Assembly: GCA_030062745.1 (NCBI GenBank)
Contig: CP099841.1
Coordinates: 8,367,001 to 8,431,000 of the forward strand
Source: Capitulum mitella
Lineage: Eukaryota > Arthropoda > Thecostraca > Pollicipedomorpha > Pollicipedidae
Direction: 5' to 3'
DNA: 64,000 nucleotides
Shown here: positions 1 through 64,000 of the stretch, piece by piece
How positions within the stretch are numbered: position 1 is the stretch's first letter
How the letters are laid out: the number at the start of each line of letters is the position of its first letter
The notes under the pieces: generated by a model
Databases searched by the model: none
What the model saw: only the letters and a program-made list of their open reading frames with translations
Told to the model about the DNA's origin: nothing
Program-made: the position numbers and the translations under genes

Positions 1-310
1 CAAGAAAAAATTCGAGAGACCAAGGTGAATTTGTGCATCACTGTACATCACAGTTTTGTCCTAATGGAAGAAGTGAGATTTTAGAAGGCGGTATGTAAAG
101 TGTAGTGTCTGGTACGTTTTGTGCAGCCATTTTTTCCGGAATTTGGCAGCAAACAGTCCATGATCCTTTAACGTTGCGTTTCACCGCCATTTACCTTCTT
201 AGAAACTATCCATTAATGGTCATGCTACCATGGCCATGGCGTTTTACCAAACAACACTTTAAACACACATTGTTTCAGTTCATACCTAACGGCGAATATC
301 TTTGGAAACA

Positions 311-717
311 GGGGCGTCGATTTCTGCAGATGATTGGGGGAGGGGCGAACCGAGGGCCCGACGATCCAAGCTCCCCCCAAATAAGGGTTTCTCAACGGGT
401 TTAGCCCACTTTATTTTGACGAAACGGATATTTACAAGTTTTTTGCTGCTATTTATCAAATAAAAAAGTTGCATTTATCCCCATACACATACGTATAAAA
501 AGATAGAAGATAGAACGATGAGACAGTTAAATCGCTTTAGACTTTATTTTTCACATTCTGCCTGCCTCTTATTTATTGCGGCCGCCCTTTTCGTTATTAT
601 TATTCATTTCCCTTCAAAACCAAGAGAAAATAATGGGAAGCCCAAACCAACATTGAAGGGACCCACATCAGTATTGGGTGGGCCAGAGCCCTCTCTCAAA
701 AGAATACAAATCGACTC
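311..717 (-). repeat. Dispersed repeat family B, copy 1
   Basis: This is a non-coding element of about 0.4 kb. It matches, in reverse orientation, the copies at 20778-21176 and 53313-53809 through shared blocks such as the GGTCAAAATAGAGCGGGCTAA-type stretch and the ATTTTCTGCCGG-type stretch. Its ends are inverted: GGGGCGTCGATTT at the left and AAATCGAC at the right, as expected of a MITE. Open frames inside it, including an 88-codon frame at 518-784, follow repeat sequence and are not taken as genes. Confidence 0.75.
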
Positions 718-1812
718 TCCTGTTTGGAAATACAGAAGTAACTGGGAAATGGTGACGCCGGGAAACGGAAAGCTTGAACTGTGAGGGATAATTAGATCCA
801 CCTATGATTCGCATTCATTCCTTTTCACTGCCGACCACGCGCAGTGATCCGGTTTTCCCTGGGTTCGGGTGCCGGGCGACAACGCTGGGGCTGACGTGCT
901 GGAAGAGAGCCTGCCGAGGTTTCGAGACACGTGTCACACAGACACAGCTCGCGCCGCTGCCGCTGTCGGGCGGCTCCTGTCGAACTTCAAAGGCGGCCGG
1001 CTCGCCCGCCGATGCTCGCTCGAGCAGAACGTCTCCTGCTCCCGGTCGGCTGTCAATAGCGGGCCACTTTGATGGTAATGAAGTGGCCGGGCGGGCAGCC
1101 GGGCGAGCCTGTCATTGATCAGCAGTACGTGGTAAAGCCGTCGATGATTGGTCGCTAATTTGGACAAGTGCCAGTTTCAGACGCTGCATTCTATTTTTAA
1201 ATCCCCACATACGTCGCCCGAGTGTGTTGAAGTGGATTTTGCTGGAATCAGAATACATGTCTAAAATGGTGTTGCAAATTATTCAGTAATGGCTCCAATC
1301 AAATTAGCCGATTTGAAACATGTTCAAGAAAGCTAAATTGAAGCTTCCCAACAATAGGTGATGATGCATTTTAACCCTACTCCTGTACCCATAGCGCTAG
1401 CATGCATTCATGCATTCCCGTATGGGGAGGCTTATTCCCCCCCCCCCTTCCCGGTCTGGAGAACTACCCTTTCGATTCTGTCGCAACAAATTGCAATCGA
1501 TTCGCTATGATGTAAATGGCATCTTCGTAAGGGAAACTCCAGAAATAGGAACATTTTTTATTCGTTATTACTGCGATGCCTACTGACCGATTTGATGAAA
1601 TCGGCTTGACTCGAGAGGTAATCGATGGGACTTTTCCCTTCAACTCATACATTTGGAATTTTGAGAAAATTCATAGGCGCTTTCCGGGTTTGGAAAGTGA
1701 GGGAAATATGTTTTTGAAAACTGGATGAAGATGAGCGTACAAAGCATTTTTAAGCTCTTTCTAGTCATTCTATACTTCAGAAGTACGAACTGTGTTAGAT
1801 GGTTCGCATAAG
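718..1812. other. No gene seen; GC-rich patch and poly-C tract
   Basis: There is a GC-rich patch at about 830-1150 and a C-run at 1437-1448. Open frames in the patch overlap on both strands, show no recognisable domain, and have no good splice sites around them. None of them resembles the missing 5' PTB exon of the X11 gene. Confidence 0.5.
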
Positions 1813-2368
1813 GCTGGCACAGGCCGCGCCAGGGGCATAGAAAAGGGGAGACTGTCATGGTCGCATGTCCATCAGCTTAACGTTCAATCTTTGACCTGAA
1901 ACGACCTCAGATGACCTTAAAGTCATGCAATGACTTTGGACCCATTTCATAGCATCTGAAACGTTTCCAGTCATTTGAATCGCCCTCGTTTCAAAACTCC
2001 TGTTCATGACCGTCTTGATGTGGCGTGCGCGTGCGGGCGTTTTAGGTCATAACTCCTTGACCCGACCTAATAGCAACCTGAAGCCTGGAGCACAAGTAGA
2101 GGACACTGGTCTAAGCTACATATATTCTGGATATTTTATTTAGGAAATTAACATAAAAATGTTTACATCAAACCGAAGTTTTACTTTTGACCTTGGTCGG
2201 AACTTGTATGGCGATCTCACGTAAACATAAATACTTGTGTCTGTCTGCGTAACTTTGTGCCATAAAAAGGTCAAATTCTATTTAAAAAGGATATTTTTGA
2301 AAACTATTCTAATGTTACTTAAGGCAATGCCAAAAATAGCCTGGGGCTCCTCCCAAAAGCGTGGTCTG
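1813..2368 (-). repeat. Dispersed repeat family E, copy 1
   Basis: This stretch matches 47431-48008 in the opposite orientation. Shared landmarks in order are CCCAAAAGCGT near the end, CCTCTACTTGTG, AGGTCGGGTCA followed by GAGTTATGACCTAAAA, and GACCATGACA. The ends carry inverted GGCGGAGCCAGG/CCTGGCACCGCC-like sequence, eroded here. The body is rich in AGGTCA/TGACCT hexamers. No coding potential is seen. Confidence 0.7.
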
Positions 2369-3180
2369 GGGAAAATATAATGACGAAAACTTGTCACGAT
2401 AAGTAGAAAGAATAGATAGCAAAAGTGACCACGTTTTATGAGGCTCTTTTAAGAAGTCTGAAAATGGCGAGCAAAAAAGCAGAGGGTATTTGAAGCCCTT
2501 CCCCCATATGGGAATAGGGATAAACATATCGGCTTCTGCAACTGGAAAGAGGAACCATAAAAGGACACTTTTTCTTGACATGTGTGGATTTTTCACCACT
2601 GGAAAGAAAATGTTCCGTTGTGGATAGAGATGGCACTTTTGTTAAAACTCGTTGGGTGATGATGGGTGAATTGGCTAACATCCTGCCTCCAAGATTTCTG
2701 TCACTGATGTTCACTTTCGAGCCCTGGACGTTCATTTCACACGACTGGATGTCATAATGAGCATCCAGTTAGCACACTGTGAGAGAGACCTTGGCAACGA
2801 GGAGATAGAGTAATCACCGAATAAAACGCAGCCGTCTGGAAGCATTCTTGGAGTTGTGCTTGTGTCCTCTACTGTTTTGACTGTAATCCGATTTTTTGCG
2901 ATATCGTTCTCCAGCACAGTTTTAAAACGGAATGGCAACAGTTGTCGAACGCTGTGAAAACATGAAAACCAAATCCGGCAGACGATTTTCGGAGAATTTT
3001 GTTCGAATGTCTCGCAAGAATGATTTGGAAAGCTTTGGCGCTATTTCTTCTTACTGCTGCTCAGCTCTCCACTGCGATTGTGTTATGATGAAGCTCTTCA
3101 GCCTGCTTCGTTCCTAGTTACTGAGACCCCACTCGTCAGCTGCTTCATTGACTTGACGTCGCTCCCTCGGCGTTTGGCAG
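2369..3180 (+). other. Presumed X11/Mint intron, no exon found
   Basis: This is the sequence before the first recognised X11 exon. It ends in a splice acceptor (TTTGGCAG at 3173-3180). I looked for the upstream PTB exon (motifs of the YLGST and STRMMQAEEA type) and saw none, so this is probably intron. Confidence 0.5.
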
Positions 3181-3345
3181 GAGATCATGATGGACCACGC
3201 GCTGCGCACCATCTCCTACATCGCCGACATCGGCGAGCTGGTGGTGTTGATGGCCCGCCGCCGGGAGAGCGCTTCCGTCGGAGAGGGTCTGGCGCACCTG
3301 CAGACCCTGCCCAAGATGATCTGCCACGTTTTCGAGAGCGAAGAG
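3181..3345 (+). CDS. APBA: X11/Mint exon: PTB core
   Basis: The exon has 55 codons, from E-I-M-M-D-H to the E-E before GTATGT. The stretches [20 protein letters not shown] and [12 protein letters not shown] are hallmark X11 PTB strands. The acceptor is GGCAG and the donor GTATGT. The spacer [14 protein letters not shown] between them is the variable loop of the domain. Confidence 0.93.
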
Positions 3346-6008
3346 GTATGTCTGACGCCGTCCTTGCCCAAATGGATCGATATCCGGCTGGAAAGAAACG
3401 TGTGCCTCTGTGAATGGTGCTTAGGATAATGTGCCACATTTTAGCGAAGAAACCCATCCGTGGACGGCGATGAAGATTATCTGTCGCATAGTCGACATTA
3501 TAAGTGTGATAGTGAGTCACAGCCGCCTTTTCGTCGCTTTTGCTACATGGGGAATCGCATGAGTCTGTAATGGGAACGACTCTCTGGGAGCCTTAGAACT
3601 CACTGAGGAAGGCTCGACCACTGCCTGACGCGGTTCTGACCAAGTTTTGGTTTACGTAGTGCGTCATTACACCAGTCATGAAAACGAGGAGCAGCTGTGG
3701 CTCTCGTCGTAAACTCTCCGCTGTGGTCCTATCAACATTTCACGGAATACTGGGAGCTAGAAGCTGACGTTCTGAAATAACGCAGCCTGGTCCGAGAAAA
3801 GCAACAATATAAGATCAGCACTATGAGAGCCGAAGTGAATTTTAGCCACGACATGGAACGTTTGTTTTGAGCCTCGATCCGCTAAGGGCCACAAGAGATC
3901 GGTCCGCTGTTTACGGTTAGATGTTGTGAGTGGCGAGTGGCTGTTCGGTTTCCAAAACTTACGTCCAGTTTTGGCAAGGGATGCTTGTCCGTCTAATGTA
4001 TTACTCGTGGTCTGAAAGCTTTCAAGGGCTCCGCCACGGAGCCAATAAACGGCACTAAATGCAAATGCCCAGAACGTAACCCGGGGCTGTTCGTGGGTGT
4101 TACAGGCTCAGTTCATCGCCCAGTCCATTGGGCAAGCCTTCCAAGTGGCCTACATGGAGTTTCTCAAGGCCAATGGCATTGACGACAACGGCTTTGTGAA
4201 GGAAATGGACTACCAGGAGGTGCTCAATTCACAAGAGATTTTCGGCGAAGAGCTGAAAATGTTTGCCAAGAAGGAGTTACAGAAAGAGGTGCGTAACGAG
4301 GACTCATCGTTTCACTGTGCCCAAACCAAGACCAGATTATAATCGTTTCGAATCAGTTTTGAACTCATTCGGGAATTTCACACCTTTGTCGTGAATCAGA
4401 ATCAGAATCAGAATCGATTTACGGAAGAACGCAGTAAATCAGAATAAGGATCGAATGCAGACTTCTCGCTTTTAGATATTCATTGAATTGGAACTAAATC
4501 TGCTCATTTTTCAAAGTCGGTTTAAACCGAAAATGGCATCGATGCGCAGCCCAGTGAATCAAGCGGCGAATCGATTCACCTGAAGCGAATCAGCCACAAG
4601 TTTGCCCATGGCTGACACCAACGTAGAGCCTGCCACTGGCTGACCATTTATATGAAAGTTGGAAGTATTCAGTAAAGCACCATGATATCTGTCGTGTGAG
4701 AGTAACGGGATGTAACATATACTGGTTTGCGTATGCTGCGTAAACACCGTACAGTTGTGTGCCAATGCGGGGCTCTAAGGACATGCCGATCCCCGCCGTC
4801 AGGTGGTGGTTCCGAAGCAGAAAGGCGAAATCCTGGGCGTGGTGATCGTCGAGTCCGGCTGGGGCTCGCTGGTGCCGACCGTGGTGATCGCCAACCTGGC
4901 GCCGGCCGGCGCCGCCGCCCGCTGCGGCCTGCTCAACATCGGCGACCAGATCATCGCCATCAACGGCATCAGTCTGGTCGGCCTGCCGCTGGCCAGCTGC
5001 CAGGCCTACGTCAAGAACACCAAGCAGGCGACGGTCGTCAAGCTGACGGTGGTGCCGTGCCCGCCGGTGGTGGAGGTGCGGATCCGGCGGCCGGACACCA
5101 AGTACCAGCTGGGCTTCAGCGTGCAGAACGGCGTGATCTGCAGCCTGCTGCGCGGCGGCATCGCCGAGCGCGGCGGCGTCCGCGTCGGCCACCGCATCAT
5201 CGAGATCAACAGCCAGAGCGTGGTGGCCGTGCCACACGAGCGCATCGTCAGCCTGCTGGCGACCTCGGTCGGAGAGGTAAGCAGGGGAACTTGCTGGTTA
5301 CCTTCATCGGGGAGCTGAACTGGTGCGGGAGTCTTTGGCCTCCCTGTCGGAGAGGTGAGCTGCCATGTCAGCGGGATGGTTAATACGGCAGGAGGGTGGT
5401 TAGGTGCCAACCGGCGGCCACAGATTCATTGTTATTTAGGGTAAAGCTCCAGCTTTCACTGGCGTCCAAAACATCCTAACTCTGTGGCCGCCGATTGGTA
5501 TTTAATCACTCTGTGATAGTCACACCTATATGCTGTTGTTATGTTGCATATACTATTGTTATGTAATGCAGTATACTGTTGTTGTGTTACCATGCCAAGC
5601 TATTGTTCAATGGCATAAGTAAGTTGTTCCCTGAAGGGATTAATTTTGTGGTCTGCCGCTCGTGCGTTGAAGAAGGCATGGCTCATTAAGCAGCATTACG
5701 CAGTTATTTAAAGGCGCGTTTTTGTTGCAGTAATATTGGCATCGTTCTATCGTGGTGTCTAAAATATGTCGTAATCGAATGGTGATTGAACCCTTGTGCA
5801 CTACATGCACTACATCCTTATGCTCTACATGCACAAATAAAAACTTCTAATGGAAGATGCACGCCAGTCGTATCATGGGACACATCGTCGTGACTGTCGT
5901 TTTTAACTGACATGGAGCCATTTTCCGCTGGCGCAGATCCTGATGAAGACGATGCCGACCTCACTGTTCCGGCTATTGACGGGCCAGGAGACGCCTCTCT
6001 ACATCTGA
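3181..6008 (+). CDS. APBA (X11/Mint, lin-10 family): X11/Mint/APBA-family adaptor, last four exons (5' partial)
   Basis: The coding segments are 3181-3345, 4106-4288, 4803-5276 and 5937-6008, all in phase 0 with GT-AG introns, giving 297 residues. Exons 1 and 2 encode the second half of a PTB domain. Exon 3 holds the two tandem PDZ domains. The last exon supplies the C-terminal tail ending PLYI. In this family the PTB domain binds the cytoplasmic NPTY motif of APP-like proteins, and the PDZ pair binds channels, neurexins and other membrane proteins in Golgi traffic and at synapses. From published work on Mint proteins, the C-terminal tail can dock into PDZ1 and close the module; the tail is conserved here. 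The N-terminal region and the first half of the PTB domain are missing and must lie upstream. I see no internal frameshift. Identity is firm at family level; APBA1, 2 and 3 are vertebrate paralogue names and cannot be told apart here. Confidence 0.93.
4106..4288 (+). CDS. APBA: X11/Mint exon: PTB C-terminal helix and linker
   Basis: The exon has 61 codons, beginning [20 protein letters not shown], which is the long C-terminal helix that lies against the peptide groove of X11 PTB domains. The following linker ([20 protein letters not shown]) is also typical of the family. The acceptor is GTTACAG and the donor GTGCGT, a weaker but usable 5' site. Confidence 0.93.
4385..4575. repeat. GAATC-rich degenerate repeat tract
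   Basis: Multiple GAATCA, GAATCGATTC and similar hexamers to decamers are spaced irregularly through this intronic stretch, including four near-perfect GAATCA units at 4393-4416. The same motif set recurs at 20255-20470. Confidence 0.6.
4803..5276 (+). CDS. APBA: X11/Mint exon: PDZ1-PDZ2 tandem
   Basis: The exon has 158 codons. PDZ1 runs from the [20 protein letters not shown] segment through [23 protein letters not shown]2 follows directly after [20 protein letters not shown] and contains [19 protein letters not shown]. The tight PDZ-PDZ junction without a linker is characteristic of X11/Mint. GC content is far above the surrounding introns. The acceptor is CGTCAG and the donor GTAAGC. Confidence 0.95.
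5937..6008 (+). CDS. APBA: X11/Mint terminal coding exon
   Basis: The exon has 23 codons and a TGA stop. It reads [20 protein letters not shown] and then LYI, the conserved carboxyl end of the family, joined in phase to the S-V-G-E that ends the previous exon. The acceptor is GGCGCAG. The exon lies inside a different, unrelated longer open frame and would be missed by length-based gene calling. Confidence 0.95.
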   Translation: MLMKTMPTSLFRLLTGQETPLYI

Positions 6009-7299
6009 GACGGAGAGCACCAGCCTGACCGTGGTGACCTGAGACGCGCGGTGGCTCGGCAGTGGACGCCAGACCAGGTCCTGAACCGTGCTCTGAGGGA
6101 GAGTGTCAGCACGTCGGCACAAACAGCGTCTCGCAGAACTCGAATACACCGTGGACCAACGCAGAGGATGGTCGGACGCCGTGGTGACGTCACGGCGGCG
6201 TCAGTGCGCGGCTCGGCCGGCAACGATGGACCCGCGGGCGAGCGCTTCTCTCGCGAATCGGCGCGATGGCGACGTTGACCGGTGGCGCGGGCAGCGCCAC
6301 CTATGAGGGCGTTGTCGCGCAGGCAGCGTTATCTGTCGAAGCTCGTGGCGCGACAAGACGGCGGTCGCCGTCGCGAGGTGGCGAGGGCGGCGGCAGTGCC
6401 CGATCGCCTGACCAGAGGCCGAGGAGTACTGCGTACAGCGCTGGACCCTGGGTGAACACACGGATTGAATACCGTTTGTACCGCGCGCCCAGATTTTCAC
6501 TGTCCCTGACGAGTGTGCCATACCTAGCGACGTAGGCCAAGTGCTGTGCGAAGACCCGCATCAAAATGTACTGCGCATTGGTATCATTGATGACCGACGG
6601 CCAGCTGGAGTGTGATGCGTTCTGCAAATGAGATTAATTGTTCTGCATCGGTATGATTATTTCTGTAATGGAAGAACATTGGTTTTCGTCTGTTTTGATT
6701 AGTTCTCCGTCTGTGCTCCTTAATATATGGGTGTATACATGATGAAAATGATTCGATTCAGCTTTACATATACTTAACTGATCAGTTAGTGAAATGAATG
6801 CTGCATTTCGTTTCTACAGCAGTTTCCATTGATTGTAAGAGGGTGTGAAATCCATGTGTAACGGTGATGTACTTGAAGTCGATGTCAGAGAATGAAGCGA
6901 GATTATTTGAACTCTTTGTAACTCTGATTTGAAATACATTGTGTGAAAATGGCTCAAGAGCTGCTACGCGTGTGACCTCTTTCAATAGGTGCATGCAAAT
7001 GAGCATTGTTGTTCGGCATGAGGCTTCGTTTACGATATCCGGGAACATATACACGAAAGGAAACCTGCTCAAACCAAGGTTACGTTTCCGTTTGCGACTG
7101 GCACTCGTCTCACTGTAGGAAGGGGCGGCGCCGTCGACCATACGCTCAAGTGCCTGACGTGCGAAGAACGTTTGGTGGCGTCGCCGAAAAATATGGCAGT
7201 CGTATCCTCTGCTATTGAACCTGGTGAGCTCCCGGACTGAACATTTCAAAACGTTGATCTTATGGTCTGACTGTCCCACCGCAAATATGCATGACAATC
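6009..7299. other. 3' flank of X11 gene, no further gene seen
   Basis: This begins as X11 3'UTR and passes into unassigned sequence. The first 500 bases are GC-rich with overlapping open frames on both strands and no recognisable domain. I see no convincing AATAAA before the family C repeat at 7300. A 171-codon minus-strand frame at 6782-7297 shows no motif I recognise. Confidence 0.5.
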
Positions 7300-7598
7300 C
7301 AGAGACGCAGCCAAGGGGGAGGCCATAGAGCCATGGTCCCCTGGGCCAAGCGATCTACGCTAGAAATATAGCAATTTTGCAGGAAAGCGGCATAGTGGTC
7401 ATATGATATGTTGCATAGATATGTCAACATAGATATGTTGCAAAAGCAAACATGTATGTTCTCCTGTGCGTTAAATATGAGGCGAATTACATAAAATTGC
7501 TGCTTTTCCTACACATTTCATCATATGCCAGTGGCATATGACAAACTTTGACATTCGCTCCCCCCCAGCGAGGAAAATCCTGGCCACGTGCCTCGAAA
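7300..7598 (-). repeat. Dispersed repeat family C, copy 1
   Basis: This copy is reversed relative to 19612-19885. Diagnostic blocks are GTCATATGCCACTGGCATATG, AGCAGCAATTTTATGTAA and CTCATATTTAACGCACAGGA (all on the minus strand here). The ends are inverted GGCACGT(A)GCCAGGATT and CTTGGCTGCGTC(TCTG). This is a non-autonomous, MITE-like element. The intact AATTTTATGTAATT site in it gives the empty target against which the insertion at 62900 can be read. Confidence 0.8.
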
Positions 7599-9983
7599 CA
7601 GAGCATATGTAGGTATGAGACCCTACGAATCTTTTACAAACCGCGTTCGGGCTCACATGAAACCAATTTTAACACAGAACGTAACAGGTAATTATTAAAA
7701 ATAAAACCTACATGTAATGAACGTTCTTAGCATGCGATGTCAAAGCCCATCACCCACATGGAGCACACGGCACCATGTGCGCACAGGCCATTACCGACCA
7801 CAGCCGGCCGGGCGGGCAAGGTCACCTTTCGCCACAACATATTGCGCCCCGAGTGAGGCATACTTTCTCAAAACTCCATTCAGACATCATTGCCATTGGT
7901 GTACGCACGCAATACCCAGTGATGTTCGTTGCTAAACGGAATGTGCTTCCCCTTGTCACCAGCATTCGCAGCAACTGGGCAAAAACCGGCGATCACGCAA
8001 TGAAGTTCCTGCTCTGAGTTGTGGTTACCGTCCTTCAACCGGCCCGCTGGCACCGCGCCAACCGCCGGTCATAAATACCATTCGGCCAGCCACGCGACCA
8101 TACGGCCAGGAGACGCCTCCACCGCCTCCACATGTCGGCCACTCACGGAGCCGCGGGACAGGCGGGCTACTGCCGGTGCCACGTGCTGCAGCCTCAGAAC
8201 GCTCGGCGGTCCGGCGGCCACAGCGCGCTCCAGCCGCTCCCCTCCCCCTCGGGTTCAGATCCTCAACAGTCAGGCACTGCGGTCCCTGACGATCGGGTCG
8301 GTCCCGCTCCACCGCGTCCACCTCGTCACCGCGCTGCCTCCCACCGATCGCGCCCTAGGCCAGCTTTTCGTACCAAAGTCGACCAGTGACAGTCACATCG
8401 CCGGTCAGCGACCTCCCGCCGACATGTCTGCTGGTCTGGTAGGCGGCCGGCGACCTTCACCGGCCTGGCCATGCGAGACGGCCAAGGTCACCGTGGCCTC
8501 CGACACACAGGATGTTGCAGCTGGCGATTGCCGTGGAACGCTGTACAATTTGGGCACTGACCATGGCTTCGAAATGGAATTACGTACACAGCATGATGTC
8601 TGTGAGGTACCCGGCCTCCTCCAAAGTAGCGTAACTACCCAAGTGTCACGGCGCCGGGGGGAACAGGGACGTGTTCACCTCACTTTTGCGGTTACACCTG
8701 TGGTGGCTTCATAAAAATCCCGAAAACACATCGATGTTTATCCGCAAACTTTGGATCCGCGGCTGGCCCAATGCTCCACATTTACCTGTGTGATAAATTC
8801 GGCATTTTTTCCGGCGCCACGGCCTGGCGCCTACGCCCAGATCAACTCGAACGGCCGGATCAGTCAGCTCACCCCGGACAGGTGAACCATCGCAGACGTC
8901 TGAGCATTGGGGACTGACCGCAGCAAATTCGTGTCCAACAATGAATCTCGAAATAGCACACCCGACCACCGCAGCCTCCCAGCTAGGCCCGTGACGAGGG
9001 GTGGTGCGAGGCAGACGACCACAGTCACCGGATCCGCCGGGCAGTGACAGAAGCCGCCTCAAGAACATCGGCCCACCCATGCTGGCAATCCGTTTATCAC
9101 GCACGTGGAAGATTTGTGAGACATTGCAGAAATGTTTCAAAATGCAGCGTGAAAAATAAAGTAATAGCCACCCACGCTGTGAGAATAAAGAGGTCAGCAC
9201 ATCATAAGTGAAAATTCTTGAGAGAGAGCATCTCGAACATGGTGTCAAGGGGCCGATGCAAGTACTGAAAGAAATCATTCCATCTCCTAGGGCAAACGTG
9301 GAAGAATGTAAAGATATTAAGTTATCCAACTAGTACCCGCTCCTCGTTACTACGACTATTACATTACTATCCAACTACTCCGTTCCTCATAATGCGAGGG
9401 ACAGAAAACAACAAATACGTCCGTTGCTTTGGCTGAAAAAATTGTGCTGAGCCAAGCAGACACCAAAAACCCATCTCCTCCTGTCAGAGACCCCTAGCGT
9501 AGCCCCGGTTCAGTTCCACTCTTCCCGCTCCTCCACTGGAGCGATAGCAACACACTTGCTTCCCCAGTACCGTGATTCCGGCCGCCTCCCGCACCGTCTC
9601 CTGAACTGCGTGCGCTTTGTACGGCCCACGATCCCACCAGTGAAGCCGTCTCGATAGCCTCGTCTCGTTGCGTGATCGGTTCGTTTTCAGCATATGCTGG
9701 ATGAAAACTTGGTCTGTTTTTTTTTTCGAATGAAATTTCCGCTACGGTGTGCGTGCGCGTGCGATGTGACCTGCCGGCACAATTTTCGCTACTGGCTAAA
9801 TGTGTGCGGGTATATGCTGCGTTATCCACTAAAATATTTTTTGCGGCTTAGAAAAGAGTTTTTTGAATGATGTTTTCAGGATTTCATGCATGCCAACTTC
9901 TGTTTCCATAGGTTCGTGTGTCTGCAGGTGCGCTAACAATATCTTCACGTGTGTACATTGTTAAAACTTCACATTAGTTAAAT
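7599..9983. other. No gene seen
   Basis: A GC-rich tract at about 7990-8700 gives a 231-codon plus-strand frame, but the opposite strand is also open and no domain is visible. A 206-codon minus-strand frame at 8709-9329 likewise has no recognisable motif. A T-run occurs at 9716-9726. Confidence 0.45.
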
Positions 9984-11075
9984 CCTCGCACGACCGTCGG
10001 TCGGTTACGATCATGCGCGACTGGGAGGGGGGGAGGGGGCAGTTGGCCTTCCCTCTAACTCACGAACGGTTGGTCGCACGATAAAAAATAAGCACTCCGT
10101 TCGAAAGCTTGTGACGAGTAGAGCTCGCAACTGGCCTCATTTTTAGTTTTTGATAATATGTAAGGAATTTACGCCCTATATATGTTTACTCATAGCCGAC
10201 TGCATGAGACCGAGAAATGGCCTGAATCTCAAGGGCTGTGACTAATAACGCATAGGTAAATGCACCAGCGCACAAGTAAAGGTCCGCAAATGCCGATACA
10301 CATCTAGTTTCTCAGATTTGTTCAATATATACGCCGAAACGTCGAGTTAAAGACACGGCAATTCTCGCGCTGGCTGTCGACGAGCGCCGCAGCCGCATGC
10401 AGTAATAAATTGGCGGGAACTAATTTTAGCGTTCCTTTATTTTCCCAAAAAGTCTATCCATGCAAATTTCATTGATCTTAGTGGTTTTGTGATGGTTTTT
10501 CATGGTTAAATTTTGGAAAAATTCATTAGTTACCAATCTACACAACTGCCGAAGCTTTATTCGCGAGAGCCTATTTGTTTTCAAAATATGCTACCTTTTC
10601 AAACTTTTTGAGGTTTCTGATATTACTTACGTCTGTGTAAGCTAGCTCTGCCATTTTCTACCCATTCTGAGTAATTCATCGCTGATTTTGACGGTGGTAC
10701 ATTTTGGCTCACTACAGTTATTCGTGACCTGACCTCACGTCAATGGCTGGAAGTCATTGATACTTTGCGCAATAACGATAACTAGATGTCTGCTTTACTC
10801 CACACTAAAAATGTTAACGACGACATGTCTTAAAAATAGGCTTGACCTTAGGTCAATGACCCGGAAATTCCAAAAAATCTGAGATAGCAGATTTGTTGCA
10901 TCTATCACGACCAGCGATCCCTGAAAATATTGCTGAGATATTTTGTTTTGCGAAAAAGTTACAGGGCGCTAAACTTTTTTGGACATAGGTCTGTTTAACC
11001 TGACCTAGGTCAAGCACCTGACCAAACCTGAGCTCACAATTTTGACACAAGATGTAAAAATGGTGAAGCAAAAGA
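9984..11075 (+). repeat. Dispersed repeat family D, copy 1 (1.1 kb)
   Basis: It is collinear with 50405-51523 over its whole length, from GCACGACCGTCGGT near the start through the GCCGATACACATCTAGTTTC-type block and GGCTGGAAGTCATTGATACT to TTTTGACA(C)A(A)GATGTAAAA at the end. No long open frame is shared, so it appears to be a non-coding or fully decayed element. Palindromic nuclear-receptor-like sites TGACCTTAGGTCA (10843) and TGACCTAGGTCA (11001) are present in both copies. Confidence 0.85.
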
Positions 11076-11689
11076 TACACAAAGTTTTGTGACTCTGTGC
11101 TTGTTCGTTCTCTCGCAATCTCAGAAAAACCTCAGGGGGGCCGTCAACTGCCTCCCCTCCCAGTCGGTGACGGGTTAAACATTGGTAATTCCACGAAGTT
11201 TAAGCTCAAGAGCTCAATAACACTAAGCTGTGGAGTTTGTTTTGTGGCCGTCTTCTTAGTTCTGGCCAGCCAAAGTAGCTGCTTTACCTTATGTCCGTAT
11301 AGGTGTTTGTCAATACCATAACCTGAATGTGCAGTCATCGGTTTCCATTTGCAATGTGACAGCAGATGTGCCTTGCGAGCCGAACAGACATGAAAAAAAA
11401 TGCCGACAGCTCCACGTCGCCGTAACTCCATGAGACCGAACAGAACTCTTGTGGAGTAAACCAGTCATTCGGACAGCTATGGTGTATGTGCGCTGAAGCC
11501 CTTCGAGTACTGATGTAAATAAACGTGTTGTAAACGTAAAAAATCGTCTATAAGCAGGAAACAAATCTGGTGCTGTAACAACACCAGTTCCCTAAAAATA
11601 AATTTTCGTAGCTAATGAGCATTTGTTAAAAATCCAGAGAAAAATAGAGCGTCATCAAGTCGTGATTCACGTTTTCCCGTACAGGTGGC

Positions 11690-12060
11690 ATATGTCGGTC
11701 ACGCGTTCATGTTACATCGTAACGATGCCACTGCTGGCATCGTGACGTCGACACAACATCCACACTACGACGTAGTGGTGTGGACGTTGTGTTTCGATCG
11801 TGACGTTACCGCGATTTACCACAACGTCCGCGCAACTTCCATGGGCGTCGTGGCGACGTCTATACGACACCGTCACAGCATACATTAATGTTGTAGCAAC
11901 GTCTCCATAGCATCGTCTCAGCATCCACGCAGGATGTCCTCAAAGCGTCATCACAGCGTGCTTGAAACGCAATAGGTATGTCCCCACGACATCTCCACGA
12001 CAAAGCCTCAGCCTGCACACTACCTCGTAGAGACGCTCTCACAACGCTGTCAAGGCGTAG
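11690..12060. repeat. Degenerate CGACGT-type periodic tract
   Basis: The stretch is made of imperfect, partly palindromic short units (for example CCACACTACGACGTAGTG, CATCGTGACGTCGACAC, CGTCGTGGCGACGTC). The units read similarly on both strands, which creates spurious open frames on each. It has no domain and no gene. Confidence 0.6.
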
Positions 12061-12150
12061 TAAATTAAAGTAAATGAGTAAAAAATCCATTCTATAGACG
12101 TTGAGTCGTCGTGCGTCGCAGTCTTTATTTGTGCGTTTCCACGACTTCAA

Positions 12151-13616
12151 GGGCGGACCCAGGATTTTGCCAAGGGGAGAGGGGTGCGTTTTTTTTAGGA
12201 ATACCCGAAGGACATTGCAGAGGTGCCAAAATCTCACCGAAAGGGTGTCAAAATCGCTTCAGAAGGGCGCCAGACTCGATCGTAACATCGCTTAAATCAC
12301 TCAGAACGTTCAGTTGCATGTGGAATGCGACGTCAAAGCGACTCACGGGGGCGTTTTGACTCGCACGCGCTCGAAAGCGGGATACCCATATGGACCTATT
12401 ATAACATAAAAGTACCATATTGTGGCCGCTTCCTCGATGTTGCAAGGGTGCCTGTTCAACAGAAGCTCGCCCACATCCCATCACAAGCGCAAACGATGTC
12501 ACATGTGCGCTCTTTAGTAATTTCGAACAATAAGGTGTCATGATCCTTCACAGGGGTGCCTTTATATTATTTGGGGCGCCTTTTGAATAAGAGGGTGCCC
12601 GTACTCCATCACGGGAGGGCCTTCTTGATACCATGGCAGCGCCTTTTGAACAACGATAAGTCACCCATGCTCCATCACATATCAAATACAGGGGCGTTGG
12701 AACCGGGGCCAGGAAGCAGCTGCCCCTCCCCCCATTTTGGGCAACATTTAACATTAACCCTATCGTGTTGCATGGAAAGAAACGAGGTGAAAATTACGTT
12801 TGCCTCCGCCTTCCATCTCCACAGATGTTCCACCGCTCCTGATCACATGAGTGCCTGTCTGGTGTCCGGGGGCGCCTTTTGGACGGTAGGGCGCCCATAC
12901 TCCATCACAGAGGCGCCTCCATGGTGTCGCAGGGACGTCTTTTGGACGACAGTACAACCATACTCCGGCTGGGGGGCGGTCACTTAGTGTCGCAGGGGGC
13001 CCCTTTTGATCCACAAGTTGACCATAAACCATCTACAGGGCACGCTTTTGATGTCACATGGACCCTTGGGACAAAAGGGAGCTCATACTTTATCACAAGG
13101 GCGCGTCCTTGATGTCAAAGGAATATTTTTGAACGGTGAGGCGTCCATGCTCCATTCCCGGGCGTTTCCTTGGTATCACAGAACCGCTTTTTGACCAACA
13201 TGGCAACCATAAACCACCGAGGGGTGTCTTTCTGGAGCCGCAAGGGCGTCTTTTGAAAGATACAGCGTACAGCACTCCCATGGTCTCTCCTTGGCGCCGC
13301 AGGCATAGGCGGCGGAACGGGGGGAGGTTACAGGGCACCGTGCCCAAATAGCATAGTATTGAAGAATGACTCCAAAACTAGCTGGTGCTCTCCCTTTCCC
13401 CTTTGCCAAAAGACGTTACGCCGCTACTGGTCACAGGGGCGCGTTTTAAACAACGGAGCATCCATGCTCCATTGCGCAGGTGCCCAAATTCTAGCTACCT
13501 TCAGCAGCTAAGGGCATTTTGAGGCCCTTATCCGCCTTCGGCGGAAAGAACGCCAAAAAGCGAAGGCGAAGGGACTGATGCCCTGCTCTCCCCTACCCCC
13601 GGATCCGTCCCTGGGC
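12151..13616. repeat. TIR-bounded cassette of degenerate short repeats (family A)
   Basis: The ends are inverted: GGCGGACCCAGGATTTTGCC at the left and CCCGGATCCGTCCCTGG at the right. The inside is a run of roughly 60-90-bp imperfect units built on CCATACTCCATCACAGGGGC, GCGCCTTTTGAACAAC-like and GGTATCACAG-like phrases. Several short frames are open because unit lengths are often divisible by three, but they share no domain. Probably a non-autonomous DNA transposon whose body is a minisatellite. Confidence 0.65.
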
Positions 13617-13629
13617 GGCGCAACATTCA

Positions 13630-13790
13630 GGGGCGCAGCCAGTATTTTCTTAAGGAGGGGTGCCCGGAACCCAGTGTGAACTGAAATCATACGAAAACCG
13701 CCTGTTGGGAAGACAATGTGCAATGCTTTTCACAAAAATGTGTGCCTAAGGAGGGGGTCCGGGCCCCGGGCCCCCTCTTGGCTGCACCAG
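13630..13790. repeat. Short inverted-repeat element
   Basis: GGGGCGCAGCCAGTATTTTC at the left is answered by CCCCCTCTTGGCTGCACC at the right, about 160 bp apart. It directly follows the cassette ending at 13616 and belongs to the same broad class of GGGGCG...CCAG elements. Confidence 0.55.
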
Positions 13791-14460
13791 TTGTAACACC
13801 ACAACTTTGCCAGCACGAAAAACGACGTCGACACTACGACGTGGCAACTTGAGATTCTACCTGAGATGCACCAGTTCACTTACGATCAGCCTTAATATGC
13901 TTTAACCAGTTCCACTCCTGCTAACATGCGAAATGGCCTTTTTCACGATGTTTCTTTTCATGAGACGCTTTATATTATTTACTTTAAAATTTACCACAAT
14001 GGAAGCCGGATATAAGGTCAACATACTCCTGGTATTGCTATCACTACATCGCAAATTTGGTTTTATGCCACAAAAAACTCTATATTGTTGTCACAAAGTA
14101 ATATAAGCTTACTTTCTTAAGTTTTTTTAAGTCGTTATTTACATGTATATATTACAAATTGTTTCTATTTTTATGCACAAAAGCAGCAAAGATTTAATTT
14201 CACTGCAGCGACCTCCAATCTTGAGGGCATTTCCTCTCCACCATTTGGTGCAACCCCTGACGTCATTTCCTCTTAGCGCTGCCCAGGCAAAATATAATAA
14301 TTAGTCTCCCTTGATGCTGATTAAAATGTAAATGATTGACAAATTTTGTATTATTTTTTAATTTAAAAAGGTATTAACTGGGCAAAATATGACCTCTTGA
14401 TTAATTTATGGGCCTCCTGTGAGGAAAGGGATTTCGTTCACCAGCACCACCTACATCCGT

Positions 14461-14487
14461 CCTCTTTCTAAGCCGGCTCCCTGTCAG
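14461..14487 (+). promoter_or_regulatory. Probable EF1-alpha TOP-type 5'UTR exon
   Basis: A pyrimidine start CCTCTTTCT is followed by a short leader that ends at a splice donor (CTGTCAG then GTAGGA at 14488). EF1-alpha mRNAs of animals carry a 5' terminal oligopyrimidine tract and a short non-coding first exon, and the coding exon downstream starts with an acceptor at 15261-15265 just before the ATG. The assignment rests on position and motif; no TATA box is seen at -30. Confidence 0.45.
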
Positions 14488-15265
14488 GTAGGACGCGTGG
14501 AAATTCGTGGCGATATCCGTAAGATCTGCTCGACTCTTCAGGGTTTCTATCGCCATATGTCTTGCTCTGCAAATGGTGGTGCTTTTTCTGAATTAACCGA
14601 GGTTGTGCGTTGTTCTTGTATTTGTTGAAAGCGTCTTTTCGGCCCCCACATGGCCGCACCGGTCTCGGACTAGCAATAATGGCATCCGACTTGGTGTTCA
14701 TCGGGCTCGTTTGTGTCATATAGTTACGTCTTGTTCGTTGTGCTCTTCTCTTTGTTCGGTTTGGGTTGAGAATAGTTTGTTGGAAATAGTACAGATTATG
14801 TCGGAAGATGTTTGCTGGTCATATGGTGGGGGTAGGCCAGCAGATTCAAATGTTGCAGGTTAAGTATGGGTAGGACAAGAGGGCTAGCAGCTGGTGAGAT
14901 TTGAGGATTGAATGTTGTTGACCAGGGAATCAGGATTTCCAGGAAATCACAATTTCAGTGTAAGATGTAGATCCTTTTGCATGATGGCTTTGCTTCAGAC
15001 ATTCTTGATGCCAGCTTGGGCTGTGTGCAGGCAATAAATGTCAGTCATTGTGTTGCCAAGTGGTTCAGAATTTTAGCTCAGTTTTGTGTGGAATATGTAT
15101 TGATAAACATGTATGGTGGTTTATCATTACATTGTTCTACATCATTGTGGTAAATGTGGTCTTGTTGTAGGTACTCTTGGTAAAACTGGTTAATCACTGT
15201 ATTAATATCATGTTACTACTTTGTTGGACACTCGTGTAGTTCACAAATGCACATGGATTTTGCAG

Positions 15266-15434
15266 TCTCGGCACGAAGTGACATTCCACCATGGGGAAGG
15301 AGAAGGTTCATATCAACATTGTGGTCATTGGCCACGTAGACTCTGGCAAGTCTACCACCACTGGACATCTGATCTACAAATGTGGTGGTATTGACAAGCG
15401 TACCATCGAGAAGTTTGAGGCTGAGGCCCAGCAG
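15266..15434 (+). CDS. EF1A: EF1-alpha exon with start codon
   Basis: The acceptor TTTTGCAG ends at 15265 and is followed by 25 nt of 5'UTR. Translation begins at 15291 and the exon ends after codon 48 at the donor GTATGA. The split after A-Q-Q, just before M-G-K-G-S-F, is in phase 0. The P-loop lies in this exon. Confidence 0.95.
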
Positions 15435-18400
15435 GTATGACTTGTAATTTGTGAGAGCAGATGTCCTTGGTGCTTAAGTTGTGAAGCATATGGATGTTGT
15501 TTATGGGGTTGTTGCTGTTGAGTAGAATTGGCATACTCACCATATTGCTTTAATAAATGTAGTGGAAAGACTTACCACTGGTGCAGATTTATGGGGATTC
15601 AGATGTTCGTTCTTGCTGGGAAATGGTCAAGGTTGGGAAGGTGTTATTTTTAGTTTTTGTGTTGAAGAATACCGGAAAATATGTGTTCCAAAAGATTTAT
15701 ACTCCAAAGGTTAGTTCATGCGCCTCCTTTAAAAAGCTTTATTGAAGATGTGCTGACAGTTGTACCTTGGGAAGCAAATAACTGTTCCTTATGGTAAGAA
15801 GTAGGTATGATGTCACAGCTGCTGACTTATGCCAAGAATGCCAACTTAAACCAGTGTTACTGTGGGCAAAAATCTGTACTCCAAAACAAATTTTACTCCA
15901 ATACCAATAACAAACTAAATTTTAAGCCCCAAATATGATACTCCACTTCGTGTCTTAGTTTGGTGTCAGGGGATTGTTGTAGTATTAGGCTCAATTTCGG
16001 CGTTTGCATTTGGTTCACCTGTCAATAATATTTTGACCTGTGCTTGCTGTCAGCATTTCTGCTAGTTGAGCATGGTTATATCAAACAGGAAGTTTAGGAG
16101 ATGGTGTTCTCTAACTTTCGGTCTGCAATGCTGGGACTGACTTCTGAATTGTTTTCTTGCCATGGTTGATGCCTTTTTTGTTGGATCCAGTGTTAATGAA
16201 GTAAACAGTAATTCCAGCTGTGGAAGTTAGGGGAATGGCATTCTTGAAACGGTTTTCTCATTGTTTCAAGGATGTGCAATTTGAACCAAAGGCTTTTGGT
16301 TACAGTTCTAGAAGTGCAGATTTTTTAGCTTAGGTATCTAAAATCCACATATGGTATGGAAAAGAGAATTCTCCAAATGATTAATTGCATCTAAGTCTGT
16401 TTAAAGTCAACCTTTGCCTATCTATCTTATCAAATAATTTGCTAAATGATTCAATTCTGCTCATCTTAGTTTTATATTGACAAGACTTGTGAATCCATTT
16501 TGAGAGAATGCAAGCTACCACCCAGTATGTTTGCAGCCTTTTCATTGTTTTAGTAGTTCTCTGGATAGGTTTCCTTTGTGTCTTGAAATAGTCAGAACAT
16601 TGTCTGCAAGGTTGAATCAAGGCTATGTTCATTTAATGCTTAATGTTTGGAACTGGACAATGTGTTCAGTCTACAGTCTTCTGTGACCAAGTTAGCAGCA
16701 GGTGGCAGGATATGATTGGTTTGTCATAAAGTGTTTGGGTGACAATAATAGCAGAAAACAGTTTGGAATATCCAGAAGCATGTTATTGAAATGAATTTAC
16801 AAACACTCAAATCACTGCATGTCAGCTGCTTTGAAGCATAGCATAAGGATAGTAGATATTTAATGAATTTTGCCTTAAGAATTCAGCTTTTATAAGTGTG
16901 GTCTTCACAGGTACATTTTAAGTCATTATTTTAAGTGAATATTTCCCTGAATTCTGCCATAAGTTTTGTGTGCTATTCTGCATTGAGTTTTGACTATTTG
17001 CAATAAGAGGAAGTGCAGGTTAATTTCTGTATGACATTGTACAAGTAATGCTGCATGAATTTTTGCCAGTTTTTTACAATTGTTGTGAAGAATATGGTGT
17101 GGCCTTTGGGGGCATGCTGTGAATTGCTCCATTCTGGTGCTGATATTGATGTTTTGCATCAGTTGATGCGGTGGTATTTGCTTTGCTGAATTGACACAGT
17201 ACATCAGTTTAGGTTTTCAGGTTCCTTTACTTGGCACATGGCAAGTTCACATAGTTTATCTGGCAGTGTTCCATTGCAAACTGAATATCAGTTCTGGAAG
17301 TATTTTGGTAGCTTTGCAGTAGATGTGACTATGTGTTGGTTTTTCAGATGGGCAAGGGCTCATTCAAGTATGCTTGGGTGCTTGACAAGCTGAAGGCCGA
17401 ACGTGAGCGCGGCATCACCATCGATATTGCCCTGTGGAAGTTCGAGACCACCAAGTACTACGTGACCATCATCGATGCCCCGGGTCACAGAGATTTCATC
17501 AAGAACATGATCACGGGCACATCTCAGGCCGATTGTGCCGTGCTCATCGTCGCCTCTGGTGTCGGTGAGTTCGAGGCTGGTATTTCCAAGAACGGTCAGA
17601 CCCGTGAACACGCGCTGCTTGCCTACACCCTTGGCGTGAAGCAGATGATCATTGGCGTCAACAAGATGGACACCACCGAGCCCCCGTATTCTGAGGCTCG
17701 CTTCAAGGAAATTGTCAGTGAGGTGTCTGCGTACATCAAGAAGGTTGGATACGACCCTAAGACCGTGGCCTTTGTGCCCATCTCCGGATGGCATGGTGAC
17801 AACATGCTGGAGCCCAGTGACAAGATGCCATGGTACAAGGGATGGGAGACCACCCGCAAGTCTGGAAGTGGCTCTGGCAAGACTCTGCTGGAGGCCCTGG
17901 ACAACATTGATCCGCCCACGCGGCCCAGTGACAAGCCTCTGCGCCTGCCCTTGCAGGATGTCTACAAGATCGGAGGTATTGGAACGGTGCCCGTGGGCCG
18001 TGTTGAGACCGGTACCATCAAGCCCGGCATGATCGTCTGCTTCGCTCCGAATGGCCTGACCACTGAAGTGAAGTCCGTGGAGATGCACCACGAGTCCCTG
18101 CCAGAGGCCCTGCCCGGTGACAACGTCGGTTTCAACGTGAAGAACGTGTCTGTCAAGGAGCTGCGCCGCGGCTACGTCGCGTCCGACTCCAAGAACAAGC
18201 CGGCCACCGGTTGCGAGGACTTCACGGCTCAGGTCATCATCCTGAACCACCCGGGACAGGTGTCTGCTGGCTACACCCCGGTGCTGGATTGCCATACGGC
18301 TCACATCGCCTGCCGGTTCGCCGACCTGCAGCAGAAGGTTGACCGCCGTACCGGCAAGGTCACCGAAGAGGCTCCCAAGGCCCTGAAGTCGGGAGATGCG

Positions 18401-18586
18401 GCCATCATCAAGCTGATCCCGAGCAAGCCCATGGTTGTGGAGACCTTCACCGACTTCCCGCCCCTGGGTCGGTTCGCCGTTCGCGACATGAGGCAGACGG
18501 TGGCTGTCGGCGTCATCAAGGCGGTCACCCCGAAGGTGGTGTCTGGCAAGGTCACCAAGGCCGCCGAAAAGGCCTCTAAGAAATAG
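15291..18586 (+). CDS. EF1A (eEF1A): Elongation factor 1-alpha, complete, two coding exons
   Basis: The coding segments are 15291-15434 (codons 1-48) and 17348-18586 (codons 49-460 and TAG), interrupted by a 1.9-kb intron. The product is the GTPase that delivers aminoacyl-tRNA to the ribosomal A site in the cytoplasm. All nucleotide-binding motifs are intact: GHVDSGKS at residues 14-21, DAPGH at 91-95 and NKMD near 153-156. Domain 2 ([19 protein letters not shown]) and domain 3 ([20 protein letters not shown]) are also conserved. The length of 460 matches the family (about 462). The ATG lies in a good context (CCACCATGG). Exon 2 is strongly GC-biased at third positions, as expected for a very highly expressed gene. 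Substitutions such as SGSGSG near residue 220 are unusual but lie outside active sites. The alternative of a processed pseudogene is excluded by the intron. Confidence 0.98.
15435..17347 (+). other. EF1-alpha intron 1
   Basis: The intron is 1.9 kb, AT-rich, starts GTATGA and ends TTTTTCAG. No repeat family of this window is recognised in it, which makes it the cleanest long non-coding stretch here. Short minus-strand open frames at 15352 and 16381 show no domains. Confidence 0.9.
17348..18586 (+). CDS. EF1A: EF1-alpha main exon
   Basis: The exon has 413 codons including the stop. It carries the rest of the GTPase domain and domains 2 and 3. The antisense strand is also open for 413 codons (18601-17360), an effect of the biased codon use; that frame is not a gene. 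The C-terminus is [12 protein letters not shown]. Confidence 0.98.
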
Positions 18587-18852
18587 GTAATCGCTTTCCA
18601 CATGGATGCCACTTGTTCGAACGCAGGTGTTTGCTCTCCGTACCGCAAGAAGGAAGACGTTTCTTTTTGTGTCGCTCCCGGACCATTCGGTGAGAGAAAG
18701 CTTAATTGTTCATTTTCTCTATCTCAGTGGCTTACATCGCATTGTCACCGCAAAGAGTTTCGGAGGAAAAAGAGTATGTGGAAACTAGCCCATCAGTTTT
18801 TTTATCAACTGACCCGTACTCTGCTATCCATGTGATTGTCACCTGGGCTTAT

Positions 18853-18858
18853 AATAAA
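18853..18858 (+). terminator. Poly(A) signal of EF1-alpha
   Basis: AATAAA lies 267 bases after the stop codon, the first canonical hexamer downstream, and gives a 3'UTR of ordinary length. Confidence 0.75.
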
Positions 18859-19611
18859 CCTATGGCCAACCACACGACTTTGCGGAGAGTTGGGGGATGC
18901 AGGAGGAGCGTAGGAGATCGAGATTCGACAAGGAGGCTGGCCAGAGCAGCGCCCGTGTGTGCCAGAGGCAGCAGCACACCCGGACGACGCGTGTGCTCAC
19001 CGGCAGAAGCCGGGAGTCTTAGACCTTGAATATAGCTCTTGTGCCATTTGACCCAGTCATAGTTAGTCCCCAGCGAATGAATGGATTATGAATGACCGAG
19101 CTGGAAAACTGGTGGGGCTTGTCATGCCTATTCCTGGGCATCTCCATACGTACAGCCGTAGCCGTATCGCTGGACGGTAAGATTCATCAGCGATGGTCGC
19201 AGCCAGCTGATCGCGCGCGTCATGGCACGGAACAATGGTGCGGGCTCTGTCTCCGCATCAGAGGCTTGTCGCGCAGTATGTCCGCAGTCTCCGTGTGCAT
19301 CGGTCTGGCTTTTAGTTCCTCCGCCGTTTCCGAGTGCAAGAGTCGCCGGCGTGGCTGGCGGTTGACGTGGCGGGCATGGTCACGTGTGACTCACCCTGCG
19401 GCCGTGTGACGTCACGGGTGGGCGGAGCGCCAGTGCCCACGTGGCAGGCGGCGCCGAGGTGGGTGACCGGCACTGCGGCGAGGGCGCGGCTGCGACGACG
19501 GCTGTACCCATGCTGCTTGTGCCTAGCGTGGCTACGAGCCGTCTACCATTTCAGATGCACGCAGTTGGTGACAGATCCAGAGACATCGTTCTTGTGAGTT
19601 GTTTGTAGCGC
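18859..19611. other. Downstream of EF1-alpha, no gene seen
   Basis: A moderately GC-rich stretch with short plus-strand open frames (19092-19409, 19334-19597). No domain and no splice pattern is seen. Confidence 0.45.
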
Positions 19612-19885
19612 ACAGGCACGTAGCCAGGATTTCTCTCAGGGAGGGGCCGAATGAGAAATTTTGTCATGCCACCGGTATGTGACTGAATTTGTAAGAAAAA
19701 GCAGCAATTTTACGTGCCTCATATTTAACGTACCTCATATTTAATACACAGGAAAACATATGTTTACTCTTGCAACGTATGTTTGATCGCTGTTACATAT
19801 TCCTGCGAACCTGCTATATATCTAGTGGATACCGCTTGGCTCAGGAGGGGCGGGGGGCATGGCCCCCTTGGCTACGTCCCTGGTA
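19612..19885 (+). repeat. Dispersed repeat family C, copy 2
   Basis: The copy runs from GGCACGTAGCCAGGATTTCT to CTTGGCTACGTCCCTGG and has the same internal order as the copies at 7300, 35278, 52526 and 62791. The ends are imperfect inverted repeats. It carries a small internal duplication of CTCATATTTAA. Confidence 0.8.
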
Positions 19886-20254
19886 GCATTATTTGTTTTG
19901 CCTACTGATTTACAGTTGGCGCCCGTAAACACAAATCCCGGGACATCGATGTTTAGATTCGGAGCCAATCAAAACTAGAACGGCACGTAGTGGGCAACAC
20001 CCAGAGGTTGAAACAGGAGAACAGCGTCGCTGCTGCCTCCAAAGGGAAGATTATCAACATCCATGGTTTCTAGCGAAAGGTCGAAATGCAATAGCCTTGG
20101 ACACTGCCATAACGTGAGAACTCAGCATAGCGGGGAAGCAGTGCCAGTCATTCCTTTTCATAGAACGCTATAGACACAGGTCACTTCGCTCCGTAATGGG
20201 TTAACGACTTGGTAAGGGCGCTTATCCAACACTGGCAGGGTTGTGCTTGATACC

Positions 20255-20470
20255 TCAGTCAGTCGATTCACCAATTCTTTTACTGAGCTGGGAATCCATT
20301 CTGATTCTGGTTCACAGCGGCTTTTCGAAAAGTGAATGGATTCATTTCTGAACGGCGACTGGACGGCAAATTACGATCTGAATCTGATTCCGATTCACTG
20401 GTTTTCAATGAATCGATTCTGGTCTACGATGAAAATGCGAAATTCCGAAATCGATTCAGAACCAAGCACA
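20255..20470. repeat. GAATC-rich degenerate repeat tract
   Basis: The tract is dense in GATTC/GAATC-containing phrases (AATCGATTC, GGAATCCATTC, CTGATTCCGATTCAC), the same motif set as at 4385-4575. A 95-codon frame through it is not believed to be coding. Confidence 0.55.
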
Positions 20471-20777
20471 AGCCGCCTGCATTGAGGTGCTTACGTAGTG
20501 AGAGATTTAAAAACTGCGGCCACGCTGGTTCAAGTTGCAAAATAATGCCACAAATGAGTCGTCGTTCCCACTTCATCCTGGCTCCGGCGTCCCAGAGGGC
20601 TTGTCGTAATGTCCCGTAATTTGGTTTCACTTTTTCCTGTCAAAACCGGTTGGCTGCATCCACTATTCCCTGAACGTGCTGGGTGTGCCCCGCTGACGCT
20701 GACGAACCTATGGGGAGGGGCGTTCTGCGAACAGTCCCACCAAACGTCGGTAAGGGCATGATACCACGTCCTCTTCC

Positions 20778-21176
20778 AGGGGTGTCGATCTGTGCTCTTT
20801 TGTGAGGGCCTACCCCCCTCTCCATGTTGACTTCGGTCCCCTCAGTGTTTGTTTGGGCCCTCCAATATTTTCTGCCGGTTTTGAAAGGAAATGGGCAATA
20901 CCAACGAAAAGAACAGCCGCAATAGATAAGAGATGGGCAGAAAGTAAACTAGAAAACCTAAAGCAATTCAGTTATCTTTCTACCTTCTATCTGTAGATAT
21001 GTTTATATACATGGGAATATATGGAATTTTTTATTTGTTAAATAATAACGAAAAAATTATAAATTTCTGTTGGTCAAAACAAAGAGGGCTAAAACCGTTG
21101 AAAACCCACATTTGGGGGGAGGTTAGGTTGTCGGGCCCACGGCTCGCCCCTCCAATCATTTACAGAAATCGACCCC
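20778..21176 (+). repeat. Dispersed repeat family B, copy 2
   Basis: It begins GGGGTGTCGATC and ends AGAAATCGACCCCC. Internal blocks match 53313-53809 in the same orientation and 311-717 in reverse. The inverted ends and lack of coding suggest a MITE. This copy lacks the long TA microsatellite present in copy 3. Confidence 0.75.
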
Positions 21177-22179
21177 CCCCCCCTCCCAGTTCTCTGCTCA
21201 TCTCCGTAAGATGTCGCGACCGACTCACAAAGTCCATATGTCAAAGATTATTTTTCAAAAGTTTACCCAGTGGCCGTTGTCTGTGTATTATCCTAAAGAT
21301 AGTAGGAATATTGGCAGAAGTTCTGCGATGGCAGGGAACGTCTAAACCACTCAACGTACTAAAATTATACTTCAACAAAGACTCATGTCCAGGGGAAAAG
21401 TTGCTGTTCCGATCCGGTCAAACCATCCGGGACGTCATATCCCTTCGCCATGTCATGTCGTCGTGACATCTTCATGACAAGTTCTGTCTTCGCGGAGACC
21501 AAAGCACGCTTGTAAAATACGGCTTACGCGAGCGTCCTGGTAGGAAGAGGCCAGTACCTGATCTTAAGGTGTGAACGACAAATATTAAGCATAAATTCTG
21601 CTACGAGATCTAACGTCTTGACAACTAAAGGTACAGATGTGTAACTCTTCTAAGGAAGGTTCGCCGAAAGGAAACGTCTTGTCGACTTGCAATTCCTTCA
21701 GTTTATGATTCGTAGGCCGCAGGCACGACAAACCCCAGAAACACAGCCGGTTGGTGGCTAGGTCAGCGGACGACCACCCTAGGGTCGCCACCGCCACCAT
21801 GCTTAGCCCAACAGCCAACACAAACATACTTGTGTCAATGCGATCCGATGCGAGAACCGCGGAGGAAGAGAAATTAATGGACAAGAAGATTCGATGGACG
21901 CCGGGTCCGGCCCAAGCCAGCTTGCTCAGCTCAGCCACGGACGGCTGCAGACTCGCCCCTCTCCTGCAGCTTGGCGCGGTCCTAGTTCGGCTTGCCATTC
22001 ACGCCGGCGAAGAGCGGCGACGCGCGGCGACGCCGTGAGGGGCGCGTCCCCTACAACCTTCGGAGTGAGGGGGACTGTCCCCGGCAATCTCGCAGGGAGT
22101 TTTTATCCCTGTACGGATGCGCGTCATGGCAGTGAAGGCGAGTGCTTATAAACGGCCGTTGTTACCGAAACGGAGAAAA
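21177..22179. other. Mostly unassigned; possible decayed exon at about 21700-21950 (minus)
   Basis: A 138-codon minus-strand frame (21998-21585) includes a hydrophobic stretch with S-I-N followed by SSSAVLASDRI and a run of hydrophobic residues, faintly like PIG-C proteins. No clear splice sites support it. A GC-rich patch at 21890-22080 has frames on both strands. Confidence 0.3.
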
Positions 22180-22330
22180 GGTGAATGCACCGAACACATC
22201 AGGGATGCACCAGATCACGATTTCTCTGATCTGGCCGGATACCGGCTAAGGGAGGATCGGGGTGCTGGATATTCAGCCGGATACCGGATATTATGCTTGC
22301 CTATGTTTATGTACTTTTTGGTGCTGGAAA
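22180..22330. repeat. GCCGGATACCGG-type repeat, copy 1
   Basis: Phrases CAGGGATGCACCAGAT, GGCCGGATACCGG, GATATTCAGCCGG and ACCGGATATTATG are clustered here. Related phrases occur at 34440-34555. The CAGGGATGCACC opening is reminiscent of hAT-type non-autonomous elements, but no target duplication was identified. Confidence 0.5.
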
Positions 22331-23417
22331 ATGGAAAGAAAAGACTTAGCTGAGATAGAAAAATCTAAAAAAATGAAAGATATTAAGTAGAAAACATAAA
22401 CAATCTGTGAGTCATTCTCCCTAGCGCTTAAAGTTATTGTGAGGTTTTCTCGTTCCGTTGTAAAAAAGAATACATAAAGAACGCAGCGTTCACAGCGGAG
22501 TTCACCATTTCTGACTGCAGGCAAAAGGCAAGGGCGATGCCAGTATAATACGCAGAATGCCATTATAGCGCCTTGGTAGGCCTAGAATATCTGGCTTGAT
22601 AAGCATTCTTTACAAATACTAAGGTATGTCCATTGAAGCATATTGCCGCTTAATACAGTTGTACAAGAGTATTTGAGCCAGATAAAAATGTTTGGAAAAC
22701 ATAAAAATGATGCACCACGAAATGGGCTGCTGAGCATGTACTGACTGTCGTTGCACTGTTTTGAGGTTGAGTCCCACCCTTGCAAATTGTGTCTCAACCC
22801 TTCCGAACTGAGAAGAAAAAGTAGTGCTCAGAGAAACCTAGGAACTGTCAGTTACATCGACAGTCTGATATCACAGGGTACGCTGCTCCTGAAACGGTTT
22901 TGTAGGCTGACATTACAACGTCTCGATCGTACACCGGCAGGCCAAACATCCGGTAATATCCACAGGGGTGTGGTTTCCTATCTCTTTGTGGGTGCTGGGG
23001 CAACCACAATACGACTTGGACGCCCACAACTTAAAGTATGTTTAAATATTCAGATATAATTATATTCTCAGGCCCATGACGTTGACCACCTAAAATCAGC
23101 TTTATCAGCAACAATCGGAACTTATTTACTTCATTGTCTCCCACTTATTGCTTTTGCCCAACACCCGTCAGGTAAAATTGTGTGAAGTTGGCCCTGGGGC
23201 AAGCTCCTCCATTAAAGGGAGTGTTTCTACTCAGATCGTGATTGTTAACTGCACGCATGCGACTGAATAGTACATTTTTATGAATCAAAGCGTAGGTAAC
23301 ATTCATTCTTGCCAACTCGTTTTCGTTAGCTCATATGTTACTAGTGTAAGTACGCTGGTTGCCAGCCCAAGTTTTACCTATTCACCACAGTTTCCTTTCA
23401 TCACTGAAATGACCGAC

Positions 23418-23424
23418 AAAACGT
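23418..23424 (+). repeat. Target-site duplication, left
   Basis: AAAACGT immediately precedes the left end of the foldback element and is repeated in direct orientation at 33942-33948. Confidence 0.75.
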
Positions 23425-23606
23425 GATGTGTGTCAAGACAGCCCACGGTCAGCCCACGCTCAGCCCACGCTCAGCCCATAAAAGCGACCCCTCCAAAAGC
23501 GGCCAAAATGCACCATATGATGCATCTCGACGAGCTGAACACGATGGTGCAATTTAATGTTGGGTGCATCCAATACCTTAGCCTGCAGAGCCAATTATCA
23601 ATCAAG
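23425..23606 (+). repeat. Foldback element, left unique cap
   Basis: The cap has four GCCCACG(G/C)TCA-type short repeats at 23441-23478, then CCATATGATGCATCTCGACG and a stretch that reads MHHMMHLDELNTMVQF in one frame. The same sequence lies reversed at 33757-33941, nearly base for base. The open frame is short and probably incidental. Confidence 0.8.
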
Positions 23607-26450
23607 GGGAGAGAGTTTCTCACTAATATTCACAGCCGACTGCATATAGTCGAGTAGCATCTCAAACGACTCCCCGTGTCAAGCCGAGCTCAAAACTACC
23701 TCTTGTTTATCAATATCTTTTCAACTTTTTGAGAAACATACATCCAGAACCGGTTTTTCACCTAATGTTTTATTTCCCATAGGCTTTAACATTGAGGGCA
23801 ACGGTCGTGAATTGGCCGGCACCTGCGATTTTTCTAATTTTTTGTGTATGGGTACCCTGACCAGGAACACACTGCCTGGCAGTGAAATTTGCCGGGTGCA
23901 TTGATATTCTCACCGATTACAAGGGGTGAGAATTTCTCACTAAAATTCACAACCGACTGCATATAGTCGAGTAGCATCTCAAACGACTCCCCGTGTCAAG
24001 CCGAGCTCAAAACTACCTGTTATGTATCAATATCTTTTCAACTTTTTGAGAAACATGCATCCAGAACCGGTTTTTCACCTAATGCTTTATTTCCCATAGG
24101 CTTTAACATTGAGGGCAACGGTCGTGAATTGGCCGGCACCTACGATTTTTCTAATTTTTTGTGTATGGGTACCCTGACCAGGAACACACTGCCTGGCAGT
24201 GAAATTTGCCGGGTGCATTGATATTCTCACCGATTACAAGGGGTGAGAACTTCTCACCGAAATTCACAACCGACTGCATATAGTCGAGTAGCATCTCAAA
24301 CGACTCCCCGTGTCAAGCCGAGCTCAAAACTGCCTCTTGTTTATCAATATCTTTTCAACTTTTTGAGAAACATGCATCCAGAACCGGTTTTTCACCTAAT
24401 GCTTTATTTCCCATAGGCTTTAACATTGAGGGCAACGGTCGTGAATTGGCCGGCATCTACGATTTTTCTAATTTTTTGTGTATGGGTACCCTGACCAGGA
24501 ACACACTGCCTGGCAGTGAAATTTGCCGGGTGCATTGATATTCTCACCGATTACAAGGGGTGAGAATTTTTTTTTTTAAAATTAACAACCCACTCCTTTT
24601 AGTCGAGTAGCATCTCAAACGACTCCCAGTGTCAAGCCGAGCTCAAAACTACCTCTTGTTTATCAATATCTTTTCAACGTTTTGAGAAACATGCATCCAG
24701 AACCGGTTTTTCACCTAATGCTTTATTTCCCATAGGCTTTAAAAAGGGGGGAGGGTTGGGTGTGGGGGGGCTTCTTTTTTTTTTTTTTTTTTTTTTTTTG
24801 GGATTCCCTTCCCCAAACACCCCCTCGGGGGGGGAAATTTGCGGGGGGTTTTTTTTTTTTCCCAATTAAAAGGGGTGGGGATTTCTCACCGAAATTCACA
24901 ACCGACTGCATATCGTCGAGTAGCATCTCAAACGACTCCCCGTGTCAAGCCGAGCTCAAAACTACCTCTTGTTTATCAATATCTTTTCAACTTTTTGAGA
25001 AACATGCATCCAGAACCGGTTTTTCACCTAATGCTTTATTTCCCATAGGCTTTAACATTGAGGGCAACGGTCGTGAATTGGCCGGCACCTACGATTTTTC
25101 CAATTTTTTGCGTATGGGTACCCTGACCAGGAACACACTGCCTGGCAGTGAAATTTGCCGGGTGCATTGATATTCTCACCGATTACAAGGGTGAGAATTT
25201 CTCACTAAAATTCACAACCGACTGCATATAGTCGAGTAGCATCTCAAACGACTCCCGTGCCAAGCCGAGCTCAAAACTACCTCTTATGTATCAATATCTT
25301 TTCAACTTTTTGAGAAACATGCATCCAGAACCGGTTTTTCACCTAATGCTTTATTTCCCATAGGCTTTAACATTGAGGGCAACGGTCGTGAATTGGCCGG
25401 CACCTACGATTTTTCTAATTTTTTGTGTGTGGGTACCCTGACCAGGAGCACACTGCCTGTCAGTGAAATTTGCCGGGTGCATTGATATTCTCACCGATTA
25501 CAAGGGGTGAGAATTTCTCACCGAAATTCACAACCGACTGCATATCGTCGAGTAGCATCTCAAACGACTCCCCGTGTCAAGCCGAGCTAAAAACTACCTC
25601 TTGTTTATCAATATCTTTTCAACTTTTTGAGAAACATGCATCCAGAACCGGTTTTTCACCTAATGCTTTATTTCCCATAGGCTTTAACATTGATGGCAAC
25701 GGTCGTGAATTGGCCGGCACCTACGATTTTTCTAATTTTTTGCGTATGGGTACCCTGACCAGGAACACACTGCCTGGCAGTGAAATTTGCCGGGTGCATT
25801 GATATTCTCACCGATTACAAGGGTGAGAATTTCTCACCGAAATTCACAACCGACTGCATATAGTCGAGTAGCATCTCAAACGACTCCCCGTGTCAAGCCG
25901 AGCTCAAAACTACCTCTTGTTTCTCAATATCTTTTCAACTTTTTGAGAAACATGCATCCAGAACCGGTTTTTCACCTAATGCTTTATTTCCCATAGGCTT
26001 TAACATTGAGGGCAACGGTCGTGAATTGGCCGGCACCTACGATTTTTCTAATTTTTTGTGTATGGGTACCCTGACCAGGAACACACTGCCTGGCAGTGAA
26101 ATTTGCCGGGTGCATTGATATTCTCACCGATTACAAGGGGTGAGAATTTCTCACCGAAATTCACAACCGACTGCATATAGTCGAGTAGCATCTCAAACGA
26201 CTCCCCGTGTCAAGCCGAGCTCAAAACTACCTCTTGTTTATCAATATCTTTTCAACTTTTTGAGAAACATGCATCCAGAACCGGTTTTTCACCTAATGCT
26301 TTATTTCCCATAGGCTTTAACATTGAGGGCAACGGTCGTGAATTGGCCGGCACCTACGATTTTTCTTATTTTTCGTGTATGGGTACCCTGACCAGGAACA
26401 CACTGCCTGGCAGTGAAATTTGCCGGGTGCATTGACATTCTCATTAATTA
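23607..26450 (+). repeat. Foldback element, left arm: about nine 317-bp units
   Basis: Units recur with the phrase CCGACTGCATATAGTCGAG at 23636, 23953, 24270, about 24589, 24902, 25218, 25534, 25850 and 26167, giving spacings of 313-319. Each unit contains CCAGAACCGGTTTTTCACC, GGTACCCTGACCAGGAACAC and the short inverted GTGAGAATTTCTCAC. Units are almost identical, which implies recent amplification or gene conversion. The fourth unit is damaged (see 24575-24890). Confidence 0.9.
24575..24890. other. Probable corrupted consensus inside the array
   Basis: Most of one repeat unit is replaced by text that follows the unit's outline but collapses into homopolymers: T-runs at 24569-24577, 24774-24799 and 24849-24860, and G-runs at 24747-24770 and 24826-24850. 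The neighbouring units on both sides are near perfect. This pattern fits low-quality assembly sequence better than mutation. Confidence 0.65.
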
Positions 26451-26690
26451 CAAGGGGTGGGAGTTTCTCCCGAAAACTCTGATCGCTGTAAACGCTGTCA
26501 AACTCTCCGTGTGATGTTCAGCTCAAAACTATCTTTAGTTAATTTCTATTTTCTCGAGTTTTGTGTAACATGCATATCTATTTGTTTTTTTCCACGTAAT
26601 GGTGTATTTCCTGTAGGGTTTGTTAGGCATGTGTCCCCTTGTTGTGGGGGCATCGCGCGTGATTTGTCTGACTCCTAGGATGTGCCTCTT
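26451..26690 (+). repeat. Foldback element, diverged innermost unit
   Basis: After GATTACAAGGGGT the sequence keeps the order of the 317-bp unit (TCAAACTCTCCGTGTGATG, AGCTCAAAACTAT, AACATGCAT, CACGTAATGGTGTATTTCC) with many substitutions. It appears to be an old unit that escaped homogenisation. No counterpart is present at the inner edge of the right arm. Confidence 0.65.
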
Positions 26691-27135
26691 TTTGTTATAT
26701 AGGCGACTACTTGTCCGATTTATCAAAGAAAAACGTGTGTTTCGGTTAATTCTCATCACCTGAAATACTGGCTCGAAAACATACGTATATTTATCTGGAA
26801 AACAATTGCATCTTTATACACCTGAAACGAGGAATTACAATCTCACAGGGATCAAATGCTCGCGATAATATCATCCCTTTAGAACGACTATTGGGACAGG
26901 GTTCTGTAGCGCAAAATCGTTGGTCAAAATCCTGTAGGGCATCGGTACCATTACTGGTGATATTTAGATTTTTATCAGCCGTTCTCAACGTTCAATGTGA
27001 AACAAAGTGATGCATACAGCACAACACGCATGATGTAGAGCCAGTTGTTTCGCTGCTTGTTGTTGTTTATCGGTGTTTTCGGGCGCGCCGACTTCTGAGG
27101 TTAGTGTGCGCTTATAACGAGGTTGCTTTGCCTCA

Positions 27136-29920
27136 CTAGTGAAGTGTGTAAAAAACATCGAAGTCAGCGTCTTTAAGAAATAGAAAGAGCTGTTTCGATT
27201 CAAGAAAGCGTGAGTTGTCTCCAAGTACATCGCAGAGCGTCAGAGACGAAGCGTGCTGTCCGAAGTGAAGTCAACGTTTTTCAGCCAAGTATGGACACGA
27301 AAGGACCACGTGGTTGACAGTGAGGAAGGCACCACATCGATGGCAGAGAGGCCTACCAGCCCTAAGCAACAGATAGCCATGGGTCGTATAAGTGACCGAT
27401 ACGCAGTTTGCACAGTATTATTTCCTCTCGTCTCGCCTTGCGAGAGCAGGATAACCATGAACCAGGCTTGGGTTTTACCATTGTGAGTTTATTGCCATCT
27501 GTCTCATCCCAAGAGCGCTGCCACTTGTTGTACAGGAAGTTCCTAATTGCCGGATAAAAGTCTCTGGCAAGATTGGCAGAGAACGTGTACATAGTGTCAG
27601 CGCTGCTCGCCTGGCAGCGGCATCGGTCAACTCGTTGTCCGTAATTCCGACGTGACTGGGTATCCAGCACAGGATGATTTTATTCCCAGTCCGATCCAGT
27701 TGTGTCAGACGTAGTAAAATGTCCTCTAGAAGGAAACATGCTGAATACAAAGATCTAAGAGCAAAAAGGCTTCTAAGGGAATCCGTTAAAATCAGGTATA
27801 GTGATTCGTCACCAACTTCGATGAAACATAACGCCTTGGTGATTGCTATCAATTCCGATGTAAAAACAGACGCGTGTGCAGGCAACGAGAACGATCGGGT
27901 GACAGAACCGCACACAAACGCACAACGAACACCACCGGCGGTCTCAGATCCGTCCATGTACGTCAGTGTGTATCCGCCATATGACGCCATGCGCTCCAGC
28001 GCCCTGGATCCCATTATATTTGGCATGGCTTCATTCTTTCTAATTTCTGCAAGCAAGGTGTTTATTGAAGGTGACGTCAAATGCCAGGGAGGAGAAGGCA
28101 GATGGCTTATTCGCTTCACCCCTCGAAGAGGAATTTCGCACTCCTGCAACAGAGCTCGCATTCGGAAGCCGAAAGGCGGAGTGCGCTGCTGCGATCCACC
28201 GCGAAGGAAGCTCACAGTGGACCGTGAAAAACCTGCGTCATACGTCGGGTGTAACGGGAATTGTCGCAGCTTCAGGGGATAGCGCATGCCGAGCATTTTC
28301 CTCCTCGTCGACAGTGGCGACTCGTGTGACTCTGCCATAAGGCTAACAGTGGGTGATGTGCGGAAGGCCCCTGTGATGATGCGGAGAGCGGTGTGATGGA
28401 TGGTGTCTAGAATGCACTTGCTGGATCACATGCGCTGTCATACACAAAACATGCATCATCCAGCTTGGAGCGGACGAGAGAACGATATCACAGCATTGTG
28501 CGTGACACACATTTTAATATGTTCAGAGACTTAAAACAGCGATCGCTTAAAGTTTCCAGATGTGCATTATACGTAAGGCGGCGGTCAAAATATACCCCGA
28601 GATATCTGGCCACAGACTCTGTTGGAATGCTCTGTCCATACAAAAGGAGAGTCATTTCACCGTATCTCCAGCGACGAAGAAGATGCATGGCTACGGTCTT
28701 ATTTTTTGAAAAACTGAACCCATTCATGGTGCTCCACCTCTCCACGCGGTCCACAGCCAGCTGGAGATGCCGTTCCATTGATGGTGCTCTTACTGCACTC
28801 GTCCAAATGGTAAAAACATCAACAAAAAAGAGCACGGCCAACAGACTGGGGGAGCACATCACCGATGTCGTTTATCATAACTGCGAATAACGCTGCACTT
28901 AACACACCGCCTTGGGGTACAACGTTTAATTGTGAGAACTTTTCGGAGAGTGTGTTTCCAACACGGACACGGAAAAAACGGTCAGCTAAAAAGAGTCGAA
29001 GAAAAGTACTCATACGACCACGTTTACCATATCTAAACAGCTTTACAAGAATACCATGAAACCAAGTGGCGTCGTAGGCGCCCTCAGTGTCAAAGAAGAC
29101 TGTGCCTATATGCCTGATCGCTTTAAAACCGGTACGAATCACAGTGTCTAGAGCTATAAGATGGTCCACTGTGTCCGGTTCTTTCTAAAACCGCACTGCG
29201 CGTTAGTAAAAACGTGATGCTGTTCAAAAAAAGGTCAATCGTGCGTTCACCATCTTTTCCATCAGTTTACAAAGTGATGACGTAAGAGAAATGGGTCTGT
29301 AGTGAAGAGGATCTAATCCACTTTTGCCTGGTTTCAGAAGTGGAACTATCACAGCTTCTCGCCAAACAGCTGGGAATTCATCTCTTAACCACAATGAGTT
29401 AAAATCCACCAAAAGCACGCGAAGTATGCAGGGCGGCAGATGTCTGAGCATGTCGTTGCGTATGGTATCAGGGCCTTCTGACACATTGCGAAGCTTGACA
29501 ATTGCCGATTCCAACTCCATCAAAGTGAATGGCTCATTGTATGCCTGCGATTCACTCGTGGAAAAATCTATCACTGTTTGCTCACATCGTGCTCTGTGCC
29601 GTAAGAACTGTGGGTTCGTGTTACCACCTTTGCTACGGTGTGACAAGGCTTGTGCAATCTCGTTAGCCACATCCAATGGCTGCGTCACAGTCTGGCCGTC
29701 CAAACGTAGCACAGGAAGCGGCACGGATGAAAACTGGCCAGAAACACACTTGTTACGCGCCCAGATCTGCGAAGTTGGCGTAAATCGGTTGAGCGTGTTA
29801 CCTACGCACGCCAGGAAATACGTTTCGCTTCCCTTATCGTGCGCCGAGCTAAAGCTCTCCCCTTCTTGAAGGCTATCAGGTTCTCCATGCGACTCCTGAC
29901 GTCAAAAGCACGGAATGGGC
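27136..29920 (-). pseudogene. Non-LTR retrotransposon remnant (RT and RNase H), 5'-truncated
   Basis: Minus-strand blocks in order are: 29917-29725 (MENLIAFKKGRALARRTIRE), 29724-29224 (SEGPDTIRNDMLRHLP and HYRPISLTSSLCKLMEKMV), 29169-28819 (FFDTEGAYDATW and VPQGGVLSAALFAVMINDI), 28862-28488 (RT active-site region and LGVYFDRRLTYNAHLE), 28338-27475 (RNase H: YMDGSE, TSELIAITKA, LTDSLRSL, WIPSHVG...NELTDAAAR) and 27670-27280 (a CHRCG...CP knuckle), with a stop at 27136. An RNase H after the RT, with this C-terminal Cys/His motif, places it in the I/R1/Jockey-like group. The reading frame is broken in at least five places, and the RT catalytic pair reads D-V instead of D-D. The endonuclease is absent. 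It cannot move itself. Confidence 0.92.
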
Positions 29921-32900
29921 GTCGGTTGTGAATTTTAGTGAGAAATTCTCACCCCTTGTAATCGGTGAGAATATCAATGCACCCGGCAAATTTCACTGCC
30001 AGGCAGTGTGTTCCTGGTCAGGGTACCCATACACAAAAAATTAGAAAAATCGTAGGTGCCGGCCAATTCACGACCGTTGCCCTCAATGTTAAAGCCTATG
30101 GGAAATAAAGCATTAGGTGAAAAACCGGTTCTGGATGCATGTTTCTCAAAAAGTTGAAAAGATATTGAGAAACAAGAGGTAGTTTTGAGCTCGGCTTGAC
30201 ACGGGGAGTCGTTTGAGATGCTACTCGACTATATGCAGTCGGTTGTGAATTTCGGTGAGAAATTCTCACCCCTTGTAATCGGTGAGAATATCAATGCACC
30301 CGGCAAATTTCACTGCCAGGCAGTGTGTTCCTGGTCAGGGTACCCATACACAAAAAATTAGAAAAATCGTAGGTGCCGGCCAATTCACGACCGTTGCCCT
30401 CAATGTTAAAGCCTATGGGAAATAAAGCATTAGGTGAAAAACCGGTTCTGGATGCATGTTTCTCAAAAAGTTGAAAAGATATTGAGAAACAAGAGGTAGT
30501 TTTGAGCTCGGCTTGACACGGGGAGTCGTTTGAGATGCTACTCGACTATATGCAGTCGGTTGTGAATTTCGGTGAGAAATTCTCACCCCTTGTAATCGGT
30601 GAGAATATCAATGCACCCGGCAAATTTCACTTCCAGGCAGTGTGTTCCTGGTCAGGGTACCCATACACAAAAAATTAGAAAAATCGTAGGTGCCGGCCAA
30701 TTCACGACCGTTGCCCTCAATGTTAAAGCCTATGGGAAATAAAGCATTAGGTGAAAAACCGGTTCTGGATGCATGTTTCTCAAAAAGTTGAAAAGATATT
30801 GAGAAACAAGAGGTAGTTTTGAGCTCGGCTTGCCACGGGGAGTCGTTTGAGATGCTACTCGACTATATGCAGTCGGTTGTGAATTTCGGTGAGAAATTCT
30901 CACCCCTTGTAATCGGTGAGAATATCAATGCACCCGGCAAATTTCACTGCCAGGCAGTGTGTTCCTGGTCAGGGTACCCATACACAAAAAATTAGAAAAA
31001 TCGTAGGTGCCGGCCAATTCACGACCGTTGCCATCAATGTTAAAGCCTATGGGAAATAAAGCATTAGGTGAAAAACCGGTTCTGGATGCATGTTTCTCAA
31101 AAAGTTGAACAGATATTGATAAACAAGAGGTAGTTTTGAGCTCGGCTTGACACGGGGAGTCGTTTGAGATGCTACTCGACTATATGCAGTCGGTTGTGAA
31201 TTTCGGTGAGAAATTCTCACCCCTTGTAATCGGTGAGAATATCAATGCACCCGGCAAATTTCACTGCCAGGCAGTGTGTTCCTGGTCAGGGTACCCATAC
31301 ACAAAAAATTAGAAAAATCGTAGGTGCCGGCCAATTCACGACCGTTGCCCTCAATGTTAAAGCCTATGGGAAATAAAGCATTAGGTGAAAAACCGGTTCT
31401 GGATGCATGTTTCTCAAAAAGTTGAAAAGATATTGATAAACAAGAGGTAGTTTTGAGCTCGGCTTGACACGGGGAGTCGTTTGAGATGCTACTCGACTAT
31501 ATGCAGTCGGTTGTGAATTTCGGTGAGAAATTCTCACCCCTTGTAATCGGTGAGAATATCAATGCACCCGGCAAATTTCACTTCCAGGCAGTGTGTTCCT
31601 GGTCAGGGTACCCATACACAAAAAATTAGAAAAATCGTAGGTGCCGGCCAATTCACGACCGTTGCCCTCAATGTTAAAGCCTATGGGAAATAAAGCATTA
31701 GGTGAAAAACCGGTTCTGGATGCATGTTTCTCAAAAAGTTGAAAAGATATTGAGAAACAAGAGGTAGTTTTGAGCTCGGCTTGACACGGGGAGTCGTTTG
31801 AGATGCTACTCGACTATATGCAGTCGGTTGTGAATTTCGGTGAGAAATTCTCACCCCTTGTAATCGGTGAGAATATCAATGCACCCGGCAAATTTCACTG
31901 CCAGGCAGTGTGTTCCTGGTCAGGGTACCCATACACAAAAAAATTAGAAAAATCGTAGATGCCGGCCAATTCACGACCGTTGCCCTCAATGTTAAAGCCT
32001 ATGGGAAATAAAGCATTAGGTGAAAAACCGGTTCTGGATGCATGTTTCTCAAAAAGTTGAAAAGATATTGATAAACAAGAGGTAGTTTTGAGCTCGGCTT
32101 GACACGGGGAGTCGTTTGAGATGCTACTCGACTATATGCAGTCGGTTGTGAATTTCGGTGAGAAATTCTCACCCCTTGTAATCGGTGAGAATATCAATGC
32201 ACCCGGCAAATTTCACTGCCAGGCAGTGTGTTCCTGGTCAGGGTACTCATACACAAAAAATTAGAAAAATCGTAGGTGCCGGCCAATTCACGACCGTTGC
32301 CATCAATGTTAAAGCCTATGGGAAATAAAGCATTAGGTGAAAAACCGGTTCTGGATGCATGTTTCTCAAAAAGTTGAAAAGATATTGAGAAACAAGAGGT
32401 AGTTTTGAGCTCGGCTTGACACGGGGAGTCGTTTGAGATGCTACTCGACTATATGCAGTCGGTTGTGAATTTCGGTGAGAAATTCTCACCCCTTGTAATC
32501 GGTGAGAATATCAATGCACCCGGCAAATTTCACTGCCAGGCAGTGTGTTCCTGGTCAGGGTACCCATACACAAAAAATTAGAAAAATCGTAGGTGCCGGC
32601 CAATTCACGACCGTTGCCCTCAATGTTAAAGCCTATGGGAAATAAAGCATTAGGTGAAAAACCGGTTCTGGATGCATGTTTCTCAAAAAGTTGAAAAGAT
32701 ATTGAGAAACAAGAGGTAGTTTTGAGCTCGGCTTGACACGGGGAGTCGTTTGAGATGCTACTCGACTATATGCAGTCGGTTGTGAATTTCGGTGAGAAAT
32801 TCTCACCCCTTGTAATCGGTGAGAATATCAATGCACCCGGCAAATTTCACTGCCAGGCAGTGTGTTCCTGGTCAGGGTACCCATACACAAAAAATTAGAA

Positions 32901-33750
32901 AAATCGTAGGTGCCGGCCAATTCACGACCGTTGCCCTCAATGTTAAAGCCTATGGGAAATAAAGCATTAGGTGAAAAACCGGTTCTGGATGCATGTTTCT
33001 CAAAAAGTTGAAAAGATATCGATAAACAAGAGGTAGTTTTGAGCTCGGCTTGACGCGGGGAGTCGTTTGAGATGCTACTCGACTATATGCAGTCGGTTGT
33101 GAATTTCGGTGAGAAATTCTCACCCCTTGTAATCGGTGAGAATATCAATGCACCCGGCAAATTTCACTGCCAGGCAGTGTGTTCCTGGTCAGGGTACTCA
33201 TACACAAAAAATTAGAAAAATCGTAGGTGCCGGCCAATTCACGACCGTTGCCATCAATGTTAAAGCCTATGGGAAATAAAGCATTAGGTGAAAAACCGGT
33301 TCTGGATGCATGTTTCTCAAAAAGTTGAAAAGATATTGATAAACAAGAGGTAGTTTTGAGCTCGGCTTGACACGGGGAGTCGTTTGAGATGCTACTCGAC
33401 TATATGCAGTCGGTTGTGAATTTTAGTGAGAAATTCTCACCCCTTGTAATCGGTGAGAATATCAATGCACCCGGCAAATTTCACTGCCAGGCAGTGTGTT
33501 CCTGGTCAGGGTACCCATACACAAAAAATTAGAAAAATCGTAGATGCCGGCCAATTCACGACCGTTGCCCTCAATGTTAAAGCCTATGGGAAATAAAGCA
33601 TTAGGTGAAAAACCGGTTCTGGATGCATGTTTCTCAAAAAGTTGAAAAGATATTGAGAAACAAGAGGTAGTTTTGAGCTCGGCTTGACACGGGGAGTCGT
33701 TTGAGGTGCTACTCGACTATATGCAGTCGGCTGTGAATATTAGTGAGAAA
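29921..33750 (-). repeat. Foldback element, right arm: twelve 317-bp units
   Basis: The phrase GGTTGTGAAT recurs at 29924, 30241, 30558, 30875, 31192, 31509, 31826, 32144, 32461, 32778, 33095, 33412 and (as GGCTGTGAAT) 33729: twelve periods of 317 with one of 318. Units are the reverse complement of the left arm and differ at a few sites only (for example TTTTAGTGAG or TTTCGGTGAG at the junction, ATTGAGAAAC or ATTGATAAAC). The array stops abruptly at 29921 against retrotransposon sequence. Confidence 0.92.
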
Positions 33751-33756
33751 CTCTCA

Positions 33757-33941
33757 CCCCTTGATTGATAATTGGCTCTGCAGGCTAAGGTATTGGATGC
33801 ACCCAACATTAAATTGCACCATCGTGTTCAGCTCGTCGAGATGCATCATATGGTGCATTTTGGCCGCTTTTGGAGGGGTCGCTTTTATGGGCTGAGCGTG
33901 GGCTGAGCGTGGGCTGACCGTGGGCTGTCTTGACACACATC
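33757..33941 (-). repeat. Foldback element, right unique cap
   Basis: This is the reverse complement of 23425-23606, ending CTTGACACACATC. It contains the same row of TGAGCGTGGGC units near the end. Confidence 0.8.
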
Positions 33942-33948
33942 AAAACGT
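33942..33948 (+). repeat. Target-site duplication, right
   Basis: AAAACGT directly follows the right end and matches 23418-23424. With one ambiguous base at the ends the duplication could also be read as 8 bp. Confidence 0.75.
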
Positions 33949-34379
33949 GTACGCATGTCGTTAGCCTTAGCGATGTCGAAGCTGACAGCAGCTGACGAAC
34001 ATCAGAATTATGAATGCGGCCGTCATGTATTCAGGCAAGTATCGCTGTAGTTTCACGAACTGAATTTCCTCCGCAGATATGCATTACGTGAATAGGTCGA
34101 AATTCGTTGGTGTTGTTTGCCAAAAACAACCGTTGCTGCCGTTTGTAACTGCGTCTGGTACAGCATGACATTTCTGGGTAAGCGTCAGGTGCGTTCAAGA
34201 TTCAATGTGTTTTTGAGGTAACGGAAAAAACAGATGTATTCCTTTTAAGGATATCTTCGCCGTTCAGTCATCCATCATTTACGTCACACATCCTTCGCAA
34301 TTTACCTTCCGTAACATCTTTTTAAATTCATTTCTCTGAACTTTAGGCATAAATGCCTGTCACGATCTCCCCCTCCCCT

Positions 34380-34560
34380 ACCCGATACGCAGTGTATGGA
34401 TGGCCCCAAATGCCTTTTGGGCACCCACAATCATTTTCTAAAATCCACACACATGAATATCCAGCCGGATCACAGGAATATCCAGCCAAATACCGGATAC
34501 CAGATAATCGAAAATATCCGGCCGGACCGCATATCCGGTGCATTCCGAACACTTCAATCA
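34380..34560. repeat. GCCGGATACCGG-type repeat, copy 2
   Basis: It contains GAATATCCAGCCGGATCAC, AAATACCGGATACCAG, AATATCCGGCCGGACC and CCGGTGCATTCC, related to 22180-22330 in the opposite sense. The body is palindrome-prone. The phrase order is only loosely shared with copy 1. Confidence 0.5.
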
Positions 34561-34742
34561 CTGTACATTTTATCACTGCTGTAATGCCTGGCGCAGCGGA
34601 CACACCTGCAGGCAATCATTTTCGCCTTTATTGTACACTACAAATCCTCACAGTCGATAGCGTCTGCAGCAAACACTGACGGATAGCACGTGCATTTGCT
34701 GCGTCCATTGCTTGTGGTCGTTCTCACGGCTCTTGGCAGTGA

Positions 34743-35256
34743 GAATGCAGGGGCGGATCCAGGGGGCGATGGGGGCGACCCCCCGAGGCCTGAGAGGGGC
34801 CCAGGGCCGGCTCAAAAGAAGCCCCAAAGGGACCTTGCATAAGCTTCACGACACCTCTGTGAAAACCTCACGACGTGAAAACCTCTGAAAACCTTACGGG
34901 CTCTTGTTGCAGTCATGGGTGTCTCCGGGAGGGTTAGATGGCCCCCTGAGACGAATAGAAGGGTTCCTGAAACTCCCTAAGGACCCTAAGACGGCAAATG
35001 GGCCACCACATGGCAGAGTGCCCCTGAAACCATTAGGAGGGTCTTAGGGCCCTTGAGATGGCCAATATGATGCATGAGTACTTAGGACGGCATAGAGGCC
35101 CCTGGAATGTCATAGGGGCCCCGGATGAGCTTCACGGGCCTGTGTGAGGAGTTGAAGGCTCCTGATGCGGTCAGAGGACCTCCGGGAGGGTTAATGAGGC
35201 CCTGAGACGGCAAGGACCCCCTCTGCAAAATCCTGGGTCCGCCCCTGCGTGTCCCA
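34743..35256. repeat. TIR-bounded cassette of degenerate short repeats (family A)
   Basis: The left end GCAGGGGCGGATCCAGG is answered at the right by CCTGGGTCCGCCCCTGC. Between them are imperfect units on the theme GAGACGGCAAGGGGCCCCTGA and AGGGTCTTAGGGCCC. The ends match those of 12151-13616, although the internal units differ. No 8-bp flanking duplication was found. Confidence 0.7.
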
Positions 35257-35277
35257 TGAGTCCTATTGAGTTCAGGG

Positions 35278-35545
35278 ACCTAGCAGGGGGCATGGGGACC
35301 ATGTTCCCCCGGAGTCAAGTGGTCAACACTAGATGCTTGGCGATTTTGCAGGAATACGGAAAAATGGTCATATATAAGCTGCAAAAGTAAACATTATATA
35401 TTCCTTCTGTGCATTAAATATAAAGTCAGTTACATAGAACTGAATAGAAAAAACAACGCTTTTCCGTATAAGTTTCGTAATATCCCAGTAGCATATGAAA
35501 AAATGACTTGGCCCCCTCCTGAGAAAAACCCGGGAGACGTGCACG
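35278..35545 (-). repeat. Dispersed repeat family C, copy 3 (diverged)
   Basis: This is a reversed copy with recognisable CACTAGATGCTTGGCGATTT, GTGCATTAAATATAAAG and CCCAGTAGCATATGA blocks, but many substitutions and eroded ends. Confidence 0.65.
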
Positions 35546-36879
35546 AGGGGGTCCAACTATACGCGCCAGCTGCGGGCGAGCCAGCCTGCGTACGCAAATT
35601 GACGATAGCATGGACGTCGGCAAGTTCTTCAAAAGGACGGTGGGAGTTACATACGCCGATAACCCGCTTCCGAGACAGTGGTTTTGAGGTTCATCTGAAC
35701 CATCCGTATCGGGTCAACGGCACCCTCTCCGGCCCGCTGCAACAAAGCAAAGCCAACAGGACCGCCGACGGAACCCTGTTTACAATCAAACGAGGTAACG
35801 CAGAGAAACTAGCTACTAACTGACTACTTAATGGTAGTTTCGCGCACTTAGTTAGCTACTGCTATCTAAGTGCGCGAAATCGGTGTTTTTGTTTCTTTGG
35901 GCAGGAGGATTGGCCATGCCTGACCGCGCCTCCGTCCCCGCAACCAAAACTGCACGTCGCCGCCGGTGACTCCAAACAAAGCATTCGCATATCCAAGGGG
36001 AGGGGCATCGGGGCCATGCCTTTATTTTGGCAGAAAAGCCAGGGCCAGTATGTCTTGGCCCCCTTTTCGGAAGGAAGCTGTGGGGATTTTGTTTTCGAAA
36101 CAACTTTATGAGAATGGTAGTTTTTGTAAACTGCGAAACAAAATGAAGTCCGAAACAAAATGAAAAGAACACGAAATCCTTAGAAAAACCAATATTTTTA
36201 GGTAAGTTAGGTTAAACCAATGTAGATCCCCTTATACATGGCTTGGATCCGGCCTTGAGTCCAAGGTAAATATGCAAAGCCGCCAACTGATACCCGTCCG
36301 TTAGCCAGAAGGCGTCGATTCGTTGTTTCTGTCTCTCGTCGGCACGTGCGGCCGGCAACCCGGCCAGTCTCCAGCTCTAAGTGTCCCGGTGGACCCTGAA
36401 CGAGGCCCTGCCGCCTGCATGCGCGTGCAGCGGCCGCAGGGTCTCCGTCGCGTTCGGCCAGGGCGCCGCTCTTGTTTACCACAGGCACGGGAAAAAATAA
36501 GAATAATCGTTTTGCCCTTTGGCTCGGGTCGTACCGCGCGGCGTCATTTTTTCCCTCCTGATTGCTGCTGTGGGAACTGTCAATGAGACCAGCCCACGTC
36601 AAGTCTGAGAGGCAAAGATCTGAACCGCCACTGAAAGACACTGCTTGACACTGGCCTGGTCAAAAATTCAGGCCCTGTTTTCCTGATCACGGGTTTGTGG
36701 CGGCCAGACAGATGCTTGACGTTTCCCGGCTCCTGCATCCTACTAATTATACAGCCATATTTCGTCAGGCAGTGGCGTGGCACGAACGGAAACCCTTCAT
36801 CTACGGGCATACGACCATACGGCTAACAGCCATACTACTCACCCTTATTCGTACGGAACAGAAAGCGAATATCGGGCAG
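35546..36879. other. No gene seen
   Basis: Short open frames occur on both strands (for example 36641-36207, minus). None shows a domain or consistent splice sites. A short inverted repeat around AAGTGCGCGAAATCGG is visible at about 35840-35885. Confidence 0.45.
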
Positions 36880-37885
36880 TGCACGCGGGCCCGACGAACG
36901 GTTTTCGGGCAGAAGTTCGTTGGACTTAAGTTCGTAGGGGAATGGTTCGCCGGGTAAGAGCTCGTAAGGACAAAAGTTCGTCGGACAAAAGTCCGTTTAG
37001 GGCAAAAGTTCGTATCGCGAATGTTCGTATGGACAAAGTTCGTCCAGGGCAAAATTTCGTTTAGGACGAAAGTTCGTTTCGTTTAAGACGAGATGAATAG
37101 GACAAAAGTTTGCCTACAACACAAGTTCGGCCAGCGAAGGTTCGTATAAGACATAAGTTCGTCTCGGACAAGAGTTCGTCGAGGACGAAGGTTCATCTCG
37201 CAGAAATTCGTTTAGGACAAAAGTTCGTCTGGGACAAAAGTTCGTCCAGGGCAAAAAGGTTAGGATAGGTTAAGGTTAGGTTACTACTCTAGGCCCGTTC
37301 TTTTTCCTATACGAACCCGAAGTTTATGAACCTTCGGTTATGAACCTTTTCCTTACGAATGTTTTCCCTTACGAAAATTTTTCCTACGAAAACGTTTCCC
37401 ATACGAAACCTTTGCGGTACGAATCTTTTCCATTAGCGAGATGAACTTGCCCTGGACGAACTTTTGCCCTTGACGAACTCTGGTTCGAGACAAACTTCTG
37501 CGTGACGGACTTTTGTCCCAGCCGAACTTTTTCCCCATGCGAGCTTTTGCTTTGTACGAATTTTTACCCTAGACGAACTTCTGCGAAGAACTTTTGTCCC
37601 AGGCGAACCCTCGCCCTACACGAACTTTTGCCCTAGACGAGGTTCTGCAGGACCAACCTTTGTCCTGGACGAACTTTTGTCCTCGACGGACTTTTACCCT
37701 TGACGAGCTTTTGCCCCAGACGAACCTTTTCAAGACGAACTTTTGCACGACGAACTTTTGTCCTAGACGAACTCGTGCCCTTGACGAACTTTTACACGAC
37801 GAACTTCAGCACGACGAATTTTTGTCCGACAAACTTTTGTACGACGAACTTCTGCGACACGAACTTTTGCAAAAACTCCTGACAG
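36880..37885. repeat. Periodic AAAAGTTCGT array with a strand switch
   Basis: From about 36900 to 37250 the unit reads GGACAAAAGTTCGT(C/T), and from about 37290 to 37885 it reads GACGAACTTTTG(T/C)CC, its reverse complement. Spacing is about 17-22 bp with much variation. The translated frames (TNFCPRRTF-like) are artefacts of the repeat. Related arrays are at 44290, 51830 and 62335 (family F). Confidence 0.7.
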
Positions 37886-37910
37886 GCTTCCAGTCTTTTA
37901 AACAAATTTT

Positions 37911-38000
37911 TTAAAAGGGGGGGGGGGGGGACCCTTCTTTTTTTTTTTTTTTCTCCGGGGGGCCCCAGGGGGGGGCCCCCCCCCGGGGGCGCCGCCGGGC
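37911..38000. other. Homopolymer-collapsed stretch, probable sequence artefact
   Basis: Runs of G (37916-37930), T (37937-37952), then G and C runs to about 37990 join the periodic array to a normal GC-rich sequence. It has the same look as 24740-24860, so it may mark a gap fill or a mis-join. Confidence 0.5.
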
Positions 38001-39103
38001 CCCCCGTGGGCCGACCGGGCCTGGGGTCGGTCGGAACCCGGCGCGACACGAGCGTCGTACGCCGGCCCGAGCAGCGCGAACGGGAGGGGCGTGCGCAGAC
38101 GCGCCACGTGTCGGACCCACGTGTTCCCCGGGCAGCGCGCCTGACGGGCCACAAGTGCTCATGACCGTCTTATGGCAATGTTCAGTTCCTAGAGTTGTTG
38201 ACTAATGCATTCTCTGTTACTTGATGCAGGTCAACATCGAACCCTGTCCTCTGTTCAAAGCCAGTGAAGGGAAGTTTCACGTATCAGTGAGACGAACATT
38301 TCCGGAAACGTGAGCTGTGTTACAATCACCGTGTAATTCCAACGAAGTAGATTTCTTCATGTACTAAGGGCAATGCAATCACGTGTAATCCCGAACATTG
38401 ATTTTCCAGGCAATGTTTCTCCACGATGACTCAGTTCTTAAATTGTGGCTTACGTGTGCGTCGGCTATGCATTCATAAAAACGGCAGTGTAGTTTAATGG
38501 GCAACATAATTATGCACGTCATTGCTTACTTGCATTTCATTTAAGGATATCACTACGTTATTGAATTCTTGGTCACTTGCAGTCTGCGTCGTTTTCGCGC
38601 GACGACTTTTCGCGGTGGTTGGCGAGAAGACGGATTAATGACATTGTATTCGGACTCGAAATAGAACCTTCAAGTCGGGAAGCCAGCAAGCCACCATACA
38701 CCGTACCAGACTGCCCCTTCAGCAGAAAATCGTGCAAAGGTGTGTTTGTTAACCTTTTCGTCCGCATGTTGCACGTTAACAGCTTAGCAAGCAGAATATC
38801 AAGATCTGACGTTACATGGTTATCTCGTTCTCGCCGTCCTTTTTGAGACTTGATTCACTGTCTCCATAAAGGCGCACACAACGGTAAACATTGCGTAATG
38901 CAAACCGCAGTCATTTCGTCTGGCGCTGTCGCAATGCCGACGAGCGGACCTTGTGCGGTTCCATTGCCGGTTCGGTCTCTGCTGCAGAAGGGCTTTGAGG
39001 CTCAGTGCCTCCATCTGACTGCTGCGCCCTCTCCAGCTGCAGCTATCATTCCCAGCGCATCGAGTGGTGTGGCAACGAAACACCTGGCAATACGAAATGC
39101 TTT
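38001..39103. other. No gene seen
   Basis: A GC-rich 150-bp patch lies at its left, then ordinary sequence. A 38577-38846 plus-strand frame and its antisense partner have no recognisable motifs. Confidence 0.4.
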
Positions 39104-39109
39104 TTTATT
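39104..39109 (-). terminator. Candidate poly(A) signal of ZNHIT6
   Basis: TTTATT on the plus strand is AATAAA on the gene strand, about 300 bases past the ZNHIT6 stop codon. Confidence 0.5.
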
Positions 39110-39405
39110 TCGCTCACCTGTTGGAAAGGGATAGATTCGAAACCAGCCAACTGCAACACAACGGTTTTCCAGATCAACGACCATAATCGTGCTGGAAAGA
39201 CCGGATCGGTCGACCTGAACTCCCGTTTCACGGTCAGAGACGTCAGTTTCTCTCGCGTCACTTAACGGGGCCGGATCCCCATCCCTAGCCGGAGCAGGAA
39301 CAGGAGGGGGAGCTGAAACAGGAGCTCCAACACAGCAGCACGACCGGCCGCCAGCTAGTCGGAGAGTAGCCCGCAGCCCAGACAGCCAGCACGACCGGCC
39401 GCCAG

Positions 39406-39797
39406 CTAATCGGAGAGATCTGAATCTGCCGCCCCGAACAGGCCGAACCCCGCCGCCGCCGTCCGCCCGCCGGCTGCCTCCCGCGCCTCCGGCTGCCCGT
39501 CTGGCTCCTGCCGCGGCTCCTGCTCCTGCTCCTGCCCCTGCCCTAGCTCCTGTTCCAGCTCCCGCTCCTGCTCCTGCTCCGGCTCCACCTCTGGCTCCGG
39601 CTCCGGTTCCGGCTGCCCGGCCGCCGGCGGACGGGCAGCCGGACCTCCGACGGTGGTCACGCCGTCCAGCCGCGGCCGCGGCACCTTGCGGCCGGGCTCC
39701 TCCGGCTCGGAGGCCGCCGCCGGGCCGCGGCGGCGCGCGGCTCTCCGCGCCCGCCGCCGCTGCTCCTCCTCTTGCCGGCACAGCGAGAAGTACGACT
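39406..39797 (-). CDS. ZNHIT6: ZNHIT6 exon E: acidic/Gln-Arg tail
   Basis: The exon joins as E-S-Y-F-S-L-C-R-Q, followed by a basic run (EEEQRRRARRAARRRG) and then a low-complexity PEPEPEPE/EQEQERELEQEL segment, and ends FGLFGAADSDLSD with a TAG stop. The other two frames of the same DNA are also open and Ala/Gly/Arg-rich, so gene callers may choose the wrong frame. The splice phase supports the Glu/Gln frame. No conserved domain is expected in this tail. Confidence 0.7.
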
Positions 39798-42700
39798 CTG
39801 GGGGCGGACCGGACCGGGTCAGCGGCCCACGGCGACGCTAAAAAACGTATCCAGGCCGCAGCGAAGACAACGCCTCATGGTCGGCTTTAGGGCGCCGCGG
39901 TCCGGGGTCGCAATACGTGTCAGATGAGGGAGAAACGGTGCACTCAAGGTGATGCGTAATGGACATAACACGGCAGCAACACGAAACAAACAAGAGTGAC
40001 ACAAAAACGCAAAACTTGGTGCCCTTAAACTCACACGAGTATGTGACAACATTAACGAAAAAACCATCGGCATTCCTCAAGTCACCTATAGGTAGGATAA
40101 CGTACTTTGAGACCACGGTGCATCACAGTGTATAGTGTCGACATCCCGCCAAAGCTTTAAACCATGTCGCGCTAATTATCCGGCGTGCCGTGGAACTGAG
40201 ATTTCGATATTAACAGATGGCGGTCATTGACTGTCAATGGCGAGCGAGTGTTTTTCAGGTGACCACCACACGCCAAATTCCAACGGACAAATCACGGTTG
40301 GCATTGCCAGTGCTATTGGGACGCGCCTCCCGAACATCTGTCCAACACGCAAAAAATCCAATACCACATTGAATCAAGCGAACCAGAAAATGATACGAAA
40401 CCAGAACGCCGCGATAAATTCAGGACTCTCGGCGATACATTTTGTAATATTTATATCACCATCCAAGTTCTGGCATATTTATCAAATTTTGAGATAGATG
40501 TACGCAAACAGATTACATACAGATGTGTTTAACTATCCTGGTTCTTTGGCCATTCATTGGTCCTTAAAAATATTTCCATATAGACCACAAAAAAGTATTT
40601 CCGTATTCCTTATTTGGCCGTATAATAACTAACCCTATTGTGGTTGGCAAACAATAATTATTTTAATTAACTATCAATTATAACTATGAACTATTATTAA
40701 CTACAGTATTTCCTCGCCCAAACAAGTGGGAAAATACCATTCTCCAATTTTTTTGCTGGAACTGATAACGTAGCTGATTAAGCATTAATATTTTTTGCAT
40801 CTGTTAGCCAGATAGTAAAACAGCTTGAACACAGCTGTACGTAGACTATTTGTTTCTCTACATTTTAATCCAGAAATTTGGTGAACATATCTGAACTTGG
40901 ATGTTAAGATAAGTATTACAAAAAGCACTGCTCAGTGTCGTAAATTTACCGCGACGTTCTGCTTTCGTGTCATTTTTCTGGTTCGCGTCATACAGTGTCG
41001 TATTGGACTACTTGCATGTACGACGGAAGTCCGGGAGACGCCTTCCGATAGCACTGTCGATGCCAGCCACGGTTTGTCCGTCGGTGTTTGGCGTTTGGTG
41101 GCCATCTGCAGAACAACCGCTCGCGAAATTGTCGATTACCGTCCATTTGTCATTACCGAAATCCCAGTGCACGACGACCCATCGGCACCCTAAACAATAA
41201 GTTGTCTGCATACAGTTAAACAGTTAGTGTCACGAGTTACAGCTTCGGCTGAATGTCGACACCATACATCGCGATGCTCTTTGCACATGGTTTCAAGGTG
41301 CGTTGTCTAGATACCTACATGTGACTTAACGTATGCCGATGGTTTTGTTCCGTTAATATTATCACGTAGCTGTGCGAGTTTTGAGGACACCAAAACCTCG
41401 TGGTCTAGTGCAGCTCGGTCATTATACATCACCAAACATACATTCCGAGACGACGAAAACAGACAAAGCAAAAAAAGGTGCATCCCGAGGGCCCAGGACA
41501 ACGGGCACCTACGACGCTCCCCAATGGGAGGTCCATAACCAGGACCGACACCCTCTCAAGGAGCGAACGCAGCCGAACGCCACGCACCCGCGATCGTGTC
41601 TTCTCTGTAGACGTGTGCGTGGTCCTCGGTGGTCACCACCAGGATTGGAAACTCGATCACCAGCCGGTCCTTGAGGCACGCTTCCAAGGGTCTTGTTCAG
41701 GGGCAGCTCGATATACCTGGCAACGGAGGAGAGGTCGGTTCCAGCTTAGTGGCAGTGAATAGCCACGTAGCGCCACTGGGCGCGCGCAAACAGCGCTGTC
41801 ATAGAGACCAGTGCACACAGTCGGGCACTAAGCTCGTGGCTGCATGGTTCATAAATAAAACAATTGGTACTATAACGACACGATATCGCGTTCGTGTACC
41901 CGTCTCGTTTCCACAACAAGTCCGGTTGGTACCAAGGTTGGTACCACTGCTGGTATCACTGCTGGTAACCTTGGTACCACTGTTGGTACCAAGGTTGGAA
42001 ATTCGTTTTTTGTTCTTGGTGTCGGAGTATAATTTTCCGTTTTAGAGTACAAAATTTTGCACAGAATAATGTTGGTGTAAGTTGGCGTTGTTGGTAAAAT
42101 TCAGTTATGATATCGTACCTCCTTCTCACTGAATGGAGACAGTTACTTGCTTTAAAAATCAGAAATTCGTCAACAGGGTTATAATGTAGCGTTTGGATGG
42201 AGGCACAAGACCAAACTTTTGGAGCCCAAAATATTTTTGGCGCACCGATTTTTTTAGTTCTACAACGCCAAAAAACAACACCTTTTCCAACCGTGGTTGG
42301 TACACACACGCATATCTAACCGACTGCGAGAGTCGGACGCTGCTATCACCAACAGCCGTAACTAGCCAGAGCTGCAGCCTTACAAAGCTTCAGTATTGAG
42401 CCCATCCAAACAGAAAGTGACAAAAATCGATTTGCTGCTGATGACCGGGGCGAGAACGAAGTGATAATGCAGTCGTATGTCCAAGGAGTATAACGAAACT
42501 ATCATGCTCCTATTTTCGTCTTCGCCAAAAAGGGTATGGCTTGGTAATATCAGCTTAATGACCTGCCTCTCACCGTCTGTCCAGTCTTCATCGTCTTTGC
42601 AGTTATCTCCCCCTAATGGGAGCAAACAGTTCGTATTTCCTCCCCAAACTCCTTCGTCTACATCTGTGCCTGTTGAACTTGTCTCCGGCTAATCACCTCC

Positions 42701-44231
42701 CTCTGCGGCAGCTGCTGTCGCTATCCCGCAGTCGGTCCTCTGCGTTACACGTCGTCTCCCGTACCCGCTGTCCGACAAAATCTTAGCTCCACTTTTCACC
42801 GTCCGGACCGTTCAGCGACGTCTGTCCGCTGCCGGGCACGTGGTCGCTCACCTGTTGCCCTGCTGGACCCGCTCCGCCTGCAGGAACACGCGCACGGCGC
42901 GGGCCTCCAGAGCGGCCCGGTACGTCTGCAGCGGGTCGTCCTCGGCCAGCTCGGCCGACAGGTGGCGCGACAGAGCCTCCGACAGGCGCGTCGAGTCCGG
43001 AACTCTGGGGGGCGCCGGCATCAGGTGTCAACTCGCGGCACCTACAGTCTGCAGAGATCGACAGACGGTGTAGACGGAAAGCGGGATTACCAGGGAAGCC
43101 TTTCGGCTGAAATGGAGACCCAATCGATTCTGTTACGGATAGATGGCGGATGGCAACGAATCCTGAACTTATCGCGTAATATCATACAAAATATCCAACA
43201 ACCAGCACGACTGCAAAGCACGACTGCAAGCACAAGCATGAATACCTTTTCCGATGCAGCTTTTACGGTTGCTTCTCTCTAGGGGACAGATAACTGAACC
43301 CCCCTCCCAAAAAGAGCCACTCCATGTCTTGCGTCGTAGTCTGGCTCCTATCAACCATTCGGCCAAGCCGCGCCCAAGCACCAGCCATCTCGCTGCCGAG
43401 TGTTCTTCCTTCATTCGCCGGCAGGGCGATCACGAACACGTGCCCCACATGGCCTCCAGCAGGTGCAGCCGGTGCGCGCTCACCCGTCATCCGTGCGCAC
43501 GGCGTCGGCCAGCGGCAGGCGCCACTCGAGCCGCCAGAGGAGGCGACCCGAGGCCGGCTCCAGCTGGGTCGAGTTCTGGCGACGCCGCTCGAACCCCTCC
43601 GGCAGGAAGTCGAGCCGGACGCCGCGCCTGCGGGCGGCGCGCCGCAGCCGGTACTGGTACGGGCGCAGCGGCGGGGCGGCACCGCCGCGGCCGCGCGCCG
43701 GCCCGCGGCGGCCGGCCGCCTCCACCTGCCGACCCAGCTCCTCCAGCAGCCGGTAATCTGCCGACGAACGCCGGCACAGCGTGGTGGCCCGCACGCAGAG
43801 GAGGCAGGGGGCGCGGCAATACACGGACGAAGAAGTGTTCAGTCCCCCTCCCGGCAGACGGGGGGCAGATACAGACATCAGAGCGTTCGGCTTTGAACAG
43901 CGCGTGGTGGTCCAGAATAAGATGGCGATGGAGCACGGACATCAGACGGCGTGGTTTCTCGTCACAGACGGCAGCCTGCAGCCCGGACGGTCAACTGGGA
44001 AAGTATTTTCATCAAGTATTTTTTGTTGCCAATACGAGTATTGGTATCTCACCGTTCAATATGTCCAGATCATTTAGTTGAGACATGGGTTTGTACTTGA
44101 CTTTGTTCCTCTGTCCAGTGCAGAGTGTGTTCTCCTTGTGCTGTTTGCTGCATGCCAGGCTGCAGGTCCTCCACAAACAGCCAGGGCATGTGTATTTCGC
44201 TGGACTCGCACACTGCTGACAGTCGCTGGGC
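39406..44231 (-). CDS. ZNHIT6: ZNHIT6/BCD1 box C/D snoRNP assembly factor, five exons (5' partial, one frameshift)
   Basis: Gene-strand order is 44231-44053, 43757-43484, 43004-42852, 41716-41588, 39797-39406. The protein helps to build box C/D small nucleolar RNPs in the nucleus. Exon A carries the HIT-type zinc finger (CQQC, CPGC, CSLAC, HKENTLC). Exon B has the family core DYRLLEELG and GVRLDFLPEGFERRRQNST. Exon C has the helical segment. Exon D has RYIELPL and LVIEFPILVV, the BCD1 signature. Exon E is a charged tail. Splice phases fit at every junction: AACG/AT, GACGG/A, AACAG/G, GCGG/AG. The one defect is an extra base near 41685 in exon D, where both halves match the family but in different frames; this is either an assembly error or a dead copy. 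The first exon with the start codon was not found. The other exons are intact, which favours a functional gene. Confidence 0.87.
40180..41192. repeat. Inverted-repeat element in ZNHIT6 intron
   Basis: About 250 bp at 40180-40430 is repeated in inverted orientation at 40940-41192 with roughly one difference in five. Matching blocks include GAGATTTCG/GGGATTTCGG, GCCAAA(T/C)(T/A)CC-ACGGACAAA, GGCAT(T/C)G(C/A)CAGTGCTAT and GCGAACCAGAAAA. The interior is AT-rich without an open frame. It resembles a MITE or the decayed ends of a DNA transposon. Confidence 0.65.
41588..41716 (-). CDS. ZNHIT6: ZNHIT6 exon D with one-base insertion
   Basis: The first part encodes RYIELPLNKTL and the second EACLKDRLVIEFPILVVTTE. 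The two are separated by a +1 shift at CTTCCAAGGG (41681-41690), where one fewer base would restore the family alignment. The exon is 129 nt; 128 nt would keep phase with both neighbours. Acceptor GTTGCCAG; donor GTGCGT. Confidence 0.85.
41924..41998. repeat. TTGGTACCA minisatellite
   Basis: About seven imperfect 10-bp units on GGTTGGTACCA and CTGCTGGTATC lie in the third mapped ZNHIT6 intron. Each perfect unit is itself palindromic around GGTACC. Confidence 0.7.
42852..43004 (-). CDS. ZNHIT6: ZNHIT6 exon C
   Basis: Starting with the third base of the Gly codon, it reads VPDSTRLSEALSRHLSAELA, then EDDPLQTYRAALEARAVRVF, then LQAERVQQGNR. It is a helical, GC-rich segment corresponding to the V-P-D-x-x-T region of animal ZNHIT6. 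Acceptor CCCCCCAG, donor GTGAGC. Confidence 0.85.
43484..43757 (-). CDS. ZNHIT6: ZNHIT6 exon B: BCD1 core
   Basis: It has about 91 codons. DYRLLEELGRQVE opens it, PYQYRLRRAARRRGVRLDFL sits in the middle, and WRLEWRLPLADAVRTDD ends it before GTGAGC. The F-x-x-R-x-x-N-S-T and W-x-x-E-W motifs are typical of the family. A Gly/Arg-rich loop (GPARGRGGAAPPL) is an insertion relative to vertebrates. Acceptor CGGCAG. Confidence 0.9.
44053..44231 (-). CDS. ZNHIT6: ZNHIT6 exon A: HIT zinc finger
   Basis: After the acceptor TGTGATCAG, the exon encodes P-S-D-C-Q-Q-C-A-S and then AKYTCPGCLWRTCSLACSKQ, then HKENTLCTGQRNKVKYKPMS. All eight zinc-binding Cys/His positions of the HIT finger are present (C-x2-C, C-x2-C, C-x3-C, H-x5-C). 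It ends at donor GTGAGA and joins exon B in phase. Confidence 0.9.
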
Positions 44232-44289
44232 CTGATCACAGGAAATAATGTCAATTACTGCAGTAATACATCGCATTTAGCACGGGAAA

Positions 44290-44750
44290 GAACCGAAAGA
44301 AACGTGCCTCGCTTTCCGCACAAAACAAAGACAGCTACTACACTCAAAGAGTCCAAAAGGGTAAGTTTAAAGATGACATAAAATATCGTACCGCGGCATA
44401 TAAAAACAAAAAAATCGGAACCAACGTATCTGAGCGTAAAACAATGAAGAAGGCGAATATCGACTGGGATAAACACAGAAAGGGGAAATAATGAAAGCCA
44501 AAATATTGCCTGGGATGTATATCGAAAATTGTTTTTTTACTGGAATAGCAAAGTTCTTGAACAATGTATCGGTGAGCTTAATATCAAACGCCAAATATCG
44601 AGCCAAGATATCGTACATGACAAAATATCGAGACAGGCTCTGCACCGAACGAGGAGAACATCGAATGAAAAAGTACGGTGAAGGGACTAATAAAGCGGAC
44701 AACTTTCAAAGTAAAAAATGTCGGAGGACAAACAGCAGCAAAACACAGTG
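44290..44750. repeat. Periodic AAATATCG array (family F-like)
   Basis: Imperfect units on AAAATATCG(T/A)(A/G)CC and CGAAAGAAACGTGCC recur every 17-25 bases. It lies just upstream of the first recognised ZNHIT6 exon on the gene strand, so it is probably in an intron or the promoter side. Confidence 0.5.
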
Positions 44751-46639
44751 GGCACGTGAACACTGAATGCTACAGATATTTATCGGGGGGGGGGGGAAGC
44801 ATCCCGCCAGGAACGTTGCTAAGCATTTTCCAGGATTAAGGCGAAATCTCCGAGTTCGCCTGGGATTCCCTAGCAGTGATTATTCTGGGGCCTAGGTTGT
44901 TTCAAGAGAATGCTCAACGGACGACTCCAGAACAGCCCTAGTTAAGTCACTTGACTTGATGGTGTGTCTACTCGAAGGGTGCAAAGCTCATTGGCAGCCC
45001 GTAAAGTCACCTAGATTCACCACTGAATTCAACCAGGCGCCACCCGCTTGCACGTTACACTGTCCATTTTATCGCTAGACTTGTGGTGGGGGAATGACGG
45101 TATCATATAATAATAGTTAACACCAACGTGGTAACTGGAAGTCAATGGGAAGTGTGAATCAATCCATTTTTTCATCCCAGGAATGCTCCCTTTAACATCA
45201 AAGCACTACAATGTGCCTCTTATAGCCAAAGAGGCCACTGCATCCCTTGCTATCCCAGACCCAAGGAACCAGTGAATAGTCACCATTACGTATCTAGCTG
45301 AATTTCCCAATACAACTCGATCATACTATAACTTTTCTTCCCAGCATTCCACTAAGATTCGGAAATTCTGGAACACCTGTTGGTGCAGGCAGCATTAATA
45401 CAGGTCGGCAGATGTAGCTGCTAGCACACCAGCATTCTGCGATACAGTATGCGGGGTTCGGATACCAAGTGCCCAAATTTTGTCCTTTATTTCACCCTTT
45501 CCCAGTTGTTTTTTGTTTTGGGGGGGAGAGGGAATAAACTGTTTCCACGGTTGGCAGGGCTGCCAACACACGTGATAGTGGGCCAAATTATATTTTCTCC
45601 TTGCATTTAGGAGACAATATCCACTGACCATACCCTTGCGCTCATATACATCATACATATTCATATATACATACACCAGACATGCCATACCCTTGCTCTC
45701 TGTCCTGGGCATATGATCACATTTGCCAATAACGACCACAGCTCGCCGTTATTACTGGAAATCAATGGGAAAGAAAAATCGGAAAACTTTCAATCACTGG
45801 GACTGGAAACATGCCCGTGGTAATAACAATACGAATTCCCAACCACTTCGGCATAAGGTTCCCATTCTAATAAAGATGATTTATATTCTCTCAGATAGTT
45901 AGTTATTACATATTCTCTCCACTCCACATTTTGCTGTGAGGTCAAACCACCAAATTGCACCAGGTTGGGCACTTTTCTACCCCGTCCCTTTTGATTTCCA
46001 TGAAATTTGGTAAGCTCGTAGTACTCATGGAAACGTCTGATGCCAAAGTTACAGGTCATCAAAGATCACCGATTTTCACAGACGTTTCATGATTCACATG
46101 CCCCTAACTCTCTGATACGGCATCACAGAAAAGTGTGATTACGGTGATTCGATGCAGAAACGTTCCTGCTTTCAAATATGGGCCAATTTTTCTGCTGGCC
46201 TCTCGAAGACCTTTAACCTGACTGTCAAATTCAGCATTTTCGGATTTGCCCATTCCCGATTTTTCCATTCATTGCCTCCCTGCCCATAATGTCCATGTCC
46301 CCCCCCTCCCCGATCTACGCAAAAATGTAGCACAATAGGTGCCCTTGTTCCTGCAATGAGCATGGCAAAAACATTTCTGGGAAAAGCCCCATTTATCTGA
46401 ATGTCCCAACTTATGTAATGTCCAGTGACGCTGGAGAAACATGCTATGAGGCTATCTGACGAAAGTTGGTTGATTTCGTGCCTCTTGTTCGTCTGATTAT
46501 GCTAAAATTTCTTGTGCACAAGGCCATGCTTGTGTACTGTACATCAGCTTAACCTTAAATTGCATGGTCTTAAAGGTCAGGGGTCTTGACAATTAATCAC
46601 CATTCGACCCCTGCCATCCCGAAGTGACATATCACTTTT
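44751..46639. other. No gene seen
   Basis: AT-rich unique-looking sequence with a G-run at 44787-44798. Open frames are short and without domains. No start-codon exon for ZNHIT6 was recognised here. Confidence 0.45.
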
Positions 46640-47215
46640 CTCCACTTTGCAACGAAATTGAGTCTATCCAATGCTATTTGGACCCTAAAGCCAATGGAGA
46701 CGACCTTAACCATGCATCAATACCATTCAAACGTCAACCGAGGTCACTGACCATGACTGGCCTTGGATAAGCTATGATGCCATGAATTTAAGTTCTTATG
46801 GCACTGATTCTGAATTTCAAATATATTCACACAAACACAATGTTGTGACACCTCTTTCTTGCAACGCTGTAGCTGTTGCTACATCTGGCAGTGTGCACAA
46901 ATACACGACACGTATTTTCTGACCTACAGATTCAATAAGTGGTGCCACTTCTAAAAAGTCAAGACCCTCTAGGGGACACGGAAGAAATCTCCAATATTTG
47001 GATAATGTAATGAGCGAAAAATTTACATAAGATTTTGGGGTCGGCGCCCTAAAAAAATTAAGTCTATGAACATCATAGCACATCCCAGGTCAACCAAGGC
47101 CGGTAACCTTGGTTGACCTTCAATTGGTCCAGATAGACAGCTAGGATTTTTTGAAATTGGTTTTAGGGTCCAAGAACATCGGATAGACTCACTTTTGTGA
47201 GAAACAGAGGAATGG
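46640..47215. repeat. Imperfect inverted-repeat pair, about 150-bp arms
   Basis: GAGTCTATCCAATGCTATTT followed by GGACCCTAAAGCCAAT (46661-46698) is answered by its reverse complement at 47154-47190. Homology continues outward and inward (GGTCAACC, GCTATGATG). AGGTCA-type hexamers are frequent. It is probably another decayed non-autonomous element. Confidence 0.6.
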
Positions 47216-47430
47216 TGTATTTCAAATCTGGATGGGAGGGGATCGATTGGTTTTGAGGTGTTGTAGCCTTTGCCCTTGAACTTTAACCCTGTTCCCGGCA
47301 GGGGGCGAAATCCGCCCCCCTCAGGATTTTTGCTTCTCAATTCCAGAGTTTTTGACGCAGCTCCACGAAATTTCTTAACTTTTCCTAGCCATTACTTCTC
47401 CGTACCGTGACAAAATTTCGGAATTCTATT

Positions 47431-48008
47431 TTGCTCAGAGGCGGAGCCAGGCAACGTTTTTGGGAGGCACCGTAAGCTATTTTTGACCCTTTTGAGGGTA
47501 AAAGGAAAATGACTGCCAAAAATAGCGTTTTTGAGACAGAACTTAAAACTTTACATGGATGCATAGGCAAATAGTTAGACAACGTGCAAATACCATTGTG
47601 TTCATCTGCGGCCACTTAACAAGGTCAGGCCAAGGTCAAGTCAAAATTTGGTAGGAATAATTTCGGCGCAATTTTTTGAAACGCCAAACCCGGAACATAT
47701 GTGACGTAGAAGGGTGCCCTCTACTTGTGTATCAAGTTTCAACTTGACATCAGGTCGGGTCATGGAGCTATGACCTAAAATGTCAGTGCATGTACCATAC
47801 ATCACAACAGCTGTAAAATGTTTTTTTTTTAATAGAGTGAATTCAAATGATTGAAAACGTTTACAGATAATATTAAATGCAAACGACATCATTCCAAGTG
47901 ACTCCAAGGTCACTGGAGGTCATTTAAGGTCAAATGTTACAAGGTGATCTGAAGAGGATGTGACCATGACAATTCTCCCTTTTTCGTGTCCCTGGCACCG
48001 CCTATGCT
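47431..48008 (+). repeat. Dispersed repeat family E, copy 2
   Basis: This is the better-preserved copy, from GAGGCGGAGCCAGGCAACG to TCCCTGGCACCGCCTATGC, with inverted ends. It matches 1813-2368 in the opposite orientation. Its body has a dense set of AGGTCA/TGACCT hexamers and a T-run at 47821-47830. Confidence 0.75.
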
Positions 48009-50229
48009 AACAATAAACAAACATTGTAATACAATTTGTACTTCTTTAGCATAACATGACTAGCAGAAGCCAAAAAGGTGTTTTTGCCTTTTTTGTTCAT
48101 TCAGTTGCTGAAAAACTAGTCCTCCTATTTTTTAATCCCTATAAATGCCTACCAATTTCCTAAAAATTTCAAATGTGTGTACCAATGGTAAAAGTCCCAT
48201 TCAAAATCTCTCGATTCATCGAAATCGGTCCATAACATCGGAGTTATAAGAAGCCCAAAATATCCCCATTTTGACACCTATCTAAGTCAATATTTGCCCC
48301 ATCTGATATTTTACCTTTGATTCTTACGTCGTACCAGTTGAACCAAGAAATTAAAAGCAGTCATTTTAAGGAGGGAAATCAATGAACAGGTTCTATTCTT
48401 AACTCAAGAAATAAAGCAGAGGTTCAATTTATTACAGGTGAATCAAACACAGCATGAATTGCCACAAATCAACATACAAACACATTGATATTACATGTCA
48501 ACAAGATTACATACCAAAGCTAAGTTTGGATGCAAAAACAATCTTAAACTGCTGGTTTTTCTTTCCTTTCAACATCTGAAGTTATTTCCAGCCAGCAAAC
48601 CTCATTAGTTTTGCTGGTGAGGTTTGATCCACCAATGATGAACTTTGCATGCACTCCTGCTGACATCTGCATGATTATGAAGATATTGGCAGGAGTGCAT
48701 GCAGTTCCATGAATGCATGTGAACTTCAAGCAGCTTGGTATAAAATGAGTTAAGTCACAACATGATGCTGTGTGACCTGAACTCATATGCAAGCTATACA
48801 AAACAGACCCAATGTCACTGAGCATTCTTAAACCACATTCAGTAAGCAAAAAAAAATCATGTTTTGTTTCACCTCTCTTAAAGATATAAAGGTAACTCCA
48901 ATAACCAATAATGCTCAATCAATTGACAAAAAAGCACCTGGTATAGTACACACTTCTGTACCCATCTGACACATCATCTGAGTCTCACTGGCAGATCCAA
49001 CTACTATGTGACAGAGATACCACAAATAACCCTGCAATGTCAGAGCAACTGACCCTAAAGATTACCTTTGTTACTCATACCTCTGACACATCATGAATAT
49101 TAATGCCAAGTGTAATTAAGTAAAATGGTCAGCAAAGCGTGAGGTAATGTGGCAACAAAAGCATTCCTGCAAGGAACAGTTACATAACATTGCATTTCAT
49201 TGCAAAAACATAAGGCAATGTTTTCCACCCTACATCAAGCAACAGAGCTGCAATAAAAATGTATTCCATTGCAAAAATGTAAGGCATTGTTTTTCATCAT
49301 AGGTCAAAACTGAAAGCAGCCTCTCTTAATCACCATAATTTATTGTCTTATGCAAAAGGCAGCTTAGCTTCTACCAATACCAATGCTTAGGTAGCAACCA
49401 GTATGACCCATGACAGGCCAGCCACAGTTATCTCCAATGGCATGAAGAATTTTTAAGTTCAAAATCCCATATTTCCTACAAGTGAGCTCGGTAAAATAGT
49501 TAATTGCAATGATTTCTAGACCATTGATAGAATCATCCATGCAGTAACGTCAAGTCCATGGACCAGGATTCATTGCAGAAATCTGCATTTCATGAGGGGG
49601 GCCTCAAGTTCATCTGTTTACTGAAATTAATGCATACCAAAATGAATCCAGACATAAATTGTTACAAATTTGGTAATATGTTCAATGAAATCTGGACGGC
49701 ATGCTCAGTCCCAGCTCACAGCAGAGCGTCATTGCTCGAACCAGTATAACATGACTGACATACTTAGATTCAGTGCAGCTGGACATTTCCTCTTCCGGCC
49801 CACGCCTGCAAGACTGGAATAACAACACCTTCGTCCTCCACGAACAGCCTCAAATCCTCCCGCCGTGGTGTTCCGTGCAAAGAACAGCGACAGCGGCGGT
49901 CTCCGCACAGACAAGCACATGGCATGGAATGGAATCCTCTCCAGAATTGGCTCTAGTGCGCTGTTTATGTAAGAAAATAGAAGCACCATGTTGGTTCCAT
50001 ATTAAAAATTACCCTGGTAAGATTAGCTGAGTTTTCGGATTACGGGTACAAGGATAAGTTGGTTTCGCGTTCAGATTCTTCGCCTTTTCAGGCGGTGGCC
50101 CAGGATTTTTGGAAAGTGAAGGGGCAAAAAACATGAGTGTGGGAGCCATAGATCAGACAGGACGGTAGCACTACGAACTTTGGAAAATTCTAACATTAGA
50201 ATGGTGGTGTTCTTTGAAAAAACAATCTC
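48009..50229. other. AT-rich stretch, possibly 3'UTR of a minus-strand gene
   Basis: A minus-strand AATAAA lies at 48428-48433. Upstream on that strand, 48434-49750 is free of the window's repeats, like a long 3'UTR. A frame ending at about 49757 encodes RREDLRLFVEDEGVVIPVLQ and AWAGRGNVQLH before a stop in a local GC-rich island. I cannot identify it, and no acceptor is clear. Confidence 0.3.
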
Positions 50230-50404
50230 AAATGGCTCATGATCTACCGACTTAAACAAAATATTCTGGAGCACACGCAAAAAATGATTCCAGAACTAAA
50301 GCTTGCGAGACAGGAGCTCGCAGGACAAAATATCGTCACATAAGTCTTGCAATGCAAAAAGACTTCATTGTATTGTACGACGCAAAGCTCGTAACGCAAA
50401 TTAA

Positions 50405-51523
50405 CCCGCGCACGACCGTCGGTCTGTTTCGAACATCGGCGATTCGGGGGGGGGGCAGTTGGCCGCCCCCCTCTAGCACACGAACGGTTGGTCGCACGAT
50501 AAAAAATAAACATACCGTTGGAAAGCTTGTGACGAGTAGAACTCGAAACTGGTCTCATTTTTTTTAGTTTTAGTTAATATGTAACCAATTTACGCCCTAT
50601 ATATGTTTTCTCATACCCGACTGCATGGGACCGAGAAATGGCCTGAATCTCAAGGGCTGTGACTAAAAACGCATAGGTTAAAGGTACCAGCGCATAAGTA
50701 AAGGTCCGCGGATGCCGATACACGTCTAATTTCCCAGATTTGTTTAATATATACGCCGAAACGTTGAGTTGAAGACATCGCATTTCTCGCGGCAGCTCTA
50801 GGTGTGCGCTGCTGCCGTATGCGGTAACAATTTGACGGGAACTAGTTTTAGCGTTCCTTTATTTTCGCGAAAAACCTACCCATGTAAATTTGATTGATCT
50901 TAATGGTTCTTGTGATTGTTTTTCATGCTTAAATTTGGGAAAGTTCATTAGTTACCAATCTACACAATTGACGGAGCTTTATTTGCGAGAGCCTGTTTAT
51001 TTGCAAAATATGCTACTTTTTCAAACTTTTTGAGGTTCCTGGTATTACTTACGTCTGTGCAAGCTAGTTCTGCCATTTTCCGCCCATTCTGAGTAATTCA
51101 TTGCCAATTTTGACGGTGGTACATTTTGGCTCACTACAGTTATTCGTGACCTGACCTCAGGTCAATGGCTGGAAGTCATTGATACTTTGCCCAATGACGG
51201 TAAGTAGATGTCTGCTTCACTCCACACTAAAAATGTTATGAAATATTCCGTCAATTTGCGAAAAAAACGGTGACATGTCTTAAAAATAGGCTTGACCTTA
51301 GGTCAATGACCCGGAAAATTCCGAAAAATCTCAGATAACAGATTTGTTGCATCTATCACGTTCACTAATCCCTGAAAGTATTATTGAGATATCTTGTTTT
51401 GCTAAAAAGTTACAGGGCGCTAAACTTTTTTTGACATAGGTCTGTTTGCCCTGACCTAGGTCAGGCACCTGGCCTGACCTGAGGTAAAAATTTTGACAGG
51501 AGATGTAAAATTGATGAAACAAA
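50405..51523 (+). repeat. Dispersed repeat family D, copy 2 (1.1 kb)
   Basis: It is the same length and order as 9984-11075, with scattered substitutions and a small insertion near 51240. It keeps both palindromic sites, TGACCTTAGGTCA at 51293 and TGACCTAGGTCA at 51452. It ends next to a TA microsatellite. Confidence 0.85.
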
Positions 51524-51540
51524 AGTTGATGTGTATACTA

Positions 51541-51542
<2 letters not shown>

Positions 51543-51571
<29 letters not shown>

Positions 51572-51627
51572 GTATATATATTTATATTTGTAGGTAATGT
51601 GTATACTTAATATATTAATGTGTATAC

Positions 51628-51696
<69 letters not shown>
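51543..51696. repeat. (TA)n microsatellites
   Basis: Two TA runs, 51543-51568 and 51631-51696, are separated by a duplicated phrase GTGTATACT(T/A)AATAT. Expanded frames of I-Y repeats across them are not genes. Confidence 0.9.
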
Positions 51697-51699
<3 letters not shown>

Positions 51700-51829
51700 T
51701 ATTTGTACATAATAAAACATATGTTTGTCGGAACAGATTTGTAGGCCATAATACTGGTTGCCCAAGATTTCGGTGGAACCACATGTTCTCTTATGGCGTG
51801 TGTTCCCTAGGTATGGACGCTTAGGACGT

Positions 51830-52525
51830 TCTCGTTCCCGCATGATGCGAAATGGAACGGAACATAGTCAAACGGAACGATATTTGGAATCGACTCGATC
51901 TCATACGCGCAATGTTGAAAGCTCGTACGAATAAGTGTCATAGACAAAATATTCGTACGAGTTAAGTTCATAGTGCAAAATTCTCGTGTGACATAATTCT
52001 GGCAAAGCAAAGGCCATTTACGACATAAATTTCGTGATGCAAAATTCTCCAGCAACATAGTTCTCGTAACCAGAAATCTGATATGGGCAGATTCTCGCAC
52101 AACATTTATCATGTCGGTCCGATTCTCGTATCGATTAGGTTTCCGTTTTGCCAGGTTCCGATAATGCTACATTCTGGTGCAGCCATTTTCTCGCAAGGCA
52201 GATGTTCGTAATAAAAAATTATCGTACAGCTTATTTTCACGTTGGACAGATCCTCTTAGGATATCATTATCGCAGGACATATCTTCGTCAGGTGAGAATC
52301 TAGTAGGGCGTAATTGTAGTACAGCGAAATTCCCGGGGACCCATATATCTTCTCGTATAGCGTACATCTCCCGGGCAAACGCTCGTAAGACGTTTTGTTC
52401 CCACATGGTGTAGGACGGAACAGAAAACTGCCAAAAGAAACTATGATCGATTTGATTAGATCTAATACGCATAAAGCAAAAAGTTCTTACGGCACAAGTC
52501 TCGTAAAACAACATACTCGTGCAGA
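51830..52525. repeat. Periodic AAAATTCTCGT array (family F)
   Basis: Units such as GTGCAAAATTCTCGTGTGAC, ACATAATTCTGG and ACATAGTTCTCGTAAC recur every 15-20 bases, with both orientations represented (CGAGAAT and ATTCTCG). A similar run continues at 52850-52975. Confidence 0.6.
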
Positions 52526-52783
52526 GACGTAGCAAGGGGGGCCATGGGGGCCATGCCTGCTCTTAGCCAAGCGTTCTTCACTAGATGTATGGCGATTTTG
52601 CGCAAATACGAAATGGTGATCTCATATGTTACAAACTCAAATATTATATGTTTTCCTGTGCCTGAAATATGAGTAAATTACGTAAAACTGCTCCTTTTCC
52701 TACAAATTTCGTCATGCGCCAGTGACATTTGACGAAATTTGACATTTTCCCCCCATAGGGAAATCCTGGCTACGTGCCTGAAT
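52526..52783 (-). repeat. Dispersed repeat family C, copy 4
   Basis: A reversed copy: it starts AGACGTAGCAAGGGGGGCCA and ends GGAAATCCTGGCTACGTGCC. Internal blocks CACTAGATGTATGGCGATTT, CCTGAAATATGAGTAAATTA and GCGCCAGTGACATTTGACG are preserved. Confidence 0.8.
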
Positions 52784-53312
52784 TTTGCTGACATTTGCTC
52801 CTCCGCCACGGAGAAAAATCATGCGTACTCATACGAAAATAAAGTTTGGAATAAACGAAAATAAACTCGTGGAAAATCACGTGCCTGTACTCATGCGACA
52901 TAAAGTCTGTTATGCAAAATTTTCAAATGGTACAATTCTCGCAAAGCAGACTTCTCGAAATTGTCGTGCGACAGAGGCGTGGCCAGAATCTTGATCCGAT
53001 TTGCCCAGGGGGTGGCCATATCGGAACAAGGGGCCCTCGTAACCACTGGAGGCCCTCGCCAGGCACGGATTCAGGATTTCGCCACGGCGGGGTGGGGTGG
53101 AGGCGAGTGGTCAGCGCAGGATCCCCTCCCGGCGCCCCCCGATTTTCCTTATCATGTAAAATATCCCCCCCCCCAAAAAAAAATCAGGCGCATCACCCTA
53201 GTTGAGAAAATTCTGCGTTTTGTTTGTTTTGTACAAAGTGGCCGAAATAGGACGAGAACGGCAAGCAATTCCGTTCCTCCCTGCATTTCAAATGTCGTGT
53301 CCGCATCTGGCC

Positions 53313-53809
<497 letters not shown>

Positions 53810-53864
53810 TCGCTGTATCTGGCCCAGGAGCCCCTTTGCCCCTCCCCCGTAGTTTCTGGAGTCT

Positions 53865-54605
53865 TTTTTTGTTAGCTTAGGTTAGGTTCCCTCTTGCAAT
53901 AACAGGGACACTTTTGGAGGTCTCGGGCCGTACCAGGATCCCTTGTGGTCCCATGTTCCTTTTACGATTTCATGTGTCTCTGGGACATCTCAGGCTCCCC
54001 TTTGGCAGTTTCAGGGGCACCTCGGACAGTTTCAGGGACCCATCTGGCAGTTTCAGAGACGCTTAAGCCATCTCGTGCTCCCTCCTGTTGTCCCTTGGAC
54101 ATTTTTCTGCCGTCTAAGGAGCCCCTCAAGCACAAACAACGGCCTTCTTCGAGTCTCTTTCTGCCGTGACAGAGGCGTCTCTGGTAATCTTCTATGTCTT
54201 TTGGCCGTTTCAGGAGCTGTCTGGACGTCTCAAGGTTTAGTAGTTTCAGGGGCTCCGTCCTCTGGCCGTCTCAGGGGCACCTGTTGCTAGAGAGTTTTAG
54301 TTAGCAGTCTCTAAGGTCGCTCTCTAACACTCTCAGTGGACTCCCTGTTGTCTCAGGTGCTCCTCTTATCGTTTCTGGGCAACATTTTTTGCCGTCTCAG
54401 AAGCCATTTAGCAGCTGCAAAAAGACCTTTCGGGAAATTTAAGGGCCCCTGTGCAGTGTCATTAGCCATCTGAACGTCTCCGGTGGTCCCCATGGCTGTA
54501 TCAGCGGTCTTCTTCTGTAACATTTAGTATATCTGGCAGTCTTCGGACCCCTCCAGCCGTAATAGGGGCTTTCTTGGCGTTTCAGGGACCTCACTGGCAG
54601 TCTCA
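53865..54605. repeat. Degenerate GGCAGTTTCAGGGGC cassette (family A)
   Basis: About fifteen imperfect units of 40-60 bp carry the phrase TGGCAGT(T/C)TCAGGG(G/A)C, the reverse of the phrase GAGACGGCAAGGGGCCCCTGA seen at 34743-35256. No open frame is shared between units. The right edge meets a hairpin cluster at 54612. Confidence 0.6.
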
Positions 54606-54611
54606 GGAAGA

Positions 54612-54730
54612 CTTTGTTCCAGGAACCCGTGCTGGACAGGTTCCTGGAACAAAGTGTTGACCTCTGAGTGTGTTGGCAACACAGTCGGAGGTCAACTCGG
54701 AGTATTTATATACATATCCTTTCCTTAGGA

Positions 54731-54782
<52 letters not shown>

Positions 54783-54821
54783 TCCTAAGGAAAGGATATG
54801 TATATAAATACTTTCCTAAGC

Positions 54822-54870
<49 letters not shown>
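54612..54870. repeat. Cluster of three hairpins and TA microsatellites
   Basis: Hairpin 1: CTTTGTTCCAGGAACC (54612-54627) and its exact complement at 54639-54654. Hairpin 2: GTTGACCTC with GAGGTCAAC, about 54656-54695. Hairpin 3: 28-bp perfect arms at 54703-54730 and 54783-54810 around a TA run. A second TA run (54830-54870) leads into the transposon at 54871. Confidence 0.85.
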
Positions 54871-54872
<2 letters not shown>

Positions 54873-55422
54873 GTCATTCCATGCCAACTCAACCAACAAA
54901 AGTGCGATTTTACACGGCACCTCCTCAGATTTTGACGGCATTAAGTCCTAGGGGGTTCTTCATAGCCCGGATCCCGAATATCGGGTCGAAATCGCCCTCA
55001 AGCAAATAGTTTGGATGCTACAGTGATGTCAATTTATGACGTCACACAGTGTTTAGCAATCTTTGAAGCGTTGTATCTCCGAAAGTTGATGAGATATTTC
55101 AAATCGGTTACCGGCATTTCAGAGACAATTGTTTGATAGTTTATTTGTGTACTAGTTTTGTATTTTCGACTTTTTGAAAATATATTACATTATCGATTAA
55201 AAAATGTAAAGTTAAATTTCAACACTTATGTGGTCTTCGATTTTCTTGAGAATGAGATATATGAAATCTGCATGTTTTCTTACCCTGGAGACGTTGAGAA
55301 AACAATGGGTATCGCATAACAACATATCCTAACGTCCCGCGTTCTCCTATGGCCTCTCGCCAAACACTCGCCGGAGCGCCGCGTCGATCACCGCGTCACC
55401 AAGGTGGCGCTCGGCGCGGCCG
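54871..55422 (+). repeat. Left terminal inverted repeat
   Basis: This pairs with 57684-57146. Conserved blocks are the terminal GGGTCATTCC, ACGGCACC...CTCAGATTTT, CCCGAATATCGGGTCG, TATGACGTCA, GAAATCTGCATGTTTTCTTACC and GGTGGCGCTCGGCGCG at the inner edge. Confidence 0.85.
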
Positions 55423-55764
55423 CGGCGGCCGAATGGGAGTGGAGCCTGGGGGGAGGGGGGTTGTCGCCGTCTTGTTTGTGATCATCCCTTTGACCATGAT
55501 TGTTTTGGAATGTAAAGAGTTGACAAATTGTGTGGATATTGGATGTAGACCGATGTGGACCGTTTTGCCACTAGACATCGCTCCCTAAAATGAATTACTG
55601 AGCAATGTTTGACAAAGTCCACTGAATGTTGATCACTCTATTGTGACAAGCATGTGCACGTCGACTGAAAAAACTATCATGATATGGGTACCGCGCAGAC
55701 ACGATGTTCCTGTCGCATTACCTCACTGTTACGACCAGGGAACTGACGTATCCACCTCATTCCT

Positions 55765-57087
55765 TCACACGGTCTGAAACCTTCGGTTCGAGATGCTTGC
55801 CGATGTTTCGTATGCGTCCACCGTTGTTGAAATGACAGGCCTAAAGCAGTGAAATCCCCTGGTGCTTTTGATTTGTCTGGCTTCATCAAATCTACTCTTC
55901 AGCTTGGAGTCTTTTTTGGCTATGTCGGACTCCGAGACGTAGAAGAAGTGAATGCCTGTAGCAAACATTATTCACAGCTCTTAGTAGCCCATTAATATTT
56001 CCGCATCCAACAATGAACGAACTTAGTCAGCAGCTGTTATCGGTCATGCAGTACAGTATCGGAGAATACAGCTGTCCAAAAAATGTCTAAAATTTTTGCT
56101 GAATCGCGAAGTTATCTGACTATAGGTTAATTGATTTACTGAGATTACACCTTTTGTAGCTTATTGGTTTTGCAGGTTTTTCTTATGAGACATTGTCACT
56201 AAAATATCGATGGAATCGATGTGAGATTGTTCAGGCTTAATGAAAACAAGATTTGCAGTATAGAATATTATTCATTGTGTCTTACCATGCACTGAGGTTT
56301 TGCAGAAGAGAAACATGGCGTCAGGCGTGCAGATCTGGTCTGCCTCTGGTCTCTGCAGGCTGGCATGAGCTGTGAGTCTCTTTGTGGTGCCACCGATGCC
56401 GTCACATGGCCGCTTGCCGTGACAGGTGGCAAAGAAATGCCACTCACACTCTATCCCGAAGTCTTCTTTGCGCATGGTCATGTTCCTGATATTAAACTTG
56501 TTCTTGTACTGTGAGACGGCACCATCGGTGAAGCAGTGAACTTTGCGTACATCTGGGTGTCGAGATTTGACGCTCTCCAACACTTCACATTGGAACGCAA
56601 AAACAGCTTGTGTACTGTGTTTCAGGCTGTCGCTTATTACACAGTAACTATCACAATGCACTTCGTCGCCAGATTTCGTATACACTACGAAAGGGTGTAC
56701 CGTCGCTTGGGCATTTTGCCAATAAAATCCCTGAATTGAGTTTTGTACGACGAAAGAGTAATTTTCAGCAAAATCACCCATAACTATCGCCTCTTGGGCG
56801 GTTAGCCTACCTTTCAGCTCCTTTAGATGAGTGTTTTGTGCTTGTGCAATGTAGTGATGGGACCGAAGTCGTGCGATAGAGCTTGCTAAGGTGTCTATAA
56901 ACTCGTTCCTGGTTTGACGTACACAGGCAAGAGTTGTTCGATCTGTGCTCAACCACTGCTTGTATTCTACTTCCTCTACGCCCCAGGCCTCTTCCTCATT
57001 TAACAATGTTCGAAGTTTCCCGTCCCCGGGACATTCCTTACATTTGCCCAGCATGCACGTTTCTCTCTGAAGATCGCAAACTGTCAA
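55765..57087 (-). pseudogene. Transposase-like gene of unassigned family, two exons
   Basis: Exon 1 (to 56286) and exon 2 (55955-55765) join in phase: CAT-G/GC-ATT at donor GTAAGA and acceptor GCTACAG. Counting from 57087, residues 11-19 carry a C-x4-C-x2-C motif and residues 104-110 read GDFAENY. FTDGAVSQYKN starts near 186, EWHFFATCHGK near 215 and CDGIGGTTKR near 228. Two well-placed acidic residues (D105, D188) and the HGK...GGTTKR block suggest an RNase H-fold (DDE/D-type) transposase, but I cannot place the third catalytic residue. Exon 2 encodes IHFFYVSESDIAKKDS and ends TGA. The N-terminal part continues upstream in another frame (57334-57095, ending LSVDDLMK), so one frameshift near 57090 breaks this copy. 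Its position within the inverted repeats makes it the element's own gene. Confidence 0.75.
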
Positions 57088-57145
57088 CTTTCATGAGGTC
57101 GTCAACGCTAAGATCTGGTTGTGCTGACTTTAGCATGAGTTTTGG

Positions 57146-57684
57146 ATTCGCGCCGAGCGCCACCTGGATGCCACTATCGGCGCGGCGCTCCGGCGCGTGT
57201 CTGGCGGGATGCCCAAGGAGAACGCGATACGTTAGGATATGATGTTGTGCGATACCCATTATTTTCTCGACGGTTCCAGGGTAAGAAAACATGCAGATTT
57301 CATATACCTCATTTTCAAGAAAATCGAAAACCACATAAGTGTTGGAATTTAACTTTGCATTTTTTATTCGATAATATGATATATTTTTAAAAAATCAAAA
57401 ATATCAAACAAATACACAAATAAAACGTCAGACATTTGTCTCTAAAATGCCGTTGACCAATTTGAAATATCTCATCAACTTTCGGAGATACGCCGCTTCA
57501 AAAATTGCTTGACACTGTGTGACGTCATAAATTGACGTCACCGTAGCAGCCAAACTATTTGCTTGAGGGAGATTGCGACCCGATATTCGGGATCTGGGCT
57601 ATGAAGAACCCCAAAGGACTTAATTTCCTAAAAATCTGAGGGGGTGCCGTGTACATCATTGGTTGAGTTGGCATGGAATGACCC
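57146..57684 (-). repeat. Right terminal inverted repeat
   Basis: This is the counterpart of 54871-55422. Part of the gene's N-terminal frame (HILTYRVLLGHPARHAPERR) is translated from this repeat, so the inner segment of the left repeat carries a homologous non-functional copy. Confidence 0.85.
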
Positions 57685-58169
57685 ATATATATAAGGGCGA
57701 ATTACGATGAACAATTTTCCTGAGTGCTCTCTCGTTAACTGATATGTCTTTTGGAGGAAATCATGTGTCCAAAATTTGGCCTTGGCCCAACACTCTTCAC
57801 CACTTTCACACGAAGATTGTATGTCGTTTGTGCTAGATTTTATTTTATTTCGATGAAATTCGCGCCGGCTTTTGTGCATTCCGAACCCATTAAAGTCAAA
57901 GAACACCATTCCATTTATCCCCAGCAAGAATTCATTTTCCATGGACTTGTGATCCCTGCGAGATTCGTTCAGGGAGAGGTGTGTCTGAAATGCCCCCAAA
58001 CATGTTTTGTGCTTCAGTTTTTTAAACCAAGCTCACGATATGCATAAAATGCACATCAGAGTACTCCTTTTGACACACTGGATCGAAAGACACTTCACAT
58101 TCTGTCTTAGGTCATAGGTCACTGGTCCTGTCGGCAGCAGTGTGGCTTAGGTGAGAATGATACTTCAAC

Positions 58170-60410
58170 CCTTTTTGTGGTCTCGGGGTTCTGGCGACGA
58201 TGCTATTCGACGACTTGCAGCAGGTACTGCTTTTGCCTTTCATCCTTTGTCAGTACCTTATTGTACACTTGGATAAGAGCCACAGCTCGTTCGGCGAAGT
58301 CGCCAACTACCGCGATCCCGCACAGGACTTCCTTAGCGTTCTTGCAGCCAGGCGCTGTCTCCCAATCAGCGGGATCGGCGGCAAGGAAGTCCATGTTGAT
58401 GCCGTAGGTTTTCAGGTTGCCCACCGATTTTGCGATAATGAAGTCGACGATGATCTTCCTGAGACGAGAACCTCCTTTGCTGCGAGATCCACCTGCGCTC
58501 GCTGGGAGGACTCTCCGATCCCTGTTCCTGGAGTGCCGCGATCATCCTCCTCTTCATCTCACATGGCACGCCCTCGTCGAAGAACGTCACACCAGCCAGT
58601 TCTTCGCTGGGGTACCATAATAGGTGATTGTTATGATAAATTATATGTCGTATATGATGTCATAATAGATGATAGGTGATTGGCAAACTCCTTGGAGATC
58701 CCCTTCGAGATTTCAGCATTCAAATCAGGTTTTGCAGAACGGCCAGGTCGTGCACGGGAGCATTGACCGCCGATGACGAGCAGAACCATGCACTGACGTA
58801 CAAAACAACCATAAAAGAGACGAAGCGCTTGAGTGCTCCCAGTTCACTGGGAGTCACGGAGAACTGATGGCAAAGCAAGAAGATCTTCATCCCGCAGATT
58901 ATGTGCCCCATCCATCTGGGACGATGGAACCATCCATCTGGCACGTTGGAGAGCACCTGGTTGGGGAACTTGATTCCCCGTGGAGGCTCTTGACCAAGGG
59001 GATGATAGAGACTTCAAAGAACTCACGATAATCATCGCTAGGTTGGATTTCGGCGAGCTTCTCACGGCAGAAGGCGACGATACGACCCTTGGAGGAGAAA
59101 AACGACTCGGCCGCTGCTGGCTCCAGGTCTCCATACATCATGGGTTCAAACTTGTTCGAATCAGTGAACCTCCATCTCTTCTTAAAGCGCTTGAACAAGG
59201 AGATCCCGGTCCCGAGGACTGACCGAAGCGCGTGGAGAAAGCCGCCTCTGCCACCAGTTCAAAGATATGATGACGACAAGCGAAGTGAATAGGCTGTAAC
59301 TCAAGCTTCTGTAGAAGAAGCATGCTTGCTCCCACAATTCGTCCAGTATTGCTGGAGGGGGTGTCGAAGCTCATGCCGACGACCTTGTCCGAAACCTCCC
59401 AGTCTCCCAGACAATGCGCGACAACGTCGGCTGGCGTTGCTCCGACTCTACTTGCAAACTTCCGAACACCGAAGAGCCTGGCGGCACGTCTTGGACCGGT
59501 TACAATGGCAGGGAGTCGATTCACCTTCTCCTTTGCATCGTCAGTTAACAGTTTGCCGTCCTAGTGAACCACCAGGTTGGGTGGCGCGGAGAAAGAATGC
59601 TAGATTTCGTCCGCAATGACCTTCCTCTGCGATCTACGTGCCCGCCTGGCCGAGCTTCTGTGATCGCCAGAGGAAGTGGATTGCAAAACGATCATTGAGC
59701 TTGGTCCGATCGAGGGCTGCTGCCTGACCAGGAGTGGCAATGTTCTTGGCTCTCCTGCAGGGCCGCTTCGAAGGCATGGCCAAGGGCTGCGGGTCATCCT
59801 GATCTGTCAGTTGTGTGTTGTCGGTAGGCGAGTATTCCAGCTGGGCAGTTGCCTCATGCTCGGTCTGCTGTTTAATCTAACGGTGGGCCCTTTAAAGCTT
59901 CGGCCTCCTGTTGTCATTGAAGAGCTCGCCCCTCCTTCTCAGAAGGGAACTTATCGAATACCACCATGACGCCTCGGCGACCTGGCTCCCTTTGGTCCTG
60001 GAGAATGTCTTTATCCTTTTGGTTTTGATTATCTTAATGGTGCCGACAAGGGCAAGGTCAAAAAGGTTTTTGAGGTTGTCCCTAAATCCATTTTTCTTCT
60101 CAGTTTCCTGGGTGGACCTTCAGCATTTTCCTTTGATGACAGTTTGGTACTGGTCAAGCTTCCTGTTGATCTTCTTTATTACGTTCCGCTCCGGTGCAGT
60201 GAGAATACGGGCTTTGTTCCACACCTTCATCATTTCGCGGACGATCTGTGTTTTGACCTACCTCTGGGTAAGCCTATCAGCACGGTGGGACTGAAAATAT
60301 TGCTGCAACACTTCTCCCCGCGAAGGCAGTTCTGAGCACCGGTCAACCAAAGTTCGGCTTTTTTTTCTCGTGGTGCAGCCATAGTGACACAGACTTCTGT
60401 TATAAAACGT
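58170..60410 (-). pseudogene. Decayed repetitive gene, hAT-like features, family unnamed
   Basis: Minus-strand blocks in order are: 60421-60230 (LPRGRSKHRSSAK), about 60230-60060 (WNKARILTAPERNVIKKINR), about 59760-59640 (KNIATPGQAAALDRTKLNDR), 59560-59140 (DGKLLTDDAKEKVNRLPAIV and VGMSFDTPSSNTG, CRHHIFELVAEAAF), 59198-58899, 58956-58720 and 58424-58203 (AERAVALIQVYNKVLTKDER). Several frameshifts and stops separate them. The order matches a multi-copy protein family that I remember from arthropod and cnidarian genomes and that looks like a transposase (FD-T-SSNTG and a late hAT-like helix). No terminal repeats were found. It is clearly dead. Confidence 0.65.
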
Positions 60411-60429
60411 ACTTTCTGCATTGACGCAG

Positions 60430-61600
60430 GTGGTCCTTAAATATCCTGACGTCTAAGAACGCGCGGGAAATTGCCAGACCGGCACCGTGGGTTAATGTGG
60501 CATGGCAAGGTGTAGTACTTCAAATACATAAGTCACAGTCTACAAACGATGGCCAAAATATTGATGAGATGTTGTGGCAGCTTCGATTCTTCCCTAAGTG
60601 AGGCAGTAGGTTGCCTGCCCGGGATAGTTTCTGTTGATCTAATCTATCCCCAAAATACAGTTTCTCACCGAATTTTGGCCATATGTTTTTCAACACTGCG
60701 CAAAAGTGCAAAATCTGTTTCAACATAGGCAGAACAAACAGCTCCATTTCCAGATTATCGGCCCCAAAATATAAAAGTCACCTCAAATTGAAATATTCGC
60801 CTTAGCCCCCTCCCCTTCCGTGAGATATCATCAGCACTCGTCATTATCTGCAGTCTGGGCTATACCATGTTCGTGAAGCAGATGAAGCATGCTCATAGGA
60901 TGCACAAACCTATGCACAAGGAGCAGCAAGAGGGACGATTTTAATATATGACTGATTAATTTTCTGTTTTCCTCGCGTAAAACTCGGGTTTAACCACCTA
61001 GTTCAATGAAGTTCTACCAATTAGGTACTGGGATTTCAGCAGGGTTTTCGGATCAGGATGATTGATGATGACTACAGCACTGCTGGACTGTTACAGCATT
61101 CACATAAACATTATCTCAACACAGCGAAACCGCCCTGCCCACCAGCTCACCTTTCAGTTTTCTTGCGCTTGAACACATCAAAGATGGTCATCATCATTTT
61201 TAACGTGCTTACGATGCAATGAAACGCCTTGGCCGCCCACCAGACAATCGCGGCATCGGGTGCCGGCGTACTAATTACGAAACACGCTCGCCAGCGGTCA
61301 CCAGGTGTGCCTGCAATACGTATTATAAAGTGATGCTTCTAAGCGGGCTCCCACATTATTCAATGATTCAACACATCCTTCGTTGATAAGATGCTGCTTT
61401 GCGAGACTCTCGTGCGCAGCTCTTTATGGAGTACTCTCCTGGTCACGCTAGTGCACCTGGCTGTTTTTTTTTCTTTGCATGTGCAAAGGCTCTTGACTGG
61501 GGGGGGGGGGCAAAGTGTCAGACTGAGGGGGCACTTGCCCCCCCAATTAACATGTTAAAATAGGCCCTGCTGACAGGGGCCCATCTCAGGCCTCGGTGGG
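60430..61600. other. Mostly no gene; one possible small first exon (minus)
   Basis: At 61197-61151 on the minus strand an ATG starts M-M-M-T-I-F-D-V-F-K-R-K-K-T-E and runs straight into a good donor (GTGAGC). It could be the first coding exon of a gene that continues to the left, but I cannot identify it and no second exon was found. A G-run is at 61500-61510. Confidence 0.25.
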
Positions 61601-61679
61601 TGGGGGGGGGGGGGGCGATTGCCCCTCCTCTTGGATCCGCGGCTAGCCCTCGTAATCAGTGGGGCTCCATGTGGTTAAA

Positions 61680-62060
61680 ATTACTATCGGCTTGTAAAAG
61701 GGCCCCGTGGAATGTAAAGGGGCCCCTACTTGCCTACGATGACGTTCCTGCCGACCTGGCGGGTGCTCCTTACAGGTCAGTAGGAGCATCTTTACAGGCA
61801 AGCAGGAGCTCCTGAATGAACGTTTAGGGGCCCCTATTAGCCTGCGTGGGGAGGGACTGCCTGTCCGTACAGGGCCCCCGATCCGCCTATACGGGTCCCT
61901 GTCGGTCCCTGAAGACAAGGGCAGGGACCTTCTTACAGACCGAAAGGAGGCCCCTCCAGAAGCTGACAGGAGTCCTTTATGGGCCGACAGGGGCCTCCCC
62001 AGACAAGCAGTGAACTTCCCTACAAGCTAGCACGGAACCTATTGAGACTTCCATTCATAT
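61680..62060. repeat. Degenerate GGGGCCCCT cassette (family A)
   Basis: Units of 30-50 bp on ACAGG(C/T)(A/C)AG(C/T)AGGAGC and GGGGCCCCTATTAGCCTGC follow an end-like phrase CTTGGATCCGCGGCTAGCCC at 61631. It resembles 34743-35256 in make-up, with a different unit. Confidence 0.5.
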
Positions 62061-62334
62061 CACGGGCCTCTCTTCATAGCACACAAAGCCCTCTTGTATG
62101 TTTGGAGGACTTTTTTTAGGTTCGTGGGCCTTTTTAATGCTTAAAATAATTTTATTTTGCTTTAATTGTCTGTTTCGGACAGTGTAAGGCGTCCTACGGG
62201 AGCCTCACATTATCCAAGAACTGGGGCCTTCGACCCCAGAGGAGCCCGCTCGGCCTCCAGGAGGCCCTGCTTGGCTGGGGGGGAGGCATGGCCCGTGCAC
62301 CCCCTTGTCTACCCGCTGTCGTACGACATAAATG

Positions 62335-62465
62335 CCGTAATGCAAAATTCTGGTTTGGCATAATTCTCGTAACCCAAAATCCCGTATGGTTAGACTCTCG
62401 TGCAGTTTTCTTGTCGAACCGATGGTCGTACGGCGAGAATCTCGTATAACCACGTTCTGGGAGGA
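62335..62465. repeat. Periodic ATTCTCGT array (family F)
   Basis: Short units GTAATGCAAAATTCTGG, GGCATAATTCTCGTAACCC and CGGCGAGAATCTCGTATAAC occur with the same theme as 51830-52525. Confidence 0.55.
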
Positions 62466-62790
62466 GAGGCTCTTGCCTATTAAAAAGCACAGAAAACGAA
62501 ACCCGTGGTCACTTTCCATCACCCTAAAAATACGCTTCAGTATTCACTACATAAGCAGCTTAGATCGGGGAATGGGCAAAGGATGCGATTGTCCTCCCCA
62601 TGAATCGTGAAAGTGGTAGGAAACTGAAAATCGACGAGAAACACTCAAAATTGGCTAAAACTAATAAAAAGTAGTTTTGCTGCCAATACAGACACCCTGG
62701 ATGCGTTTCTGTAATAAATTTATGCTGGTTGCGGCACTGTTTCAGGAGGCCTTTTCCAGACCCTCTTCATAAGGCTTCTCAGGCCACCAA

Positions 62791-62900
62791 GCAGGCGCGT
62801 AGCCATGATTTTCCTCGGGAGGGGGGGGGAGGAATATCAAATTTTGTAATATGCCACTGGCGTATGACAAAATTCGCAGGTCAAGCAGCAATTTTATGTA
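62791..62900 (+). repeat. Dispersed repeat family C, copy 5, interrupted
   Basis: It begins GCAGGCGCGTAGCCATGATT and continues through GCCACTGGCGTATGACAAAA to AGCAGCAATTTTATGTA, where it is cut by the pogo-like element at 62901. Intact copies continue ATTCGCCTC or similar after this TA. Confidence 0.8.
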
Positions 62901-63267
62901 GGGGAAGGTGGGGTAAGACGGCCCACTGGGGTAAGACGAACCACCAGCCTTCCCGGCTGAACCGCTGCTGCCATCTGCTACACTATACACTAACTACCTT
63001 TGTTTTCCTTCGCGCCAGTCGCCATCTTGGGCTAATGGTTCCAGGACGCACGGATATTGAGTTATTGAGTAAAATGGTCTTTTTCGTCGCGCTGATCTAA
63101 GGTAAGAGGTCTAAGAATGATTAAATTTAGACGCGTTTTTTGCATCATTAATTTTTCTTTGTATTTTGCTGTGAAGAGCAATGATAGAAGCACAAGTTAG
63201 GGCAGGCAAGTTTTCGCAATGTTGGGCTATTTAGTATCTACGTCATGATGTTTCCAAATTTAGGTTT

Positions 63268-63303
63268 GGGGTAAGACGGACCACTAGTGGTCCGTCTTAC
63301 CCC
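63268..63303. repeat. 36-bp perfect palindrome
   Basis: GGGGTAAGACGGACCACT is followed at once by its exact reverse complement. Single copies of the 17-bp arm lie at 62909-62925 and 62928-62944, and a diverged inverted one at 63305-63321. Confidence 0.95.
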
Positions 63304-63416
63304 GTGGTGGTCCATTTTATCCCACAGATACAAAATCTCGCTAAAACACTGTGACTTGTTTAAAGTACCTATGTATCTACAAATTTCAATAAGCTAATTT
63401 TTTAATATTTTTGCAG

Positions 63417-64000
63417 ATGCCGCGCAAGTACGAGCGTAAAACCGATCGTGGAAGTTGGGACGAGGAGAAAATGGCGTTAGCCATTGAAGCTGTGAAATCA
63501 AAATCGATGGGTTTTTTGAAAGCTGCCAGAGCATTCAGCGTCCCCAAGACAACCCTGAAGCGAAGGGTGGGAAATCAAAACAAATGTGCCAAGGGGACTG
63601 ATAAGCTGTTAGGCTCCAGGATGGCTGTGTTTAGCCCAGCTCAGGAGAAGGAGCTGGTAAACCACATCCTTATGATGGAGAGCAAGTTTTTTCGGACTAA
63701 CAACCAAAGACGTGCGATACCTGGCCTTTCATATGGCGGAAAAGAATAACATAACTCACAACTTCAACAAGGAGAGCGGTCTCGCCGGAAAAGACTGGTT
63801 GGCCGGATTCCAGCGCAGGCATCCGGAGGTGGCGCTTCGTGTGCCTGAGGCGACATCGGCAGCCCGTGCCAGGGCATTTAATCGAGTGAACGTGGGGAAG
63901 TTTTTTGATCTTCTAGAGCATGACATGGACATAACAAAGTTTCCGGCTCACCGCATCTTCAACTGTGACGAGACGGGGCTGACGACTGTCCAGACAAAGT
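63417..64000 (+). pseudogene. Pogo/Tigger-type transposase, 3' cut by window, one frameshift
   Basis: ATG follows a splice acceptor (TTTTTGCAG), so a 5'UTR intron is likely. Residues 1-60 form a psq/CENP-B-type helix-turn-helix (KAARAFSVPKTTLKRRVGN). The second DNA-binding domain reads GKDWLAGFQRRHPEVALR, and the DDE core begins with HRIFNCDETGLTT (first catalytic Asp at 63967-63969). The frame shifts at the T-run in AAGTTTTTTCGG (about 63685), where six T occur and five would keep the family reading (S-K-F-F-G-L-T-T-K-D). That single base may be a sequencing error or a recent inactivation. The enzyme cuts and pastes its own element at TA sites. Confidence 0.85.

What the first reader, a model, noticed from the sequence alone, without database searches (positions are those of the whole stretch)
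23418..33948. A 10.5-kb foldback-like transposon with arms made of a 317-bp satellite
Two arrays of the same 317-bp unit face each other, each capped by the same unique 180-bp end, with an inverted terminal GATGTGTGTCAAGACAG and a 7-bp direct flank, AAAACGT. Foldback and Galileo elements have this plan, but I do not recognise this sequence and no transposase is inside. It may be a new foldback family, and its satellite arms could seed genomic satellite DNA.
Basis: partly seen in the sequence, partly recalled or inferred. Interest (0 to 1): 0.85.

Follow-up and report, generated by a model that had tools for sequence, protein, structure and literature searches.

The report
Satellite-armed foldback transposon, Mutator type
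This is a real jumping DNA element with two facing arms of a 317-base satellite repeat around a dead retrotransposon; it carries no transposase that I could find, but relatives with similar ends in the same genome encode a Mutator-like transposase joined to a SUMO-protease-like domain.

Summary
The structure is real and is a transposon insertion. Element 23426-33940: identical 177-bp caps, facing arrays of a 317-bp unit (9.1 and 12.1 copies), a 3.4-kb loop. The flanking duplication is 9 bp (CAAAACGTG), not 7. Of 19 elements examined, 17 have a duplication at >=8/9 or exact at 10 bp; 0 of 342 mispaired flanks reach 8/9. Joined window flanks match 40 scored uninterrupted places; 4 of 6 fetched carry one exact CAAAACGTG. 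Loops keep 2.9-3.4 kb while arms vary from 2 to 20 unit matches. Most of the loop is a 5'-truncated non-LTR retrotransposon, read as a dead passenger.
Elements with the same terminal sequence carry transposase genes: 19 of 21 loci at >=53% identity lie in or beside such termini. One open frame reads 949 aa: D-D-CxxH-E motifs of Mutator type and a C-terminal Ulp1/C48 domain, in an element with 329-bp satellite units and an exact 9-bp duplication.
Best reading: a non-autonomous foldback mobilised in trans by a Mutator-related transposase (cross-mobilisation inferred). Closest known plans: Tetris, Rehavkus-1_TC. Almost no free 317-bp satellite was seen. A new variant of a known kind.

The parts
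23417..23425 (.). left target-site duplication CAAAACGTG
   Evidence: single exact copy in 4 of 6 fetched empty sites
23426..33940 (.). whole foldback element, 10,515 bp
23426..23602 (+). left cap (terminus ATGTGTGTCAAGACAG)
23439..23478 (+). 11-bp subterminal tandem repeats (CAGCCCACGCT), 3.6 copies; repeats of this kind are also in the caps of transposase-bearing relatives
23603..26475 (+). left array, 9.1 x 317 bp
26476..27062 (.). part of the loop not matched by the standalone retrotransposon copy L075
27063..29922 (-). 5'-truncated non-LTR retrotransposon fragment (start of RT, RNase H), read as dead; its 5' end abuts the right array
29921..33763 (-). right array, 12.1 x 317 bp, opposite orientation
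33764..33940 (-). right cap, identical to the left cap
33888..33927 (-). 11-bp subterminal tandem repeats of the right cap
33941..33949 (.). right target-site duplication CAAAACGTG
23276..23425 (.). left flank tested: part of a dispersed repeat that the element entered
33950..34099 (.). right flank tested: continuation of the same dispersed repeat

Best explanation
The window holds a non-autonomous foldback DNA transposon of the Mutator (MULE) kind. It inserted into a dispersed repeat and made a 9-bp duplication (shown). Its caps, with subterminal 11-bp repeats, are the sequences that a transposase would recognise (inferred). The transposase is supplied in trans by relatives with similar ends and their own satellite arms; one such relative has an open gene for a D-D-E-type transposase with a C-terminal Ulp1/C48 protease domain (gene and place shown; cross-mobilisation inferred). 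Arms differ in unit number between copies while caps and loop stay nearly fixed (shown), probably through unequal exchange, slippage or conversion between the inverted arms (inferred). The loop is mostly a dead retrotransposon fragment copied along as cargo (supported by shared frame-changing differences and lack of a coding signal). Repeated arm units may add internal transposase-binding sites, as reported for Galileo, perhaps through the 45-bp block shared by the 317-bp and 329-bp units (inferred).
For: TSD: of 19 elements (window's included) 11 are exact at 9 bp and 17 at >=8/9 or exact at 10 bp; 0 of 342 mispaired flanks at >=8/9 (exact 10 was not tested in the control). Empty sites: joined flanks match 40 scored places (of 617 candidates), all spanning the junction; of 6 aligned, 4 have one exact CAAAACGTG, one 1 change, one 4 changes. 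A second empty site: the flanks of the C8:2141k element align to window 37295-37686 and 37677-37961, overlapping by ten bases, the length of its TSD. 50 inward pairs and 0 others among 148 termini. Loop 2.9-3.4 kb, arms 2-20 unit matches in 19 elements. Transposase: of 21 loci at >=53% identity, 14 lie inside inverted pairs, 5 beside a single terminus, 2 near none. 949-aa open frame; C48 domain E=1e-7, also in all 5 homologues found, one of which hits Pfam MULE at E=4.6e-5, below the curated cut-off. That element has an exact TSD GGCCGGGTC and at least 2.9 copies of a 329-bp unit. A 12.2-kb copy with caps 94.4% like the window's holds a broken transposase gene.
Against: No copy with the window's own cap type and an unbroken transposase was found; the open genes sit in elements whose caps are 66-68% identical to the window's over 164-175 aligned bases, 83.7% over the first 86 bp for L057. 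The 12.2-kb copy with the closest caps has no matching TSD. Neither L058's protein nor the L057 pieces hit Pfam MULE; the DDE reading rests on motifs and weak hits of relatives. Weaker transposase loci (22, 7 more) lie near no listed terminus, and L078's frame has no C48 hit. L050's flanks are AT microsatellite and not informative; L047 matches only 9 of 10. 48 of 148 listed termini stay unpaired.
Confidence: 0.86

Rival explanations
1. Assembly or library foldback artefact, or a local inverted duplication, rather than a mobile element.
For: Arms are 99% complementary, as in artefacts.
Against: Dispersed copies with different flanks and own TSDs; empty sites; the two arms differ in unit number.
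Confidence: 0.02
2. The loop's reverse transcriptase is the element's own mobility gene, so this is a retro-type element with foldback ends.
For: The loop is kept in all 19 elements held and has long open stretches in shared positions.
Against: Ten frame-changing length differences from the standalone copy L075 are shared by 18 or 19 of 19 loops, and variable sites show no third-position excess (37/21/32 and 27/19/28 at positions 1/2/3). L075 may itself be damaged, so not every difference is a loop mutation. Related proteins elsewhere have frames of 1244 aa. The 9-bp TSDs and the transposase genes in cap-sharing elements fit a DNA transposase.
Confidence: 0.03
3. A P-superfamily (Galileo-like) foldback with 7-bp duplications.
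For: Long, internally repetitive inverted ends resemble Galileo.
Against: Duplications are 9-10 bp; the transposase in cap-sharing elements has MULE-like motifs and C48.
Confidence: 0.01
4. The mobilising transposase belongs to Rehavkus, a group allied to MULEs, rather than to MULE proper.
For: Rehavkus has 9-bp TSDs and a minisatellite feature (PMC6446971, passages); Rehavkus-1_TC is 9.5 kb with a 164-bp satellite in its inverted termini (PMC10218199, passages). L058's protein has tandem peptide repeats before the C48 domain.
Against: The PHD finger named for Rehavkus was not found by Pfam in the A1 members or L078. No Rehavkus sequence was available for comparison.
Confidence: 0.4

Closest known systems
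Tetris (Drosophila virilis foldback; PMC4079207, parts 1-4 of 6 read)
   Same: Non-autonomous; outer flanking domain, then tandem ~220-bp units, then middle domain; TSD 8-10 bp; varying unit number; placed by its authors in Mutator.
   Different: Unit 317 bp; a nearly constant loop with a retrotransposon fragment; no shared cap-unit block found here whereas Tetris shares 37 bp; transposase-bearing relatives found here but not by the Tetris authors; long free arrays reported for Tetris, not seen in the part of the list examined here.
Rehavkus, especially Rehavkus-1_TC of Tribolium (passages of PMC10218199 and PMC6446971)
   Same: 9-bp TSD; about 9.5 kb; satellite monomers (164 bp, mostly five and eight) in inverted termini; MULE-allied transposase.
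   Different: PHD finger not detected here; a C48 domain is not mentioned in the passages seen; sequences not compared.
Tm1 of root-knot nematodes and the Phantom MULEs (passages of PMC3169594, PMC6446971)
   Same: Foldback-like composite ends, 9-bp TSD, transposase-bearing and transposase-less members in one family.
   Different: Tm1 arm repeats are 13-15 bp; the word Ulp1 does not occur in the main text of either paper.
Galileo (P superfamily; PMC3688188, abstract and passages)
   Same: Long internally repetitive inverted ends; extra transposase-binding sites reported in its arm repeats.
   Different: Different transposase superfamily.
KI-MULEs and other ULP1-bearing plant MULEs (passages of PMC2528002)
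   Same: Mutator-like element with a ULP protease domain.
   Different: Plant elements; KI-MULEs lack TIRs and carry the ULP domain in reverse orientation.

Membership tests
Foldback transposons | long, internally repetitive inverted arms around a loop | tested here: met
Foldback transposons | mobile: dispersed copies with own TSDs and empty sites | tested here: met
Mutator (MULE) superfamily | 8-11 bp, mostly 9-bp TSD | tested here: met
   for this family (17 of 19); transposase-bearing relatives: 4 of 5 two-ended elements, and L057 exact at 9
Mutator (MULE) superfamily | D-D-E catalytic domain with CxxH and similarity to the MULE profile | tested here: inconclusive
   motifs D219, D293, C339-H342, E500 in L058's protein; Pfam MULE E=4.6e-5 in P0004 and 0.021 in L078, both below cut-off; no MULE hit for L058's own protein or the L057 pieces
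Rehavkus | 9-bp TSD and satellite or minisatellite in the termini | tested here: met
   literature
Rehavkus | PHD finger in the transposase | tested here: not met
   no PHD family in Pfam scans of the 6 A1 members or L078
Rehavkus | sequence kinship to Repbase Rehavkus transposases | not testable with these tools
   no Rehavkus sequence was obtained
Galileo / P superfamily | 7-bp TSD (recalled) | tested here: not met
Drosophila FB (NOF) | kinship of the transposase to NOF | not tested
   no NOF sequence obtained

The most novel reading that the evidence does not exclude
A branch of Mutator-allied transposons, here in a probably arthropod host, carries a transposase fused to a SUMO-protease-like domain and builds its own satellite arms in each subfamily (317 and 329 bp, perhaps 276 bp). 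Only a short block is kept between the 317- and 329-bp monomers because it works as an internal transposase-binding or promoter unit, so these transposons act as carriers and homogenisers of satellites.
Probability: 0.3. Interest if true: 0.68.

Novelty: new variant of a known kind. Interest (0 to 1): 0.52.

Why it matters
It is an unusually complete case of a satellite-armed foldback: dispersed copies with duplications, empty sites, a frozen cargo, and a transposase candidate with an open frame in the same genome, which the Tetris authors report that they could not find. This makes it possible to test what satellite arms do for transposition. A C48 protease domain fused to a Mutator-like transposase outside plants was not met in the passages seen: the 2026 arthropod MULE survey (PMC13359780) has 0 occurrences of Ulp1, C48 or peptidase in its main text. 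That the host is an animal is likely but was not shown.

Tried and rejected
Rejected: 7-bp duplication; Galileo membership; assembly artefact; the reverse transcriptase as mobility gene. Kinship of cap and unit: local alignment score 17 against a shuffle mean of 16.8. The 6 Pfam MULE hits elsewhere in the genome were not followed further: the nearest listed terminus is 59 kb away or more. A PDB sequence search with the L057 transposase piece gave one unrelated weak hit, E=0.073. Host identity was not settled: 477 Mb in 16 contigs resembles the barnacle Capitulum mitella (463.09 Mb, 16 chromosomes; PMC8416341, one passage), but nothing here proves it. Unit homogenisation: mean distance 0.020 within an arm, 0.023 between arms of one element, 0.037 between elements, over 200 full-length units; suggestive only, since arms are copied together.
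Full report
Observation. The window is G000:C3:8367001-8431000 of a 477-Mb genome in 16 contigs. Two arrays of a 317-bp unit face each other: 23603-26475 (9.1 copies) and 29921-33763 (12.1 copies). Each ends in the same 177-bp cap.

Copies. A search with the cap alone gave 40 scored matches of 275 candidates, each covering 176 or 177 of 177 bases, so 40 is a lower bound. I examined 19 elements with two caps: the window's and 18 fetched. In the 19, the loop between unit matches is 2.9-3.4 kb, while unit matches per arm run from 2 to 20. The window loop with its edges is 99.9% identical to that of C6:27025k over 3,799 bases, which suggests recent movement.

Duplications. Of 19 elements, 11 have an exact 9-bp duplication, and 17 have at least 8 of 9 or an exact 10; L047 matches at 9 of 10, and L050 lies in an AT microsatellite and cannot be judged. 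Mispaired flanks reached 8 of 9 in 0 of 342 cases; the control did not test 10 bp.

Empty sites. The window flanks, joined at one copy of the 9-mer, match 40 scored places (617 candidates) at 82-87% identity, all across the junction. Of six fetched, four carry exactly CAAAACGTG at the junction, one differs by one base and one by four. The two flanks of the element at C8:2141k align to window 37295-37686 and 37677-37961, overlapping by ten bases, the length of its own duplication: the window itself holds an empty-site relative of another insertion.

Termini. The terminal 22-mer with at most one mismatch occurs 163 times (73 forward, 90 reverse), the reversed control 0 times. I could list 148 of them (73 exact, 72 of the variant ATGTCTGTC..., 3 others); 15 are left out. 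The 148 form 50 inward-facing neighbour pairs within 16 kb, 1.4-14.9 kb long, and no neighbours in other orientations; 48 stay unpaired.

Loop. Window 27063-29922 matches a standalone sequence on C4 (L075) at 88.9% over 2,909 bases, ending where the right array begins. Of three translated pieces, one hits RNase H (E=5e-6), one weakly RVT_1 (E=0.12, below cut-off) and one nothing. In the genome, 151 matches to the RT piece were reported (150 of 1098 candidates scored), many at about 61% identity in frames of 1244 aa. Ten frame-changing length differences from L075 are shared by 18 or 19 of the 19 loops, and variable sites show no third-position excess. I read it as a dead passenger. L075 is not proved intact, so this is not a count of loop mutations alone. 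Of 40 scored loop matches (191 candidates), 25 lie in terminus pairs, 5 beside a single terminus and 10 near none; of these ten, nine are 85-92% matches that may be the free retrotransposon and one is 96%.

Transposase. C7:31579888-31586934 (L057) has the same terminus, 329-bp units, an exact 9-bp duplication GAAAAGACG, and protein-coding stretches in the loop that hit no Pfam family. Searching the genome with its 351-aa piece gave 75 matches. Merged by eye into loci, 21 have 53% identity or more: 14 lie inside terminus pairs, 5 beside one terminus and 2 near none. Of 29 weaker loci, 22 and 7 more lie near no listed terminus. The copy at C3:26147462 lies in a 9.9-kb element with duplication GGCCGGGTC and at least 2.9 copies of a 329-bp unit in the part of its right arm that I fetched. 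Its frame reads 949 aa from the first ATG of the fetched stretch; the stop-to-stop frame is 1181 aa, and C12:988460 has a frame of the same length that I did not fetch. Features: C56, C61, H90 and H93, zinc-finger-like by eye; D219, D293, C339/H342, E500; tandem peptide repeats; C48 protease domain at 820-917 with H833, D850, Q892 and C898 invariant among six sequences. All five database homologues, from ENA entries without names, also carry C48; one hits Pfam MULE at E=4.6e-5, below the cut-off. Of six transposase-bearing elements with both ends seen, five have duplications (L057, C3:26141, C2:13669 exact 9; C3:13640 exact 10; C2:1809 8 of 9) and C8:6605 has none. C8:6605 has caps 94.4% like the window's and a broken transposase gene, 64.6% identical over its first 398 residues.

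Arms. The 317-bp and 329-bp units share one 45-bp block (score 60 against a shuffled maximum of 29). A more distant transposase (L078, 43-44%; no C48 hit) is followed by 4.4 copies of a 276-bp unit; whether it sits between inverted arms was not shown. Of 279 genome matches to a 30-base stretch of the 317-bp unit, 185 lie in the 19 elements. Of the 100 listed, one, C4:30472350, is at no element that I know, judged by eye; 179 were not listed.

Mechanism. Shown: insertion with a 9-bp duplication, spread, nearly fixed caps and loop, variable arms, transposase genes inside cap-sharing elements. Inferred: that this transposase moves the window type in trans; that arms change by unequal exchange or conversion; that arm units add binding sites, as reported for Galileo (PMC3688188, abstract and passages).

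Known kinds. Tetris (PMC4079207, parts 1-4 of 6) has the same plan and TSD sizes, without a known transposase. Rehavkus-1_TC has a 164-bp satellite in inverted ends (PMC10218199, passages) and Rehavkus has 9-bp TSDs (PMC6446971, passages); its PHD finger was not found here, so I do not file this as Rehavkus. ULP1-bearing MULEs are described in plants (PMC2528002, passages). Searches for foldback, Rehavkus and Ulp1-MULE papers were made; no title or abstract start listed there described this element, but Repbase itself was not available.

Noticed in passing
window 17312-18586 +: Long EF-1alpha coding exon (Pfam GTP_EFTU, D2, D3).
   Followed up: partly
window 4779-5315 +: Two PDZ domain stretches in one open frame, syntenin-like by eye.
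   Followed up: partly
window 36907-37872: Degenerate 15-17-bp tandem repeat (AGGACAAAAGTTCGTCT type); part of it matches both flanks of another element of this family, at C8:2141k.
   Followed up: partly
window 56272-57090 -: 272-aa open frame, possibly another transposase by eye; no Pfam hit.
   Followed up: no
L078 (C7:13740900-13746400): More distant transposase with 27-bp coding tandem repeats in its N-terminal part, followed by 4.4 copies of a 276-bp unit.
   Followed up: partly
L057 3848-4276 -: Mariner-like fragment, by eye, in the loop of a transposase-bearing foldback.
   Followed up: no
G000 elements at C1:25055k, C5:6790k, C2:32960k: Some units are about 21-24 bp longer (spacing 338-341 instead of 317).
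   Followed up: no
G000:C4:30472350: A lone 317-bp-unit match away from any element known here.
   Followed up: no
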